A stretch of 64,000 nucleotides of DNA, from the NCBI GenBank assembly GCA_021325275.1, contig JAJPHL010000005.1, forward strand, positions 62,001 to 126,000, given 5' to 3'. The position numbers were made by a program, and so were the translations under genes. The notes under the pieces are model-generated. The model was not told the DNA's origin and did no database searches. It worked only from the letters and a program-made list of their open reading frames with translations. Shown piece after piece: positions 1 to 64,000 of the stretch; the stretch's first letter is position 1; every line of letters begins with the position of its first letter. This DNA is from Terriglobia bacterium (lineage in GTDB: Bacteria > Acidobacteriota > Terriglobia > JAJPHL01).

Positions 1-282
1 CGCCGCGACAATCCGAACTTCGACTTCATGGTTGTGAACTACGCGGCGCTGATGATGCAGACGAACCGCCCGAACGTCGCGCTGGCGATTCTCGACCGCG
101 AAATCGCCGAAGCGCCGACGTATTCGCGCGCGTGGTCGAACCGCGCCGCGTTGCGGTTCTTAGCACGGCAACCGGACTTGGCGCGCGGCGATGCCGAGCG
201 AGCTTTGCAGTTGGACCCCGAGAATCCGCAAGCCCGGTCGGTCTTGAAGCTCTTGGCCAGCGGCGCGATGCCCCGCGAATGA
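1..282 (+). CDS. TPR-repeat protein, 3' fragment
   Basis: The reading frame is open from the first base of the window, so this is the C-terminal 93 residues of a larger protein. The visible part has tetratricopeptide character: about 34-residue helix-turn-helix units with small residues at packing positions (AALMMQTNRPNVALAILDR, then AWSNRAALRFLARQPDLARG and AERALQLDPENPQA). TPR arrays mediate protein-protein contacts, and the specific role cannot be read from this fragment. It ends with TGA 24 bases before the DinB-like gene. Confidence 0.75.
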   Translation, partial: RRDNPNFDFMVVNYAALMMQTNRPNVALAILDREIAEAPTYSRAWSNRAALRFLARQPDLARGDAERALQLDPENPQARSVLKLLASGAMPRE

Positions 283-293
283 GGGTGCCGCGC

Positions 294-299
294 TACAAT
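294..299 (+). promoter_or_regulatory. -10-like hexamer of the DinB-like gene (leaderless)
   Basis: TACAAT ends 6 nt before the ATG at 306, and no Shine-Dalgarno is present. Transcription would begin at or next to the start codon. Confidence 0.5.
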
Positions 300-305
300 A
301 CCCAA

Positions 306-782
306 ATGAGCTTCTCACAAGAAATGGCCGACGTTTACGCGCGCGATTTGAAGCGCTTGTTGCAAGAGATCGAAGCATTCCCCTCCGACGACGCCCTGTG
401 GCGCGTGGCGCCCGGCGTCACGAACTCGGCCGGAAATCTCGCCCTGCACCTGGAAGGAAATTTGCGCGAGTACATTGGCCGGCAACTGGGCGGCGTCGCG
501 TACACGCGTCAACGGCCGCTGGAGTTTTCCTCGAAGGGCGCGCCCGCGGCGGCGCTCGCGGCGCAGATGCGCGACTTGCCTGAATCGATTTCGCGAGTGA
601 TCGCGGGTCTCTCGAACGCCAAGCTCGACGAACCATTTCCGGAACAAGGATTACCGCAGCAGCGGACAAACCGGCTCTACTTGCTGCATCTCTACGGGCA
701 TTTCAACTATCACCTCGGGCAAATCGACTACCTTCGCCGCATCGTGACCGAAGGCAAGGCGGTCGACTTCGCGAATCTATGA
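306..782 (+). CDS. DinB-like / DUF1572-type protein
   Basis: A 158-residue protein with the DinB/YfiT four-helix layout: a first metal-type histidine in LALHLEGN and a C-terminal helix with two more in YGHFNYHLGQIDYLRR. Members bind a divalent metal; several are thiol-dependent transferases, but most have no known substrate. The frame is open further upstream, but ATG 306 matches the family N-terminus and lies 6 nt after a TACAAT hexamer. The stop overlaps the ATG of the next gene (ATGA), so the two are probably translationally coupled. The fold is fairly clear, the function unknown. Confidence 0.8.
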   Translation: MSFSQEMADVYARDLKRLLQEIEAFPSDDALWRVAPGVTNSAGNLALHLEGNLREYIGRQLGGVAYTRQRPLEFSSKGAPAAALAAQMRDLPESISRVIAGLSNAKLDEPFPEQGLPQQRTNRLYLLHLYGHFNYHLGQIDYLRRIVTEGKAVDFANL

Positions 783-1537
783 TTTCAAACCTGCTCTCAG
801 TTCTACTGCTGGCGTCCGCCGGACTTTGGCAACCACCCGCGCAAGAAAAACCGGCGCCTTGGTCGCCGATCGCGACGTTCTCGATTCTCGGCTACGATCC
901 TGCCACCGGCGAAGTGGGCGGCGCGGTGCAATCGCGCGTGTTCGCGGTGGGCAATGGCGTGTTGTGGGCGGAAGCGAACGCGGGCGTCGCGGCGACGCAA
1001 GCGATCGTCGATGTGAGTTACGGTCCGCAAGCGATCAATTTGCTGAAACTCGGATATCCGCCGGAACAAATCGTGCGGATGATTCACGATTCCGATCCCG
1101 ATCCGCGCCCGGGCGACTGGTCGAAGCTGGGCCGGCAATTCGCGGTAATGAACGCGAAGGGCGAATACGCCGCATACACCGGACCGAAAGCCACCGAGTG
1201 GGCCGGCAACAAAGGCGGCAAATTCTGCACCGCGCAAGGAAATATTTTGGCGGGCGAAGCGGTGGTCAACGGAATGGTGGAGGCGTTCGAGAAAACTTCT
1301 GGACATCTCTCGCTGCGCTTGCTCGCGGCGCTCGAAGCGGGACAGAAAGCGGGCGGAGACAAGCGCGGAATGCAGTCGGCCGCCATGCTGATCGTGAAGA
1401 AAGACGGCGGCGTGTGGCTGCACAACGACGTCGTGCTGCGTCTTCAGGTGGACGACAATCCCACGCCGATCGCCGAGTTGCGGCGCCTGGTCGAGAAGGC
1501 TGTCCAGCAGTGGCATCTGGGTGCGAGCGCGAAGTAG
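779..1537 (+). CDS. Exported DUF1028 protein (Ntn-hydrolase-like)
   Basis: This 252-residue protein starts with a short hydrophobic signal-like segment (MISNLLSVLLLASAG) followed by the DUF1028 core: TFSILGYDPATGEVGGAVQS near residue 34, a conserved VAATQA segment, and ILAGEAVV / AGGDKRGMQSAAMLIV in the second half. DUF1028 proteins are related to N-terminal-nucleophile hydrolases, and no substrate is established. The signal peptide implies a periplasmic or secreted location. It overlaps the DinB-like gene by 4 nt. Confidence 0.85.
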   Translation: MISNLLSVLLLASAGLWQPPAQEKPAPWSPIATFSILGYDPATGEVGGAVQSRVFAVGNGVLWAEANAGVAATQAIVDVSYGPQAINLLKLGYPPEQIVRMIHDSDPDPRPGDWSKLGRQFAVMNAKGEYAAYTGPKATEWAGNKGGKFCTAQGNILAGEAVVNGMVEAFEKTSGHLSLRLLAALEAGQKAGGDKRGMQSAAMLIVKKDGGVWLHNDVVLRLQVDDNPTPIAELRRLVEKAVQQWHLGASAK

Positions 1538-1543
1538 TACAAT
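1538..1543 (+). promoter_or_regulatory. -10-like hexamer of the radical SAM gene (leaderless)
   Basis: TACAAT starts immediately after the stop codon of the DUF1028 gene and ends 7 nt before the GTG at 1551. It supports the GTG start. Confidence 0.5.
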
Positions 1544-1550
1544 CCTCTCA

Positions 1551-3248
1551 GTGCCCGAACGCTTCACACTCGTGCTCGTCAAGCCGTCGCATTACGACGA
1601 CGACGGCTACGTGATTCAATGGCTTCGCTCGGCGATTCCGTCGAACAGCTTAGCCGTGCTGCACGGACTGGCGGTCGATTGCCAAAAGCGCGGCGTTCTC
1701 GGCCATGGCGTCGAGTGGGTAGTTCGCGCGCTCGACGAAACGAACACGCGCGTGCATCCCGAAAAACTCGCGCGACTCATTCGCGACAACGGCGGCCGCG
1801 GGCTCGTGGGACTGGTCGGCGTGCAGTCGAATCAATTTCCGCACGCCATGGATTTAGCGCGGCGATTTCGCGCCGCGGGCGTTCAAGTTTCCATCGGCGG
1901 ATTTCACGTGTCCGGCTGCTTGGCGATGCTTCCGTCCATGCCTGCGGAATTGCAGGAAGCAATGGACCTGGGAGTCTCGCTCTACGCCGGCGAAGCGGAG
2001 AATCATTTTGAGGAAGTCTTGCGCGACGCTTGGGCCGGCTCGCTGAAGCCGCTCTACAACTATGCCGCCGACCTCCCCGCCCTGGAGGGCGCGCCGCCGC
2101 CGATGCTGCCGGCGTCGCGCATCAAGCGCACCGCGGGTCGTCTCACCACCGTCGATGCGGGACGCGGCTGCCCGTTCCTGTGTTCCTTCTGCACGATCAT
2201 CAACGTGCAGGGGCGCAAGTCGCGGCGGCGTTCCGCGGACGATATCGAGCACATCATTCGCCAGAATCTCGCGCAGGGGATCAATCATTTCTTCATCACC
2301 GACGACAATCTGGCGCGAAACAAGGATTGGGAACCGATCTTCGACCGCATGATCGAGCTGCGCGAGCGCGAAGGATTGAAATTCAAGTTCACCGTGCAGG
2401 TGGACACGATGTGCCATCGCATCCCCGGCTTCATCGAGAAAGGCGCGCGCGCGGGAATCAGCAAAGTTTTTCTGGGACTGGAAAGCATCAACCCGGACAG
2501 TCTCGCGGGCGCGCGGAAAAAGCAGAACAAGATTCAGGAGTATCGCAAGATGCTCCTCGAATGGAAGCGCTGGAAAGTCACGACCTACGCCGGCTATATT
2601 CTGGGATTCCCCGGCGACACGCCCGAGCAACTGCTGCACGACATTGAGATCATCAAGCGTGAACTGCCGCTCGACTTGCTGGAATTCTTCTGCCTGACGC
2701 CGCTGCCCGGCTCGGAAGATCATTTGAAATTGCATCAGGCTGGCGCATTCCTCGATCCCGACCTGAACAAGTACGATCTGGAGCACGTTTGCGCGAAGCA
2801 TCCGACGATGTCGCGCGAGCGGTGGGAAAAGTTGTATCGCCAGGCGTGGGCTGCGTATTACACCGACGAACACATCCGCACCGTGATGCGCCGCGCCACG
2901 GCGAGCGGAATCAGCGCGGGAAAAATGATGTTCCTGCTCTTGTGGTTCCACGGCTGCATCTCGATTGAAAAAATCCATCCGCTGGAAGGCGGATATATGC
3001 GGCGCAAGTATCGCCTCGACCGCCGGCCCGGACTGCCGATCGAAAGTCCGTTGGTGTTTTACCCGCGATACGCTTGGGAATCCGTGTCGAAGCACGCGAA
3101 ATTCCTGCGGCTCATCTGGCGATACTACTGGTTCCGGCAAAGTTTGAAGCGCGATCCCGAAGCGAAGAATTATCGCGACGTGGCGTTGACGCCGGTAGCC
3201 GACGATGAGCTCGAAACGCTTGAGATGATGCAGGTGTTGGCGAAGTAG
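1551..3248 (+). CDS. B12-binding-type radical SAM protein
   Basis: A 565-residue enzyme. Residues 1-170 resemble a cobalamin-binding Rossmann domain (GLVGVQSNQFPHAMDLARRF, then VSIGGFHVSG). A radical SAM domain follows, with the cluster motif CPFLCSFC (Cys 207, 211, 214), which binds a [4Fe-4S] cluster and S-adenosylmethionine. The C-terminal part (HGCISIEKIHPLEGG, RYYWFRQSLKRDP) resembles uncharacterised members of the B12 radical SAM group. The substrate cannot be inferred. The GTG at 1551 gives the natural beginning PERFTLVLVKPSHYDDDG and sits 7 nt after a TACAAT hexamer. An upstream ATG at 1521 would overlap the previous gene and is less likely. Confidence 0.85.
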   Translation: MPERFTLVLVKPSHYDDDGYVIQWLRSAIPSNSLAVLHGLAVDCQKRGVLGHGVEWVVRALDETNTRVHPEKLARLIRDNGGRGLVGLVGVQSNQFPHAMDLARRFRAAGVQVSIGGFHVSGCLAMLPSMPAELQEAMDLGVSLYAGEAENHFEEVLRDAWAGSLKPLYNYAADLPALEGAPPPMLPASRIKRTAGRLTTVDAGRGCPFLCSFCTIINVQGRKSRRRSADDIEHIIRQNLAQGINHFFITDDNLARNKDWEPIFDRMIELREREGLKFKFTVQVDTMCHRIPGFIEKGARAGISKVFLGLESINPDSLAGARKKQNKIQEYRKMLLEWKRWKVTTYAGYILGFPGDTPEQLLHDIEIIKRELPLDLLEFFCLTPLPGSEDHLKLHQAGAFLDPDLNKYDLEHVCAKHPTMSRERWEKLYRQAWAAYYTDEHIRTVMRRATASGISAGKMMFLLLWFHGCISIEKIHPLEGGYMRRKYRLDRRPGLPIESPLVFYPRYAWESVSKHAKFLRLIWRYYWFRQSLKRDPEAKNYRDVALTPVADDELETLEMMQVLAK

Positions 3249-3298
3249 GTCTTGAGTGGGACGCCAAGAAAAGCTCAACAACGTCACATTGCCAAGAT

Positions 3299-3907
3299 TT
3301 ACTGATTCATCGACGGCGCCGTCAACCGTTGCGCGGCGTGTTGGAAAGTCCGGTTCATGTGATTCTGGAAGTCCGAGCGGAAATCGAAAAGATTACGGTC
3401 GGTGATCGCCTTGGCGGATTGCGCCACTTCCTCCAACATGCTCCGCCGCACCGCTTCAAACTGCGCTTGCAGCACCATGCTCATGTCCGCGGCCTGCTCG
3501 GCGCGGAACTGCGCCATCCAATCCTCGGCGCGGCGATGGAAGAGCGCCTCGTTCTCTTGGATCATCTGCATCAGCGTTTCCTGAATCGTCACCGGCGCGT
3601 CGTCCATGGTTTTCTGGCACGCTTCCTGCATCCGCTGGACGTTGCGTTCCACCATGCGCTCGGCTTCGGTGGTCATGGTGCGCATGCTCTGCTCGGTGAT
3701 CCGATGGATGCGCTTCTGCATGTCGGCGGACGCGCGGTCGAGCATCTCGGCCATCTTAGCGGCCCCGGCGGCGATCGCTTCTTCGGCGCGCTTTCCGGCC
3801 CGCTCGGCCATCTTGTCCATTTGCGCGGTAACGGCGCGATCCACCGCTTCCTCGATGAAGCGGCCCAACATCTCGTGCACAAGTGCGCCCTGGATTTGCT
3901 CCGACAT
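3299..3907 (-). CDS. Coiled-coil hypothetical protein
   Basis: A 202-residue, Met/Glu/Ala/Gln-rich, almost wholly helical protein. Heptad-like segments run through MAERAGKRAEEAIAAGAAKM, RITEQSMRTMTTEAERMVER and AEDWMAQFRAEQAADMSMVL. There is no signal peptide and no membrane segment. I recognise no family. A structural or scaffolding role is possible but unproven. The ATG at 3907 has a short AGG 5 nt upstream. A TTG at 3922 would add five residues. It is divergent from the receiver-hydrolase gene, and the intervening 230 bp holds an inverted repeat. Confidence 0.65.
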   Translation of the reverse strand: MSEQIQGALVHEMLGRFIEEAVDRAVTAQMDKMAERAGKRAEEAIAAGAAKMAEMLDRASADMQKRIHRITEQSMRTMTTEAERMVERNVQRMQEACQKTMDDAPVTIQETLMQMIQENEALFHRRAEDWMAQFRAEQAADMSMVLQAQFEAVRRSMLEEVAQSAKAITDRNLFDFRSDFQNHMNRTFQHAAQRLTAPSMNQ

Positions 3908-3988
3908 ACCGACCTGAGACAAGCACTTCCGTTGCCACTCGCAAGATGTTGAAAAGATTAGAAGGCCTCACCTTGGCGTCAACGATGT

Positions 3989-4019
3989 AGGTTACAGAAG
4001 GTAACACCAGGAGTAACCT
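3989..4019. promoter_or_regulatory. GTTAC-type inverted repeat, possible operator
   Basis: AGGTTAC at 3989-3995 and its exact complement GTAACCT at 4013-4019 flank a third half-site GGTAAC at 4000-4005. The half-sites are roughly one helical turn apart. The cluster lies between two divergent genes and 36 bp upstream of a -35-like hexamer, a position suited to a transcription factor site. No regulator is identified. Confidence 0.4.
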
Positions 4020-4054
4020 CGGGGATACCTTCGAACAGACTAGGCCTTCGGGAA

Positions 4055-4083
4055 TTGACTTTTACCCCCACCGATTCTAGACT
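4055..4083 (+). promoter_or_regulatory. Sigma-70-like promoter of the receiver-hydrolase gene
   Basis: TTGACT at 4055-4060 and TAGACT at 4078-4083 are separated by 17 bp, a good match to the housekeeping consensus. The predicted start is near 4090, next to an ATG at 4091 that opens a 14-codon frame. Confidence 0.6.
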
Positions 4084-4090
4084 TTACGGC

Positions 4091-4135
4091 ATGTCCGGCG
4101 CATCCGTGATCAGGGCTTTGAGCGACGTTCGATGA
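4091..4135 (+). CDS. Possible 14-codon leader peptide
   Basis: ATG at 4091 opens MSGASVIRALSDVR and stops with TGA at 4133-4135, five bases before the ATG of the 402-residue gene. It starts 7 nt after the -10 hexamer, so it could be a leaderless upstream frame coupled to the next gene. There is no Shine-Dalgarno for the main gene. This may be chance. Confidence 0.25.
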   Translation: MSGASVIRALSDVR

Positions 4136-4139
4136 TGTA

Positions 4140-5348
4140 ATGAAAAGTTTGATCTACTTCCTGGACGACGATCCGGTCGACGCGGACCTGTGCGCGACGA
4201 TCGTGCGCAGCCTCGGCTGCGAGGCGCTGATCTATCAGGACGTACCTGCACTCGTTGCCGCGTCGCAAGAGCGCGCCCCCGACTTTGTATTTCTCGACGA
4301 GCAGACCCGCGGCGTCAACGGCCTGGACTTGAGCCGGCAATTCCGCGAGCTGGGCTTGCAAGATATCAAGCTCGTGGTGATGGAGACGCCCGACCCCTCC
4401 GGCAAATCGGGTAAGCCTTCGGCTTCGCAGGTTGTGGCCGACGCGCGCCTGGAAAAACCGTTTGGCCATCAGCACGTGCAGTCGCTGCTCTCTCACTTAC
4501 GCAAAGGCACGCTGGAGCTGCGCTTCTGGGGCGTTCGCGGATCAATCGCCGCGCCGGGACCGTCGCACGATCGCTACGGCGGCAACACTTCATGCGTCAC
4601 GCTGCGCCTGGCGATGGACGAATACATGATCTTCGACGCCGGCACGGGCATCCGCGAGTTTGGGAATTTCCTCATTGGCCTGGGACGGCCGGTGCGCCTG
4701 CACTTGCTGATCAGCCACGCCCACTGGGATCACATTCAGGGACTTCCGTTTTTCCGCCCGGCGTACTTGCCGCAGAACACCATGACGATCTATGGTCCCG
4801 ACCAGCCGGAATCGTCGTTCGCGCAAGTGATCGCCGACCAAATGCAAGCGGTGTATTTCCCGGTACCGCTCACCGCGATGCAAGCGCAATTGCATTTCCA
4901 GACGCTGAGCGAAGGGTCGTACACCGTGGCGGGACATCCGGTGCGCACCATGCCGCTGCATCATCCCGGCAGTACGCTGGGATATCGCGTGGGCGTGAAC
5001 GGCAAGAGTTTTGTGTACGCCTGCGACAACGAAATCGCGCCGGGCGATCGGGCTCTTCGCCAGCGGCTGACCGATTTCGGGCGCGACGCGCACATCATGG
5101 TCGCCGACGCGCAGTACGTGCCGGGAGATTTTCCCGCCAAGACCGGCTGGGGACATTCCAGTTACACCGAAGTGGTGGATACGGCGCTCGAAGCGCGCGT
5201 GCGCCACTTGTTGCTGACGCATCACGATCCCGATCGCAACGACGACGCGCTCGACGCGATCGTGGAGGACGCGCGCCGGCGCATCGCCGCGCAAGGCAGC
5301 GACATGGATTGCTCGGCCGCCGCCGAAGGCGTCGTGATGTATCTGTAA
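4140..5348 (+). CDS. Receiver domain fused to metallo-beta-lactamase-fold hydrolase
   Basis: A 402-residue two-domain protein. Residues 1-120 form a CheY-like receiver: acidic pair Asp9-Asp10, phosphoacceptor Asp53 in FVFLDEQ, and Lys106 in LEKPF. Residues 125-402 form a metallo-beta-lactamase fold beginning LRFWGVRGSIAAPG, with the zinc motif HAHWDH (His193, His195, Asp197, His198), a later HHPGSTLGYRV, an ACDNE segment, and DAQY and LLLTHHDPDRNDD near the end. The hydrolase part resembles RNase Z-like or cyclic-phosphodiesterase-like proteins of two-component systems. Phosphorylation probably controls the hydrolase, but the substrate and the partner kinase are unknown; no kinase gene is in the window. 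Confidence 0.85.
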   Translation: MKSLIYFLDDDPVDADLCATIVRSLGCEALIYQDVPALVAASQERAPDFVFLDEQTRGVNGLDLSRQFRELGLQDIKLVVMETPDPSGKSGKPSASQVVADARLEKPFGHQHVQSLLSHLRKGTLELRFWGVRGSIAAPGPSHDRYGGNTSCVTLRLAMDEYMIFDAGTGIREFGNFLIGLGRPVRLHLLISHAHWDHIQGLPFFRPAYLPQNTMTIYGPDQPESSFAQVIADQMQAVYFPVPLTAMQAQLHFQTLSEGSYTVAGHPVRTMPLHHPGSTLGYRVGVNGKSFVYACDNEIAPGDRALRQRLTDFGRDAHIMVADAQYVPGDFPAKTGWGHSSYTEVVDTALEARVRHLLLTHHDPDRNDDALDAIVEDARRRIAAQGSDMDCSAAAEGVVMYL

Positions 5349-5676
5349 CCGTTAGCCCAGCCTGGAGCATTCCCGCGAACAGACCGATTACTACTGCGTA
5401 AAGGAAAACGCAGTGGTCCCGATTCTCTTCTTCCTCACATATTCGCGAGTGGCGGCAACGCCGCGTCCGGCCGTGGAGTTTCATTGGAATCTTCCACAAG
5501 TCTGCCGAACCGTCGTCGAGCACACGGCCAAAGGCGGCGAGGTCTACTCTTGCAAATGGGAGTATGCGGCCAGCCATGAGACAGCTAGCGCGCAACAACG
5601 ACGGCCCAAGCGGCGCGACTCACAAAGTACTCAGCGGGACTAGCCTCCCTCCGCCCGCTCGGCTATACTCGCCCTC
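5349..5676. other. Intergenic stretch with a small hairpin, no convincing gene
   Basis: The only clear structure is the inverted repeat ACTGCGT (5393-5399) / ACGCAGT (5408-5414) about 45 bp after the hydrolase stop. It could form a 7-bp hairpin but lacks a T-run. A 76-codon plus-strand frame at 5413-5643 has no recognisable motif, so I do not call it a gene. Confidence 0.4.
5664..5669 (+). promoter_or_regulatory. -10-like hexamer of the CDGSH gene (leaderless)
   Basis: TATACT ends 7 nt before ATG 5677, with no Shine-Dalgarno in between. Confidence 0.5.
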
Positions 5677-5919
5677 ATGGCAAACATCACGTGCAAGAAT
5701 CATGGCCCTTTGCGCATTGAAGGGGATTTCAAATTGTCCGACATGGACGGCAACACGTTCGACGTCGCCGGCCGCACCGCGATTTCGCTGTGCCGTTGCG
5801 GCGCGTCGCAGGACAAGCCGTTTTGCGACGGCTCGCACAAACAATCGGGCTTTCAGTCGGAAGTGAAGGCGCGCACGCTGCCGCCGCCCGCGCCGAAACC
5901 TCCCACGCCGCAAGTGTAG
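5677..5919 (+). CDS. CDGSH iron-sulfur domain protein
   Basis: An 80-residue protein with the complete CDGSH signature CRCGASQDKPFCDGSH (residues 40-55). Its three Cys and one His bind a redox-active [2Fe-2S] cluster in this family. The N-terminus has a second conserved patch (ITCKNHGPLRIEGDFKLSD). The C-terminus is a Pro-rich tail. There is no membrane anchor, so it is probably cytosolic. Bacterial members are linked to redox or iron handling, but the partner here is unknown. It lies 12 bp upstream of the PfkB kinase and may be co-transcribed. Confidence 0.92.
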   Translation: MANITCKNHGPLRIEGDFKLSDMDGNTFDVAGRTAISLCRCGASQDKPFCDGSHKQSGFQSEVKARTLPPPAPKPPTPQV

Positions 5920-5931
5920 AGGAGCCGCGCT

Positions 5932-6882
5932 ATGGCACAAGTCCAAGTTGTAGGCTTGGGAAGCTGCACCGTAGATTTTTTCGCGCTGGTGCCGCATCTA
6001 TTGCACGGCAACGACAAAGTCAACGCGACGAAACTGGAAATTCACGCCGGCGGCGTTACGGCGAACAATCTCACACAAGTCGCGCGCTGCGGCGCGACCA
6101 CTGGATGGTTTGGCCTGTTGGGTGACGACTCGAACAGCAAGATCATCCTCGACGCGTTTCGCGCCGACGGCATGGACACAAGTGCCGTCGAGCAAGTGCC
6201 GGGCCAACTTTCTTCGATCACCTGGATTCCCGTCGACGCGCAGGGCGAGCGCTGCATCTACATGTTCCCGAACGTCACCGCCGCGGTGACGCCCGAGCAA
6301 ATCCGCACACGGTTTGGCGCGTACATCAAGCAGGCCGCGCATCTGCACACCGAAGCGTCGCAGTTGCCGCTCGCGCCCGTGCTTGAAGCGATGCGCATCG
6401 CGCGCGACGCGGGCGTGAAGAACGTTTTCGATCTCGACGTCGATCCAACCTATTTCGTTCAAGCGGGACTAGGCACGGAAGCCGATCTCGCCGAAGCGAT
6501 GCGCTTGACGGATATTTTGAAACCGTGCAAACCGGCGGCGCGAGCCCTGACAGGAGTGTCCGGCGCGAGCGATCTGGAAGCGATGGCGCAGAAACTGCTC
6601 GCGATGGGTCCGAAGATCGTGGCGCTCACCGCGGGCGGCGAAGGTTGCGTGATCGCGTCGGCGGCGGGCATGGTGCATCGTCCGGCGTACAAAGTGAATG
6701 TGGTCGATACGACCGGCGCGGGCGACGCCTTCATGGGCGGACTTTCGTTCGCGCTTCTTCAAGGATGGCCGCACGATCGCGTAGCGTCGTTCGCCAATGC
6801 TTGCGCGGCGCTGTGCTGCACCGCGGTGGGCGCGCGCGCCATGGCGCGTCGCGATCGCGTGGAAGCGCTGATGGCGAGGTAG
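5932..6882 (+). CDS. PfkB-family carbohydrate kinase
   Basis: A 316-residue ribokinase-type kinase that transfers phosphate from ATP to a sugar or nucleoside. Visible motifs are the N-terminal GLGSCTVDFF strand, the substrate-binding HAGGVTANNLTQVARCG stretch near residue 38, and the C-terminal DTTGAGDAFMGG with the catalytic Asp and anion hole (residues about 262-273). The start ATG has AGAGGAG-like purines upstream. The next gene in the same direction is a sugar permease, so the pair probably takes up and phosphorylates one sugar. Which sugar cannot be told from sequence alone. Confidence 0.88.
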   Translation: MAQVQVVGLGSCTVDFFALVPHLLHGNDKVNATKLEIHAGGVTANNLTQVARCGATTGWFGLLGDDSNSKIILDAFRADGMDTSAVEQVPGQLSSITWIPVDAQGERCIYMFPNVTAAVTPEQIRTRFGAYIKQAAHLHTEASQLPLAPVLEAMRIARDAGVKNVFDLDVDPTYFVQAGLGTEADLAEAMRLTDILKPCKPAARALTGVSGASDLEAMAQKLLAMGPKIVALTAGGEGCVIASAAGMVHRPAYKVNVVDTTGAGDAFMGGLSFALLQGWPHDRVASFANACAALCCTAVGARAMARRDRVEALMAR

Positions 6883-6889
6883 GAAAACG

Positions 6890-6992
6890 TCAAATCAAAA
6901 ATCAAAGATCAAAATCAAAAGTCAAAAATACCATTAGGTGCCCGCGGTGTTATTTCCCATTTTTGACTTTTGACTTTTGATCTTTGATTTGA
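6890..6992. repeat. Hairpin element H0, TCAAAA-type inverted tandem arms
   Basis: The left arm 6890-6929 and right arm 6959-6992 are runs of near-heptamers (AATCAAA, GATCAAA, GTCAAAA and complements). They are nearly perfect reverse complements, except that the left arm has one extra heptamer and a one-base slip. The loop is 29 bp. The right arm ends at the AGGAGG ribosome binding site of the next gene. It has the same architecture as the GGCAAAA elements at 16-20 kb but a diverged unit that brings TGA stops into the T-rich arm. Confidence 0.85.
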
Positions 6993-7003
6993 GGAGGCAC
7001 CAA

Positions 7004-7978
7004 GTGTTCGAGCCAACCGGAGCCGTCGCGCTACTGATGACCGTCTTCAGCGCGGTCTGCTGGGGATCGTGGGCCAACGCCGGGAAACTCACGCGCAATT
7101 TCCGCTTTGAGTTGATGTACTGGGATTTTTCGGCGGGCATTTTGCTGATGTCGCTGATTTGGGCTTTCACGCTCGGCTCGGCAGGCGGTGGCCCGAACAG
7201 TTTTCTCGAAAACTTTTCCGCTGCAGACTCCTCGAATATTGCGGCCGCCGCCCTCGGCGGATTCATCTTCAACATTGCGAATCTGCTGCTGGTGGCCGGG
7301 ATCGCACTCGCGGGACTGGCGATCGCGTTCCCGTTGGCCATCGGCATCGCGATGGTCGAAGGCGTGGTCGCAAGCTACATTTTGCAACCGCGCGGCGACG
7401 TGACGCTGTTGGGTGCGGGCGTTTTCCTCGGAGTGATCGCGATTGTTATGGACGGTCGCGCGTACGCAAATCTAAGTGGCGCGAGTAAGAAAGCGTCGGG
7501 AAAAAGCGTGGCCATTTGCGCGATCTCGGGACTGCTGATGGGCAGCTTTGCTCCGTTGGTCACGCGCGCAATGACTCACGAGGTCGCGCTGACACCCTAC
7601 GGGACTTCTGTGGCATTCACAGCGGGCGCGTTTCTCTCCTGCATCGTGGCCAACGGATTTCTAATGAAGCGGCCGATTGTCGGCGAGCCTGTCGCGTTTT
7701 CAGAATACTTCGCCGCACGCGGCATCGATCACGTGTGGGGAATTCTCGGCGGATTGATCTGGGGCACCGGCGCCGTCTTTAATTTTGTGGCAGGCGGCAA
7801 ACTCGGCGTGGCGATCGCGTATGCCATCGGCCAGTCGTCGCCGATGGTGGCCGCGCTGTGGGGCGTCTTGGTGTGGAAGGAATTCGAAGGCGCGGGCGCG
7901 AAAGCCAAGGGCTATCTCGCCGCGATGTTCGCCGCGTATATTCTTGCCCTGGTGGTGATCGCGAAGGCGTACGCCTAG
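7004..7978 (+). CDS. DMT-superfamily sugar/ureide-type permease
   Basis: A 324-residue protein with about ten hydrophobic segments and the hallmark start VFSAVCWGSWANAGKLTRNF, followed by FELMYWDFSAGI and GLAIAFPLAIGIAMVEG. These match the sugar-uptake/ureide-type branch of the drug/metabolite transporter superfamily. It should import a small polar solute across the inner membrane. The GTG at 7004 is preceded by AGGAGG (6992-6997) with a 6-nt spacer; a TTG further upstream lies inside hairpin H0 and is rejected. It probably supplies substrate to the PfkB kinase. Confidence 0.8.
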   Translation: MFEPTGAVALLMTVFSAVCWGSWANAGKLTRNFRFELMYWDFSAGILLMSLIWAFTLGSAGGGPNSFLENFSAADSSNIAAAALGGFIFNIANLLLVAGIALAGLAIAFPLAIGIAMVEGVVASYILQPRGDVTLLGAGVFLGVIAIVMDGRAYANLSGASKKASGKSVAICAISGLLMGSFAPLVTRAMTHEVALTPYGTSVAFTAGAFLSCIVANGFLMKRPIVGEPVAFSEYFAARGIDHVWGILGGLIWGTGAVFNFVAGGKLGVAIAYAIGQSSPMVAALWGVLVWKEFEGAGAKAKGYLAAMFAAYILALVVIAKAYA

Positions 7979-7999
7979 TGCAACACGGTTGCCAGCCCT

Positions 8000-8294
8000 C
8001 TAAAGACGATGGATCCAATACATCGGCCTGCGCCGGCCATGCGCGACCGCCAGAATGAGCGCGTACTCGCCTTCGTTGGAAAAGATCAGCGAACACGGGA
8101 ACTTGCGAAGCAGCTGACGCCGGATGCCTGGCAGAATCTCAGGAGCACCAGCGGGGAATCTCGAGATCAAGTCTTCCGCGTAAACAATATCGGCAAAAGA
8201 AACGCCTGCCGAGACCAGGGCGGCGCGAGTCGAGGTAAACAATCTCGGAAAGCAGTTCTTCCTCGGCCGCCTCATGGTAGCGGACCGCAATCAC
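8000..8294 (-). pseudogene. RelE/ParE-type toxin, frameshifted
   Basis: A GTG at 8294 overlaps the antitoxin stop (GTGA) and begins VIAVRYHEAAEEELLSEIVY, the usual first helix of ParE-like toxins. That frame runs to SRRPGLGRRFF and is then lost. The toxin continues one frame over as ADIVYAEDLISRFPAGAP and ends RRRPMYWIHRL. One extra T in the run of four Ts (plus-strand AAAA at 8195-8198) explains the shift, and the total length of 295 nt is one more than a multiple of three. Either the toxin is inactivated, or this is a sequencing error or recoding site. It would be a ribosome-linked RNase or gyrase poison if intact. Confidence 0.75.
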
Positions 8295-8518
8295 TTGAAA
8301 AGCCTGCGGGCCTTGTCGGCGACTTCAGCCGCGCTAACCGTTCGATCTCGTCCGGCGCGATGGCCATCAAGGCGGCGTTGCGCCTCAGCAGCCCACAATT
8401 GCTCGGCTTCCTGCTCGTTGACGTCGTCGAGGCTGGCGAGTAGTTTCTCGGCGATCTCAGCGCGCTCCTCGACGCTCAAGCTAAGCGCGCTTTCTAACAC
8501 AGCCCCGGCATCCGGCAT
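8291..8518 (-). CDS. Addiction-module antitoxin (unstable antitoxin family)
   Basis: A 75-residue protein with the signature of the short ParE/RelE-partner antitoxins: ALSLSVEERAEIAEKLLASL, followed by an acidic-to-basic helix EAEQLWAAEAQRRLD. Such proteins bind and neutralise the downstream toxin and usually repress their own operon. The start has a strong Shine-Dalgarno (AGGAGG) 5 nt upstream. The stop overlaps the toxin start by 3 nt. The antitoxin itself is intact. Confidence 0.82.
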   Translation of the reverse strand: MPDAGAVLESALSLSVEERAEIAEKLLASLDDVNEQEAEQLWAAEAQRRLDGHRAGRDRTVSAAEVADKARRLFK

Positions 8519-8553
8519 TGTGACCTCCTTGAAACCATTTTACGCGTCCGCCG

Positions 8554-10545
8554 CTATTTCGCCAAAATCGCCGCCACCGACCGCATGCGCTCCGCGTCCG
8601 CCGAGTTCTTCGCCGCCGCCGCGTCCTTCTCCAAGCTCGCGCCGAGCGTCTTCAGTTTGGCGGACTCCGCTTTGTTTGTCGGCGCCGCTTCTACCTTGGC
8701 GATCTCCGCGTTGATCGCGGCGATCCGGTCGGCGGCCACCGATGTCCCGCGCGCCAGTTGGTCGAGATATGCGCGCGCCGTCACGAAATTCTGCGGCCAC
8801 GTGATTTTCGGCTGATTCTGCACATTTAGCTCGTCGAAATGCACTTGCTTCGCGGCGTCGATTTCGTTTTGGGTGACGAACTTGCTCGGCACGAGTTTAA
8901 ACACGTCCACACCTCGCGCGATTTCCGACCCATAGATATATCCGTTGTACCAATACGTCGACCACTGACCGCCGGTCGCGCGTTTTTCCGTGCTCAAGGG
9001 ACCGCGATCGAAGTACGCGATCTCCATCGGATGCGAGGCGTCGGTGAAGTCCATGATCGAAACGCCGCCCTGATACCACGACTGCACGAGAATGTCGCGC
9101 CCGGGAATCGGCACGAGCGATCCATTGTGCGCCACGCAATTCTCGTTGTCGGTTTGCGGCGCGGGCATCTTATAGTACGCGGCCAGCGTCAGCTTGCGAT
9201 CTTTGAGGGTGAAAATCGCGTCCGCGCCCCAGTTCATCGGATCGGCCGCGCGGCACCGCGGCTGCGTGCCGCCGCCCCACTCGTCGGTGAACAAAACTTT
9301 CGTGCCGGCGTTGTTGAAGTTCGCGGAATGCCAGAACGCGTAGTTCGGATCGCTCACGGCGTCGATGCGCACCGGATGCACGGGATCGGAAATGTCCAGC
9401 AGGATTCCGTTGCCCGAGCATGCGCCGGCCGCTAGCCCGGCCGATTGGAAGATCGTAATGTCGTGGCACATGTTGGTTTCCGACGTGCGCTGCGTGCCTT
9501 CGCCGTGCGTGCCGCCCTTCCACAGTCCGTTCATCGCGCCGGTCTGCGTGTCGGTGAAAATGCGCGGGCTCGAAACGATCTTGGCCTGCTCCGGATGCGC
9601 CAGCGGGACCTTGATGATGTCGATGCGGAACAGCGCCGTGTTCGGATTACTTCCTGGATCGCCGCCCGAGCAATCGCCGAGTTCTTCGGACTGCCGCACG
9701 TTGCCGGTGCCGGAAATGTAGATGTACACGTTGTCTTTGTCCTTCGGGTCCACCAACAGCGTGTGTGTGTGCGATCCCCGGCAGCTTTGCACCGTGGCCA
9801 CTTGCTTGGGATTCGCGAGATCGCTGATGTCGAAGATGCGCACGCCGCGGAAACGGTCGGGACTCGGCGGCGGCGGGGGACGGCGGCGTCCCGGAACGGC
9901 GTTGCCCGGCTGCGGCGGTGCGGTTGGATCGATGCCGGGCGCTTCATTCGCCGCGGGAAGCGCGGGCGGCTTGTATCCCGGAGGTAATGGGACCCCTTGC
10001 ACGCCGCAATCATTGCGCCCATTCATCGCTTCCGCCGACATGAACAACAAATGTCCGTAGACGGAAACGTCGCCTTGCCCGCCGGGACACATCAGCGAAA
10101 CTTTCAGCTTGATCTTCGCGGGGTCCTGGATGTCGTAAAAATTCACGCCGTTGTAGTTGCCGACAAAGAGGCGATTCCCGCTGAACGCGAGATCCGAATT
10201 CGTCGAGCCATAGGAAACTCCGCCGGCAGCCGCGGTCGCGGCTCCCGAGCCGGCAGGCGCAGGCGAGCTCAAACTTACGGTCGCAGCCGTGGCGTCGTCG
10301 CCGGGCGCGAAGCCGGGCGGCTTGGGCAGCGAGATCACCCGTTGCATGCCGAACGCCGCCTCGCCGGCGTCGTACAGTCCGGGCTTCAAGCCGACGCGCG
10401 GATCGTCCGGGCCTGAGCGAGGATTCACGTAGACACTCGGCATATTGGATCCGCTCGGTGCGGGCGCGGGGGCCGCTGCTTGCGCGATGCACAGCGCGGG
10501 CAGAAAAACGAGCGTGAGGGAAAGGCGCGAAGTCCGTACCGTCAT
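8554..10545 (-). CDS. Exported LVIVD-repeat beta-propeller-like protein
   Basis: A 663-residue exported protein with a signal peptide (residues 1-22). Repeats of the type GVNFYDIQDPAKIKLK, GVRIFDISDLANPKQV, GILLDISDPVHPVRI and GVSIMDFTDASHPMEI are LVIVD-like blades that probably form a beta-propeller. A Pro/Arg-rich linker (residues about 205-235) and a helical C-terminal tail flank the propeller. Residues such as CHDITIF and HNGSL could contribute metal or ligand sites, but this is speculative. Its ATG abuts the stop of the DUF305 gene, so it is the last gene of an aminotransferase-DUF305-LVIVD operon. Enzyme activity is unknown. Confidence 0.8.
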   Translation of the reverse strand: MTVRTSRLSLTLVFLPALCIAQAAAPAPAPSGSNMPSVYVNPRSGPDDPRVGLKPGLYDAGEAAFGMQRVISLPKPPGFAPGDDATAATVSLSSPAPAGSGAATAAAGGVSYGSTNSDLAFSGNRLFVGNYNGVNFYDIQDPAKIKLKVSLMCPGGQGDVSVYGHLLFMSAEAMNGRNDCGVQGVPLPPGYKPPALPAANEAPGIDPTAPPQPGNAVPGRRRPPPPPSPDRFRGVRIFDISDLANPKQVATVQSCRGSHTHTLLVDPKDKDNVYIYISGTGNVRQSEELGDCSGGDPGSNPNTALFRIDIIKVPLAHPEQAKIVSSPRIFTDTQTGAMNGLWKGGTHGEGTQRTSETNMCHDITIFQSAGLAAGACSGNGILLDISDPVHPVRIDAVSDPNYAFWHSANFNNAGTKVLFTDEWGGGTQPRCRAADPMNWGADAIFTLKDRKLTLAAYYKMPAPQTDNENCVAHNGSLVPIPGRDILVQSWYQGGVSIMDFTDASHPMEIAYFDRGPLSTEKRATGGQWSTYWYNGYIYGSEIARGVDVFKLVPSKFVTQNEIDAAKQVHFDELNVQNQPKITWPQNFVTARAYLDQLARGTSVAADRIAAINAEIAKVEAAPTNKAESAKLKTLGASLEKDAAAAKNSADAERMRSVAAILAK

Positions 10546-11151
10546 TTACTTTTTCTCCTTGGCCAACATGGCCTGCATGATCTTGATTTCGGCGCGCTGC
10601 GTGTTGTCGATATCGGTGGCGAAGTCGTACAGGACGGCGTCCTGTCCGGCGCCCTGGTCGAACAAATCTTCCACCATGAGAAGCGCGCCGGTGTGATGCT
10701 GAATCATTCCGGTCAAAAACAGGTGATCGAATTTCGGGCCGGTCGCCTTGGCCAACGCGTCCATTTGCGCGGGCGTGAGCATGCCGGGCATGAGCGGCAT
10801 CTTTCCGTGATCCATGTGGCTGTGGTCCATCTCCGGCTTGCCGCGATCGGTGAGCCACTGCTTCATGAACTTGATTTCGTCGGTCTGCGAGATGCTGATT
10901 TTCTTGCCCAACGCTTGTAGTTGCGGGTTCTTGGTCCGCGTGCGCAACAAGTCGGTCATTTCGACGGCTTGCGAGTGATGATGGATCATCCCTTGCATGA
11001 ACTCGGTGTCCGGCGCTGCGACTTCTCGGGCTTTCGCGGCGACCGTGGCGGGCGAAAGCGTTTTGCTGCTTTGGCCGGGCGCGCCCGGCTGAACAATCGG
11101 AGCTTGTTGCGCTGCAAGCGCAGCCGTGAAGAGAACAACGACAATCTTCAT
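10546..11151 (-). CDS. Exported DUF305 protein (ferritin-like helical fold)
   Basis: A 201-residue protein with a signal peptide ending near AALAAQ and two copies of the DUF305 motif: FMQGMIHHHSQAVEMTDLL (first half) and FLTGMIQHHTGALLMVEDL (second half). A His/Met-rich stretch (MDHSHMDHGKMPLMPGM) lies between them. DUF305 proteins are often found with copper or heavy-metal genes, and the His/Met pattern suggests periplasmic metal binding. That is inference. The ATG overlaps the preceding aminotransferase stop (ATGA), and its own stop abuts the LVIVD gene. Confidence 0.88.
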   Translation of the reverse strand: MKIVVVLFTAALAAQQAPIVQPGAPGQSSKTLSPATVAAKAREVAAPDTEFMQGMIHHHSQAVEMTDLLRTRTKNPQLQALGKKISISQTDEIKFMKQWLTDRGKPEMDHSHMDHGKMPLMPGMLTPAQMDALAKATGPKFDHLFLTGMIQHHTGALLMVEDLFDQGAGQDAVLYDFATDIDNTQRAEIKIMQAMLAKEKK

Positions 11152-12440
11152 GCGGGAATACCCTCGCGAATTGCTTTTTCCATGGCGTCGCAGAACATAT
11201 CGATTTCCCCGAGCGTCGTGTAGACGTTCGGCGTAATGCGCAAGCCGTGGACGTTATCGTAGTTGATGCCGGTGACAATGATGCGGTGTTTGTTGAACAA
11301 GTGCCCAACGAGTTTTTCCGGCGGCACGCCCTCAAATCCAATCACGCCGATCGCAACGGACTGCGCGGGATCAAGGCTCGTGTACATGCGCGCACCCGGC
11401 AGTTGCTTCAGGCGCGACGCCCAGCGCAATTTCAAATAGCGGAAGCGGGCGGCCTTGCGCGCCGCGCCGATCCCGTCGTGAAACGTCAACGCGTCGGCAA
11501 TGGCGTTGTGATTCGCCGCCGGGTGCGTGCCGATCTCCTCGAACTTGCGGATGTCATTGTCTTGCTTTTCGCCGGCGGCCATCAACGGCCAAATGTTCGC
11601 AATCTTGTTCTTGCGCACGTAGAGCATGCCGGTGCCGTGCGGCGCGAGCAGCCATTTGTGCAAGCTTGTCCCGTAGTAATCGCAATCCAGATCATCGCGC
11701 GTAAAGGGATACAGCGCGAAGGCGTGCGCGCCGTCGACAATCACTTCGATGCCGCGGCTGCGCCCGAGCCGGCAGATGTCGCGCACCGGAAAAATCTGGC
11801 CGCTCGAGAACGTGATCTGCGAGACGAGCATCACTTTGGTGCGCGGTGTAATGTTTTTCTCGAATAAACGCGTCAATTCGGAGAGATCGCCCGGTGGCGT
11901 GGGAATCGGGAACTGCTTCAGCACGATTTTGTCGCGGCGCTCGCGCTGCTTCCACGTGGTGATCATGCGCGGATAGTCTTGCAAGGTGGTGAGCACCTCG
12001 TCGCCGGGCTTCAAGTCCATGCCGAGCATCACGTTCTCGAGCGACTCCGAAGCGTTCCGCGTGATCGCGATTTCCTCGCGGTCGCAGCCGAATGTGGCGG
12101 CCAGCCGCGTGCGGACGCTTTCGATCTGCGGCTCCAGAATCTGCCACATGTGATAAACCGGCGCCTGATTCGAGTAGTCGAGCGCGCGCTTCATCGACTC
12201 CTGCACGATGCGCGGCGAAGGGCTCACGCCGCCATTGTTCAAGTTGATGTAGCTGCGGTCGACGGTAAAGGCGTTCTGAGCTTCGAGCCAAAAATCTTCG
12301 TCCATCGCGAGATCTTCGGCGGGTCGATTGCCCGCGCCGCGCACGGCGGCCGAGAGGATTGATGCGCCGTCGCTGCGAAAGGCGGCCGCTAGGAACGGAG
12401 TGGCGAGCGAAGTGGCAAACAAAGACCGTCGCGTAATCAT
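11148..12440 (-). CDS. Exported class V aminotransferase (isopenicillin N epimerase-like)
   Basis: A 430-residue PLP enzyme. The N-terminus MITRRSLFATSLATPFLAAA is a Tat- or Sec-type signal with paired arginines. The fold-type-I core follows: VDRSYINLNNGGVSPSP, TRNASESLENVMLG, VDGAHAFALYPFTRDDLDCD and the PLP lysine in GTSLHKWLLAPHGTG. The closest general type is the isopenicillin-N-epimerase/CsdA-like branch; the actual substrate is unknown. A TATAAT hexamer ends 6 nt before the ATG (12447-12452), so it heads its own leaderless transcript with DUF305 and LVIVD genes downstream. Confidence 0.85.
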   Translation of the reverse strand: MITRRSLFATSLATPFLAAAFRSDGASILSAAVRGAGNRPAEDLAMDEDFWLEAQNAFTVDRSYINLNNGGVSPSPRIVQESMKRALDYSNQAPVYHMWQILEPQIESVRTRLAATFGCDREEIAITRNASESLENVMLGMDLKPGDEVLTTLQDYPRMITTWKQRERRDKIVLKQFPIPTPPGDLSELTRLFEKNITPRTKVMLVSQITFSSGQIFPVRDICRLGRSRGIEVIVDGAHAFALYPFTRDDLDCDYYGTSLHKWLLAPHGTGMLYVRKNKIANIWPLMAAGEKQDNDIRKFEEIGTHPAANHNAIADALTFHDGIGAARKAARFRYLKLRWASRLKQLPGARMYTSLDPAQSVAIGVIGFEGVPPEKLVGHLFNKHRIIVTGINYDNVHGLRITPNVYTTLGEIDMFCDAMEKAIREGIPA

Positions 12441-12446
12441 GTGGCG

Positions 12447-12452
12447 ATTATA
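12447..12452 (-). promoter_or_regulatory. TATAAT -10 of the aminotransferase operon (leaderless)
   Basis: A perfect consensus hexamer read on the minus strand ends 6 nt before the ATG at 12440. It lies directly after the stop of the RidA gene upstream. Confidence 0.55.
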
Positions 12453-12456
12453 GGCG

Positions 12457-12840
12457 TCAGGCGCGCTTCACGGCAATAGCCTCGAATTCGAGCCTCGCGC
12501 CGCGGGCCAGCCCGGCGACCGCCACCGTCGAGCGCGCCGGGTACGGCTCAGTGAAAAACTCGCGATACGCTTTGTTCCAATCGTCGAACAGGGCCATGTC
12601 GGTGAGATACGCCATGCCTTTCACCACGTCCCCGTAGTCGTATCCGAATTCATGCAGCACCACGCCGAGATTCTTCAGCGTCTGCCGCGCTTCGTCAATG
12701 AATTCCGCGGGAAGTCCCTTGAGCGCGTAGTCCCAACCGATGGCGCCCGCGAGATAGAGCGTGCCGTTCACGAGCACCGCGTCCGAGAACGGCATCCCAC
12801 GCGGATGAATCGACGAATTGAAATGTTGACGGTCGGACAT
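12457..12840 (-). CDS. RidA-family protein, cytosolic
   Basis: A 127-residue YjgF/YER057c/UK114 protein. Family features are FNSSIHPRGMPFSDAVLVNG, LYLAGAIGWD, the DEARQTLKNLG helix and the C-terminal ARSTVAVAGLARGARLEFEAIAV with the usual active-site Arg. RidA proteins hydrolyse reactive enamines and imines made by PLP enzymes, or have related ligand-binding roles. The ATG overlaps the stop of the next RidA gene (TAATG), so the two are coupled. It has no signal peptide, unlike its upstream neighbour. Being next to a PLP aminotransferase gene fits the family role. Confidence 0.88.
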   Translation of the reverse strand: MSDRQHFNSSIHPRGMPFSDAVLVNGTLYLAGAIGWDYALKGLPAEFIDEARQTLKNLGVVLHEFGYDYGDVVKGMAYLTDMALFDDWNKAYREFFTEPYPARSTVAVAGLARGARLEFEAIAVKRA

Positions 12841-13277
12841 TATTTCTTCCTTTTCACAGCGATCATTTCCACTTCTACGCGTCCATGGCCGACCAGCGCC
12901 GCGACTGCGACCGTCGAGCGCGCGGGGAGATCGGGACCCTTGAAGAATTCCTTGTACACTTTGTTCCATTCGTCGAAATCCTTCATGTCGGCCAGGAAAC
13001 ACGTGACTTTCACGACGTCGCCGAACTCGTAGCCGGCAGCTTTGAGGACATCGGCTTGATGCTGAAGTGCGAGTCGGACTTCATCGGTGAACGTTTCGGG
13101 AAATTTTCCGTCGGCATCGCGGCCCATCTGGCCCGAGAGATACAACGTGTCGCCGACAAGTACAGCGTCGTTGAACAAGCGATTGGGATTGTCCTTCACG
13201 TTGATGACTTTCCGTTGCGCCGCCAGTGAAGTGGCCGCGACGGCGAGAAGCAGGAAAACTGTGCGCGCTCGAAACAT
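12840..13277 (-). CDS. RidA-family protein with signal peptide
   Basis: A 145-residue paralogue of the downstream RidA protein. The N-terminus MFRARTVFLLLAVAATSLAA is a clear signal peptide, followed by NRLFNDAVLVGDTLYLSGQMG and the conserved PARSTVAVAALVGHGRVEVEMIAV tail. It should act in the periplasm. The ATG at 13277 has GGAGG 7 nt upstream. The paired arrangement suggests a duplication that gave one exported and one cytosolic copy, next to an exported PLP-type enzyme. Confidence 0.88.
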   Translation of the reverse strand: MFRARTVFLLLAVAATSLAAQRKVINVKDNPNRLFNDAVLVGDTLYLSGQMGRDADGKFPETFTDEVRLALQHQADVLKAAGYEFGDVVKVTCFLADMKDFDEWNKVYKEFFKGPDLPARSTVAVAALVGHGRVEVEMIAVKRKK

Positions 13278-13310
13278 GATCGATCCTCCGTGGGACATGT
13301 TATCAATCCT

Positions 13311-13357
13311 ATCTGCGTTCATCTGCGTTCATCTGCGTTTATCTGCGGTTGCGTTTT
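13311..13357. repeat. Decamer element D1 (single arm)
   Basis: Four decamers in exact 10-bp phase (ATCTGCGTTC twice, ATCTGCGTTT, ATCTGCGGTT) are followed by GCGTTTT. The end GCGGTTGCGTTTT matches the right ends of elements D2 and D3. The inverted partner arm is missing here. It lies between the divergent RidA and ETF-QO genes. Confidence 0.8.
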
Positions 13358-13375
13358 CCGGATGGCCGCCAGTGG

Positions 13376-13381
13376 TATGAT
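13376..13381 (+). promoter_or_regulatory. -10-like hexamer of the ETF-QO gene (leaderless)
   Basis: TATGAT ends 8 nt before ATG 13390, with no Shine-Dalgarno. Confidence 0.4.
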
Positions 13382-13389
13382 TTTTCCCG

Positions 13390-15039
13390 ATGGAACGTGA
13401 AACGCTTGAAGTAGATTTGCTCATCGTCGGCGCGGGCCCCTCGGGTCTGGCCTGCGCACTGCGTCTGGCCCAACTCAACAGTGCCGCCGGCAATCCGTTG
13501 AATCTGGAAAACGTCGTGGTGATGGAAAAAGGACGCGAGACCGGCGCGCATATGCTCTCGGGCGCCGTCTGCGATCCGCGCGCGCTGCGCGAGCTGGTCC
13601 CCGATTTCGTCACGCAAGCGCCGGCGGTCTTCGACACGCCGGTGACGCACGACGCCGTTTATTTCTTCACCGAAGGCGGCCAGTTCAAAACGCCGATCGT
13701 TCCACCGCCGTTTCACAATCACGGCAACTACATTGTGTCGCTGAACAAGCTTGTAAAGTGGTTGGCGGGGAAAGTGGAAGAGTCGGGCATCACGATCTTC
13801 ACGGAAACCTCCGGCATGGAAGTGCTGCTGGACGGCGCTCGCGTGGCGGGCGTGCGGACCGGCGACAAAGGCGTCAACAAAGAAGGACATCCTGAGGAAA
13901 ACTACCAACCCGGCGCGGACATTCGCGCCAAGCTCACGATTTTCGCGGAAGGTCCGCGCGGATCGCTGACGAAACAACTCGTCTCGAAGCTGCATCTCGA
14001 CGCCGGACGCAATCCGCAAACGTATGCCATCGGCGTAAAGGAATTGTGGGAAGTGCCGGAAGGCCGCATGCCCGCGGGACATGTGACGCACGCGGCGGGA
14101 TGGCCCCTCGACATGTCGATGTACGGCGGCGCGTGGATTTACGGCATGAAAAACAACCTGGTGTCGATTGGTCTCGTGATGGGCCTCGACTACGCGAATC
14201 CGCTCTTCGATCCGCACAACGTGTTTCAACGCTGGAAGACGCATCCGTTCGTGCGACGCATCCTCGATAGCGGCAAAATGGTGAAGTACGGCGCCAAGAC
14301 CATCGCGGAAGGCGGATACTTTTCCATGCCGAAGCTTTCCACCGACGGCGCGATGATCGTCGGCGAGTCGGGCGGCTTCCTGAACTCGCAGCGCTTGAAG
14401 GGCATTCATTTGTCGATGAAGAGCGGCATGATGGCCGCCGAAACCGCCTTCGACGCGTTGCGCAAAGACGATTGCACGCCCGCGGTGCTCGACGCGTATC
14501 CGCGCGCGTTCGAAGCGAGTTGGGCCAAGGACGAATTGTGGAAGGTCCGCAACTTCCATCAAGGATTCGAGCACGGCATGCTCGCCGGGATGGTCCACGC
14601 CGGATTGCAGGAGTTTTCCGGCGGCCGCGGGTTGCACGCCAAATATCCCGCCGAGGCCGGACATCGCCGCATGAAGAAGCTGTCGCAGTTGAACGGCGCA
14701 CATTTCGAGCGCCTGACACCCGACGGCAAGCTGACCTTCGACAAAGTCACGGACGTGTATCATTCGGCGACGAAACACACCGAAGATCAGCCGCCGCACT
14801 TGCGCATCGCCGACACCGACATCTGCAACAACCGCTGCACCACGGAATTCGGGAATCCGTGCCAATATTTTTGCCCCGCCGCCGTGTACGAGATGGAAGA
14901 GCGCGCCGGGAAACTCGAAATCAAGCTGAATCCTTCGAACTGCGTCCACTGCAAAACGTGCGACATCATGGACCCCTACGAAATCATCACCTGGGTTTGT
15001 CCGGAGGGCGGCGGCGGACCGAACTACGAGGGGATGTAA
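13390..15039 (+). CDS. Electron transfer flavoprotein-ubiquinone oxidoreductase
   Basis: A 549-residue membrane-associated flavoenzyme that passes electrons from ETF to the quinone pool. The FAD-binding motif VDLLIVGAGPSGLACALRLA is at residues 8-27. It is followed by GRETGAHMLSGAV and the quinone-binding segment around LWEVPEGRMPAGHVTHAAGW. The C-terminal ferredoxin-like domain has the four [4Fe-4S] Cys: C in CQYFCPAAVYE and CVHCKTCDIMDPYEIITWVCPEGG. The length matches the family. It ends convergently 2 bp from the barrel gene. No etfAB genes are in the window, so its partner must lie elsewhere. Confidence 0.95.
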   Translation: MERETLEVDLLIVGAGPSGLACALRLAQLNSAAGNPLNLENVVVMEKGRETGAHMLSGAVCDPRALRELVPDFVTQAPAVFDTPVTHDAVYFFTEGGQFKTPIVPPPFHNHGNYIVSLNKLVKWLAGKVEESGITIFTETSGMEVLLDGARVAGVRTGDKGVNKEGHPEENYQPGADIRAKLTIFAEGPRGSLTKQLVSKLHLDAGRNPQTYAIGVKELWEVPEGRMPAGHVTHAAGWPLDMSMYGGAWIYGMKNNLVSIGLVMGLDYANPLFDPHNVFQRWKTHPFVRRILDSGKMVKYGAKTIAEGGYFSMPKLSTDGAMIVGESGGFLNSQRLKGIHLSMKSGMMAAETAFDALRKDDCTPAVLDAYPRAFEASWAKDELWKVRNFHQGFEHGMLAGMVHAGLQEFSGGRGLHAKYPAEAGHRRMKKLSQLNGAHFERLTPDGKLTFDKVTDVYHSATKHTEDQPPHLRIADTDICNNRCTTEFGNPCQYFCPAAVYEMEERAGKLEIKLNPSNCVHCKTCDIMDPYEIITWVCPEGGGGPNYEGM

Positions 15040-15041
15040 AG

Positions 15042-16328
15042 TCAGAAACTGTAGCGCAGCGCCAAGCTAAGGTGCGAATTGCGCCGGTATTGCCCGAGAA
15101 AATCGTCGGTGTTCCCTCGAATCCACGAGACTCCCGCCGTGGCGCGCCAGTGCGCGCCGAAAGTTTGCGAATACTCCGCGCGCGCCCATGTGCCGGCGCC
15201 GTTTTGCCGCTCGGCCAATTCGAACGCCACGCTGCGCGTCGCGTCGATCGTGTAACCCGCGCGGCCGAGGACGGCTTTCGTGAGTCCGCGATCCGGCGCG
15301 AAGTCGAGCGTGGTGCGATGCACGGTGACGTACTCGCCGGCGTATCCACCCACAAACGACCACTCGCCCTTGATGCGCTCGAGCTGCACCACGTACTCGA
15401 AGTATTCGTCCTCGCCGGGCGTTTGCGACGAAAAGTACGCCGCTTCGCTCTTCACCGTGAACCAATGCAACGGCAGCGCGGCGTCCGCGCCATACGTTCG
15501 GATGCGCGCATAGTACGGCGAAAGCAGAACCCGGCCGGCCGTGAAATCGATGGTGTATGAAATCAATGGCAGATTGTTGTAGCCGTCGAAAAACGACAGC
15601 GACGCTTCGTATCCGCGGCCCAAATGATTCCAGCGCACGCCTTGCTGCGTGCCGCCTGGAAAACTCGCCGAGCCCTCGGCGATCGGCACACCGACGGGTG
15701 GGACCACCCAGCGCTGATCGAGCAAGGGTGAGCGCGACGGCGTGAAAATCGGCACGAAGACGATGTCGATGGTGTCCGACGGCATTTCGTACGTCACCCG
15801 CGCGCCCGTGACGGCGAGAAAATCGTTGTCGACTACGTTGATGTAGTCGCGCGGCGCGAACCGGTCTGTGGGATTCAGAATGTCAGCTTTGCCCCAGCGC
15901 ACAAATTGCTTGCCCAGCTCGACGGTCCAACGCCCTTGATGCATCTGCGCGGTCAAGCGGCGCACGGAAAACGGCGGTTGGCGCAAACCGCGATCCGATA
16001 AATCAAAATGCCAATCGCGATCTACTTGCCTGTGTGTATCGGTGCGCGCATCGAACGATGCCTGCCATTTCAGCCACGATGTTGGCTTCCAAGCAGGCTC
16101 GTAGCGAAGCAGCCAAGAATTCACCGCGTGGCCGGAATCGTTGGGAGCGGCTTGCGGATAGAGGGTGAGATCAGTCTCTAGGAAACCACGTTGCGAAAAG
16201 GTTTGCGAACTCAAAGGCAAAAGGCAAAAGGCAAAAGTCAAAAGGCAAAAGTTAGAAAGGGATACGCCGTTTCCGTCCTTTTGCCTTTTGACTTTTGCCT
16301 TTTGCCTTTTGCCTTCGCTGTCTCCCAT
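15042..16328 (-). CDS. Outer-membrane beta-barrel protein, signal peptide encoded by hairpin H1
   Basis: A 428-residue protein rich in alternating-residue strands with aromatic girdles (for example RVTYEMPSDTIDIVFVPIF, GRVLLSPYYARIRTYG). It ends in the aromatic SLALRYSF typical of outer-membrane barrels. I do not recognise a specific family; it resembles barrels found next to LolA-like and permease genes. The ATG at 16328 overlaps the upstream stop (TGATG) with GGAAGGA 5 nt before it, so the start is well supported. Residues 5-37 are read through hairpin H1. The first arm gives a Lys/Arg-rich stretch, the second a hydrophobic one, together forming a signal peptide that ends near QTFS. Confidence 0.75.
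   Translation of the reverse strand: MGDSEGKRQKAKVKRQKDGNGVSLSNFCLLTFAFCLLPLSSQTFSQRGFLETDLTLYPQAAPNDSGHAVNSWLLRYEPAWKPTSWLKWQASFDARTDTHRQVDRDWHFDLSDRGLRQPPFSVRRLTAQMHQGRWTVELGKQFVRWGKADILNPTDRFAPRDYINVVDNDFLAVTGARVTYEMPSDTIDIVFVPIFTPSRSPLLDQRWVVPPVGVPIAEGSASFPGGTQQGVRWNHLGRGYEASLSFFDGYNNLPLISYTIDFTAGRVLLSPYYARIRTYGADAALPLHWFTVKSEAAYFSSQTPGEDEYFEYVVQLERIKGEWSFVGGYAGEYVTVHRTTLDFAPDRGLTKAVLGRAGYTIDATRSVAFELAERQNGAGTWARAEYSQTFGAHWRATAGVSWIRGNTDDFLGQYRRNSHLSLALRYSF
16213..16316. repeat. Hairpin element H1, (GGCAAAA)n inverted repeat, translated
   Basis: The left arm 16216-16250 holds five heptamers: GGCAAAA three times, GTCAAAA, GGCAAAA. The right arm 16279-16313 is its perfect 35-bp complement, including the odd GTC/GAC unit. 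The loop is 28 bp and carries CCGTCC at 16273-16278. The whole element lies inside the 5' end of the barrel gene, in frame, giving cationic residues, then loop, then hydrophobic residues. Confidence 0.95.
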
Positions 16329-16340
16329 CAGCTTCCTTCC
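16328..16340 (-). promoter_or_regulatory. Ribosome binding site and stop/start overlap fixing the barrel start
   Basis: On the minus strand, GGAAGGA (16340-16334) precedes ATG 16328 by 5 nt, and the ATG overlaps the TGA of the LolA-like gene (TGATG). This makes translation through hairpin H1 the natural reading. Confidence 0.7.
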
Positions 16341-17176
16341 CGCCGAAGCGCCTGTATGGTGAAATCGTCGTCCTTCATCGGTTCGTTATAAGCAAGCTTC
16401 TCCAAGCGCATGATCGTGCGGCTGCCGCGGCGCGCGTCGAGGATCGTCAGCGTGCGCGCGGTCCAAATGCCTTGCACGGCGGCGAAGTCCGAGTAATTCA
16501 TGCGCCGCGCCAGCGTGTCTTTCACGTAGCTCTCCGCCTGCATGAACATCCAATGATCTTTCCGCACCCACAGCTTGACGCTCGTATACTGCGATTGTTT
16601 CGCTTCTTTCGGCCGCGCCTCGATCAGCCAACAGTCCACGCCGTCGAGTTTGTCGTCGCCGAGCAGTTTGAAATCCGATTGCCCGGCGTCGCGTTCCTCC
16701 AAATCCTCGAAGCTGAAATCGGTGCCGAAAAAACGCGTCGAGCGGTCTTGAAAGGCGATGCGCCGCTCACGCTCCAGACTCGGTGTCCACATCCACTGGT
16801 CGGATGCGCGATCGGGATGATTCACGATCAAGAGCGCGACGCCCTTCACTTCGGCGGGCGCGGTGAAGATCAGCACCGACTTGCTTTCGCCGAACGAGCC
16901 TTTGCGTTTGTAGATCCAGCGTTTGTCGGTGATCTTCTTGTTGTCGATCACTTGCAGCGTGCCTTCGTATCGCTGCGAGGCGGTGCGATTGCGCTTTTGT
17001 ACTTCCTCGATGATCGTGCGCGCATCCTGTGCGAGACACCGCGAGCCGGACAAGAGCAAGGCAAAAGGCAAGAGGCAAAAGGCAAAAGGCAAAAGGACGG
17101 TACTAACGCATCGATTTCTTACTTGTAACTTTTGCCTTTTGCCTTTTGCCTTTTGCCTTGCGTTCGCTTCATTCAT
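16328..17176 (-). CDS. LolA-like outer-membrane lipoprotein-sorting protein, signal peptide encoded by hairpin H2
   Basis: A 282-residue exported protein of the LolA-like type: ARTIIEEVQKRNRTASQRYE, a long concave-sheet region (SVLIFTAPAEVKGVALLIVN), RDAGQSDFKLLGDDKLDGVD and KLWVRKDHWMFMQAESYV. Such proteins accompany permease systems and may carry hydrophobic cargo across the periplasm. The ATG at 17176 overlaps the permease stop by 8 nt. Residues 6-42 are read through hairpin H2: a Lys/Arg-rich arm, an 11-residue loop part, then LLPFAFCLLPFALLLSG, with a likely cleavage after SRCLA before QDA. The H2 copy therefore supplies the signal peptide. Confidence 0.82.
   Translation of the reverse strand: MNEANARQKAKGKRQKLQVRNRCVSTVLLPFAFCLLPFALLLSGSRCLAQDARTIIEEVQKRNRTASQRYEGTLQVIDNKKITDKRWIYKRKGSFGESKSVLIFTAPAEVKGVALLIVNHPDRASDQWMWTPSLERERRIAFQDRSTRFFGTDFSFEDLEERDAGQSDFKLLGDDKLDGVDCWLIEARPKEAKQSQYTSVKLWVRKDHWMFMQAESYVKDTLARRMNYSDFAAVQGIWTARTLTILDARRGSRTIMRLEKLAYNEPMKDDDFTIQALRREGS
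17055..17161. repeat. Hairpin element H2, (GGCAAAA)n inverted repeat, translated
   Basis: The left arm 17060-17094 has five heptamers (one is GGCAAGA), and the right arm 17130-17157 has four TTTTGCC units. The outer flanks GCAAGGCAAAAGGC and GCCTTTTGCCTTGC also pair, so the arms differ by one unit. The loop, 17095-17129, starts with GGACGG, as in H1 (complement) and H3. It lies across the 5' end of the LolA-like gene, in frame. Confidence 0.95.
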
Positions 17177-19724
17177 ATTCCAATGCCTCAACCAGCGACC
17201 CTCGCACCGCCGCCTCCGCGGGACCGAGCGCCGAAAGCAGCGCCGCACCCAAGATCACGGGGAACAACGCTAGCGCGATCGACACGGGAAATTCGTAACC
17301 GAGCCGCAAGCCGGCGACGTCGCGGCGCAAAACTTCCAGCATGTAATAAAGATAAATCGCGCCGAGCCCCAATCCCATCAGCAATCCTACTAAGCCGACC
17401 GTGACCGCCTCCATCCAAATGGTGTGGCGAATTTGATTGCGCAACGCACCGACGGCTTGCAATACGCCGAGTTCGCGGCGGCGGTCGGTGATGGAAACGG
17501 TGAGCGTATTCACGATGCCCAGAATCGCCACGAAGATCGCCACGAAAATCTGCGCGTAGCTCATGCCGAACCACTGGTCGGTGATTTTCAAGATGTAATT
17601 CCGTAACTCTTGATTCGTGAAAACGAAAAGCTTCGACTGTCCGCCGAATCGATCGAGAATTTTCTGGCGGACTTCGAGCGGTGAGACGCCTTTCGCGGTA
17701 TAAACGCGGAACAGCGAACATGTGTCGTCGTTCCAGGCGCGCTTATACAGCGTGCGGTCGATCAAGAACGTTCCTTGCTGATCGGAATAATCCTCCACGA
17801 TGCCGACAAGCGGCAGATGCAAGACACCCGCGGGCGTGGGTAAATCGACGACTTCACCGAGTCGCAAATGCTGAAGCTCCGCCAAGTTCTCGGCAGCGAT
17901 GATGCCGCGCCCGGCCGACGCTTCGCGATACATGGTGGTCTCGTCGCCCTGCACGGGGCGGCGCGGCGCGTTTTGCTGGACGCTGGTGATGTCGATGGCC
18001 ACGAGCAAAATTGGTTTGCCGCGGAAAATGATGCGCGGCGCGGAGACGTCTTGCACCACCCGCACGCCGTCGAGCTTGCGAATTGCCTCGCCGAGCGACG
18101 CCGGAAATCGATAGGTGCGCGACGCGAGATTGTCCGACGTCGCGACGACGAGATCGGGATTCAACGCAATCTCCATCCACTTAGTAATCGAGTGATAGCT
18201 GGCGCCGGCGACGCCGCCGAATCCCACGACCATGGTGAGCGACAACATCAGCGCGGCGACCGTTGCCGCGGTGCGGCGCGGCGCTTGAATCAAACTATCG
18301 GCGGCGAGCGCCCCTTCCACGGGACGCAAGCGGCTCAGCAGCGGTCGCAGCAATCGCGTGATGCCCAGCGCGATGGTCGGCGTCAGCAGCAGTGCGCCCA
18401 AAATCGTCAGCAGGAATCCGAAGTAGAAAATGAAGCGATACGCACCGAACACAAGACACCCCGCGGCGACGGCGCCAAAGATCACCGCGGCCCAGCCTCT
18501 CAAACGGGTTTCCTTTTCGGAAATCTCCTGCGCCTTTCCTTTTTGCAGCGCGGTCACCGGATTCACGCGCGACGCTTCATTCGCCGGCAGGAGCGCCGCG
18601 AACATGCTTGTGAGAACGCCCACCGCGAATGACGCGCCCAGCAGCCAAGGATCGGCGGACAACACGCCGTTGCCCGGCTGATCCAAGCCGTAAAGCGACT
18701 CGATCAAGCCGCCGATCTGGCCCATCATGCCGCGTGCCAGTCCCATGCCCAGCGCCAAACCCACCGCCGATCCGATAACGCCCTCGATGAAGCTTTCCAT
18801 CAGGAACAACGTGCGAATTTGTCCACGTCCGGCTCCTAACGCGCGCAGGATTCCGATTTCGTAGCGCCGCTGCGTCACGGCGATCGTGAAGGAGTTGTAG
18901 ATGATGAACATTCCGATCAGCAACGCGAAGACGCTTGAAATATTGATGCTGATGCGATGCGCCGCAACGATCGACTCAAACTGCGCGCCGCGATCGGTGG
19001 GCGCTTCCACGGTGAATCCCGGGCCGATCGCCTTTTGGATCGCTTGTCGTACTTGCGGGACGGTGTAGCCGTCCTTCACCGCGAGATCGATGCGGTCGAA
19101 GCGCCGGCCGCGGCCAAAGACTTTCTGCGCCGCGTACACGTCCATGACAGCGAGATTGCCGCCGAACGCGCTGGCCATGCCGCCGGCCTTCATGATGCCT
19201 CGCACGGTGAATTGCTTCGGCCCTTCCATCGTGCGCAGCGGCACACGCGAGTTCGTTTGCAAGTGATTCCGGGCCGCAAATTCGCTGGTGACCATCAAGG
19301 AATCGGCCTGCGCGAGAAACACCAGCGGATCGTCGATGACCGCCTCGTCGCCGCTCTCGAAACTGTACTCGCGCAAGCTGCGGTCGCCGGTCATGTCGAC
19401 GCCGAGGATCATCAAGTTGCCTTGACCGGGAAGATCGGTGGCCGCGACCGCTTCGATCACCGCCGACGCCGTGCGCACGCCGGGTACCGACTGCACGCGC
19501 TCGAGCACGTCTTCCTCGAAGCCGGTGTCGCCGGCGGAGATTTGCAGCTGTGTCGCGCCGGCAATCTTGTCGACGGTGTGCTGAAACGCGCCCATCACCG
19601 TTTCGTTCGCCGTGCGCATACCGACTAGCACGCCGACGCCAAGCACGATCCCCGCCGTTGTGAGCATCGTGCGCAGGAGATGCTTTCGGACGTAGGGCCA
19701 GGAGATGAGGCGGAGGAGAATCAT
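17169..19724 (-). CDS. FtsX/LolC/MacB-type ABC transporter permease
   Basis: An 851-residue inner-membrane protein with duplicated FtsX-type permease modules. The first membrane helix is at LLRTMLTTAGIVLGVGVLVG (residues 14-33), followed by a MacB-like periplasmic domain. A three-helix block begins ISSVFALLIGMFIIYNSFTIA with the coupling-helix motif RRYEIGILRALGAGRGQI. A second block near the C-terminus ends LVEALEYE and includes RRRELGVLQAVGALRNQI. It should work with the ATPase encoded just upstream to move lipoproteins or other hydrophobic cargo. ATG 19724 is chosen since the upstream open frame runs into hairpin H3. Confidence 0.88.
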   Translation of the reverse strand: MILLRLISWPYVRKHLLRTMLTTAGIVLGVGVLVGMRTANETVMGAFQHTVDKIAGATQLQISAGDTGFEEDVLERVQSVPGVRTASAVIEAVAATDLPGQGNLMILGVDMTGDRSLREYSFESGDEAVIDDPLVFLAQADSLMVTSEFAARNHLQTNSRVPLRTMEGPKQFTVRGIMKAGGMASAFGGNLAVMDVYAAQKVFGRGRRFDRIDLAVKDGYTVPQVRQAIQKAIGPGFTVEAPTDRGAQFESIVAAHRISINISSVFALLIGMFIIYNSFTIAVTQRRYEIGILRALGAGRGQIRTLFLMESFIEGVIGSAVGLALGMGLARGMMGQIGGLIESLYGLDQPGNGVLSADPWLLGASFAVGVLTSMFAALLPANEASRVNPVTALQKGKAQEISEKETRLRGWAAVIFGAVAAGCLVFGAYRFIFYFGFLLTILGALLLTPTIALGITRLLRPLLSRLRPVEGALAADSLIQAPRRTAATVAALMLSLTMVVGFGGVAGASYHSITKWMEIALNPDLVVATSDNLASRTYRFPASLGEAIRKLDGVRVVQDVSAPRIIFRGKPILLVAIDITSVQQNAPRRPVQGDETTMYREASAGRGIIAAENLAELQHLRLGEVVDLPTPAGVLHLPLVGIVEDYSDQQGTFLIDRTLYKRAWNDDTCSLFRVYTAKGVSPLEVRQKILDRFGGQSKLFVFTNQELRNYILKITDQWFGMSYAQIFVAIFVAILGIVNTLTVSITDRRRELGVLQAVGALRNQIRHTIWMEAVTVGLVGLLMGLGLGAIYLYYMLEVLRRDVAGLRLGYEFPVSIALALFPVILGAALLSALGPAEAAVRGSLVEALEYE

Positions 19725-19749
19725 TGGATTGAGGACACCCGAAGCAAAA

Positions 19750-19912
19750 CGAAGGCAAAAGGCAAAAGGCAAAAGTCAAAAGGCAAAAGTAAGGACGGAC
19801 GACCTCCAGCGGCGACGCCAGCCACGAACAAGCGCATGGGGTGCGGGCAAGAGCCAGGCGTCAAGGCGTTCACTTTTGCCTTTTGACTTTTGCCTTTTGC
19901 CTTTTGCCTTCG
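19750..19912. repeat. Hairpin element H3, 41-bp perfect inverted repeat of heptamers
   Basis: The left arm 19750-19790 (CGAA, then GGCAAAA three times, GTCAAAA, GGCAAAA, GT) and right arm 19872-19912 are exact complements. The loop is 81 bp and contains GGACGG at 19793-19798. The GTC unit sits at the same place as in H1. It lies in the gap between ABC ATPase and permease genes, is not translated, and begins 26 bp before the permease ATG. Confidence 0.95.
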
Positions 19913-19916
19913 CATT

Positions 19917-20594
19917 TTACCCACGCCGCTCATCTCCAATGATTCTTCCATCCCGCAGCGTAAGCGTCCGCTGGCAGCTCTCGGCGACCTTCGCGTCGTG
20001 CGTCACCACAAGCACCGTCGCACCCAGGCGATCGCGCAGATCGTGGATCAGCCGCAGGATTTCCGCGCCCGTGTGGCTATCGAGATTGCCGGTTGGCTCG
20101 TCGGCCAGCACGATCGGCGGAAAAATCGAAAGGGCGCGGGCGATGGCCACGCGTTGACGCTCGCCGCCGGAGAGTTCGTCGGGCTGATGCTCCATGCGCG
20201 CGCCCAATTGCACAAGCTCCAGCAATTCGCGCGAGCGCTCGTGCGCCTTCGCGCGCGTCCATCCGCGCAGGTGCAGCGGCAGCGCGACATTCTCCAGACA
20301 CGTGAGCGTGGGAAGCAGATTGAAAAACTGGAAGATGAAGCCGATCTTGTCGCGGCGAACGCGCGTCAAGTCGTCGTCGGAAATTCCCGTGAGGTTTTGG
20401 CCGTCGACAAAGATTTGCCCCGACGACGGGCGGTCGAGGCCGCCGATCAGGTTCAACAGCGTCGACTTGCCCGAGCCCGACGCGCCTACGATCGACACCA
20501 ACTCGCCCTTCGGGACGAGAAGATCGACATTTTCCAGCGCTGTTACTTTGCGCTTTCCCTCGAATTGTTTGCTGACGCCCCGTAACTCGATCAA
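19917..20594 (-). CDS. LolD/MacB-type ABC transporter ATP-binding protein
   Basis: A 225-residue ATPase with Walker A GASGSGKST, Q-loop FIFQFFNLLPTLT, signature LSGGERQRVAIARAL, Walker B IVLADEPTGNLD and the switch His in VVTHDAK. The NLLPT and EPTGNLD patterns are typical of the LolD/MacB/FtsE group. It powers the adjacent FtsX-type permease. The TTG at 20594 gives the usual family beginning LIELRGVSKQFEG. A TTG at 20660 would add 22 residues and overlap the upstream gene by 14 nt, and cannot be excluded. Confidence 0.92.
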   Translation of the reverse strand: MIELRGVSKQFEGKRKVTALENVDLLVPKGELVSIVGASGSGKSTLLNLIGGLDRPSSGQIFVDGQNLTGISDDDLTRVRRDKIGFIFQFFNLLPTLTCLENVALPLHLRGWTRAKAHERSRELLELVQLGARMEHQPDELSGGERQRVAIARALSIFPPIVLADEPTGNLDSHTGAEILRLIHDLRDRLGATVLVVTHDAKVAESCQRTLTLRDGRIIGDERRG

Positions 20595-20646
20595 ATAGAT
20601 ATGATCGCCCAGCCGGGGTGAAAGACGCGCTTTTTTTGGCGCATTT

Positions 20647-21975
20647 CTATCGTTTGGCAATTTCCGTCAACATCGCGGCGAGCGCCTTGCGAAAGTCTTC
20701 CGCGCCATGAATGTCGAACAGATGCGGGTTGAGCGGTTTCAGCGTGGCTTCGAGAGAATCGTCGCCTTCGCGCAGGCGACCCAGCCGCATTTCGTCCGGC
20801 GGAAAGCGGCCGCCGCCCGTTGGGGAACCGCCCCCGCGACGTCCGCCGCCGCGCTGTGACGGTGGCATGATAGCGGGCCGCGGAGCAGGGCCACCGTGGA
20901 TCCGCAGGTAGTAGAGTTCCGCGGTCGCCGGTTCGTCCAACTGAATCGGATGAATCTCCGTGCCTTCGGGAAACTGCATCGGGGCGGCGAGAATGATCAC
21001 GATGTGGCGTGGGGCGCTTTTTTCGCTCGACTGGAGCCGCCGTCCAATTTCGTTCTCGAAAAACTCGACGCCCTTGCCGCGATTCGCAAGCGAGCCCACG
21101 TCGATGGTGCCGGGGTTCGCTTCGCCGAATGCGTCGGCGAGTTTCGGCCAGTCGAGCGTGGCGGGCGATCCGAGATCCTGGGTAAAAGCCACGCGACGGC
21201 GCGTTAAATCAAGCACCGCAGCGGAGACGGACGAACCCATTGCGTCGACTTGCGACAAATCCTTGAGCGACGCGACGAGCCGCCCTCGCATGCGATTCTG
21301 GCGTTCGGTCGATCCCATCTCACCCGGCAAGATCATCAGCAAATCGATGCGCGCGGGCGTGCGCAGCGCGAGCGGCAAAAACAATCGTCCCGTCAGGTCG
21401 GGCTGAAACCACACGTCGGGACGTTCGGTGGACGTAACAAACTCCACCGGCGGCATGTTTCGCCACGCCACGGGCAGCGGATCGTCCTTCATAGCAGGCA
21501 CACGCACGGTTTTTCGCACGATTCCGTACTCGCGCGTTTCGTCGTCGTAGACCGCCATCGCCGCGAGATACTCGCCGGGCATCACCAGGATCGCTTGCGC
21601 GTACACCACGTCGGCCTGCTTGATGTTCGGCTTCATTTCCTTCAAGTCGAACTCGCCGTGACCTTGATAAACGTTGCGCGCCGCATCGCCGAATTGCAGG
21701 AAAAATTGCAAATGTCCCTTCGGCGGACGCTTCGCGACATCGCGGCCGTCGACGCTGATGTTCATCGTGAGTTGGAGGCGTTGGAAATCGTCCAACATCG
21801 GCGGGTCGGCGGAAACCTTCAGGGGAATCTGCCCCGCGCCGGGCGATTTCACCCACTCGCCGAACGGCACGGTGGAGAAAAAAGGATCGAGCGAGTTCTG
21901 CGCGCCCGCCGCCGTCGCCAGAGCGAGAATACAGACCGCCATCAAGGGCCCCAATTTCCGAAGCGCCATCCGCAT
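20647..21975 (-). CDS. Exported hypothetical protein heading the export operon
   Basis: A 442-residue protein with a signal peptide (KLGPLMAVCILALATAAGA, residues 7-25). The rest has beta-rich segments (RLQLTMNISVDGRDV, GHLQFFLQFGD, MPGEYLAAMAVYDDETREYG) and a region IDLLMILPGEMGSTERQNRM. A low-complexity Gly/Arg/Pro linker (RGGGRRGGGSPTGGGRFPP) precedes the C-terminal helix. I recognise no family. It is the first gene of the ATPase-permease-LolA-like-barrel operon, so a periplasmic role in that system is likely. A TATAAT hexamer lies 9 nt before the ATG; a second ATG is at 21969. Confidence 0.7.
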   Translation of the reverse strand: MRMALRKLGPLMAVCILALATAAGAQNSLDPFFSTVPFGEWVKSPGAGQIPLKVSADPPMLDDFQRLQLTMNISVDGRDVAKRPPKGHLQFFLQFGDAARNVYQGHGEFDLKEMKPNIKQADVVYAQAILVMPGEYLAAMAVYDDETREYGIVRKTVRVPAMKDDPLPVAWRNMPPVEFVTSTERPDVWFQPDLTGRLFLPLALRTPARIDLLMILPGEMGSTERQNRMRGRLVASLKDLSQVDAMGSSVSAAVLDLTRRRVAFTQDLGSPATLDWPKLADAFGEANPGTIDVGSLANRGKGVEFFENEIGRRLQSSEKSAPRHIVIILAAPMQFPEGTEIHPIQLDEPATAELYYLRIHGGPAPRPAIMPPSQRGGGRRGGGSPTGGGRFPPDEMRLGRLREGDDSLEATLKPLNPHLFDIHGAEDFRKALAAMLTEIAKR

Positions 21976-21984
21976 TGCCAGCAG

Positions 21985-21992
21985 ATTATACT
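21985..21992. promoter_or_regulatory. Overlapping divergent -10 hexamers
   Basis: TATACT (21987-21992, plus) ends 6 nt before GTG 21999. TATAAT (21990-21985, minus) ends 9 nt before ATG 21975. The two hexamers share four bases, so the divergent genes compete for one TATA block only 23 bp wide. Confidence 0.45.
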
Positions 21993-21998
21993 AAGCGC

Positions 21999-22250
21999 GT
22001 GTTCGCTCGCAAACTCCGTGTGGAAATCGAAGAGAACGGCGCGCGTCGCGCGTGTCCGCAAGATTGGATGGACCATTTTTTCATGCGCCACTTCACGGGC
22101 CTGAGTTCGTTCGATGAAACATTGCCCACGGGCGACGGCGTGCTGGAGGCGGGCCTGCGCGTGGACACTGCGGCCATCCACGCACAATTCGAACAATGGC
22201 TGCGCGGGCGAAAGATGATTTCGGCAGACGCGGTCTTGCGAATTTCTTAG
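21999..22250 (+). CDS. Small hypothetical protein
   Basis: An 83-residue protein beginning VFARKLRVEIEENGARRACP and ending WLRGRKMISADAVLRIS. It is soluble, with mixed charge, a His-containing stretch (WMDHFFMRHFTGLSSF), and no signal or membrane segment. I do not recognise a family. The GTG start is supported by a TATACT hexamer 6 nt upstream. It converges on the Sel1/TonB gene with a 2-bp gap, and its codon use looks like its neighbours. Confidence 0.55.
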   Translation: MFARKLRVEIEENGARRACPQDWMDHFFMRHFTGLSSFDETLPTGDGVLEAGLRVDTAAIHAQFEQWLRGRKMISADAVLRIS

Positions 22251-22252
22251 GA

Positions 22253-23041
22253 TTACGGCGCCGCGGGACGCGCCTTGAAATTCGCGGTCAACACTTTGCC
22301 GGCGTCCAATTCCGACGGCGTCATCTTCGGGCGAAGTTCATTGAGCAGCGCCGTGGCCTGCGCTTTCTGTCCCGGTTGACTCGCCGCCAGCGACAGCCAT
22401 TGGTACGCTTGCGTGAGATTGATGGAAACGCCGTCGCCCGCCATCAGAGCTTTGCCGAGATAGAACTCCGCCACGACATCGTTTTGCTCCGCGGCTTTTT
22501 GGAACCAGCGCGCGGCTTCCGCGCTGTCCTGCGCTACGCCTTGGCCTTGCGCATACATCATTCCCAAATAGCTTTCTGAACGCGCGTTGTCTTTGGCCGC
22601 AGCCTTGCGAAACCACAGGAGTGCGGCCGCGTAGTCTTGCGTGACGTCGCGGCCCCAGTAATATGCTTTCCCGAGACGCAGGTGCTGCGCCGCGTCATCG
22701 GTGCGCGCGGCCGCGCGCATCCAGGCCACATCGTGGCTCGCGGTGTTGCGAAACGTCACTTCGATTTGTGCGAAAACCGAGGCCGGCTCGCCGTCCTTCG
22801 TGGCGGGACGGAATTTCCACTGCAGCGCCGTCGCCTGCGCTTCTTCGTCGAGCCCCATCCCGACCCTCTTGGCGATTTTCGGGTCGCGGACTTCGCCGGC
22901 TTGATCGACGATCACTTGCACGGCAACCACGCCCTCGAAAGCGGCGTCGCGCGCCAGTTCCGTGTATTGCGGTTCCGCGCGCGATATCGGCACGGGCGGC
23001 GTAACGGACAAGGCAAGCAACAACGCGGTCAAGAACGGCAT
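22253..23041 (-). CDS. Exported TonB-C-terminal-like plus Sel1-repeat protein
   Basis: A 262-residue protein. After a short signal (MPFLTALLLALSVTPPVP) comes a TonB C-terminal-type region (EGVVAVQVIVDQAGEVRDPKI and ALQWKFRPATKDGEP, residues about 35-100). Sel1-like repeats follow (AQHLRLGKAYYWGRDV, SESYLGMMYAQGQGVAQ, AEFYLGKALMAGDGVSI). Sel1 repeats mediate protein contacts; TonB_C regions contact outer-membrane or envelope partners. The ATG at 23041 has GGAGG 5 nt upstream. An envelope adaptor is likely, but partners are unknown. Confidence 0.82.
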   Translation of the reverse strand: MPFLTALLLALSVTPPVPISRAEPQYTELARDAAFEGVVAVQVIVDQAGEVRDPKIAKRVGMGLDEEAQATALQWKFRPATKDGEPASVFAQIEVTFRNTASHDVAWMRAAARTDDAAQHLRLGKAYYWGRDVTQDYAAALLWFRKAAAKDNARSESYLGMMYAQGQGVAQDSAEAARWFQKAAEQNDVVAEFYLGKALMAGDGVSINLTQAYQWLSLAASQPGQKAQATALLNELRPKMTPSELDAGKVLTANFKARPAAP

Positions 23042-23080
23042 CGAAACCTCCATTTCTCGCGATTTTATCACTGGGCGCGG

Positions 23081-23086
23081 TACAGT
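23081..23086 (+). promoter_or_regulatory. -10-like hexamer of the exonuclease gene (leaderless)
   Basis: TACAGT ends 7 nt before the GTG at 23094 and supports that start. Confidence 0.4.
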
Positions 23087-23093
23087 AGAACGC

Positions 23094-23918
23094 GTGGAAG
23101 TTCACTTAGTCGACGGCACGTACGAATTGTTCCGCCACTTCTTCGCGCTGCCCTCCTCGCGCGACGCGCAGGGGCGCGAGATCGCGGCGGCGCGCGGCGT
23201 GGTCGGCTCGATCGATGCGATGCGCCGCGAAGGCGCCACGCACATTGGCGTGGCGACAGATCACGTGATCGAGTCGTTCCGCAACAATTTGTGGCCGGGA
23301 TACAAAACGGGAGAAGGCGTCGACCCGGTGCTGCTCGGACAATTTCCCCTGCTCGAAGAAATGCTCGCCGCGGCGGGATACGTGGTGTGGCCGATGGTGG
23401 AGTGCGAAGCCGATGACGCGCTCGCTTCGGCCGCGGCCATCGCCGCGCGCTCATCGGGCGTGGATCGGGTGATCATTTGTACGCCGGACAAAGATCTCGC
23501 ACAATGCGTGCGCGGTACGCGCGTTGTCCAACTCGATCGCCGGAAGCGCGCCTTGCGCGACGAGGCCGGCGTGGTCGCGAAGTTCGGCGTGTCGCCCGAG
23601 TCGATCCCGGACTACCTGGCGCTGGTCGGCGATTCCGCCGACGGTTTCCCGGGACTCTCCGGCTGGGGCGCGAAATCCACGGCGGCGGTGCTCGCGAAAT
23701 TCCGCCATCTCGAAGCCATCCCCGGCGACTGGCGCGAGTGGCGCGTGAATGTGTCGAGCGCGGCGGCGCTATCGTACACGCTGAAGGAAAATCGCGAACA
23801 AGCGATGTTGTTCCGCTCGCTGGCGACTTTGCGCGAGGATCTTCCGTTGTTCGAGGATGTGGAAACTCTGCGATGGAAAAAGCCCGCTTCCGCCGCTACG
23901 CCTTCGCGGGGCGCGTGA
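23094..23918 (+). CDS. Stand-alone 5'-3' exonuclease / flap endonuclease-like protein
   Basis: A 274-residue protein corresponding to the N-terminal nuclease of DNA polymerase I. The acidic metal ligands are visible: Asp in EVHLVDGTYELFR, VECEADDALAS (residues about 102-112), CTPDKDLAQ, and the helix-hairpin-helix VGDSADGFPGLSGWGAKSTAAVL. Such enzymes remove 5' flaps or RNA primers. The GTG start gives a natural beginning at the first catalytic strand. The 3' end overlaps the convergent cupin gene by 23 bp. No polymerase domain is attached. Confidence 0.87.
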   Translation: MEVHLVDGTYELFRHFFALPSSRDAQGREIAAARGVVGSIDAMRREGATHIGVATDHVIESFRNNLWPGYKTGEGVDPVLLGQFPLLEEMLAAAGYVVWPMVECEADDALASAAAIAARSSGVDRVIICTPDKDLAQCVRGTRVVQLDRRKRALRDEAGVVAKFGVSPESIPDYLALVGDSADGFPGLSGWGAKSTAAVLAKFRHLEAIPGDWREWRVNVSSAAALSYTLKENREQAMLFRSLATLREDLPLFEDVETLRWKKPASAATPSRGA

Positions 23919-24321
23919 AGTTGACGATGTTTTCCCATTCGCTGGCGTCGGAGCGCGCGACAACGGCGACCACCGGCTCCGTCTCGCTCATGTTGAAGAC
24001 TTCGTGCGGCACACCCGGCTCGATGAAAATAAAATCGCCGGCCCCGTTTTCGAGCGTGTGTTCGAGCGCCGGTCCATACTCATGGCGCACACGCCCCGCG
24101 AGGATGTAGAGCATCACTTCAAAATCCACGTGAATGTGCGCGTAAGCCACGCCGCCCGGAGGAATCGTGGCGACATTCATCGAAAGCTTCTTCGCGCCGA
24201 CGTTCTTGGCGGAGAGTCCCGACTTGTAGCGAATGTTGTTCCATCCGCGTACGTTTTCGCCGGAGCGAATCGTGAAAATGCCGTTGGCGCCTTCAACCGT
24301 GCCGAATTCATTGGTAGCCAT
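23896..24321 (-). CDS. Cupin-domain protein
   Basis: A 141-residue single-cupin protein. Motif 1 is the stretch around AHIHVDFEVMLYILAGRVRHEYG, with two His and a Glu as likely metal ligands. Motif 2 is GDFIFIEPGVPHEVFNMSE with the third His. Such proteins include dioxygenases, isomerases and small-molecule sensors, and the role here is open. It is last in the ABC permease-containing operon, 24 bp after the permease stop, and overlaps the exonuclease gene tail to tail. Confidence 0.85.
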   Translation of the reverse strand: MATNEFGTVEGANGIFTIRSGENVRGWNNIRYKSGLSAKNVGAKKLSMNVATIPPGGVAYAHIHVDFEVMLYILAGRVRHEYGPALEHTLENGAGDFIFIEPGVPHEVFNMSETEPVVAVVARSDASEWENIVNFTRPAKA

Positions 24322-24345
24322 GAGAGTATTTCACCACAGGTGAGG

Positions 24346-27300
24346 TCATTCCGCGCGCAACGTCTCCAGCACCGGCAGGCGCGCGACCGTCGTGACCGCC
24401 ACCAGCGACGCGATCACACCGGCCGCCAGCACCGCCGGCGCGAGCGCGGCCCACGTGAGCACCGAGATGTGGCCGCCGTGCGATCCGAGCGCCGGGAGAA
24501 TCGCCAGCAGCGCGGTGAGCGCGCCGGTGATCAGGCCGCCTGCCAGCAAAACAAAGTTTTCGGCCAGCACCATCACCGACAAGTCGCGCGGACGATAGCC
24601 CACCGCCCGTAACAGCGCCAGTTCGCGGCATTGTTCGAGCACATTTCGCAGCAAGACCGCCGCCAATCCGAACGTTCCGAGGATCAACCCGAGCCCACCG
24701 AGCGCCTGGAACGTGGAAAGATATGTGTTCTCCACGCGATGGTATCCGGCCAGCTTGTCGGCGGTCGATTCGGCTGCGAAGCCGTATTGCGAGAGCGATT
24801 CGTCGAACTTGGAAATCTCGGACGGCTCGGCGTCCATCAGAAAAAATCGGAAACCTTGATCGTCCGGGAACAGTTTCACAAAGTTTTTGTCGCTCACGAT
24901 CAGCTCGCCTTGAAAAACACTGTCATGCAGCGCGGCGACAAGGCGCAGTCTCGCGCCGCCCGGCAGCGTGATTTCGTCGCCCACCTTGCGGTGCAGCACA
25001 TAGGTGATCGAATTTGCGTCGGCTATCGCGGGCACGGCGCCTCCGGTGCCGGAATCGAGCAGCGTCCAGGGATTTTCCGCCTTGGTCACAGATTCTTCGA
25101 AAGGAAAACGCGTTTCCTGCAAAAACTCCGGCGACGCGCCGAGCACGCGGGGATTTCGCGGCTCATATAAGTTGAGACAGCTCGTGTCGTCGCCCGGATG
25201 CAAGCGAAACGGCATCGTCTTAGCCGGCAATTCGGAGCGTTCGTAAATCGGCAACTCCGATTCAGCCATCACCGGATACGGCGGACGTCCCGGCGGCGGT
25301 TGGCGAAACGCGTCCATGGCGATCACGATGAAGCACGCCGACGCAATCAACGCAATACACAGAATGCTGCGACCGGGATGATACGAGGCGTTGCGTAAAC
25401 CGAGGCCCATTGCCGAACGAGGCGACGCCGTCCCGCGCGCAAGATAAATCCATTGCGCGCGTAACAGCGCGATCAAAAACATTACCGCCGACCCGAAGAA
25501 TCCACCGGCGGCGTCCATCTTCCCCAACGCTGCCGCGGCGAGTATCGCCGCGCCGATAACAGCGGGAATCGCCACGCTGATCCACGAAGGCATTCGCTTC
25601 GCTCGGCCGCGCGATGCGCCGGCGACAAGTTGTCGCGGCGTCTGCTTGCCCAGGCCGCGCAGCGTCCAAATCATCACGACCCACGAAATCACCACGCCGC
25701 CGATGAATCCGCCGCCCAACGACGCGGGACGCGCGTGCAGCGTCAGCGACGTTGTGCCGACCGCGCCGATCCAAAACGTGCGCAAGCCAATCAAGACGAG
25801 GCGCGTGTATATCTGCGCGCCGATCATTCCGGCGATTCCGCCCACGACGGCGAGCAGCAATCCTTGACGGACAAATACCCGGCGAATCTGGCGCGGCGAC
25901 CATCCGAGCGTCCTCAGGATGCCAATTTCCTTGGTTCGCTGCTCGATGCCGAGTTTGAAGAAGAGTCCTGCGAGCAAGAGCGCCGAGACAACGAGAAAGA
26001 AACTGAAGTAAGAAAAATACTCGCCGAAATCGGTGGATCCTTGGGACGCGGCCAAGCTCTGCGCGCGGACCGGGTAGACGGTCATGCCGAAACGCCACGG
26101 ATCGAGTCCCCTGAGGGCTCTGCGAACCTCCCCGATCGGCTGACCGGTTTCAGAGTCGAACGCCTTGCCAAGGCCGAATTCCTCCATCGCCGCCGGAACT
26201 TTCAAACGAATCGAAGTCAGGCTGCCGAATCGCGATCCCCAAAGTTGCTGGCCTTTCTTCAGTGGCAAGAACGCCTTCGGCGTGGTGCGATAGCGATCCC
26301 AGTATTGTTCGTCTTTCGGGCGCACGCGATTCAAGTCGATGGGAAAGGGCGGATTCCAGTCGGCGAGATGCGCGGACTCGCTGATGCCCGGAAATTCGGG
26401 GACCATGTCGCGATCGCCTGAGGCGATCGGCACGATCGCGGTCACGGGAATCTCGGTGCGCTCCACGGCGAGTCCGCCGCTCGGCTTCCAGACGAAGTAT
26501 TCCAGCGTCGCCGTCGCGCCGGGTTTCGTGATTCCCAAATCCTCCGCGGCCCACTGATTCAATACGAGTCCGTCACCGCCGCCGGGCGGATTCTCCTCTG
26601 CCGTGACGAGCGAATACGGAATCTCGCGATCGCCGACTCGGATCGTGTTCACGAGATACGTGAAAAATGGGGTGACGGCCCAGTCGCGCTGCTTGGCGAT
26701 TTCGAAAACTTGTTGCGCCAGCGCATCGTCGATGAGCGTGCTGGTTCGCTCGAATGAAACAGTACCGTCGGCGAGAGTACGCAAGCGGATGCCGAGGTCA
26801 TCGAGTGAGATTCTCGTACGCAGGGACGTTTGGAGCGCCTTCGAGTCCCAAGTGGACAAGATGGTATTCACGCGGCCTTCGATTTTGAGGTCGCGCTGCA
26901 AACGCTGCAACGGAACGAACGCGGCGAGCACGTCGCCTTGCTTGGGACGCAACGAGAATTCTCCTAATTCGCCGCTGCTCAACACCGCGCCGATACGCAA
27001 GCGCATCGTGCGGCCGGAATCTTCGCGACGGCCTTGGATGAACTCGCGCGGAATATCGGAAAATTGCTCGACGCGCACGAGCGCCGTGTCGCCGGTCTTC
27101 ACGTCGAGCTCGCGCGCAAGCGCGGTGCTGATCGCGAGACCTTCGGCGGGCTCGGGCCGGTCGTGGAATTTCCAAAATCGCGCGTCGACGCCGTAGACCG
27201 AGACGTTGTTGACGCGACGCCCACTGGCGTCCGATGACACCACGCCTTCCAGCACCATCATCGGCGCGAAGGCCGGCGTGGGGTCGGCGAGTTTTTCGCG

Positions 27301-27501
27301 AAACAGTTCCTGCGACGTGACCACCGATTGCGTCGCGCCGAGGCGCTGCAGCACCAAATCGCGCAGACTGCCGCGCACCGAGTCACCCACCGCGAGCGAT
27401 CCCGCGAGGACGCCCACCGCGGTCGCGACACCCGCGATGACGGCCGCGTTAATTCCGCGGTAGTGAAACAGGCTGCGGCGCGCGAGTGTTCCTATGGTCA
27501 T
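24346..27501 (-). CDS. Large FtsX-type ABC transporter permease
   Basis: A 1051-residue inner-membrane protein. An N-terminal helix (GINAAVIAGVATAVGVLAGSLA) leads into a long periplasmic domain. FtsX blocks occur in the middle (YFSYFSFFLVVSALLLAGLFF, then KEIGILRTLGWSPRQIRRVF) and at the C-terminus (LALLRAVGYRPRDLSVMVLAE). It is larger than LolC/E or MacB (400-650 residues), with two periplasmic regions. The cognate ATPase is probably the one at 27924-28601, separated only by the VOC gene (gaps of 3 and 2 bp). The cargo is unknown. Confidence 0.87.
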   Translation of the reverse strand: MTIGTLARRSLFHYRGINAAVIAGVATAVGVLAGSLAVGDSVRGSLRDLVLQRLGATQSVVTSQELFREKLADPTPAFAPMMVLEGVVSSDASGRRVNNVSVYGVDARFWKFHDRPEPAEGLAISTALARELDVKTGDTALVRVEQFSDIPREFIQGRREDSGRTMRLRIGAVLSSGELGEFSLRPKQGDVLAAFVPLQRLQRDLKIEGRVNTILSTWDSKALQTSLRTRISLDDLGIRLRTLADGTVSFERTSTLIDDALAQQVFEIAKQRDWAVTPFFTYLVNTIRVGDREIPYSLVTAEENPPGGGDGLVLNQWAAEDLGITKPGATATLEYFVWKPSGGLAVERTEIPVTAIVPIASGDRDMVPEFPGISESAHLADWNPPFPIDLNRVRPKDEQYWDRYRTTPKAFLPLKKGQQLWGSRFGSLTSIRLKVPAAMEEFGLGKAFDSETGQPIGEVRRALRGLDPWRFGMTVYPVRAQSLAASQGSTDFGEYFSYFSFFLVVSALLLAGLFFKLGIEQRTKEIGILRTLGWSPRQIRRVFVRQGLLLAVVGGIAGMIGAQIYTRLVLIGLRTFWIGAVGTTSLTLHARPASLGGGFIGGVVISWVVMIWTLRGLGKQTPRQLVAGASRGRAKRMPSWISVAIPAVIGAAILAAAALGKMDAAGGFFGSAVMFLIALLRAQWIYLARGTASPRSAMGLGLRNASYHPGRSILCIALIASACFIVIAMDAFRQPPPGRPPYPVMAESELPIYERSELPAKTMPFRLHPGDDTSCLNLYEPRNPRVLGASPEFLQETRFPFEESVTKAENPWTLLDSGTGGAVPAIADANSITYVLHRKVGDEITLPGGARLRLVAALHDSVFQGELIVSDKNFVKLFPDDQGFRFFLMDAEPSEISKFDESLSQYGFAAESTADKLAGYHRVENTYLSTFQALGGLGLILGTFGLAAVLLRNVLEQCRELALLRAVGYRPRDLSVMVLAENFVLLAGGLITGALTALLAILPALGSHGGHISVLTWAALAPAVLAAGVIASLVAVTTVARLPVLETLRAE

Positions 27502-27504
27502 GCG

Positions 27505-27921
27505 TTAGTAGTTCGCCCAAATTCCCGGCGTGGCGAGTTCCAACAGATGCCCGTCGGGATCGCGGAAGTACAAACTGGTGCCGCCTTCGATCCACTTCAC
27601 GGTGCTCTCGATGGCCACGCCGCATTCCTGCAAGCGCGTCTTCCACGATTCAAGTGAATCGGCGGGAATGGCGAACGCCATGTGCATGTGACCACTGCCG
27701 TCGTGTGGAGGAATTACGCCGCCGGGTACTCGCACCGGTTGGAGCGTTCCGTCCTTCTTGAAAAGAAGAAACGTGGAGCGCGGACCGGCGCTGTAAGCGC
27801 AGAAGCGCTCGTCGAAGATCATTTTCGGAAATCCGAAGACGCGATCGTACCAGGCGATCGAGCGCGGGACATCGTCAACATGCAGGGCCGTTTCCAAAAC
27901 GCCGTCGATGCGCGGCTGCAT
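27505..27921 (-). CDS. VOC-superfamily (glyoxalase-like) protein
   Basis: A 138-residue protein with the vicinal-oxygen-chelate fold: VLETALHVDDVPRSIAWYDRVFGF at the N-terminus and the repeat half with GGTSLYFRDPDGHLLELATPG. The His and Glu in these motifs are typical metal ligands. The family includes glyoxalases, dioxygenases and resistance proteins, and the substrate is not predictable. A purine-rich AAGGAA lies upstream of the ATG. It sits between the ABC ATPase and permease genes with 2-3 bp spacing, an unusual place. Confidence 0.88.
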   Translation of the reverse strand: MQPRIDGVLETALHVDDVPRSIAWYDRVFGFPKMIFDERFCAYSAGPRSTFLLFKKDGTLQPVRVPGGVIPPHDGSGHMHMAFAIPADSLESWKTRLQECGVAIESTVKWIEGGTSLYFRDPDGHLLELATPGIWANY

Positions 27922-27923
27922 AA

Positions 27924-28601
27924 CTATTCCTTCTCAAGGCGGCGATGCCGCAGATGAAAGCGCGCCGGAAAATGCGCCGCAAACTCGGGACTGTGCGTCA
28001 CCGCGATCAAAATGTTCGAGCGCTTCTTCTGAATATCGAAAAGCAGCGTGGCTACGTTGTTCGCGGAGTCTTCGTCGAGATTTCCCGTAGGTTCGTCGCA
28101 CAACAACAACAGCGGATCGCGAATCAACGCGCGCGCCAGCGCGGCGCGCTGCTTCTCGCCGCCGCTCAATTCCGCCGGCCGGTGATCGACACGCGCGGAA
28201 AGACCGACTTGATCGAGCAAGGCGCGGGCCCGCGCTTCATCGTCTTTTTGCGGCGCTGCTTTTTTGGTAAAAGGCAGCGTGGGAATCAACACGTTTTCAA
28301 GCACCGAACATTGCGGCAACAGGCAATGGTCTTGAAACAAGAATCCGATTTGCTTATTTCGAAACGCGGCTTGCTTGACTTCGTCCATCGTGAAGGGATC
28401 TTCACCGTTCAAGCGCACCGATCCCGAAGTCGGCGCGTCGAGTGCGCCCAAAATGTATAGCAGCGTGCTCTTGCCGCTCCCCGAAGGACCCATGATGGCG
28501 ATCGCATCGCCGGGCTTCAGCGTCATCGACACGCCCTCGAGAATCGGCAGGGGCCCCGCGGGCGTGTCGTATTGCTTTGCGAGATTGCTGATCTCGAGCA
28601 T
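27924..28601 (-). CDS. LolD/MacB-type ABC transporter ATP-binding protein
   Basis: A 225-residue ATPase with Walker A GPSGSGKST, Q-loop GFLFQDHCLLPQCS, signature LSGGEKQRAALARAL, Walker B LLLCDEPTGNLD and switch His in AVTHSPEF. It matches the LolD/MacB group and should energise the large permease two genes downstream. The ATG has weak purines upstream and lies 12 bp after the M20 hydrolase stop. It is a second, separate ATPase-permease system besides the 17-21 kb one. Confidence 0.92.
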   Translation of the reverse strand: MLEISNLAKQYDTPAGPLPILEGVSMTLKPGDAIAIMGPSGSGKSTLLYILGALDAPTSGSVRLNGEDPFTMDEVKQAAFRNKQIGFLFQDHCLLPQCSVLENVLIPTLPFTKKAAPQKDDEARARALLDQVGLSARVDHRPAELSGGEKQRAALARALIRDPLLLLCDEPTGNLDEDSANNVATLLFDIQKKRSNILIAVTHSPEFAAHFPARFHLRHRRLEKE

Positions 28602-28613
28602 TTGCTCTGGCGC

Positions 28614-30062
28614 CTATTCTTGAGCGGGCTTGTCGCGATAATTCAACGGCGCCTTGTGATCGGCCGGCACGCGCGAGCGATACTCGTTGCCGGCGCGGCG
28701 CTTCTCGAAGTCGGCGCGTGCAGCGGCCACGAGTTTGGGATCGCTCAATAAATCGACGGCGGAAAGCGCCAGAACTTTCGCGGCGTTCACCATGCCCTTG
28801 CGGCCGATTGTCGAATTTGCGCAGGAAGTATTTTGCCAACTGTGTCCCGGCTCGCCGGGAACGAACGTGGCGGTGTTGAATTCCGTAGTCGGCACGATCC
28901 AACTGACGTCGCCCACGTCGGTCGATCCGGACGTGTGGCCGGTGGCCATCGGTTGAATTTCCGTTTCACTGCCAAGCGGAAGGGTTCCCGTCGCGCGCTC
29001 CCACGTTTTCCTAAGCGCCTCGGCGTACGCGTGTTCCTCGGGCGTGTAATGGATTCCGCCCACGCGCTTCAAATTTTTCTCGACGACCTGCGCCAGCGGA
29101 AGGTTCGGAAGGATGTTGTAGACGCTGTTGACCACTTCCATTTCCATCCGCGTTTCGGTAGCCAGCGCGCCGGCTTGCGCGGTCTTCACGATGCGCGCCC
29201 AAATGCCGTCGAGCGTGGGCATGTCGGGATGACGCGCGTAGATGTAGAGCTCGGCGAAATCGGGCACGATATTGGGCGCGGCGCCGCCGCTCGTGATGAT
29301 GTAGTGCACGCGCGTCGTCTCGGGAATGTGCTCGCGCATCATCTCGACGGCGTAGGTCATCACCATCAGCGCATCGAGTGCGGAGCGTCCGGCATCGGGC
29401 GCGGCGGCGGCGTGGGAGGGAGTGCCGTAAAAGCGGAATTTCGCGTTGATGTTGGCGAGCGACGTTTCCATGTGCGCGGCGTTGCTATCGCCGGGATGCC
29501 ACGCCAGAACGACGTCGGAATCGTTGAACGCGCCGGCGCGCGACATATAAACTTTTCCGCCGCCGCCCTCTTCGGCCGGCGTGCCGAAAAACTTGATCGT
29601 GCCGGACATCTTGTGTTCCTGCAAATACTCCTTCACCGTGATCGCCGCGAACAACGACGCCGTGCCCAGCAAATTGTGTCCGCAGCCGTGACCGGAACCG
29701 CCGGTAACGATAGGCGCGCGCGAATCCTTCGCGGCTTGCTGCGAAAGCCCCGGGAGCGCGTCGTACTCGCCGAGGATCGAGATCACCGGCTTGCCGGATC
29801 CCCAGGTCGCCGAAAACGCCGTGGGGATTTCCGCGATGCGATCGTGAACCGTGAATCCGGCGGCCTGCAATTCCTGCTTCAAGAGCGCGGAACTGCGCGT
29901 TTCCTTGTAGCCGACTTCAGCGAATTCCCACACTTGGCGCGAAACGTCGCCGTAATGCGCGGCGTGTGTGTCCATTTTCTTAAGCATTTCGGCACGATCG
30001 TCCTGCGCAAAGAGTGTGGTGGCGATGAACAAACAGGCGAGAAGAATTTTCAGGAGCTTCAC
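28614..30062 (-). CDS. Exported M20 amidohydrolase (AbgB-like)
   Basis: A 482-residue metallo-hydrolase with a signal peptide (VKLLKILLACLFIATTLFAQ). The M20D signature is present: a GHGCGHN motif with metal-binding Cys/His (residues about 130-136), FGTPAEEGGGGKVYM with the catalytic and metal Glu pair, and HPDMPTLDG and SGSTDVGDVSW near the dimerisation domain. The relatives AbgB and indole-acetyl amino-acid hydrolases cleave amide-linked aromatic acyl-amino acids; the real substrate here is unknown. The GTG at 30062 is supported by a TACAAT hexamer 6 nt upstream. Confidence 0.88.
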   Translation of the reverse strand: MKLLKILLACLFIATTLFAQDDRAEMLKKMDTHAAHYGDVSRQVWEFAEVGYKETRSSALLKQELQAAGFTVHDRIAEIPTAFSATWGSGKPVISILGEYDALPGLSQQAAKDSRAPIVTGGSGHGCGHNLLGTASLFAAITVKEYLQEHKMSGTIKFFGTPAEEGGGGKVYMSRAGAFNDSDVVLAWHPGDSNAAHMETSLANINAKFRFYGTPSHAAAAPDAGRSALDALMVMTYAVEMMREHIPETTRVHYIITSGGAAPNIVPDFAELYIYARHPDMPTLDGIWARIVKTAQAGALATETRMEMEVVNSVYNILPNLPLAQVVEKNLKRVGGIHYTPEEHAYAEALRKTWERATGTLPLGSETEIQPMATGHTSGSTDVGDVSWIVPTTEFNTATFVPGEPGHSWQNTSCANSTIGRKGMVNAAKVLALSAVDLLSDPKLVAAARADFEKRRAGNEYRSRVPADHKAPLNYRDKPAQE

Positions 30063-30066
30063 GAGA

Positions 30067-31347
30067 TTATTGTAGTACAGCCTGGAGTACCTTGAGCGTG
30101 TCCCGCGCGCTGCGCGCCACGCCGTAATGCTCGCGCACGCCCGCCGCGCCGGCCGCGCCCATGCGGCGGCGGGCGTCAGCGTCGCGATGCTGCGAGAGAA
30201 TCGCATCGGCAAGACTCGCTGGACTTTCGGGATCACACAGCACTCCACCGCCCGTGTTGCGCACGATTTCAGGGAACGCGCCGTGACTCGGCAGTACCAC
30301 GGGAACGCCCGAGGCCATCGCTTCGAGCACCGAAAGTCCTTTGGGTTCGTGATAGATCGAGGGCGTGGAAAATACGTCGAGTTGCGAGAGGAATTCCAGT
30401 TTCTGCTCGCGCGTCATTTGACCTTGATACTGAAATTCCGCGGCGAGTCCCGCTTCTTGCATCGCCTTATCGATGCGTTCGAGATAGGCGCGGCTTTCGG
30501 GACCCAAATATCCGGCGGCGAGCAAGCGCGACGGCGGCAGGCCGCGATCGCGGCGCAGGATGCGATACGCCTCGGCCAGGATGTGCAGACCCTTTTCGGG
30601 GGCGACCCTTGCGAAGTAGCCGATCGTGAAGGGCTGAGCTATTTCGCTGCGAGGCGAATATCCTTCGAGTGAAATTCCTAATGCCGCGACGTGAATCTTG
30701 TTCGCTGGAAGTCCAAGATAGCTGGTCATGAACTCGCCGTAGTATTCGCTAACCGCGATGAGCGCGTCGACATGCTGTGATTGCTCGCGGATCAAAGCGA
30801 TCGCCTGATCCTTGGCCGCGCCGAGGCCGTCGAGGAACAAGTCCTCGCCTTGCATCGCGCACACGATGGGACATTTCAATGCGCGCTTGAGCGGTTCGGC
30901 GAGTCCCAAGAGCAACGTGTACGACAAGCAGACCACGTCGTAGCGCGGCTGCGTGACCAACCAATCGAGCATCTTGCCGAATTCTTTGCGTTGATGGCCG
31001 TGCTCGCCGCGCAGCATGGAAATCGTGAGCGGCGCCAGGTCGTCGGCTTGATTCGACACCGAACCTTTTGACGCGAGCCCCAGGGCGAAGCGCGAGTCCC
31101 AAAGTTTGTCGAGCCAGCGCGGAGTGTAGCGGAAGAGCGGCGCCTTTTCCTCGAGGTAAACGCTGATGCCGCCGAAAAAAATGTGCTCGTCGCTGACGTT
31201 TTCTTCATCCGGGCGCGTCGGCGTGTAGAGCGGCAAGAGCGTCACGTCGTGGCCTTCGCGGATCATTTCTCGCGCCAGCGCATTGTCGCGAATGCAACTG
31301 CCGCAGTACATTCCCGCGGGACCGGCGGTGATGGATAGGATACGCAT
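30067..31347 (-). CDS. GT4-type glycosyltransferase
   Basis: A 426-residue GT-B fold enzyme. The N-terminal domain starts MRILSITAGPAGMYCGSCIRDNALAREM, a start typical of this glycosyltransferase group. The C-terminal donor domain has GYFARVAPEKGLHILAEAY and the E-x7-E-type motif around STPSIYHEPKGLSVLEAMASG. It should transfer a sugar from an NDP-sugar to a lipid or polysaccharide acceptor. The ATG at 31347 is preferred over a TTG at 31356, which lies within hairpin element D2. It ends 4 bp before the M20 hydrolase. Confidence 0.88.
   Translation of the reverse strand: MRILSITAGPAGMYCGSCIRDNALAREMIREGHDVTLLPLYTPTRPDEENVSDEHIFFGGISVYLEEKAPLFRYTPRWLDKLWDSRFALGLASKGSVSNQADDLAPLTISMLRGEHGHQRKEFGKMLDWLVTQPRYDVVCLSYTLLLGLAEPLKRALKCPIVCAMQGEDLFLDGLGAAKDQAIALIREQSQHVDALIAVSEYYGEFMTSYLGLPANKIHVAALGISLEGYSPRSEIAQPFTIGYFARVAPEKGLHILAEAYRILRRDRGLPPSRLLAAGYLGPESRAYLERIDKAMQEAGLAAEFQYQGQMTREQKLEFLSQLDVFSTPSIYHEPKGLSVLEAMASGVPVVLPSHGAFPEIVRNTGGGVLCDPESPASLADAILSQHRDADARRRMGAAGAAGVREHYGVARSARDTLKVLQAVLQ
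30069..30074 (-). promoter_or_regulatory. -10-like hexamer of the M20 hydrolase gene (leaderless)
   Basis: TACAAT on the minus strand ends 6 nt before GTG 30062, just downstream of the glycosyltransferase stop. Confidence 0.45.
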
Positions 31348-31354
31348 AGGAATC

Positions 31355-31447
31355 AAAGCAACCGCAGGTGAATGCAGATGAACGCAGACAAAAACCTGGC
31401 TCTTGTTCTTATCTGCGTTTATCTGCGTCCATCTGCGGTTGCATTTG
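31355..31447. repeat. Decamer hairpin element D2
   Basis: The left arm (31356-31393, starting AAGCAACCGCAGG) and the right arm (31409-31447, ending ATCTGCGGTTGCATTT) are imperfect inverted copies. Both are made of about 10-bp units (GATGAACGCA, ATCTGCGTTT). They enclose a loop of about 15 bp. It fills the gap between the ligase-like and glycosyltransferase genes. Unlike the heptamer family, its GATGA/GATAA units introduce stops in the frames. Confidence 0.85.
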
Positions 31448-31449
31448 TT

Positions 31450-32547
<1,098 letters not shown>

Positions 32548-32550
32548 TGC

Positions 32551-32559
32551 TATAGTATA
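32551..32559. promoter_or_regulatory. Overlapping divergent -10 hexamers
   Basis: The block TATAGTATA reads TATAGT on plus (32551-32556, toward the receptor gene at 32579) and TATACT on minus (32559-32554, 6 nt before GTG 32547). The two genes share one TATA block. Confidence 0.45.
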
Positions 32560-32578
32560 AGTTGGTCGGGGAGCCATC

Positions 32579-35500
32579 ATGAAAACAAGAATTGTCAACG
32601 TTGTAGCGCTGCTGTGTCTTTTCGTTTCCTTCGCTGCGGCACAAACGGTTTTGGGTACGCTGGAGGGTCGCGTGTTAGACGAGAAGGGCTCTGCGATTCC
32701 CAACGCGACGGTCCGGCTCACTTCTCGAGAGACGGGTCAAAGCGGAGAGGCACGCACGAGCGCGGAAGGAACCTTTCGGCTCACCAACCTTCCCGCAGGC
32801 TCCTATGAAGCCAGGATTTCGGCGCAAGGTTTCGCGCTGGCACAAAGGGACGTCGTCCTGGTGGTCGATCAAGCAGTGCGGAGGGATTTCACCTTGTCGG
32901 TCGTCCCGCCACACTACGACATCGTCGATGTCGCAGCCCCATTCACACCGCTCATGGCCGAATCCGGCGCCGTTTCCTACGTGATCGAAAACCGCAACGT
33001 CACGGGACTCCCTCTCGACGGCCGCAATTTCTACGAGCTGAGTTTGCTTCTTCCTGGCGTCAATCCTCCTGCGGCGGGATCGGCCGGATCGGTCCGCGGC
33101 GCGTTCGCCATCAACATCAACGGCGGTCGCGAGGATTCCAACAATTTCCTGCTCGACGGCGTGTACAACAACGATCCCAAGCTGAACGGCGTGGGCACGC
33201 AAACGCCCGTCGACGCGATCCGCGAGTTTGAAGTGCTGGGCAGTTCCTACGACGCGAGTTTCGGCCGCAACGCCGCGGGACAAGTCAACGTGGTCACGCA
33301 ATCGGGCGGCAACAAATGGCACGGCGTGGCCTACGATTTCTTCCGCAACTCCGCGCTCGACAGCTTGAATTATTTCGCGCCCACCGGACAGCCCACACCG
33401 AAGGATAACCGCAACCAGTTCGGTGCCACGCTCGGCGGACCGATCAAGAAGGATCACAGCTTCATCTTCTTCGACTACGAAGGGCGCCGCTTCCGCCAGG
33501 GAATCACGCAAGTGTCGAACGTGCCCACGGTTCTCGAACGCGCCGGGAATTTTTCGCAGAGCTTCGTGAAGCCTATCAATCCGCTGAGCGGAACTCCATT
33601 TCCGGGCAACACGATTCCATCGTTCTTCCAAAGTCCCGTGGGCGCGGCGATCGCCAACGCGTATCCGCTGCCGAATCGCAACGTGCCGGGGCAGGATTAC
33701 GTGTCGTCGCCGACGCAGTTTGACGATTCCGATCATTTCGATGTCCGCTTCGATCAGATTTTCGGACGCGCCACTGTGCTCACCGCGCGTTACAGCTTCG
33801 ACGATCGCCGTTTGAACACGCCGTTCGCCGGCACCGGCGACGCGCTGATCCCCGGCTACGGCAATCAAGTGCCCAGCCGCTCGCAAAACATGGCGATCAA
33901 CTTGGTGCACCCGTTCTCGGCGACGCTGCTGAGCGAAACGCGCTTCGGCGGGAATCGCGTGTCGAACAGCGTGCTCCTGCAAAATCCTGGCGCGGATCTC
34001 AACAAAGCGGTCGGGCTGCCGGAAGTTTCTTCGAACTCGCGCGATTTCGGTTTGAGCCAAATCACGATCCCGGGATACTCGGTGCTGGGCAACGATCTCA
34101 CGAGTCCGCAGCACGGCGCGACCGATGACGAACAGGTCGTGGAGCAAATGTCGTATGTGCGCGGCCGCAGCATCTTGAAATTCGGCGGCGACATTCGCTA
34201 CTTGCAGCAGAACGCGTTTCGCGACGTGGAGTCGCGCGGCTTCCTGCAATTCCTCGGTGCATTCACGCAAGCTCCGCTGGCCGATTTGCTGCTGGGATAT
34301 CCCACGGTGACCGGCGCGGCGACGTCGAACAATCCCGAGCATCTGCGCACGCACAGCTATGACTTTTTCGTGCAGGAAACGTATCGCATGCGCCCCAACC
34401 TGACGCTGACCGCCGGCGTGCGCTACGAATACAACTCGCCTGGCGTGGACGTGCAGAATCACGCCAACCTGTTCGATCCGTCGACGGGCAAGCTGGCGCA
34501 AGTGGGCACGGGCAATTTGCCGCGCGGCGGCTACGTGCCGGACCGCAACAATTTTGCGCCACGCATCGGCCTGGCGTGGTCGCACGCCGGATGGGTGGTG
34601 CGGTCGGGCTATGGAATCTACTTCGATCAATCGTCGCTCGCGCCGGGCGAAGGACTTTACTTCAGTCCGCCGTATTTTAATTCCGCCTTATACTTCACGG
34701 TGCCTGGACCGACGCCGACCTCGCCGCCGCTTTACACGCTGACGCTGGCCAATCCGTTCCCCGCAAATTTCTTCGTACCCACGGCGCCTACGGCGCTCGC
34801 GTATCAGCGCAATCTTGCGACGGCGTACGTGCAGCAGTGGAATCTGGCGATCCAGCGGCAGATCAACAAGTCGCTGCTGGCGGAAGTTGGATACGTAGGA
34901 TCGAAAGGAACCAAGTTGCTCGACGTGCGCGACATCAATCAAGCGCATCCGAGCACGATTTTCGGCAATCCGCGTCCGCTGCCGCAATTCGCGGACATCG
35001 ACCTCGAGTCGTCCTCAGCGAATTCCAGCTACAACAGCTTGCAGACACGCGTGCAGCAACGCCTCGCCCACGGCGTGTCGGCGATTGTCGGCTACACGTT
35101 CGCGAAGTCGCTCGACAATGCCTCAGGATTCTTCGCCACGACAGGCGATCCGAACTTCCCGCAGAACAGCTACAACCTGCGCCTGGAGCGTGGACGCAGC
35201 GATTTCGACATTCAGCAGCGTTTGACCGTGAGCTATTACTGCGATCTCCCGCAGGGTCACAACATTCTACTGAAAGGCTGGCAGACCGCGGGTATCTGGA
35301 CATTCCAGAGCGGCCAGCCGTTCACGGTGGCGCTCGAGCCAGGCAACGACAACGCCAACGCCGGCATCGACACGCTGGGATTCGGCGCGAACCAGCGTCC
35401 CAACCGGATCGCGGACGGAGCCATTTCAAATCCGGGCCCGAACGAATGGTTCAATCCGAAGGCGTTTGTCACGGCGCCGTACGGCAGCTTCGGAAACTCG

Positions 35501-35731
35501 GGACGCAACATTCTCGATGGTCCGGGCTTGCAGACGTTCAACGTGTCGGTGCTGAAGAATACGCCGCTCGGCGAACACAGCACGCTGCAATTCCGCACCG
35601 AGTTCTTCAACATCTTGAATCACACCAACTTCAACTTGCCGGATAATTTCGTGGGGTCACCGACGTTCAGCCAGATTCTCTCGTCGGGCGATCCGCGTCG
35701 CGTGCAGTTCGCGTTGAAGTTGCTGTTTTAG
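32579..35731 (+). CDS. TonB-dependent receptor, Oar-like with carboxypeptidase-regulatory N-terminus
   Basis: A 1050-residue outer-membrane receptor. A signal peptide (residues 1-21) leads into a CarboxypepD_reg-like domain (GTLEGRVLDEKGSAIPNATV, NLPAGSYEARISAQGF, residues about 27-105). A plug-like region follows (NVTGLPLDGRNFYELSLLLPG, DGVYNNDPKLNG, DAIREFEV), then a long beta-barrel ending RRVQFALKLLF with a terminal Phe. This architecture is the large acidobacterial TonB receptor type, which takes up polymers or siderophore-like ligands. Substrate is unknown. GGGGAG purines precede the ATG. It is divergent from the ligase-like gene. Confidence 0.92.
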   Translation: MKTRIVNVVALLCLFVSFAAAQTVLGTLEGRVLDEKGSAIPNATVRLTSRETGQSGEARTSAEGTFRLTNLPAGSYEARISAQGFALAQRDVVLVVDQAVRRDFTLSVVPPHYDIVDVAAPFTPLMAESGAVSYVIENRNVTGLPLDGRNFYELSLLLPGVNPPAAGSAGSVRGAFAININGGREDSNNFLLDGVYNNDPKLNGVGTQTPVDAIREFEVLGSSYDASFGRNAAGQVNVVTQSGGNKWHGVAYDFFRNSALDSLNYFAPTGQPTPKDNRNQFGATLGGPIKKDHSFIFFDYEGRRFRQGITQVSNVPTVLERAGNFSQSFVKPINPLSGTPFPGNTIPSFFQSPVGAAIANAYPLPNRNVPGQDYVSSPTQFDDSDHFDVRFDQIFGRATVLTARYSFDDRRLNTPFAGTGDALIPGYGNQVPSRSQNMAINLVHPFSATLLSETRFGGNRVSNSVLLQNPGADLNKAVGLPEVSSNSRDFGLSQITIPGYSVLGNDLTSPQHGATDDEQVVEQMSYVRGRSILKFGGDIRYLQQNAFRDVESRGFLQFLGAFTQAPLADLLLGYPTVTGAATSNNPEHLRTHSYDFFVQETYRMRPNLTLTAGVRYEYNSPGVDVQNHANLFDPSTGKLAQVGTGNLPRGGYVPDRNNFAPRIGLAWSHAGWVVRSGYGIYFDQSSLAPGEGLYFSPPYFNSALYFTVPGPTPTSPPLYTLTLANPFPANFFVPTAPTALAYQRNLATAYVQQWNLAIQRQINKSLLAEVGYVGSKGTKLLDVRDINQAHPSTIFGNPRPLPQFADIDLESSSANSSYNSLQTRVQQRLAHGVSAIVGYTFAKSLDNASGFFATTGDPNFPQNSYNLRLERGRSDFDIQQRLTVSYYCDLPQGHNILLKGWQTAGIWTFQSGQPFTVALEPGNDNANAGIDTLGFGANQRPNRIADGAISNPGPNEWFNPKAFVTAPYGSFGNSGRNILDGPGLQTFNVSVLKNTPLGEHSTLQFRTEFFNILNHTNFNLPDNFVGSPTFSQILSSGDPRRVQFALKLLF

Positions 35732-35738
35732 GCGCGGC

Positions 35739-36938
35739 TCAACTAGTCGGCCGATCTCGCGGCGGCGCCGTCGCCGTGAAATCCTGGCGGATTCGCGAGG
35801 CGTATTGCGCCAGCAATTGCTCGACTCTTTGGCGATCGCGTGAGCGTACGATCAAGCCAACATGATTCTTGCGCTTCATTCGCCACACGATCTCGGGGTC
35901 GTCGTACGCCGACGTGTCCGGCCATTCTTGCTTCGCCAGCGACACCAGCAATCCCGCGTAGTCCTCACGGGCGGCCGGAGGATCGTACAGCGTCTTGCCG
36001 CCGGCAATTTCCACCTTCGCCCATTCACTCCATAGGTTGAGTCCCGTGGCGGCTTCCACCAACTCCACAATATTTGCACCGCCCACGCGCGCCGAAGTTT
36101 CCAGGAAAAGGAAACGCCCCGTTTCGCGATCCTTGATGTATTCGGTATGCGACACACCGCGCACCAAGCCCATCGCTGCGAGCACGCGGGCGTTCATCTC
36201 GCGCAGTTCGTGCTCGTCGTGCGATCCGCGCTCGACAATCGAAGTGGAAAAAACGCCGCCGCCATGCGACACCTCCATGGGCGGCGTGCCGTAGCGGCTG
36301 ACGCTTACGAAACGAATCTGCCGCTCGTAGACGATGGTGTCGACGTGAAAAATGTCGCCGGGAATGTACCTTTCGATCAAGTAGTTCGATTGCTCGTCGC
36401 CCAGCGCGTTGATCAGTTCCCACAAGCGCGCGTATTCGCCCACCAGCTTGATGCCGATGGCGCCCGCGAGGAAGCGCGGCTTCAAGACCCACGGCGGCGG
36501 AATCATGTGCGTGTAGCGATCGATGGTTTCGTGATTCAGCACGTGGACGAAATCCGGCACTTCGAGTCCGCGGTCGAGCGCTTGCACGCGCATCGCGAGT
36601 TTGTCGCGGAAATATCGCGTGGTGGTCTCGCCCATTCCCGGCACGCGCAGATGCTCGCGCAACGCAGCGGCGGTTTCCAGGTCGAAATCGTCGAGCGGAA
36701 CGATGCGATCAATCGTTCGCGTGCGCGCCAGAAAGCTGACCGCGTTCAGCGTCTGCCGGCGGTGCCACTTTTTCTGGTCATCGGGCATGTAAAAAATCTC
36801 GTCTATGCTGTCGAGCGGCCACGCAGCCTCGTCTTTCAAACTGAGCGAAGTCAGCAGCAGCACGCGACAGCCTTGGCGGCGGCATTCACGCAAGAATTCA
36901 TGGCCCTTCTCGTAACTGGCCAGGCAAAGGATGGTCAT
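35739..36938 (-). CDS. ATP-grasp domain protein
   Basis: A 399-residue protein with an N-terminal Rossmann-like domain (MTILCLASYEKGHEFLRECRRQG) and an ATP-grasp core. Visible are the pre-ATP PGMGETTTRYFRDKLAMR segment, PPWVLKPRFLAGAIGIKLV with the nucleotide-binding lysine, and LIERYIPGDIFHVDTIV. The metal-binding end is RFLFLETSARVGGANIVELVE. The family includes carboxylate-amine ligases and peptide ligases, and the substrates here are unknown. It ends 7 bp from the receptor gene, tail to tail, and its ATG has a TAGAAA-like hexamer 6 nt upstream. Confidence 0.87.
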   Translation of the reverse strand: MTILCLASYEKGHEFLRECRRQGCRVLLLTSLSLKDEAAWPLDSIDEIFYMPDDQKKWHRRQTLNAVSFLARTRTIDRIVPLDDFDLETAAALREHLRVPGMGETTTRYFRDKLAMRVQALDRGLEVPDFVHVLNHETIDRYTHMIPPPWVLKPRFLAGAIGIKLVGEYARLWELINALGDEQSNYLIERYIPGDIFHVDTIVYERQIRFVSVSRYGTPPMEVSHGGGVFSTSIVERGSHDEHELREMNARVLAAMGLVRGVSHTEYIKDRETGRFLFLETSARVGGANIVELVEAATGLNLWSEWAKVEIAGGKTLYDPPAAREDYAGLLVSLAKQEWPDTSAYDDPEIVWRMKRKNHVGLIVRSRDRQRVEQLLAQYASRIRQDFTATAPPRDRPTS

Positions 36939-36971
36939 AGAGACTTTCTATCGGCGCGCGGGTTGAGCAAA

Positions 36972-37835
36972 CTACGGCTCGACCTTGAACTTCGCGTCGT
37001 AGCTGGTTTCCTGATTCGTAAGTTTGTCGCGAATCTTGAGGCGTAGCGTATATTCGCCGGGCTTCACACCCTTGGAGATATCGAGATTGAACGACGTGGA
37101 GAGCACGCGCGGAGGATAAAACAAGCGATTCTTTTCCGATTGCGTGGGATTGCTGAACAGCACGTTGCCGCCCGCGTCCAGGATCGAGAGTTCCTGCTCA
37201 ACCCACCAGGCCTTGTCTTCCACTTTGTAACCTGTCAGTTTGAAGCGGGCCCAGAGCGTGGTTCCCTGGCGATAGACGTCGTCGTTTTTCTGGCGGCCGT
37301 TTTCGGTGTCGGAAAAAATGAATTGATGCACGCTGAGTTTGTCGCCGGGTTGAATCGTTTCGCCGCGGACCTTGAACGTGCCTTGAAAATCGGTGGTTGC
37401 TTTGGCGAGTTTGTCTTCCACCTGGACCTTCAGGGTGTAATCGCCGGCGGGCGCGAAGGTGGGCAGCACGCGCTGATAATCGAATTTCGGAGTCCAGTTT
37501 TGATCCATCGGCGAAAGCGTCGCTTCTTTGTCGTCGCTGAACTCTTCCACCACCGGCTGGCCCTGCGGGTCGAGAAGTTGCACCGTATAGTGCAACTGCA
37601 TGTGCATCTTGGCGTCTTGCTTGAAGCCGGAAACGTGGAAACTGAAATAGACGGTTTCGCCGGCATTCAGGATCAAGCTGCGGACAATGCGGCGGTCGGG
37701 ATCTTCGAAAAACGCGTCGACGATCGCAAGTTTTGTGTCGGCGGCGTAAACGCGCGGCGTTGCGGCACGGTCCAACAGTCTAGCCGTCAACACCGCAAGC
37801 AGACCAATGGTTGTGAACCTCACGGCACGCCTCAT
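36972..37835 (-). CDS. Exported hypothetical protein
   Basis: A 287-residue exported protein with a signal peptide (RFTTIGLLAVLTARLLDRAAT, cleavage near VYAADT). The mature part looks like two immunoglobulin-like beta-sandwich repeats: ETVYFSFHVSGFKQDAKM with AGDYTLKVQVEDKLAKATTDFQG, and TTLWARFKLTGYKVEDKAWW with PGEYTLRLKIRDKLTNQETS. I recognise no named family. The ATG at 37835 is 6 nt after a TATCAT hexamer. It is divergent from the subtilase and 33 bp upstream of the ATP-grasp gene, whose function may be unrelated. Confidence 0.72.
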   Translation of the reverse strand: MRRAVRFTTIGLLAVLTARLLDRAATPRVYAADTKLAIVDAFFEDPDRRIVRSLILNAGETVYFSFHVSGFKQDAKMHMQLHYTVQLLDPQGQPVVEEFSDDKEATLSPMDQNWTPKFDYQRVLPTFAPAGDYTLKVQVEDKLAKATTDFQGTFKVRGETIQPGDKLSVHQFIFSDTENGRQKNDDVYRQGTTLWARFKLTGYKVEDKAWWVEQELSILDAGGNVLFSNPTQSEKNRLFYPPRVLSTSFNLDISKGVKPGEYTLRLKIRDKLTNQETSYDAKFKVEP

Positions 37836-37841
37836 GGGCTC

Positions 37842-37847
37842 ATGATA
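37842..37847 (-). promoter_or_regulatory. -10-like hexamer of the exported beta-sandwich gene (leaderless)
   Basis: TATCAT on the minus strand ends 6 nt before ATG 37835. Confidence 0.4.
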
Positions 37848-37993
37848 ACGCAATCAGCATCGCGCGGTACGAATGGCCTGGGCCACCCAGACTTGCCGCC
37901 AATGTTTTTGTGGGCCCCGCCGTCACACCGAGCCGCGATGCAGCGTCTTTGTACTCGAATGGCCCGCGGCGTGCGTATAAATTAAAGGTACCC

Positions 37994-40900
37994 ATGAAAC
38001 TCCATTCCACCCTTCCCCTCAGCGTGATTTTGTTGACTTTATCCGTTAGTGCGCAAAATGCGAATCCACCCGCTCAAACAAGAAGTGTGACGAATCAACC
38101 CGCTCGTGGGGCAGATCGCCACGCCGCGCGACAAGCCGCCAGACAGCGGGCCCAACGCCCCGCAGCCACCCCGGCTCCGACGGATCGCCGCTCGGCGATT
38201 GTCGAATTCTCCACCCCGTCACTGGTGGAACACTTGGCGGCTACATCGCGCCGGACGGCCGCGGTCGCCGATACTTCCCGCGCCGCCAGCGATTCGATCG
38301 ACACCGAGATGGTCCGCACACGCATGTTCTCGACCGAAGGCGACACCTATCGCCAGGCTTTGCAGCAAGAAAAGACGCCGCTGATCGCGGCGTTGCAGGC
38401 ACGCGGCGTGACGATCATTTCGCAAGCCGAGCACGTCATCAACTCGATCACGATTTCCGCCACCGCCGGCGATCTCGCGTGGATTCGCACGCAGCCCGGA
38501 GTGAAGTCCGCGCATTTCGCGGCCGTACATCACGTTCACCTGAACGCGGCGACGCAGTTGATCGGCGCGCAGCAAGTATGGAATCAAATCGGCGGCGCGG
38601 CCAAGGCCGGCGCGGGAATCAAGATTGCGATGCTCGATTCCGGCATCGACATCACGCATCCGATGTTTTCCGCGTCGGGATTCAATGCACCTGCCGGATT
38701 TCCGAAAACCAACACCGGCGCGGGCAGCGGATACACCAACGCGAAAGTGATTGTCGCGAAGAATTATATTTGCTCCGCGGCCACGGGATCTTGCCCGAAC
38801 GATCCGGATCGCGCGACGAGCTGGGATCACAACGGCTCCGACGGCTTGGGTCACGGCACCGGTACGGCGTCGGTGGCGGCCGGAAATTGCGTGACCAACA
38901 CACCGTTCAACGTGCAGATTTGCGGCGTGGCGCCCGGCGCTTGGCTGGGAAATTACAAAGTGTTCAACTCCGTGGGCGACGGCGTGGATGAATCGCAGGC
39001 GATCAACGACGCGGTGGCCGACGGAATGAACATCATCAACTACTCGGGGGGCGGCGACGCCACCGGCCTGTCCCCCACGGACTCGAGCTTTGCCGACGAG
39101 TACACCGCCATCAAGAACGCCGCGATGGCCGGCGTGCCGGTGATTGTCTCGGCGGGGAATTGCGGTCCCGCGGGAAGCTCGGACCCCAGTTGCATCACCG
39201 TCGGCGACAATTCCGTGAACGATCCCGCCATCATGCCGTACGCGATCGCGGCGGGCGCCAGCAGCAATTCGCATGTGCTCGGGAATGCGCTGACCCTCTC
39301 GTCGGCGGCGCCCGGGAGTTTGCAAACCATCGCGACTGCGCCGGTGTTCAACGCCAGCGCGACTTCCCAAGTGGCCTCGTACACGGCGCCCGGCGCGGGT
39401 CCCGCGGTGATTGTGGATGTCGCGACGATCAACGCTTCGGGAACGGCGTGCAGCGCACTGCCTGCCGGCAGTCTCACGGGGAAAATCGCGCTGCTCAAAT
39501 ACGATTTCGATCTTCCCTGCGATTCGAGCACACCCGACACAACGTCCACGAATAATGCGAAGGCCGCGGGCGCCGTCGGCGTCATCTATATCGATCCGCT
39601 GCCGGAAGAACTTCTGGGACCGTTCAACTTTTTAGCCGGCGGCAGCATTCCTTCCACGTTGATCACCTACCAAACGGGACTTGCTTTACAGGCGTATGTC
39701 GATGCGAACCCGGGAAAAGTGACCGGGCAATTCGCGGGCACGCCGAGCGAACCGCCGCAGACCGCGGATCAAGTGGCCGACTACTCCAGTCGCGGACCGG
39801 TGAACGACTTCAGCCTGAAACCGGATTTGACCGCGCCGGGCGACATGCTCGTCGCGACTCCAGTCGCGCTGCCGGATATCAACAACGGCGCGATCTACGA
39901 TCCTTCGGGATACAGCTACAACGAAGGAACCAGCTATTCCGCGCCGATGACTTCGGGCGCCGCGGCGGTTTTGATGGCGTTGCGGCCATCGCTGAACGCC
40001 TTCGACATCAAGAGCGCGCTCGTGAACACCGGATCGCCGCTCAGCTCGACGCAAGATTTGGCCGTACTCAGCGTGCAGATGACGGGCGGTGGACGCGTGA
40101 ATCTTCCCGGCGCGATCAATACGATGATTTCCGCGAATCCGGTATCGGTCAGCTTCGGCCAGGTCACGAGCCCCGCAGCGGGTTACTCGCAATCGCAGAG
40201 CGTAACGCTGAAAGAACTCGGAACTTCGGCGGAAACGTACAACGTCGCGGTGGTTCAAGCGGTGACCAACGCCGGTCTTTCGATCACCGTGCCGTCGACT
40301 GTGTCGGTGAGTCCCGGCGGCACCACATCGCTGGCGATTTCGCTGAAGCTGAGCGCGCAAGTCTTCGGAATTTACGAAGGAACGATCGTGCTGACGAGCC
40401 AATCGTCGTCGCAAACGATCCACATCCCGTATTGGGTGATGCTCGGCACGCCGACATTCCCCGCGGGCAGTTTGGTGGACGGCGCAGGCTTCGGCAAGAA
40501 CGTTTCGCCCGGCGACATCGTGTCGCTCTTCGGCACCGACCTGGGAACGCAAGGCGCGGGAGCGTCGTTCATTCCCTTGCCGGTCGACGTGAATCACACG
40601 GTTGTCGGAATTCTTGGAAACTTCACCGGCTTCGGCAATACGGAGTTTGTCACGCCGATCTTCTACAGCTCGTCTGGGCAGGTCAATTTCATGATTCCGT
40701 ACGAACTGGAAACCGGCAGCACCGCTACGGTGTTCGTATTTCAACAAGGAGTGCAAGGCGCCTCGTCGCTCGACTTCACGCCGAACGCCACGTCGCCGGG
40801 AATCTTCACCTCCAACGGCACGGCGGTGGTGACGCATCAATCGGGCGCGCTGGTGACGGCCGCGAATCCGGCGACCGCCGGCGAAGTCGTGACGATCTAC

Positions 40901-41158
40901 TGCGCGGGTCTCGGCGCGACGAATCCCACGATCTTCGAAGGCGATCCGGGACCGATTCCGCCGGCCACGACGACCGCGACAGCCACGGTCAGCATCGGCG
41001 GCGCGAACGCCAGCGTGAGTTTCGCCGGCCTGACGCCGTTGTTCGCGGGACTCTATCAGGTGAACGCGACAATTCCGTCGAGCGTGCACGGACCGCAGAC
41101 GATCACCATTTCGATCGGCGGCGCGACGAGCAACGCTCCGACGACCTACGTGCAGTAA
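37994..41158 (+). CDS. Subtilisin-like S8 serine peptidase with Solibacter-type C-terminal domain
   Basis: A 1054-residue exported peptidase. After a signal peptide come a basic Arg/Ala/Pro-rich stretch and a propeptide-like region. The catalytic Asp is in IKIAMLDSGIDITHPMF (about residue 215), the His in GLGHGTGTASVAAG (about 285) and the Ser in NEGTSYSAPMTSGAAAVL (about 645). A PA-like insertion (GKIALLKYDFDLPCD) lies between His and Ser. The last 230 residues (PGDIVSLFGTDLG, SSGQVNFMIPYELE, AGLGATNP, PLFAGLYQVNATIPSSV) match the Solibacter uncharacterised C-terminal domain, probably for secretion or adhesion. A TATAAA-like box lies about 12 nt before the ATG. Confidence 0.93.
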   Translation: MKLHSTLPLSVILLTLSVSAQNANPPAQTRSVTNQPARGADRHAARQAARQRAQRPAATPAPTDRRSAIVEFSTPSLVEHLAATSRRTAAVADTSRAASDSIDTEMVRTRMFSTEGDTYRQALQQEKTPLIAALQARGVTIISQAEHVINSITISATAGDLAWIRTQPGVKSAHFAAVHHVHLNAATQLIGAQQVWNQIGGAAKAGAGIKIAMLDSGIDITHPMFSASGFNAPAGFPKTNTGAGSGYTNAKVIVAKNYICSAATGSCPNDPDRATSWDHNGSDGLGHGTGTASVAAGNCVTNTPFNVQICGVAPGAWLGNYKVFNSVGDGVDESQAINDAVADGMNIINYSGGGDATGLSPTDSSFADEYTAIKNAAMAGVPVIVSAGNCGPAGSSDPSCITVGDNSVNDPAIMPYAIAAGASSNSHVLGNALTLSSAAPGSLQTIATAPVFNASATSQVASYTAPGAGPAVIVDVATINASGTACSALPAGSLTGKIALLKYDFDLPCDSSTPDTTSTNNAKAAGAVGVIYIDPLPEELLGPFNFLAGGSIPSTLITYQTGLALQAYVDANPGKVTGQFAGTPSEPPQTADQVADYSSRGPVNDFSLKPDLTAPGDMLVATPVALPDINNGAIYDPSGYSYNEGTSYSAPMTSGAAAVLMALRPSLNAFDIKSALVNTGSPLSSTQDLAVLSVQMTGGGRVNLPGAINTMISANPVSVSFGQVTSPAAGYSQSQSVTLKELGTSAETYNVAVVQAVTNAGLSITVPSTVSVSPGGTTSLAISLKLSAQVFGIYEGTIVLTSQSSSQTIHIPYWVMLGTPTFPAGSLVDGAGFGKNVSPGDIVSLFGTDLGTQGAGASFIPLPVDVNHTVVGILGNFTGFGNTEFVTPIFYSSSGQVNFMIPYELETGSTATVFVFQQGVQGASSLDFTPNATSPGIFTSNGTAVVTHQSGALVTAANPATAGEVVTIYCAGLGATNPTIFEGDPGPIPPATTTATATVSIGGANASVSFAGLTPLFAGLYQVNATIPSSVHGPQTITISIGGATSNAPTTYVQ

Positions 41159-41170
41159 ACAAGAAAGAAC

Positions 41171-41251
41171 AAATGCACCGCCGATGAACGCAGATAAACG
41201 CCGATGAAGTTCAGGTCTTCATCGGCGTTTATCGGCGGTTGCATTTTATTT
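41171..41251. repeat. Decamer hairpin element D3 between convergent genes
   Basis: The left arm (41171-41209) and right arm (41217-41247) are inverted runs of 10-bp units of the type GATGAACGCA/ATCGGCGTTT. The short loop is TTCAGGT, and the right end is GCGGTTGCATTTT. It begins 12 bp after the subtilase stop and overlaps the end of the convergent M28 gene. It could act as a two-way transcription terminator, since both flanks are T/A-rich. Confidence 0.85.
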
Positions 41252-42712
41252 TGCTCGCGGGAATTTTCGATCCGCGGCCGCCGCTTGATACGCGTACCAC
41301 GCCGTCACCAACGCCGCTTGGCGAATATCCTTCACCTGCAAACGCTCCGGCGTATCGACATTCGTGTGATGCTCGCGCACATCATAGTTCACGTAATCCT
41401 GAATGGGATTGAACGCCGGCACGCCGATTTCGTTGAAGGTCACGTGATCGCTATTCCCCAGTGAGTCGATCACGTTGCGGCGCACACCGAATTGCTTGAG
41501 CGGCTCGTTCCAGGCGTCGAATATCGCGCGCAGGTCCTCGCGATTTTGCAAATACCATCCGTAGATCGGGCCGGTGCCGGCGTCGACGTTGAAGTAGACG
41601 TCGAATTTCGCGCGCGCCTCGGCGTTCGCGTCGCCGGCGAGATGCTGCTGCACCCACGCTTTAGATCCGAGTAGTCCTTGTTCTTCGCCGCTCCAAATCG
41701 CCGCCCGAATCGTGCGCCGCGGGCGCGCGCCAGTCGCTTTGAGAATGCGCATCGCCTCCATAATCGTTGTCGCGCCGTCGGCATTGTCGGTGGCGCCGAC
41801 ACCGGTGTGCCAGGAGTCGAGATGTCCGCCGATCATCACGATTTCGTCGCGCACCGCCGGATCGGAGCCGGACAATTCCGCGAGCACGTTGTACGTGTTT
41901 CCGCTGTCGTCGGGAAATTTCGCTTGCACGTTCACGCGCAACTTCACCGGCACGCCTTGCTCCAGCATGTGCACGATCATGTTGTAGTGCTCGCCCGCCA
42001 GTGTGATCGACGGAACGACGTTATCGCCGGCGTCGCGCCCCTGCACGAACACGGTGCCGTGCTCGCCGCGGCTCGGTTTCAGGATCGCGGCGGCGCCGGC
42101 ATCGTGGATCGCCTGCGCGATCGCTTGAGCGCGCGCTTGTCCGCCGAGTCCACCACCGGCCGGCGCTGCCGGCGGCGTGACGTAGCTCGGATCGCTCGGC
42201 TGCGCGCGATCCTGACGCACGAAAGCCGTCATCGCTGGTTGCGTCAGTACGATCGCGCCTTTCAAGCGCGCCGACATTCCCGCGATTTCTTCCGCCGATT
42301 TCCCCGCGATCATCACCGGCGTCGCGGTGACTTCCCCGGCGGTCGACGGCGACCACGCGTCGGCGTACCCGATCAACGGCATGTAGCGGGGCTCCACCAT
42401 TTCGACGGTGAGTTTGTCGAGCGTCCAACTGCGGCCGAAATGGAATGCTTCCAGGCGGGCGTTCTCCAAACCCTTTGAGGCAAGCCACTGGCGTGTCCAC
42501 ACGGCGGCGCGCTTGTGCGCGGGCGACGCGGTGAGGCGCGGCCCGATGATCACCGTGAACATGTCGAAGACGGTGGTGGCTTCGGAGTGGTCCATCGCTT
42601 CCACGCGCATTTTTTCGAGCAGTCCCGGATTTTGCGGTGCGGGAAATTGCGCGAGCAGTGCCGAAATTACCAGCAGCAGGACGAGAGAGGTGCGGAGGAT
42701 CATGGGCGTCAT
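41246..42712 (-). CDS. Exported M28 zinc aminopeptidase-like protein
   Basis: A 488-residue exported peptidase with a signal peptide (ILRTSLVLLLVISALLAQ). A PA-like insert (GEVTATPVMIAGKSAEEI and AGAAAILKPSRGEHG) precedes the M28 core: VMIGGHLDSWHTGVGATDNADGA with zinc-binding His and Asp, and IWSGEEQGLLGSKAWVQQH with the catalytic Glu pair. The final metal site may be the His in HHTNVDTPERL. It probably releases N-terminal residues from peptides in the periplasm or outside the cell. ATG 42712 is chosen; ATG 42703 is possible. It overlaps element D3 at its 3' end. Confidence 0.9.
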   Translation of the reverse strand: MTPMILRTSLVLLLVISALLAQFPAPQNPGLLEKMRVEAMDHSEATTVFDMFTVIIGPRLTASPAHKRAAVWTRQWLASKGLENARLEAFHFGRSWTLDKLTVEMVEPRYMPLIGYADAWSPSTAGEVTATPVMIAGKSAEEIAGMSARLKGAIVLTQPAMTAFVRQDRAQPSDPSYVTPPAAPAGGGLGGQARAQAIAQAIHDAGAAAILKPSRGEHGTVFVQGRDAGDNVVPSITLAGEHYNMIVHMLEQGVPVKLRVNVQAKFPDDSGNTYNVLAELSGSDPAVRDEIVMIGGHLDSWHTGVGATDNADGATTIMEAMRILKATGARPRRTIRAAIWSGEEQGLLGSKAWVQQHLAGDANAEARAKFDVYFNVDAGTGPIYGWYLQNREDLRAIFDAWNEPLKQFGVRRNVIDSLGNSDHVTFNEIGVPAFNPIQDYVNYDVREHHTNVDTPERLQVKDIRQAALVTAWYAYQAAAADRKFPRAK

Positions 42713-42799
42713 TTTCGCATAGTTTGGCCGGCATATTTCGCGCGCAGCCGCCGTAGTTGTGGCAAACTTGAAAAAGCGGGGCACAAAGGTCAACTCTCC

Positions 42800-43381
42800 A
42801 TGCTTTTGCAGTGTGCGATCTGCCAGACGCGTCAGGAATGGAAATTGATCCCGGCGGAACTCACAGCCATCAAGGACCTGGGAGCGGCGTTGATTCCCTG
42901 CGCCGCGTGTCAGAAAAAAACCTACCACGTCTATCCGAGCACGGGTGAGTACCGTCCGGGCATGGATCGCCGCCATTTCGGCGGATTGAATTTCCCAGCG
43001 GCGGAAGCGCCCTCTCGTCCCGTGCCTGCGGCGCTGCGTCCCGTTCCCGCGCCTGCGGCACAAGCCGCGGTGAAGACCGCGCCCGCGGACGGCAGCGTTG
43101 AACACCAAGAGAGCCGCGGACCGCGTCGTGTACGTTTGGAACTTCCGCTGCGCGTTCGAAGCTTGGAATTTGGATTTGAAGAAGTCACGACCACGGTGAA
43201 CGTGAGCCGCGGCGGCGTCTATTTTCTGACCGAGCGTCCGTATCGAATCGGCCAGCGCACCAGAGTGCAACTAAATTACAACAGCGCCAGCGCGGACAAT
43301 ATCGAACAGCAAGCCGAAGTCGCGCGCGTGCAGGTGATCCCGGGATCGTTCCGGAAGGGCGTGGCGCTGAAGTACGTCTAG
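42800..43381 (+). CDS. PilZ-domain protein with N-terminal zinc ribbon
   Basis: A 193-residue protein. Residues 1-55 contain two CxxC pairs (CAIC and CAAC) that would bind zinc. A Pro/Ala linker follows (PSRPVPAALRPVPAPAAQAA). The C-terminal part is PilZ-like: RRVRLELPLRVRSLEF, VNVSRGGVYFLTE with the conserved N-x-S-x-x-G motif, and RVQLNYNSASA. PilZ domains bind cyclic di-GMP; the RxxxR part of the motif is only partly conserved (RGPRRVRLELP), so binding is likely but not certain. No Shine-Dalgarno is apparent. It converges on the Nfn-like gene with no gap. Confidence 0.82.
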   Translation: MLLQCAICQTRQEWKLIPAELTAIKDLGAALIPCAACQKKTYHVYPSTGEYRPGMDRRHFGGLNFPAAEAPSRPVPAALRPVPAPAAQAAVKTAPADGSVEHQESRGPRRVRLELPLRVRSLEFGFEEVTTTVNVSRGGVYFLTERPYRIGQRTRVQLNYNSASADNIEQQAEVARVQVIPGSFRKGVALKYV

Positions 43382-46300
43382 CTACGCCTCCTGCACTTGC
43401 CGTTGTTCAAATAAGTGATCGATCCACAGCGACGCTAGTTTTTCCGCAACCGAATTCTGCCGCAACCGCGCGGCCAGATGCGCGAAGTCCACTTGGTCGA
43501 GCGCCTGATCCTGATTGAAGCAACTGAAGACCATGCTCTCTTTGCCGCTCTCGGGATCCACGTGTTTTTGCAGGCACTGCGCGCAAATCTCCTTCATCAT
43601 GCATTGCATCGGCGAGTTGATCGAGCCGATGGCGGCATGTTTCTCCGGCAGAAATTCCTTCAGCACGGTTTTCCGCGCGGTTTTCACCGCACCCATCATG
43701 CGGTCCGATCCAATCGAAATGATGCGGTCGATTTCCTTCAGCGGGATGATCGTTTCACCCAGCTCGCCCATGGCGTAGGCGCGCATGGCCTGCACGATGT
43801 TACCTAGGAACGTGCGATCCTGCGGGCGCCGCGGCTCGATCAACTCGCCTTCGTCCACCGACCACACCACCATGTCGCAGCTCCGTTCTACTTCCGAGCG
43901 CTTATACAAATCGCTCTTCCGTTTGTATCCGGCGAAATAAATCACGCGATTGCCTTTTTGCTTCAAGGCCCAGGAAATGGAAAACAGCACGGCGTTGCCG
44001 AGTCCGCCACCGGCCAGCAAAACCGTTTCACCCGCGGGAATTTCCGTAGGCGTTCCGGTCGGTCCCATCAACACGACTTCTTCGCCTGGCTGAAGCAGCG
44101 CGCACAAGCGGCTCGATCCGCCCATTTCTAGAACGATCAGCGAAATCAACCCGCGTTCGCGATCGACCCACGCACCGGTGAGCGCGATGCCTTCCATGGT
44201 CAAATGAAATCCGGCGACCTTTTCCGAAAACGAGTCGTAGTTCTGCAGACGGAAGAATTGTCCCGGTTCGAAGTGCTTGGCCGCGAGCGGCGCGCGCACG
44301 ATCACTTCCACAATGTTCTTGGTCAGGCGAAGCACATCGACCACGCGCGCGCCGAATTCATCGTCGGTGCGCTCGGTAAATAAAACCCACTGTAGCTCCC
44401 GATCGGACTGCTGCTCTTTCTTCAGCGACGCGACTTCGTCGCGGAACAATTCCGCCACGTGCGGATAGCCGTACTTCGCGGAAGCCATGGCCTTCACCAC
44501 GTTGCCCGCGTATTTCGGATGATTGTCGCCGTAGAACGTGATGTAGCGGCCGTCTTTCTCGTACGACGTGAAGAATCCGTCTTCGCCCTTCGCCGCGGGT
44601 ACGAGTTTGCCGTTCTCCATCTTGTGGGTTTGAAAAAACTCCTTCCACTCGTCGAGCTTGAAGGTGTTCGGAAACTCCCGCTCGTAGATCACGTTGGGAT
44701 GCGTGCCCGCGGCGACCATCACGGATCGCGCGGGCATCTCGACCATTTCACCCGTACCGCGCAGCTTGCCGTTATCCATCGCTTGCCGCTCGAGAATCAG
44801 CGCTTTCAACTTGCCGTACTGATCCGGCACGCACTCCACGGGATTTAGCAACTCGGAGAACGCGATGCCTTCCTCCAGCGACTTGATGATTTCCTCGTGA
44901 TTCAAGCGATACGCCGGAGAATCCTGCAGGCGCCGGCGATACGCGATGGTGACGCCGCCCAGTCCGTTGACGATGCGCGCGAAATCCGGCTGGCGCCCCG
45001 CGGCTTTGGCGGCCGCGCGTTCGTCGCGCACCTGGCGTCCGTGATCGAGCCAGCGCTGGAACGTTTCGATTTCCTCGGGATCGAACTTCGCGAGAATGGC
45101 CGCTTCGCCGAGCTCCGGGACGAGCCGCTCGTAGCGATCGAGTGCTTGCTCCACTTGCACGATGTAGTACGCCATCAATTCGGTCGCGGTGTCGATGGCC
45201 GTGAGTCCGCCGCCGATGACGACGGCCGGCAAATCCACCTGAAGATTCGTGAGCGAGTTCGTCTTGTACGCGCCCGCCGACTGCAAGCCCATCAGAAAAT
45301 CGGAGGCTTGGCGCATGCCGCGAATCACGTTGTTCTTTACCGGCACCAGCGTGGGCCGTCCCGCGCCGGTGGCGATGGCGATGTGATCGAAGCCCATTTT
45401 CCACGCGTCCTCGATGGTGATGGTGCCACCGAAACGCACGCCGTCGTAGAGGCGGAATTTCTTGCGCCGCATCAGGTTGACGTAGTTGATGTCGAGGAAA
45501 TTCTTGTCCCAGCGTACCGTGATGCCATATTCCGCCACGCCGCCGAAGCCCAGGATCATGCGTTCGTCGAGCGGGCCCGTGACGTCGCCGATGTCCTTGA
45601 TGGGTCGCGGCACGCGTCGCTTCGCGCCCGCCATGTTCACCGAAAGCGGCTCGACGCGCAAACCTTCGATGCCGATGACGCCGAAACCTTCGTTGAGCAA
45701 ATAATGGGCCAACGTATATCCCGCGGGACCCATGCCGACAACGAGAACTTTTTTTCCGTTGTACGGCAGCGGAACGGGCCGGTGATGATTCAGCGGATTC
45801 CAACGCGTAAACAGCGAGTAAATCTCAAAACCATACGGCAGTTTCAAAACGTCGGTGAGAATGCCCGTCTCGATTTCCGGAATGTTCACCGGCGTTTGCT
45901 TCTGGAAGATGCACGACTTCATGCAGTCGTTGCAAATGCGGTGTCCCGTGCCGGCGCACAACGGATTGTCGATCATCACCGCGGCGAGCGCGCCGATCCC
46001 GTGGCCGTCGCGGCGCAGCATGTGGGCCTCGGAGATTTTTTCGTCGAGCGGGCAGCCGTCGAGCTTGATGCCCAGCGGATTTTTCTGAACTTGCCCCTGG
46101 CGGATCATGCCGATGGAGCACGAATCCTTCTCGCGCTCGTGACAATAGAGGCAGTAATGCACTTCCTGCATCGACTCGCGCTGCGACATGCGTTTGTCCG
46201 TCAACTCGAAGCCGTCGCGGAAGCGGCGACGGTCGTGCTGGCCCATCATTTTTTCGGGATGCGCGGCGTCGGGACGGTCCAGCGGCACGAGATGTTCGTA

Positions 46301-46936
46301 ATCGAGCTTTTCCGGCTGATGAAACGAGGAAAAGTGCGCCGAGCGGATGTGCAATTTCGGATGAAACGCCAAGGCGCGCGCCCATTGCTTCACGATTTCA
46401 AGATCGGCGCTGCGGTTCGGCGCGTCGAGTAGGCGCAACCCTGTTTCCGCAAGTTCGCGTTCGGGATCTCCGGCCAGCGAAAGGTTCGCGAGAACGCTCG
46501 TGACCACGCGGCGGTAACGGACTTCCATCTCGTCCACGTTCCACCCCGCGATTTCTTCGGCCGAGGGCGCGGGCTTCAGCACGTACTTATCGAGATAGTG
46601 TTTTTTCCACTGGAAGATGCGTCCTTGTTCCAGCAGGCTCTCGTGCAGCGCGTTAGCTTCCGCTTCAATGTGAAACAGGCGCGCGACGAATGGTCCCACG
46701 AAAGCGGCGACGCGAATCATCACGTCGCTGGAAAACTTGCCGCCGCGATACTCTTCGTAGGCGCGCGCGAGCTCGGGATCTTTTACGGCCAGTTCCTCGC
46801 GAAAAATCTTGTCGAGCGCGTGAATGCGGCGGACGCGGTTTAGATCGGCGAACCGGAAACCCGGAATACCAAGAGGAAAGTTCCACGCATTGGGTGTATG
46901 TTGCTCGCGATGATGAATGGAGAGATGAAGACTCAT
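43382..46936 (-). CDS. Fused NfnB/NfnA-like iron-sulfur flavoprotein
   Basis: An 1184-residue fusion. An N-terminal helical region (about 1-240) has no known family to me. It is followed by Cys-rich iron-sulfur segments (HYCLYCHEREKDSCSIGM, CAGTGHRICNDCMKSCIFQ). A GltB-small-subunit-like FAD/NAD(P) domain has KVLVVGMGPAGYTLAHYLL and LPAVVIGGGLTAIDTATELMAY. A ferredoxin-reductase/PyrK-like module follows (FEPGQFFRLQNY, VVLMGPTGTPTEIPAGETVLLAGGGLG), with a terminal Cys set CMMKEICAQC and VFSC for a likely [2Fe-2S] cluster. In Nfn these are two subunits that transfer or bifurcate electrons between NADH, NADPH and ferredoxin. The reaction here is inferred. TAAACT ends 7 nt before the ATG. Confidence 0.85.
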   Translation of the reverse strand: MSLHLSIHHREQHTPNAWNFPLGIPGFRFADLNRVRRIHALDKIFREELAVKDPELARAYEEYRGGKFSSDVMIRVAAFVGPFVARLFHIEAEANALHESLLEQGRIFQWKKHYLDKYVLKPAPSAEEIAGWNVDEMEVRYRRVVTSVLANLSLAGDPERELAETGLRLLDAPNRSADLEIVKQWARALAFHPKLHIRSAHFSSFHQPEKLDYEHLVPLDRPDAAHPEKMMGQHDRRRFRDGFELTDKRMSQRESMQEVHYCLYCHEREKDSCSIGMIRQGQVQKNPLGIKLDGCPLDEKISEAHMLRRDGHGIGALAAVMIDNPLCAGTGHRICNDCMKSCIFQKQTPVNIPEIETGILTDVLKLPYGFEIYSLFTRWNPLNHHRPVPLPYNGKKVLVVGMGPAGYTLAHYLLNEGFGVIGIEGLRVEPLSVNMAGAKRRVPRPIKDIGDVTGPLDERMILGFGGVAEYGITVRWDKNFLDINYVNLMRRKKFRLYDGVRFGGTITIEDAWKMGFDHIAIATGAGRPTLVPVKNNVIRGMRQASDFLMGLQSAGAYKTNSLTNLQVDLPAVVIGGGLTAIDTATELMAYYIVQVEQALDRYERLVPELGEAAILAKFDPEEIETFQRWLDHGRQVRDERAAAKAAGRQPDFARIVNGLGGVTIAYRRRLQDSPAYRLNHEEIIKSLEEGIAFSELLNPVECVPDQYGKLKALILERQAMDNGKLRGTGEMVEMPARSVMVAAGTHPNVIYEREFPNTFKLDEWKEFFQTHKMENGKLVPAAKGEDGFFTSYEKDGRYITFYGDNHPKYAGNVVKAMASAKYGYPHVAELFRDEVASLKKEQQSDRELQWVLFTERTDDEFGARVVDVLRLTKNIVEVIVRAPLAAKHFEPGQFFRLQNYDSFSEKVAGFHLTMEGIALTGAWVDRERGLISLIVLEMGGSSRLCALLQPGEEVVLMGPTGTPTEIPAGETVLLAGGGLGNAVLFSISWALKQKGNRVIYFAGYKRKSDLYKRSEVERSCDMVVWSVDEGELIEPRRPQDRTFLGNIVQAMRAYAMGELGETIIPLKEIDRIISIGSDRMMGAVKTARKTVLKEFLPEKHAAIGSINSPMQCMMKEICAQCLQKHVDPESGKESMVFSCFNQDQALDQVDFAHLAARLRQNSVAEKLASLWIDHLFEQRQVQEA

Positions 46937-46943
46937 CTCTTAT

Positions 46944-46949
46944 AGTTTA
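46944..46949 (-). promoter_or_regulatory. -10-like hexamer of the Nfn-like gene (leaderless)
   Basis: TAAACT on the minus strand ends 7 nt before ATG 46936; an alternative TATAAG sits too close to the ATG to be a -10. Confidence 0.4.
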
Positions 46950-46981
46950 ACTCACTCGCAAGCCACTACCGCGCCGCGGCG

Positions 46982-48724
46982 TTACAGCGTCTTGTTATCC
47001 GCCGATTTCAATTCCGCATCTGGCGCTCCGGCGCATTGCCGCACGGCGAAGTTCGACACTTTGTGCAGCGCGAACGTGGGCACGCCGACGGCTTGCGGCG
47101 CTTTGATGCGGAAAAAATCGGCGTCGTCCACGTTATCGAGAATGAACGCCGGGCGCTGATCCTCTTTCTGCGCGCGGATCTCGATGTTGTCGAACTGTAT
47201 GCCTTTCACGTGACGCACGTAGAATCCGTGCGACGGCATGTTGCGAATCGGCGCGGCGGGACCTCCGCCCCCGGATCCACCGCGACCTTGTTGCGCCGTC
47301 GCTCCAGCCGGCGCGCCAGGTTGTCCTGCACGGCCTGCCCCGGCTCGTCCTGCTCCTTCTGCATGCCACTGGCCGTCCGCGCCACGTCCGCTCGGCCGCG
47401 GCGGCGCGACAAACATGGTCGGCTCAGGATACGTCTCTTCGTACTCCGGCGGTTCGAATGCGGCGTCTTCTTTTGTGCCGCCGCCCTGATGCGTCACTTG
47501 AATGTTCGAGATCTTTACGTCTTCGATCACATGTCCGGGGATTCCGCTGATGATCGATCCCAAGCGCGACACCGAGTTCGAGCACGCGATGTTCGAGATG
47601 ATCACGCGGCGCAGCGTGCCCACCGGCACGCCGTCGGGACCACGCATGCGCCGGCCGAGATGCATGAAAATCGGCGCGCTCATGATGTCGCGCATCGAAA
47701 TGTTGGTGACGGTCACGTCTTCAAGAATCGCACCATCGACCGATTCCAGCGCCAATCCCTGGCAGCCCTCGAAAACGCAATTCGAAATCGTGATGTTGCG
47801 GAATCCGCCGTTCGACTCGGTGCCGAACTTGATGCGCCCCGTGTGCGGCACGCGCGCGTCGGGAGCGAACTTCTTGTACGTGCCGTCGAGCATGCTTCCT
47901 TCTTCCCAGCATCCGCTCACGTAGCAGTTCGTGATGGTGACGAATTCGCAAACCTTCGCGCGGCCAATCGCGAAGTCGGCCTTCAAACAAATGCCGTCGT
48001 CCCAGGGCGAATTTACGTAGCAGTTGGAGATGCGCACGTTGCGGCAAGCGTCCACGTCCATGCCGTCGCGCTGCGTGTCGATCATCAAGTTGTCGATCGT
48101 GAGATTGTCGACGCCCGTGGCGAGAATGCCGAAGTGTCCGCCGTGCAGAATCGAAAAGTCCCGGAGTAGCACGTTGTGGCAATTCTTCAAGCTGATCGAT
48201 TTGTTGCCGACGCCGGGCGTTTGCGCACCTTGTCCGCGGCTCAAACTCTTTCCCCAAATGCGGCCTGGGCCGGTGATCGAAATGTTCTCGATGCCGTCGC
48301 CCCAAATCAAACTGTTCTGAAAATGGCTGTGACCGAAATCCTGATACATGTCCCACTGGTTGGGCTCGGCATGATCAAACCCGCCCGTGCCGTCCGCAGG
48401 CGGATCGGCCGCCACAATCACCGCGCCTTGATCGAGATACAAACCGACGTTGCTTTTCAGGTGAATCGAGTACGACGCATAGTGACCCGCGGGAAAATAC
48501 ACCGTGCCACCGCCGGCCGCGGCCGCCGCGTCGATCGCTTTGTTGATTGCCGGCGTGTCGATGGCCTTGCCGTCACCTTGCGCGCCGAACACGCGAACGT
48601 CGAAAGAGCCGATGGCGCCAGGAGCTCCGCTCCGCACTTGTGCGGTCGCCGAAAAAGCAGCGCCGCTAACTGCCGCACCGGCGAGTTGCAGGAAATTTCT
48701 GCGAGGGTTGACTTCGTTGGACAT
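46982..48724 (-). CDS. Exported GH28-like right-handed beta-helix hydrolase
   Basis: A 580-residue protein with a Tat-type signal (NPRRNFLQLAGAAVSGAAF). Right-handed beta-helix repeats follow: FDVRVFGAQGDGKAIDTPAINKAI, GGGTVYFPAGHY, ENISITGPGRIWG, NVLLRDFSILHGGHFGI, NLMIDTQRDGMDVDACRN and SPWDDGICLK. The Asp-containing RDGMDVD and WDDGICLK match the catalytic positions of glycoside hydrolase family 28. A Gly/Ala/Arg-rich linker of about 45 residues lies near residues 455-500, unusual for the family. Pectin-type polysaccharide degradation is likely, the exact substrate open. GGAG lies 5 nt before the ATG. Confidence 0.88.
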   Translation of the reverse strand: MSNEVNPRRNFLQLAGAAVSGAAFSATAQVRSGAPGAIGSFDVRVFGAQGDGKAIDTPAINKAIDAAAAAGGGTVYFPAGHYASYSIHLKSNVGLYLDQGAVIVAADPPADGTGGFDHAEPNQWDMYQDFGHSHFQNSLIWGDGIENISITGPGRIWGKSLSRGQGAQTPGVGNKSISLKNCHNVLLRDFSILHGGHFGILATGVDNLTIDNLMIDTQRDGMDVDACRNVRISNCYVNSPWDDGICLKADFAIGRAKVCEFVTITNCYVSGCWEEGSMLDGTYKKFAPDARVPHTGRIKFGTESNGGFRNITISNCVFEGCQGLALESVDGAILEDVTVTNISMRDIMSAPIFMHLGRRMRGPDGVPVGTLRRVIISNIACSNSVSRLGSIISGIPGHVIEDVKISNIQVTHQGGGTKEDAAFEPPEYEETYPEPTMFVAPPRPSGRGADGQWHAEGAGRAGAGRAGQPGAPAGATAQQGRGGSGGGGPAAPIRNMPSHGFYVRHVKGIQFDNIEIRAQKEDQRPAFILDNVDDADFFRIKAPQAVGVPTFALHKVSNFAVRQCAGAPDAELKSADNKTL

Positions 48725-48743
48725 GCGTTCTCCGATCGTCCCT

Positions 48744-48751
48744 AGTATAGG
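48744..48751. promoter_or_regulatory. Overlapping divergent -10 hexamers
   Basis: AGTATAGG reads TATACT on minus (48749-48744, toward GH28 ATG 48724) and TATAGG on plus (48746-48751, 8 nt before ATG 48760). Confidence 0.35.
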
Positions 48752-48759
48752 ATCGACGT

Positions 48760-49845
48760 ATGGAATACATCAACCTGGGACTCTCGGGACTGCGCGTCCC
48801 CAAATTCGTCTATGGCGTTTTGACCTTCAGCGGAACGAACGGCTTCGAGGCGATCGGCTCGGCGGTGGGCGCCGAAGCGCGCCGGTTGATCGACGTCGCA
48901 ATGGAAGCGGGCGTGAATGCCTTCGATACCGCGAATCTCTATTCGTTCGGCGGCTCGGAGAAAGTTTTGGGCGAAGCGCTCGCGGGACGGCGTCACGAAG
49001 CGCTGATCTTCACCAAGGCCGGCTTTCCGATGAGCAAAGCGCCCAACGATCGCGGCGCGTCACGCGGGCATCTTCTCGCGCAATGCGAGAAGTCGCTCAA
49101 GCGTTTGAATACCGATTACATCGATCTGTACTTCACGCATCTTTGGGACGGCGCAACGCCGGTGGAGGAAACGGTCGACGCGATGGGCACGCTGATTCGC
49201 GACGGAAAAATCCGTTATTGGGGCGTGTCGAACTACAGCGGATGGTCGCTAACGAAAACGGTGATGGCCGCGCGCGCCGCGGGATTGCCGCAACCGGTAT
49301 CGCAACAGATTTACTACACAGCCGAAGGACGCGAGGCGGAGTACGAGTTGCTTCCGGCCGGCGCGGACTTGGGCGTCAGCGCGATGATCTGGAGTCCGCT
49401 GGGACAAGGCATGCTCACCGGCAAAGTGGGTCGCGACAAAAAAGCGCCTACCGGCACAAGGCAAGGCACGAAGGGATGGTCGGAGCCGTGGATCTTCGAT
49501 CAGGAACGTTTGTACCGCGTGATCGACACGCTGACGGAAGTCGCGAAAGAACAAAATGCGTCGGTTGCGCAAGTGGCATTGGCGTGGGTGAAGGATCGCC
49601 CCAACATTGGACCGATCGTGATCGGCGCGCGCAACGAAAAACAGCTTCGCGACAATTTGGCCGCGGAGCCGATGCACTTGACGCCGGAGCAAAGTGAGCG
49701 CATCGAATCGATCGCGCGTCCCGCGCCGATTTATCCGTACTGGCATCGCGCGATGCACGCAGTGGAGCGCGCGGCACCGGCTGAGGTCGGATATTTGTTA
49801 GGTCACAGGAAAACGTTGGGTACGGAAGGAAACGTGTTCGGCTAA
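48760..49845 (+). CDS. Aldo/keto reductase
   Basis: A 361-residue NADPH-dependent reductase of the AKR barrel family. It starts [20 protein letters not shown]. The catalytic tetrad region is [21 protein letters not shown] (Asp and Tyr), KAGFPM (Lys) and [10 protein letters not shown] (His). The cofactor tail is [16 protein letters not shown]. It resembles the 'voltage-gated-potassium-channel beta/general stress' branch. It should reduce an aldehyde or ketone, and substrate is unknown. It is divergent from the GH28 gene, which may hint at sugar-derived substrates. Confidence 0.9.
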
Positions 49846-49869
49846 TGGCGACCTGCACGGCAAACGCGC

Positions 49870-50045
49870 TTAACCTTGTAGCTCTTTCAGAATGTGACGC
49901 GCAAGAAACTCTTTGATTTCGTTGTGCCGTGGAACCGGCTGCGATGCACCGGTCCGAGGATTCTGATACCAATCGTGCCTGCCGCCATGCCGGATGAACA
50001 CACACCAGAATCGGAAGGCTTACGGATCAGATCCACTCGCTTCAT
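49870..50045 (-). pseudogene. hicA: HicA-type toxin, frameshifted
   Basis: ATG 50045 overlaps the HicB stop (ATGA) and reads MKRVDLIRKPSDSG, the usual HicA start. After that the family sequence continues in another frame as CVFIRHGGRHDWYQNPRTGA and ends RHNEIKEFLARHILKELQG at TAA 49870. The conserved catalytic His in RHGGRHDWY is in the second frame. A one-base loss near plus-strand 49996-50012 (an ACACAC run) accounts for it: the total 176 nt is one less than a multiple of three. As written the mRNA interferase would not be made. It could be real decay or a sequencing error. Confidence 0.82.
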
Positions 50046-50233
50046 GCGACGGTCAAGTCGGCGGCGCGGCGCACGCCGGGAATCTCGCCGCGGTTCAAGT
50101 CGATAAGAAGATCGCGAAGATGTTCCTGTAAGTCTTCTAAGCTGCTTCCTTGAGTGACGTAGTCCGGGAACTCTTCTAGGTAGCCCAGCCAAGCCGAGCC
50201 ATCCTGCCAATAGATATAGCGGGTTGTACTCAT
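50042..50233 (-). CDS. hicB: HicB-type antitoxin
   Basis: A 63-residue HicB-like protein: YIYWQDGSAWLGYLEEFPDYVTQGSSLEDLQEHLRDLLIDL is the partial RNase H-like fold of the family. It has no DNA-binding tail. HicB binds and neutralises HicA. It precedes hicA and overlaps it by 4 nt. The start is fixed by a TAGACT hexamer 7 nt upstream (50241-50246), which overlaps the end of the M14 gene. The antitoxin is intact although the toxin is frameshifted. Confidence 0.85.
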   Translation of the reverse strand: MSTTRYIYWQDGSAWLGYLEEFPDYVTQGSSLEDLQEHLRDLLIDLNRGEIPGVRRAADLTVA

Positions 50234-50240
50234 TGACACT

Positions 50241-50246
50241 AGTCTA
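50241..50246 (-). promoter_or_regulatory. -10-like hexamer of hicB (leaderless)
   Basis: TAGACT on the minus strand ends 7 nt before ATG 50233 and overlaps the stop of the M14 gene. Confidence 0.45.
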
Positions 50247-52109
50247 CCAATCTTTTTCCCACACGCGCGCGATCGGATAACGCCCGGTATCGCCCGGCTC
50301 GTACTTCGACCGGCCCATCCACCACTGCAACCGCGCGTTGCGATCGGCGGCGAACGCCGGATCGCTCGCGACCTTCGCCTCAAACTCTTTGCGCAACTCG
50401 GGCGAGTCGGCCATCATGCGGCGCGCCACCGGCTCGGTGATGTAGTCGCCGGCTCCCTCGCCTCTTTCCAGCACAGCGTTCAGGAATCCCCAGCGGATCA
50501 GCGAATCGGGCGCGGCGGGCTCGAGCATCGCCTGAATCAAGCGGGCCAGCGATTGCTTCATCGGCACCCAGTACGATCCCGCGGGAAAAAGCATTTTTTC
50601 CTTCACGGGCTTTACATCGATCGTCGAGACCATCACGCGGCCTTCAAACGATTGCGTGGCGAATTTCGTGTTGGAAAAGCGATACGTCTCAAATTCCTTC
50701 TCGACGGGCGCCAGGATGTGATGCGTCTCCACGCCGTGCAATTCGAGCAGCGCTGCGATGTCGCGATACGCCGCGGGAATGAGGTAACCGAGCGGCATTT
50801 GCGCCTCGGCGGTGGTATCGATTTGGTCGTGGATCACCGTGTCGATGTCGTCTTTTTCCGGCAAGTAGCGATTCACCATCGATCCCGTGATTTCGCTCTT
50901 GAAGGGACCATTCTTCAGCGAGTGGTAAACCAGCGGCCGGCTCTTGTCGCTGACTCTTCCCGCGAGATACACCGGCGCGGCATTGCGATCGCCGGCGCGC
51001 GCGGCAAATTCCTTGTCGGCGTCACGCACAGCTTTGCGCAACGCCTCCGGGTCGTGGCAAATGATTTCGATCGAGTGACGCATGATGTCGAAATGGGCCC
51101 AGGCGCGAGTTTTCGCGTTCTTCAAGCTGTGGGATTCCACCAAGAGCGACGGCCGGTTGCGCACCGCGACATACAAATGCGAATAGCGCGGCGAAAACAC
51201 TTCCATGTAGAACTCGCGTTTGCCGTTGGCTCCTGCGCGCAAAGCCCCATAGGGCGCGACCATGTGGCCGTCGCCTTCCATGCGCTTGTTCAGCTCGGGG
51301 ACAAATTGATCGTTCACCCAGCGGCGCGCGGGTTCGGCGAGGTCTTGGTTGCGGGCCATGTCCCAGGTTACGTCGTACTGAAAGTCGGCGCCATCGGTCA
51401 CGTGATTGTCGATGTGAAAATCGGGATTCCACGCGTTGAACTTGCGCAACCATGCCTGCATCTCCGGCGTTTCCGCCTTGATGTAGTCGCGATTCAAATT
51501 TAGGCGCTGCGCGGTGGCGCGCAGTCCCGTAGACTTCGGCCCGTTCTGCTGCACGCGATGATAGGGGCTGAAGTACTCGTGACCATCGACGTTGAACACC
51601 GGAATGATCACGAAAATGCATTGATCGAGGAACGACGCGAAGCGCTTCGTTACGGCCATGTCGCGCACCAGCATCAACGCCGTGTCTTTGCCCTCGATTT
51701 CACCCGAGTGAATGCCGCTTTGGATGAACACGATCGCTTTGCCGGTGCGCGCCGCGGCCTGCGGAGTGAACGCGCGGTCTTTCGACACGATGATGGCGAT
51801 CAGCGGACGCCCCTCGGGCGACGTGCCGATGGTTTCCACATGTACAAGGCGTGAAGCACGTTCCAGACGACGCGCGATCTCCAGCGTTTCAGCGTATGGC
51901 GCGGTTTCCTCGAAACCGGTCTTCTCGCCGGTGGTGATCAAATCGGGCGGCGAGGCTTTGGTGCTCTCAGCGAGCGACGCGGCCGCCTTGGCAGCCGGCG
52001 GCTCGATGCCGGAATGGGGTCCTATGGGTTCTTGCGCGAGGGAAAATCCCACGACAAGCAGAAGTGCCAGGAAAAAAGACACGCGGCGAGACAAGCGATA
52101 TCGAAACAA
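50244..52109 (-). CDS. Exported M14-type zinc carboxypeptidase-like protein
   Basis: A 621-residue exported protein. TTG 52109 gives FRYRLSRRVSFFLALLLVVG, a signal peptide ending near SLAQ. The M14 zinc site is FIQSGIHSGEIEGKD (His and Glu) and the third His in PDFHIDNHVTDGA. NLNRDYIKAETPEM corresponds to the substrate-binding NRN-type region. Such proteins remove C-terminal residues or act on cell-wall peptides. The mature part is much longer than classical carboxypeptidases (about 300 residues), with an extra C-terminal region of about 250 residues. The start is supported by a strong ribosome binding site. Confidence 0.88.
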   Translation of the reverse strand: MFRYRLSRRVSFFLALLLVVGFSLAQEPIGPHSGIEPPAAKAAASLAESTKASPPDLITTGEKTGFEETAPYAETLEIARRLERASRLVHVETIGTSPEGRPLIAIIVSKDRAFTPQAAARTGKAIVFIQSGIHSGEIEGKDTALMLVRDMAVTKRFASFLDQCIFVIIPVFNVDGHEYFSPYHRVQQNGPKSTGLRATAQRLNLNRDYIKAETPEMQAWLRKFNAWNPDFHIDNHVTDGADFQYDVTWDMARNQDLAEPARRWVNDQFVPELNKRMEGDGHMVAPYGALRAGANGKREFYMEVFSPRYSHLYVAVRNRPSLLVESHSLKNAKTRAWAHFDIMRHSIEIICHDPEALRKAVRDADKEFAARAGDRNAAPVYLAGRVSDKSRPLVYHSLKNGPFKSEITGSMVNRYLPEKDDIDTVIHDQIDTTAEAQMPLGYLIPAAYRDIAALLELHGVETHHILAPVEKEFETYRFSNTKFATQSFEGRVMVSTIDVKPVKEKMLFPAGSYWVPMKQSLARLIQAMLEPAAPDSLIRWGFLNAVLERGEGAGDYITEPVARRMMADSPELRKEFEAKVASDPAFAADRNARLQWWMGRSKYEPGDTGRYPIARVWEKDW

Positions 52110-52113
52110 GCGG

Positions 52114-52120
52114 TCCTCCC
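52114..52120 (-). promoter_or_regulatory. Ribosome binding site that fixes a TTG start
   Basis: GGGAGGA on the minus strand lies 4-5 nt before TTG 52109. It is one of the few strong Shine-Dalgarno sites here and decides the start of the M14 gene. Confidence 0.65.
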
Positions 52121-52138
52121 GCGCCAATGTAGCACAGT

Positions 52139-52441
52139 TCAGGATGCGCCGGCTCCTGTGGCGTCGCGATGCTGATAGCACTCGCGGCAATACACGGGAC
52201 GTCCTTGCGTGGGCCGGAACGGCACGGTGGTCTGCTTGCCGCATTGCGCGCAGACGGCGATTGTTTCATTCTTCAGGGAACCGCCGCTCGATCGGGCGGC
52301 GCGCCGCGATGCCTGACATTTCTTGCAGCGTCGCGGTTCATTCAGCAAATTCTTTTGGGCAAAGAAGCGCTGTTCTCCCGCGGAAAACAAAAACTCTTCC
52401 CCACATTCAAAGCAGGTAAGCGTTCGATCGGCGTAGTCCAC
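52139..52441 (-). CDS. Double zinc-ribbon protein
   Basis: A 100-residue protein with four CxxC pairs: CFEC (residues 10-13), CKKC, CAQC and CREC. The spacing suggests two zinc-ribbon modules: TCFECGEEFLFSAGEQRFFAQ in the first, VCAQCGKQTTVPFRPTQGRPVYC in the second. It resembles small 'zinc-ribbon domain' and CxxC-x17-CxxC proteins of unknown function, probably nucleic-acid or protein binding. The start is GTG 52441. It lies 30 bp upstream of the M14 gene and may share its transcript. Confidence 0.8.
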   Translation of the reverse strand: MDYADRTLTCFECGEEFLFSAGEQRFFAQKNLLNEPRRCKKCQASRRAARSSGGSLKNETIAVCAQCGKQTTVPFRPTQGRPVYCRECYQHRDATGAGAS

Positions 52442-52685
52442 CTTGGTCCGTTCCGGCCTCCTGAGAGTTATGTTGCGGCGCCGTTATGTGTTACAACGAC
52501 GCTGCAGCACGATTCCCTTTTTCCGGCTCGCTTGCGAACCCTGCACACAGACACACCCAGCGCGTGGCGCCTGCGAAGCGGCCAAAGGCCCAACCCTTTT
52601 TTTAAGGATGATCTTGCTTACTTAGTTGGCGTCTCGCTCCGGACCGGCCTCACTTCACCGGCCCGGTTCGAGTAAACCAAAAACA
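52442..52685. other. Intergenic stretch between zinc-ribbon and rpsU genes
   Basis: No gene is visible. The segment holds the upstream region of the zinc-ribbon gene, including AGGAGG about 15 nt before its GTG, which is too far for a normal spacer, and GC-rich palindromic pieces (GGCCAAAGGCC, ACCGGCC). A stretch near 52612-52680 looks like a tRNA T-loop (GGTTCGAGT) but does not fold into a tRNA. Confidence 0.4.
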
Positions 52686-52709
52686 ACGCAAGCGCTACAA
52701 CGCTTGCGT
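52677..52709 (-). terminator. Rho-independent terminator of rpsU
   Basis: ACGCAAGCG (52686-52694) and CGCTTGCGT (52701-52709) form a 9-bp stem with a 6-nt loop. Reading on the minus strand, the stem is followed by TGTTTTTGG (52685-52677). It starts 30 bp after the rpsU stop. Confidence 0.75.
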
Positions 52710-52738
52710 AAGACTGCGGAAGGTGGACAGCCAGCGCG

Positions 52739-52936
52739 CTACTCAGGATCGCGCCGGTTCTTCTTTCGGTTGCGTTTCCGGGCCAGGGCTGCTTTCACCC
52801 TGCGTTTCTCGCCCGGTTTCAGGTAATACGAGTGCCGTTTCACTTCCTTGATAATGTCCTCTTGCTGGACTTTTCTCTTGAAACGGCGCAAAGCATTCTC
52901 GAGGGATTCACCCTCTTGAAGCCTTACTTCTGCCAC
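52739..52936 (-). CDS. rpsU: Ribosomal protein bS21
   Basis: A 65-residue basic protein that matches S21 of the small ribosomal subunit: EVRLQEGESLENALRRFKRKVQQEDII and the tail RRVKAALARKRNRKKNRRDPE. S21 helps mRNA binding near the anti-Shine-Dalgarno. The GTG at 52936 has GGGGGTGG upstream, and the family starts in this place. An extended TGTTATAAT -10 lies at 53010-53005 and gives a 5' leader of about 60 nt. It is divergent from glgC. Confidence 0.93.
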   Translation of the reverse strand: MAEVRLQEGESLENALRRFKRKVQQEDIIKEVKRHSYYLKPGEKRRVKAALARKRNRKKNRRDPE

Positions 52937-53004
52937 TTGACATCCACCCCCTTTAAATTCCGAACGCTCTACGATCTTGCAAATCGCGTTTTGAGTCAAG
53001 AGCA

Positions 53005-53012
53005 ATTATAAC
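53005..53012 (-). promoter_or_regulatory. Extended -10 of rpsU
   Basis: TGTTATAAT on the minus strand (TATAAT at 53010-53005) is an extended -10 without a clear -35. It would give a leader of about 60 nt before GTG 52936. Confidence 0.45.
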
Positions 53013-53081
53013 AGGCTTCGCTTCTACCGCCCGGCGCGTCTTTGCGATAGACTGGAAGATCATCCGGGACGGAAAAGATCC

Positions 53082-54350
53082 ATGGAAAATGTCCTTGCCA
53101 TTCTACTGGCCGGAGGCGCCGGCGAACGCCTTTATCCGCTCACACGCGACCGTGCTAAGCCGGCGGTGTGCTTTGGTGGAAACTATCGCATCATCGATAT
53201 CACGCTCTCAAATTGCATCAATTCCGGATTGCGCCGCCAACTGATCCTGACACAGTACAAAGCGCTTTCGCTGAATCGCCACATTCGTCTCGGCTGGAAT
53301 ATTCTTTCCAATGAACTCGGCGAATTCATCGAGATCATTCCGCCGACCAAACGCGTTTCCGACGATTGGTATCGCGGCACGGCCGACGCGATTTACCAGA
53401 ATCTGCATACCATCGTGCAGGAAGGTCCCGAGCACGTGCTGGTGCTGGCCGCCGATCACATCTACAAAATGAATTACGCGCCGATGCTCGAGCAGCACCG
53501 CCGCTCGGGCGCCGATATCACCGTCGCCACGATTCTCGAAAAGCCCGAAGAGACGCAACGCTTTGGGGTTGCGGAACTCGAATCCGATGGACGCTTCGTC
53601 GGCTTCGAGGAAAAACCCAAAGTCCCGAGGCGGCGCTCGCCCTACAATCCCGATTACGTCAGCGCGTCGATGGGAATTTACGTTTTTAACACGGCGACGC
53701 TGGTGCGCATGCTGCGCGACGACGCGCTCGACGAAACGTCGAGCCACGACTTCGGAAAAAACATCATCCCCAAAGCGATCCACGAGTCGAAAGTGTATTC
53801 TTTCAATTTCGTCGACGAAAACCAGAAGGAAGCGCTCTACTGGCGCGACGTGGGAACGCTCGACGCCTACTACGAAGCGAACATGGACCTGGTCTCGGTG
53901 TCGCCGGTGTTCAATATGTACGATCGCCACTGGCCGATCCGCACGCGGCAAGAACAGCATCCGCCGGCGAAATTCGTTTTCGCGCAAGAGGGTGGACCGC
54001 ACGAAGGCCGGCGCATGGGCGTGGCGCTCGATTCCATCGTGTCGCCGGGATGCATTGTCTCGGGCGGTCGCGTGACGAACAGCGTTTTGTCGCCGAACGT
54101 CCGCATCAATAGCTACTCCGAAGTGGATTCGAGCATTTTGTTTTGGAATGTCGTGGTCGGACGACGCAGCCGCATTCGCCGCGCCATCATCGACCGCGAC
54201 GTGGAGATTCCCGAGAACACCGAGATCGGTTTCAATCACGATCTCGATCGCTCCCGCGGCTACATCGTCACGGAAAACGGAATTACGGTGGTGCCCAGTC
54301 CAGTGCAGACGCTGGAGGGCGCCGAAGAACTTGGTTATCGCGCGGAATAG
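53082..54350 (+). CDS. glgC: Glucose-1-phosphate adenylyltransferase
   Basis: A 422-residue ADP-glucose pyrophosphorylase that makes ADP-glucose from glucose 1-phosphate and ATP for glycogen synthesis. Visible motifs are the N-terminal LLAGGAGERLYPLTRDRAKPAV with the nucleotide loop and Lys, DDWYRGTADAIYQNLHTI, VLAADHIYKMNY, FGVAELESDGRFVGFEEKP and the left-handed beta-helix C-terminus (SGGRVTNSVLSPNVRI, VVVGRRSRIRRAI). The length is normal. A TAGACT hexamer (53048-53053) lies 28 nt before the ATG. It is followed by eno after 18 bp. Confidence 0.95.
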   Translation: MENVLAILLAGGAGERLYPLTRDRAKPAVCFGGNYRIIDITLSNCINSGLRRQLILTQYKALSLNRHIRLGWNILSNELGEFIEIIPPTKRVSDDWYRGTADAIYQNLHTIVQEGPEHVLVLAADHIYKMNYAPMLEQHRRSGADITVATILEKPEETQRFGVAELESDGRFVGFEEKPKVPRRRSPYNPDYVSASMGIYVFNTATLVRMLRDDALDETSSHDFGKNIIPKAIHESKVYSFNFVDENQKEALYWRDVGTLDAYYEANMDLVSVSPVFNMYDRHWPIRTRQEQHPPAKFVFAQEGGPHEGRRMGVALDSIVSPGCIVSGGRVTNSVLSPNVRINSYSEVDSSILFWNVVVGRRSRIRRAIIDRDVEIPENTEIGFNHDLDRSRGYIVTENGITVVPSPVQTLEGAEELGYRAE

Positions 54351-55642
<1,292 letters not shown>

Positions 55643-55643
<1 letters not shown>

Positions 55644-57199
55644 TGGCTAGACCGAAGCCAGTAATTTTGTGCATCCTCGACGGCTGGGGTTACAATCCCA
55701 GCAAGCATGGCAACGCCATTGCGATGGCAAACACGCCGAATATCGACAAACTCGCGGCCGACTATCCGCACACCTTGATTCATACTTCGGGTCCTTACGT
55801 GGGATTGCCCGAGGGACAGATGGGCAACAGCGAAGTGGGCCATTTGAATATGGGCGCGGGCCGCATCATTCACATGGATATCACGCGCCTCGACCTGAAG
55901 ATCGCAAACGGCGAATTCTTCCGCGAGCCGTTGCTGGTGCAAGCGATGGAGCGCGGTCGCACAAACCAATTGCACTTGATCGGCTTGGTTTCCGACGGTG
56001 GTGTGCACTCGCACATTACTCATCTCTACGCGTTGCTGCGGATGGCCGCCGAACAAAAAGTGGAGCGCGTTTTCGTGCATGCGTTCATGGACGGTCGCGA
56101 CACGCCGCCGGAATCGGGCGCGGGATTTCTCGAAGCGCTTGAGGGCGAGACGCGCAAGTACAAGGTGGGCGGCTCTAATGGAGCAAAGCTGGCGAGCGTC
56201 AGCGGGCGCTACTACGCCATGGATCGCGACAAACGGTGGGAGCGCACGGAGCGTGCGTATCGCGCGATGGTCCTAGGTGAAGGCCGTAAAGCTTCTTCCG
56301 CGGTGGAAGCGGTCAAGCAAAGCTATGAAAAGAACATCACCGATGAGTTCATCGAGCCGGTGGTGATCACCGGCGCGGGGGGCGAGCCGGTCGCGCGTGT
56401 ACACGACGACGATGCGGTGATCTTTTTCAATTTCCGCGCCGATCGCGCGCGACAAATGACCAGCGCTCTAACCGGTCCCGAGCGCGGCGGGGTCGAGATG
56501 CCGGGCGGCGCGCCGTTGCGGAAGAATTTGTTTCTTGTGATGATGACGCAATACGACAAGAACGTGAAGGCGCCCTACGTGATTGCGCCGGAATCGCCCG
56601 CGAATATTCTGGCAAACTCCTTGGCCGCCGCGAATCTGCGCAACATACGTATCGCCGAGACCGAGAAGTACGCGCACGTCACGTATTTTTTCAACGGCGG
56701 CAACGAAAAACCGTATCTCGGCGAGGAACGCATGATGATTCCGTCGCCGAAAGTCGCAACCTACGATTTGATGCCGGAGATGAGCGCGTTCGGCGTCGCC
56801 GAGGCCGCGGTGAAAGCAATCGAAGGCGGCGAGATGGATTGCATCGTGATGAATTTCGCCAACGCCGACATGGTGGGACATTCCGGCAAAATTCCGCCGA
56901 CGATCAAAGCCGTGGAAACCGTCGACGGCTGTGTGGGTGGAATTTACGAAGCGCTCAAACGCAAGGGCGGCGCGATGATTGTGACCGCCGATCACGGCAA
57001 CGCCGAGTTGATGATCGACCCGGCGACGGGCGGCCCGCACACGTATCACACGACGAATCCCGTGCCGTTGACGCTCGTATCAGAGGGTCACACATCGTTG
57101 AGAAAAGATGGTTCGTTGCGCGACTTGGCGCCCACGATTCTCGCGCTGATGGGTTTGCAAGCACCGCAGGAAATGACTGGGAGGGACATCCGTGTTTGA
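55643..57199 (+). CDS. gpmI: 2,3-bisphosphoglycerate-independent phosphoglycerate mutase
   Basis: A 518-residue di-manganese alkaline-phosphatase-fold enzyme that interconverts 3- and 2-phosphoglycerate, the step just before enolase. Metal and catalytic positions are visible: LCILDGWGYNPSKHGNAI near the N-terminus, the phosphoserine Ser63 in GQMGNSEVGHLNMGAGR, HAFMDGRDTPPESG, FFNFRADRARQMT, and the C-terminal NADMVGHSG and VTADHGNAELM. The ATG overlaps the eno stop by 1 nt. Confidence 0.96.
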
Positions 57200-57635
57200 T
57201 CGCACAGGGCCGAAGTATGATCGCTCAGGTTCGAGCCGCGGGCGGGCGCCGGCCGTCAAACGGCCAGACAGGTCGGATTTTCCGCCACGGCTCATCGCCA
57301 AACTAACCAAAGGGCAGGAAACGCGCATCCAGGAGTTGATTCGCCAGGTTCATGAAAAACGTGTGGGCGATTCGCTCGCGCTCGTAGAGCAAGCCCTCGC
57401 CGACTGGCGCGCCGGCGCACTCGCGACGTTGAAAGTGGACGACGCGATGCGAAAACACCTGCAACTTTCCACGCGCTATTTCGCGCGCTACGCCAACACC
57501 GCCGCGCGCGACATGGAAGCGATCAGCATCGTGGAGGAAGCGAAAGACTTGGGATTCCTCAACGACGAGGAGTTTCGCGGCCTGACGAGAATCGAGAGTG
57601 TCCCTAAATTTCCGCCTAGACCTCCAAGGCCCTGA
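57192..57635 (+). CDS. Hypothetical protein downstream of gpmI
   Basis: A 147-residue basic N-terminus ([25 protein letters not shown]) is followed by a mostly helical core ([80 protein letters not shown]). There is no signal or membrane segment. The GTG start overlaps gpmI by 8 nt, and the end overlaps uvrB by 20 bp tail to tail. I recognise no family. Its compact overlaps and codon use suggest a real gene. Confidence 0.6.
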
Positions 57636-59592
57636 GCTCTTTAATCCGGTCGCGGAGTTTAGCCGCTTTCTCGAACTCGAACTGCTTGGCGGCTTCTTTC
57701 ATCTGCTTCTCCAGATCGGCGATCACGGAATCGCGCTGTTCCGTCGTCGCGATAGCGTCGTCCGGTACGTCCATCGGTACGGTGACATAATCGCCTTCCG
57801 CGACAGCCACCAAGCTCATGTCGATCGGGCGAATGATCGATTGTGGCGTGATGTCGTTATCGCGATTGTAGGCAAGCTGCTTTTCGCGACGCCGTGTGGT
57901 TTCCTCGATCGCGCGCTGCATCGATCCGGTCATTTGATCGGCGTACAGAATCGCACGGCCGTTCAGGTGCCGCGCGGCGCGCCCCATCGTTTGAATGAGC
58001 GATCCTTGCGAACGCAAAAATCCCTCTTTGTCGGCGTCGAGAATCGCCACGAGCGATACTTCCGGTAAATCGAGACCTTCGCGCAACAAGTTGATGCCGA
58101 TCAGCACGTCGAACTCGCCCCGCCGCAGGTCGCGCAAAATCTTGATGCGATCGAGCACTTCCACTTCCGAGTGCAGATAGCGGCAGCGCACGCCGACCTC
58201 GGTGTAATACTCGCTCAAGTCCTCGGCCATACGTTTCGTCAGCGTGGTCACGAGCACGCGTTCGTTTTGCTCGGCGCGCCGGCGAATTTCGTTCAGCAAG
58301 TCGTCGACTTGTCCCTTCACCGGACGAATTTCCACTTCCGGATCGACCAGACCCGTGGGGCGAATGATTTGCTCGACAAAAACGCCGGCGGTTTTTGTCA
58401 ACTCGTACGGTCCCGGCGTGGCGGAGACGTAGACCACTTGATTCACGCGATGCTCGAACTCCTCGAACGTTAGCGGACGATTGTCGAGCGCCGACGGCAT
58501 ACGGAATCCAAATGACACGAGGTTTTCCTTGCGCGAGCGATCGCCCGGGAGCATGCCGCGAAGCTGCGGAACCGTCTGGTGGCTTTCGTCGATGAACATG
58601 AGCGAGTCGCGCGGAAGATAGTCGAGGAGCGTGGGCGGCGCTTCGCCGGGTAAGCGGCCGGAAAAATGGCGCGAATAATTCTCGATCCCGTGGCAGTAGC
58701 CGATTTCACGCATCATCTCCAAGTCGAACATGGTGCGCTGCGTGAGACGCTGCGCTTCCACGAGTTTTCCCTGCGCGATCAGCTGCGGCTTCCACCACTC
58801 CAGCTCTTTCATGATGCTTTCCATCGCGCGATTCCGCGTGTCGTTGTCCATCACGTAGTGCGTCTTCGGATAGATCGCCAGCCGCAGATACGTTTGCCGG
58901 ACTTGTCCCAGCAGTGGATCGATTTGGGCGAGGCTTTCCACCTCGTCGCCCCACAGTTCGATGCGATAGGCGTGTTCGTCGTACGCCGGGTAGACCTCGA
59001 TGATGTCGCCGCGCACGCGAAATCCGCCGCGGCGAAAGTCCGTATCGTGGCGCTCGTACTGAATTTCCACGAGACGGCGCATGATTTCGTTGCGCGAAAT
59101 GCGCTGGCCTTTCTCGAGCATCAGCAACATGCCGTAATACGCTTCCGGCGATCCCAAGCCGTAGATGCACGACACGCTGGCGACAATCACGCAGTCGCGC
59201 CGTTCAAAGAGCGATCGCGTGGCCGACAGGCGCAAGCGGTCGAGTTCCTCGTTGATGGTAGCTTCCTTCTCGATGTAGGTATCGCTCGCGGGAATGTACG
59301 CTTCGGGTTGATAGTAATCGTAGTAGCTGACGAAATACTCCACCGCGTTGTTCGGGAAGAACGATTTGAACTCGTGATAAAGCTGCGCGGCGAGCGTTTT
59401 GTTGTGCGCGAGCACGAGCGTGGGCCGCCCGATTTCCTCGATGACCTTGGCCATCGTGTACGTTTTCCCCGACCCTGTGACGCCGAGCAGAACTTGATGC
59501 TGTTCGCCGTCGCGCAGGCCGCGCACGAGCTGCGGGATGGCTGTCACCTGGTCGCCGCAAGGGCGATAGTCGCACTTGAGTTGGAATTCCAT
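57616..59592 (-). CDS. uvrB: Excinuclease ABC subunit B
   Basis: A 658-residue UvrB that loads onto damaged DNA with UvrA and recruits UvrC in nucleotide excision repair. Motifs are Walker [17 protein letters not shown], the beta-hairpin region [44 protein letters not shown]-like FIDESHQTV, and the helicase motif [21 protein letters not shown]. The C-terminal UVR motif ([25 protein letters not shown]) contacts UvrC. Length is typical. No damage-response operator is evident upstream. Confidence 0.97.
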
Positions 59593-59598
59593 CGGGGC

Positions 59599-59868
59599 TT
59601 AGGGGGTTACGTTGCCGGCGGATCCTAGTTGGAGTTGCTTTCTGACAGCGGCTCGGATCGCTGCTATGTCGGGATGTAGCCGGTCGAATTCTTCAACAAA
59701 GCGCGCCAAGTCTTCTTCGCATTCCCGCCGCTGTTCAGGAGTCATGTACTTGAAGCTACTCGTTCGATCGTAGCCTTCCTCGTCGTACACCGGCGTGCCG
59801 TCTTCGAAACGCAACTCTTCCGGCATTCCACAAATGGTCTTGTCCAGCGGCGCGATTTCCCGATCCAT
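59599..59868 (-). CDS. Small hypothetical protein
   Basis: An 89-residue acidic protein: MDREIAPLDKTICGMPEELR, YDEEGYDRTSSFKYMTPEQR, then the helix RECEEDLARFVEEFDRLHPDIAAIRAAV. There is no signal or membrane segment, and no family is recognised. ATG 59868 is fixed by a perfect TATAAT hexamer 6 nt upstream (59875-59880). It lies 6 bp upstream of uvrB in the same direction, so it could be co-transcribed with uvrB. Confidence 0.65.
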   Translation of the reverse strand: MDREIAPLDKTICGMPEELRFEDGTPVYDEEGYDRTSSFKYMTPEQRRECEEDLARFVEEFDRLHPDIAAIRAAVRKQLQLGSAGNVTP

Positions 59869-59874
59869 GTCCTG

Positions 59875-59880
59875 ATTATA
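59875..59880 (-). promoter_or_regulatory. TATAAT -10 of the gene upstream of uvrB (leaderless)
   Basis: A perfect TATAAT on the minus strand ends 6 nt before ATG 59868. It may drive uvrB too. Confidence 0.55.
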
Positions 59881-59917
59881 CTCCTGAGCAAGGGCGCGCT
59901 CGTCCGCGCACCTAAGT

Positions 59918-60970
59918 GTGGTAAATTCAAGTTGCCTCCCGGAAAGGGGACCCTGTCTGGCCACCGAAAGCACGTCGCCCTCCTCAGAATTTGTGAAACG
60001 CCTAGAAGCCGCGATCGCGGGGTGGGGATTTGCCCTCGGCTCCTCCGCCGTCGCGTCCGCCGAGGTCGACCGCCAGTTCGGTCTCACCGAAGGAACGCTG
60101 GAGCGCAAGACCGGCATCGAGTCCCTGGCGCGCGCGGCCGGCGGATCAAGCGAAGTCACGCTGGCGCGCGACGCTTGTCAGGCCGCCGCCGGCGGGTCGC
60201 TCGCCGAGGTCGACTTGCTGTTGGCCACGAGCGAAACCAACGTGGGACATCCCGCGCTGGCGGCCGCGCTGCACGAATCGCTCGATTTGCCCTCGACCTG
60301 CGCGGCCATGGATATCGGCGGGGCGTGTGCCGGCTTACTCCACGCGTTTTCCGTGGCGAAAGCGATGCTCGCCTCGGGATTGCGGCGCGCGGTGCTGGTG
60401 GTCGCTTCGGAAGTACACAGCCGCTGGTTCACGCCGGAGAAAGTCACGTGGAAATTGGGCGCGCTTTTCGGCGACGGCGCATGCGCCTTCCTGCTGCGCT
60501 CCGCATCCGACGCGCCGTCCACGGCGTTTCGCCTCGGCGACTTCACGTTCGGATGCGACACCTCGTTCGCCGACACGATTCGCGTGAATCTCAAGGACAC
60601 CGAGAGCGAAGAACTAGCCGTCGATTTCCGCGGCATGGTGCTGGCCGACGTCGTTTTGAATCTGCTCAGTGAAATTGCCGCCGATTTCGAGGACCGCATC
60701 CATACCGCGCGCGCCGATTTCGCGGCGTACGCGATTCATCAGCCGAATCCGCGACTGGTAGAGATTTTCTCGCGGCAAACCGGCGTGCCTCTCGATAAAA
60801 TCCCCGCCGTGGCGCGCACCGCCGGCAATTTAGGATCGGCGACCTGCGGAGTGAGCCTGTGCCACATTCTTTCGGCCCTCAGCCGCGAAGAACATCCTGG
60901 ACCAGTACTGATGGCCTCGGTGGGACCCGGCCTACAATGGGCCGCCACGTGCCTGCAAACGCAGTCCTAG
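59918..60970 (+). CDS. Ketoacyl-ACP synthase III-like protein
   Basis: A 350-residue thiolase-fold enzyme in the longest frame. The catalytic triad is complete: Cys137 in MDIGGACAGLLHA, His in AIHQPNPRL and Asn in TAGNLGSATCG. FabH-type enzymes condense acyl-CoA with malonyl-ACP; the specificity here is unknown, and no fatty-acid gene is adjacent. The start is uncertain. GTG 59918 is the longest. A TAAATT hexamer at 59922-59927 and AAAGGGGA at 59943-59950 would suit CTG 59957. GTG 59993 (VKRLEAAIAGWGFAL) best fits the usual family N-terminus. Confidence 0.85.
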   Translation: MVNSSCLPERGPCLATESTSPSSEFVKRLEAAIAGWGFALGSSAVASAEVDRQFGLTEGTLERKTGIESLARAAGGSSEVTLARDACQAAAGGSLAEVDLLLATSETNVGHPALAAALHESLDLPSTCAAMDIGGACAGLLHAFSVAKAMLASGLRRAVLVVASEVHSRWFTPEKVTWKLGALFGDGACAFLLRSASDAPSTAFRLGDFTFGCDTSFADTIRVNLKDTESEELAVDFRGMVLADVVLNLLSEIAADFEDRIHTARADFAAYAIHQPNPRLVEIFSRQTGVPLDKIPAVARTAGNLGSATCGVSLCHILSALSREEHPGPVLMASVGPGLQWAATCLQTQS

Positions 60971-61016
60971 TAACTTCGTTTCCCAAAACTTCGGTAGAAT
61001 AGAAGCAACCGTAGAG

Positions 61017-61952
61017 ATGCCGCGAAGCGTCCATTATCGTGTGAGGTTGTATTTCATCGCCGCGCTTGCGCTGGTGACAATGGCGGTACCCTTCGCCGCG
61101 CAGCAGACCCCTACGTTTGGATCGCTCACCCAGCTCGTTCCGCTCTACGCCACGGTTCTCGACAAGCACAAGAACTCCATCGCCAGTTTGAAACGCGAGG
61201 ATTTCCGAGTCTTCGAGGACGAAGTTCCGCAGAAGATCAAGGATTTCCGCCGCGAAGACGTTCCGGTTTCGATCTGCATCGTTGTGGACAACTCCGGCAG
61301 CATGCGCGAGAAGCGCCTGCGCGTGGCGGCCGCGGCCATGACATTCGTGAAAACGTCGAACCCACAGGACGAAGTTTGCATCGTGAATTTCAACGAGGAC
61401 TATTACCTCGATCGCGATTTCACGAGCAATCCCGACGACCTGAAGGACGCGCTTGAGAAAATCGATTCCCGCGGCGGCACGGCGTTCTACGATTCGCTGA
61501 TCGCGTCGATGGACCACTTGCGCGATAGCGGCAGAAAAGTGAAAAAAGTGCTGCTGGTTGTCACCGACGGCGTCGATAACGCCAGCCGCTCCACGCTCGA
61601 ACAAACCGAGCGCGCGGCGCACGAATCCGACGTGGTGATTTACACGATCGGATTGTTCAGCGATGAGCGCGGCCGCGATTTGAAGCGCGCCAAAAGAGCG
61701 CTCGATACGATTTCCGAAGCCAGCGGCGGCTTGGCCTTCTTCCCCAACGACGTGCACGAAGTGGAAGCGATCGCCACGCAAATTGCGCACGACATCCGTA
61801 ATCAATACGTGATTACCTACACGCCGGCCACCGAATCGCCGGCGGGCACGTTCCACAAGATCCGCGTGGAAGCGACGCAGGGCAAGGACAAACTGCTGGT
61901 GCGCACGCGCACCGGTTACTACACGCCGAAAAAAATGGCAGGATCGAATTGA
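61017..61952 (+). CDS. Exported VWFA-type protein (acidobacterial group)
   Basis: A 311-residue protein with a signal peptide (RLYFIAALALVTMAVPFAAQ) and a von Willebrand A domain. The metal-ion-dependent adhesion motif is IVVDNSGSMREKRL, with a second TDG in VVTDGVDNASR. The N-terminal segment VPLYATVLDKHKNSIASLKRED and the terminal YVITYTPATESPAGTFHKIRV match the VWFA-related domain group common in Acidobacteria. Likely role is extracellular or periplasmic protein binding. Partner unknown. Confidence 0.9.
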   Translation: MPRSVHYRVRLYFIAALALVTMAVPFAAQQTPTFGSLTQLVPLYATVLDKHKNSIASLKREDFRVFEDEVPQKIKDFRREDVPVSICIVVDNSGSMREKRLRVAAAAMTFVKTSNPQDEVCIVNFNEDYYLDRDFTSNPDDLKDALEKIDSRGGTAFYDSLIASMDHLRDSGRKVKKVLLVVTDGVDNASRSTLEQTERAAHESDVVIYTIGLFSDERGRDLKRAKRALDTISEASGGLAFFPNDVHEVEAIATQIAHDIRNQYVITYTPATESPAGTFHKIRVEATQGKDKLLVRTRTGYYTPKKMAGSN

Positions 61953-62188
61953 CCACCGCCCTCCGCTTCCTGTGGATTGCATCGCGCGGCTACCGGCTCA
62001 CTCCCTGGCGGAGTCCTTACTTGAAGTGGCGGATTGAAACGTACTCGGGTCTGCCCGCTTCGAAAGTCACCTTCACCGATTTCTGGAAATTCACTTGGCG
62101 CGAACGCGCGAAACTCGGCCGCTTCCTTCAATGGACGTCGGAGATGGATGCATATCGCCACAACCCTCGCGGCGACGCTCGCGTATAA
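61949..62188 (+). CDS. Small hypothetical protein
   Basis: A 79-residue basic, Trp/Arg-rich protein: TALRFLWIASRGYRLTPWRS, KWRIETYSGLPASKVTF, TDFWKFTWRERAKLGRFLQW. No signal and no membrane segment. I recognise no family. The TTG start overlaps the VWFA stop by 4 nt (TTGA), which supports coupling. Confidence rests on the overlap and codon use rather than on homology. Confidence 0.5.
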   Translation: MTTALRFLWIASRGYRLTPWRSPYLKWRIETYSGLPASKVTFTDFWKFTWRERAKLGRFLQWTSEMDAYRHNPRGDARV

Positions 62189-62189
62189 T
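62184..62189 (+). promoter_or_regulatory. TATAAT -10-like hexamer
   Basis: A perfect TATAAT overlaps the stop region of the 79-residue gene, 23 nt before ATG 62213. Confidence 0.35.
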
Positions 62190-62212
62190 CAGTCCTTCAA
62201 GATTTCCACCAC

Positions 62213-62308
62213 ATGGCGTGGACGGCCGACCGAAAGATCGTGGCAGTCGCGATGGGTTGGCAGGCGACGCCGTGGAAGTTTACACCAGAAGGAACTTCGG
62301 CTAGATAA
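62213..62308 (+). CDS. Possible 31-residue small protein
   Basis: ATG 62213 opens MAWTADRKIVAVAMGWQATP and stops at TAA 62306-62308. A perfect TATAAT lies 23 nt upstream. It overlaps the convergent zinc-ribbon gene by 8 bp. It is the only open frame in the gap, and it may be chance or a decayed end of a larger gene. Confidence 0.3.
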   Translation: MAWTADRKIVAVAMGWQATPWKFTPEGTSAR

Positions 62309-62573
62309 ACGCCACCGACTGCACGCCCGACACTTCAATCCTCTTGCGGCAGCGCGGATTCTTGCACATCACAATATCGTCCTTGCGGACCATGTACGGC
62401 TTGGCGGCGGCGAAGCGGCGGCGGTCTTCTTCGTTCGCGCGCGGCGGCAGCGCGTTCTTCTTGCGGCGCACGACCCAGCGGAGATCGTAGGTTTCCACTT
62501 GCCGGCAGGACGGACAATTCAGTGAGGCCGGCTTGGTCTCTTCGGTTTCGGTGAAAAAATCGCGTTCATCCAT
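62301..62573 (-). CDS. Zinc-ribbon-like hypothetical protein
   Basis: A 90-residue protein with CPSC (residues 20-23) and CKNPRC (about residues 70-75), four Cys that could bind one zinc. Between them is a basic region (WVVRRKKNALPPRANEEDRRRF). No family is recognised. It is coupled to the upstream FtsH-ext-like gene by an 8-nt overlap. It may work with that membrane protein or with citrate synthase upstream, but this is speculation. Confidence 0.65.
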   Translation of the reverse strand: MDERDFFTETEETKPASLNCPSCRQVETYDLRWVVRRKKNALPPRANEEDRRRFAAAKPYMVRKDDIVMCKNPRCRKRIEVSGVQSVAFI

Positions 62574-62964
62574 TTTGGATTGGGGCAGGGCCGGCTTTTC
62601 TGCGAACGGCCAGCACTCCTACGATCCATCCTATCACCAGCGCGGGAATGCCAACGGCCAACACCGTCGGCCAAGACGAATCCTGCTCGTCGAAGTAGGC
62701 TTCCGAGTGCTCCGCGATGTCGTCGGCGAGCTGCGGGTCGAGATAGGGCAGGTTGGCGTGAAACGTCTTGCCGTCCTTGTATTTTCCCGAAACGCTGAAG
62801 CCGTGAATCTCGAGTTGGTCGAGTTGATCGCCTTCGAGGTCGCGCGAGAATTGCGAATAGCTGATTTCCTCGGCGCGAGAAGCCCGCCGCATCTCCAGCC
62901 AGATTCCCGCCGTGACGCCGACGAGCAATACGACAAACAACGCAACCTTGAGACCCTGGCTCAC
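62566..62964 (-). CDS. Membrane protein with FtsH-extracellular-like domain, no protease
   Basis: A 132-residue protein with two membrane helices: residues 7-24 (VALFVVLLVGVTAGIWLE) and about 98-118 (TVLAVGIPALVIGWIVGVLAV). Between them is a periplasmic segment EEISYSQFSRDLEGDQLDQLEIHGFSVSGKYKDGKTFHANLP, which resembles the FtsH_ext domain. In FtsH this precedes an AAA ATPase and zinc protease, both absent here. It could be a partner or a decoy of FtsH. GTG 62964 is the start. Confidence 0.72.
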   Translation of the reverse strand: MSQGLKVALFVVLLVGVTAGIWLEMRRASRAEEISYSQFSRDLEGDQLDQLEIHGFSVSGKYKDGKTFHANLPYLDPQLADDIAEHSEAYFDEQDSSWPTVLAVGIPALVIGWIVGVLAVRRKAGPAPIQNG

Positions 62965-62991
62965 GAGTCCAGCTTATCGCAGGCTGGTGTC

Positions 62992-64000
62992 TTACGCGCG
63001 CTCCTCGATCGCCACCCAGGGCTGGCCGTCCGGCGGACCCATGTACTCGGCGCGCGGGCGGATCAGACGGTTGTGGCGCAGTTGTTCCAGCACGTGCGCG
63101 GTCCACCCGGAAATGCGGCTTACCGCGAAAATCGGCGTGAAGAGGTCGATGGGAATGCCCAGCACGTAATACGTCGACGCCGAATAGAAATCGACGTTGG
63201 CGTTAAGACCTTTTTCGCGCTTCACCAGTTCTTCCACCGCCTGCGACATGCGGAACCACTTGAGATCGCCGGTTTCACGGCCCAGCGCTTCCGACATTTG
63301 CCGCAAGTGGGTGGCCCGCGGGTCTTCGGTGTGATACACGCGATGTCCGAAGCCGGAGATTTTCTTTTTGTCCTTCAGCATTTGCCCCACGCCCTCGAGC
63401 GCGGCTTGCTCGTCGGGGAATTGCAGCAGCAATTTCATCACGGCTTCGTTGGCGCCGCCGTGCAGCGGACCCTTCAACGTGCCGATGCCCGACACCACGG
63501 CCGAATGCACGTCGGAAAGCGTCGCCGCCGTGACGCGCGCCGCAAACGTCGACGCGTTCAATTCGTGATCGGCGTGCAGCACCAGCGCCACGTCCATGGC
63601 GCGCTCGCCGTTGGGTCCGGGGGCTTGGCCGTTCAGCATTTCCAGAAACGCCGCCGCGTGACTGGCCGCGGGATTCGCCTCCAACGGCCGCCTGCCGTTG
63701 CGCAGGCGATCGAAAAACGCCACCAGCATGGCGATCTGTGAGGTCAAGCGAATCGCTTTGCGCAGATTCGCGGCGTCGGACATGTCATGCGCGTCGGGAT
63801 CGAAGTGGCTGAGCATCGACACCGCGGTGCGCAGCACGTCCATGGGCGCGGCATTTGGCAGGCTATCGAGAAATCCGATCACCGCATCGGGCAAGTGGCG
63901 CTCCGCCGACATCTGCGCGCGCAACTCGGCGAGTTGCCGCCGGTTCGGCAGCGATCCGTACCAAAGCAAGTACGCCGTTTCCTCAAACGTTGCGTGCGTC
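62992..64000 (-). CDS. gltA: Citrate synthase, 5' end outside the window
   Basis: At least 335 residues; the frame is open to the window edge, so the N-terminus is missing. The first visible residues THATFEETAYLLWYGSLPNR match the conserved start of the large domain. Catalytic residues are present: His in GPLHGGANEAVMKLLLQFP, His in GFGHRVYHTEDPRATHL and Asp in NANVDFYSASTYYVLG. It condenses acetyl-CoA and oxaloacetate in the citric acid cycle. It ends 27 bp upstream of the FtsH-ext-like gene, in the same direction. Confidence 0.95.
   Translation of the reverse strand, partial: THATFEETAYLLWYGSLPNRRQLAELRAQMSAERHLPDAVIGFLDSLPNAAPMDVLRTAVSMLSHFDPDAHDMSDAANLRKAIRLTSQIAMLVAFFDRLRNGRRPLEANPAASHAAAFLEMLNGQAPGPNGERAMDVALVLHADHELNASTFAARVTAATLSDVHSAVVSGIGTLKGPLHGGANEAVMKLLLQFPDEQAALEGVGQMLKDKKKISGFGHRVYHTEDPRATHLRQMSEALGRETGDLKWFRMSQAVEELVKREKGLNANVDFYSASTYYVLGIPIDLFTPIFAVSRISGWTAHVLEQLRHNRLIRPRAEYMGPPDGQPWVAIEERA

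Follow-up and report, generated by a model that had tools for sequence, protein, structure and literature searches.

Related repeat systems

Tandem heptamer units dispersed in the genome characterise the STRR repeats of filamentous cyanobacteria, which are not known to build coding hairpins from inverted arms or to encode signal peptides. The RU-2/YPAL repeat (168 bp) in YPO1552 of Yersinia pestis provides a precedent for a repeat-derived signal peptide (Delihas 2007, PMC2759123, PMC2229807), in one clear gene and with a different sequence that is not heptamer-armed. A second precedent is the Rickettsia RPE of Ogata et al. (2000), which the summary in PMC2229807 presents as occupying 19 frames across many gene types, including cytosolic enzymes, with a neutral effect. 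The neuO gene carries at its 5' end a single direct heptanucleotide tract of 3-53 units, which is translated and switches the gene by slippage (PMC13001214).

The heptamer hairpins described here resemble STRR repeats in having dispersed heptamer units, and neuO in being a putatively translated heptanucleotide repeat at the 5' end of a gene, but differ from neuO in their short mirrored arms. They share with repeats of the RPE and RU kind many dispersed copies, a stem-loop, in-frame positions in conserved genes and absence from orthologues; like the RPE palindromes, as summarised, they would also be translated there. Their hosts, in contrast to those that the summary gives for RPE, are exported proteins, to which the repeat would supply the sorting signal. 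Compared with RU-2, they are found in 13 or more genes across five genomes, and the cationic-hydrophobic order is built in on both strands. Literature searches on heptamer repeats in Acidobacteria and on signal peptides derived from repeats yielded only Delihas 2007. The novelty lies in the heptamer design, which carries its order on both strands, in how many fusions there are and in their recurrence in different families.

Heptamer hairpins in a four-gene run

The window (the whole 64,000-nt stretch of DNA that was analysed) contains a GGCAAAA/TTTTGCC hairpin at each of the three junctions of an operon-like run of four minus-strand genes, and a divergent hairpin outside it:

6892..6985, no strand: divergent heptamer hairpin with ATC/GTC units, intergenic and unfused, ahead of the gene at 7004
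15042..16328, minus strand: gene for a barrel-like outer-membrane protein, 428 aa; N-terminus MGDSEGKRQKAKVKRQKDGNGVSLSNFCLLTFAFCLLPLSSQ-TFSQRGF
16213..16315, no strand: heptamer hairpin element 1, at the 5' end of the barrel gene; A-rich arm 16216-16250, loop, T-rich arm 16279-16313
16328..17176, minus strand: LolA_like gene, 282 aa (PF17131, E 1.2e-53); N-terminus MNEANARQKAKGKRQKLQVRNRCVSTVLLPFAFCLLPFALLLSGSRCLA-QDARTI
17058..17159, no strand: heptamer hairpin element 2, at the 5' end of the LolA-like gene
17169..19724, minus strand: FtsX/MacB-type permease gene; ATG (MILLRLISW) after element 3, an unfused control; stop overlaps the LolA start
19752..19910, no strand: heptamer hairpin element 3, intergenic, from the ABC ATPase stop to the permease ATG; fused to neither
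19917..20660, minus strand: ABC transporter ATPase gene, first in the run

Chance can be excluded for the heptamer seeds, since GGCAAAAGGCAAAA has 13 copies in the window against 0.00 expected from 100 shuffles, and three successive GGCAAAA units (at most two mismatches) are matched 242 times genome-wide against 0 for the reversed-pattern control. Folded as single strands, elements 1 and 2 reach -69.6 kcal/mol (z -13.4) and -54.4 kcal/mol (z -11.1), respectively. An earlier note on this DNA had reported two GGCAAAA/TTTTGCC inverted repeats in frame inside the 5' ends of two adjacent genes, and both positions and frames are confirmed: read on the minus strand, element 1 corresponds to barrel residues ~5-39 (GKRQKAKVKRQK...NFCLLTFAFCLLP) and element 2 to LolA-like residues ~6-40, within two residues of the 5-37 and 6-42 given there. 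The barrel protein has no family match in Pfam or NCBIfam.

Gene starts were assigned by hand from a simple gene finder, which placed almost all fused-gene starts after the element. Both window starts are as well anchored as had been argued, the barrel ATG overlapping the LolA stop (TGATG) with GGAAGGA upstream, and the LolA ATG lying inside the permease-terminal GAATATGAATGA. Hairpins of -54 to -70 kcal/mol begin 13-17 nt past the start codon and could hinder initiation; in this position they require melting or translational coupling.

A second dispersed repeat family of this genome, the decamer ATCTGCGTTC, forms an array and an inverted pair at window positions 13311-13347 and 31363-31437, and a RidA-like gene with a signal peptide has one copy of the family at its start.

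Coding properties of the arms

A pure GGCAAAA arm encodes GKRQKAK in all frames and its complement encodes FCLLPFA. The claim that every frame is free of stops stands for pure GGC arms, but the GTC/GAC variant unit, which is present in the barrel element, closes one of the T-rich arm's three frames with a TGA. Over 23 hairpins, the six frames are open in 54% of cases, compared with 13% for shuffles. Each of the 75 open frames begins cationic and ends hydrophobic, bearing out the order that had been predicted from either strand; their first ten residues have a mean charge of +5.3 (lowest +2) and their last twelve a mean hydropathy of +2.0. The reverse arm order occurs in none of the sampled elements (~46).

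In both window genes the A-rich arm encodes a basic n-region and the T-rich arm a hydrophobic h-region, in support of the earlier proposal, and element-coded h-regions match native ones in hydropathy (2.0-2.7 against 1.6-2.9). The features of a Sec signal peptide are present in sequence, with basic residues, an h-region in this range and then a cleavage-like site, by a crude hydropathy rule that ~22% of genes pass. The in-frame elements thereby appear to supply the basic n-region and hydrophobic h-region of the two window signal peptides.

Fused and unfused genes in the genome

The genome comprises 6.86 Mb in 75 contigs, of which 2.0 Mb were sampled around and away from elements and 0.4 Mb were added later (~2.4 Mb). 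The 2.0 Mb held ~46 elements, 23 of which are A-arm/T-arm hairpins, and single-arm forms also occur. Elements are mostly intergenic and mostly 10-60 nt from gene ends; the flanks of all elements show no shared core and no obvious duplication, and the arms mostly begin AAGGC. The ends of contigs C7, C12, C42, C47 and C56 carry long uninterrupted heptamer arrays of up to ~18 units, and the assembly breaks at such arrays, since several contigs end in them.

In eight genes of this genome, two of them the window pair, an ATG lies within an element or 3-33 nt upstream of it, and the frame stays open through the element: the LolA-like and barrel genes, L072, L073 (TPM), L080 (GH116), L088 (Rv2525c-like), a pectinesterase gene in L116 and another gene in L116. 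Two of the six outside the window have no Pfam match, and L072 is one without a family. All eight proteins are of an exported kind or have a plausible cleavage site directly after the element. In a ninth case, L237 (LolA family, GTG start), the A-rich arm forms the n-region before a native h-region. Unfused genes that start at most ~60 nt after an element encode cytosolic or integral-membrane proteins with no cleavable signal peptide (permease, PilB-like, rhomboid-like, AccC-like, TruB-like, transporters, DUF72-like and cobalamin adenosyltransferase-like). Exported proteins account for 8/8 fused against 0/10 unfused genes (Fisher p 2e-5), an indicative value, the table being post hoc and the 'exported' labels coming partly from family membership. 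A possible cytosolic exception is a murQ-like gene (L075) of uncertain start, in which an A-rich arm may follow a GTG. Close to a heptamer arm in the same genome, a PF00756 esterase (L088:15809-16800, contig C55) has a signal peptide seemingly made from adjoining CTCTGTG units (RRFSLCSLSSLCALWVTCLGVALPLWSGAQS).

The explanation considered quite probable is that the elements replace or extend native signal peptides of exported proteins, with fusions surviving through filtering. They would be dispersed, lineage-specific, non-autonomous inverted repeats with heptamer arms, located mainly at gene boundaries. An element that landed after the start codon but ahead of the mature sequence of an exported protein would contribute, on either strand, a Lys/Arg-rich n-region from its A-rich 5' arm and a Phe/Cys/Leu h-region from its T-rich 3' arm, and the native signal peptide would be replaced or extended with its cleavage site kept, so that the insertion would be tolerated and retained. 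In a cytosolic gene the same event would send the protein to the wrong place, and survivors would be expected only upstream of an independent start. We infer that these peptides are made by the cell and act as Sec export signals, that the elements arrived by insertion, and that purifying selection acts as the filter.

It is possible, though a good deal less probable, that the elements act as REP-like intercistronic RNA hairpins, stabilising operon messages or keeping them apart, and that the coding is a by-product, with signal-peptide regions tolerating read-through. The very stable folding, the placing of elements at all three junctions of the four-gene run and their usual nearness to gene ends would suit such a role, as would three other elements at gene 3' ends (L121:8423-10315, L090:11895-13337 and L081:8773-10110), into which the genes run, gaining only a basic tail (GKRQKAKVKRQK or similar) and then a stop. 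A role in the message alone leaves unexplained, however, why the fused genes are all of exported kinds and why the barrel protein has lost its native h-region. Hairpin function and signal-peptide replacement can be compatible.

Orthologues without the element

Orthologues of the LolA-like protein are 59-66% identical and begin at the same operon junction and the same codon, inside the permease's GAATATGA end, which further anchors the window start. The named genomes carrying related LolA proteins are mostly Acidobacteria/Bryobacterales/Solibacter MAGs, and the insertion events themselves are not seen because the nearest genomes compared share only the order.

Most orthologues have an ordinary short signal peptide, none has the element and several have other repeats there. 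The four clearest LolA orthologues (L032, L034, L039 and L040) have a normal signal peptide of ~17-22 residues with the site before QD, as in MSRFILALVLAVSGGMPAFA-QDGKQI (L032) and MSKLLLAALLTACAALA-QDPRQI (L040), and element-free barrel proteins begin MIAAGALATLLLAQ-SFTQRGF (L040), MRVLLAVIFTAAVCAAQ-SYTQRGF (L038) and also MILLATLLLHAQ or similar. The window LolA-like protein retains LLLSGSRCLAQ-D, a remnant of the native c-region, after the element, which would therefore extend this remnant. The window barrel protein retains only the last residues (LSSQ) of the orthologue-type signal peptide, so that its whole h-region would be element-made.

GH116, TPM and the L116 membrane protein likewise have element-free homologues that start with normal signal peptides; pectinesterase homologues, being too remote or joined to other domains, do not settle the native signal peptide of that protein. 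The LolA, barrel, GH116, TPM and L116 orthologues are thus already exported through normal signal peptides at the same site, contrary to the earlier suggestion that an insertion creates a ready-made export signal. Judged from these N-termini, signal peptides of already exported proteins are remodelled and export is not newly invented. The creation of export de novo from a cytosolic protein was considered and rejected, as it has no case and every fusion that can be placed involves a protein of an exported kind. Orthologues keeping a normal signal peptide elsewhere had been named as evidence against a role for the elements; normal signal peptides are indeed found in orthologues, but they do not refute the role in the window, because no native h-region survives in the barrel protein.

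Other dispersed palindromes lie in frame at LolA/barrel junction N-termini in L035, L036 and L037. At the LolA/barrel N-terminus, L036 (genome G018) has an in-frame GAGGAG palindrome with 376 copies in that genome, L035 (genome G049) an in-frame five-copy repeat and L042 (genome G052) a CCCTTTT-type tract. The LolA N-terminus of L038 (genome G033; near 1433, reverse strand) is MNRNVNLRHLRNPRLILFL with an ATCTGCG (TCTGCG) repeat, the rest being masked. Where operon junctions are tight, signal-peptide regions seem to be a general landing site for repeats.

Fusions in other Acidobacteriota

The element is not general to the phylum, since its T-rich arm occurs in 10/396 genomes of the phylum sample and the full hairpin in only 3/299 genomes of the class. 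The 3-kb loci around T-rich-arm matches revealed five more fusions in four distant Acidobacteriota genomes:

L243: exported glyoxalase-like protein; GGAGGG ribosome site upstream
L252: solute-binding lipoprotein; LTAC box
L255: M16 peptidase; element forms the n-region only
L258: TPR protein; TGATG start
L261: c-type cytochrome (CLPCH); LSAAC box, TGATG start

A PQQ-type propeller (L262) may be a further fusion, and cytosolic genes in other genomes (deoB-like, tsaD-like) start after the element. A c-type cytochrome acquires its haem outside the cytoplasm, so the L261 N-terminus must work if the protein does. Searches thus found both the window genes without the element and other genes starting in such repeats, and the recurrence, for which the earlier note had two genes, now extends to six more fusions in the same genome and five in four others, a total of at least 13 fused genes in five genomes. 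The stronger proposal that the element is a portable signal-peptide cassette, working from either strand, taken up repeatedly and independently across Acidobacteriota, and kept for its service in export and not merely tolerated, is doubtful.

It is very improbable that the true starts lie downstream of the elements and that the N-terminal reading is accidental. In favour of such starts, the A- and T-rich arms have chance open frames much more often than ordinary DNA does, and the T-rich arm contains TTG codons, but the LolA orthologues start upstream, the barrel gene has no ATG for ~90 codons past the element, and the upstream starts have ribosome sites or TGATG overlaps; moreover, no signal peptide would remain, although export is essential for LolA, solute-binding proteins and c-type cytochromes. 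Least probable of all is that the arms are phase-variation tracts in which gain or loss of one 7-nt unit turns off an envelope protein through a frameshift, in the manner of E. coli neuO, because although seven is not a multiple of three and 5'-coding heptanucleotide tracts do switch genes (neuO, PMC13001214), these arms are short (~3-6 units), broken by variant units and mirrored, and most elements are intergenic.

Implications

N-termini of this type are often cut off or called spurious, which is a warning for annotation, and further cases could be sought by a simple rule: A-rich then T-rich inverted arms with a period that is not a multiple of three. The fusions, at least 13 and independent, form a natural series for measuring which repeat-derived sequences work. 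Replacement of native signal peptides by these elements would show how non-coding repeat DNA can exchange a sorting signal in a single step, and why signal peptides are so free in sequence.
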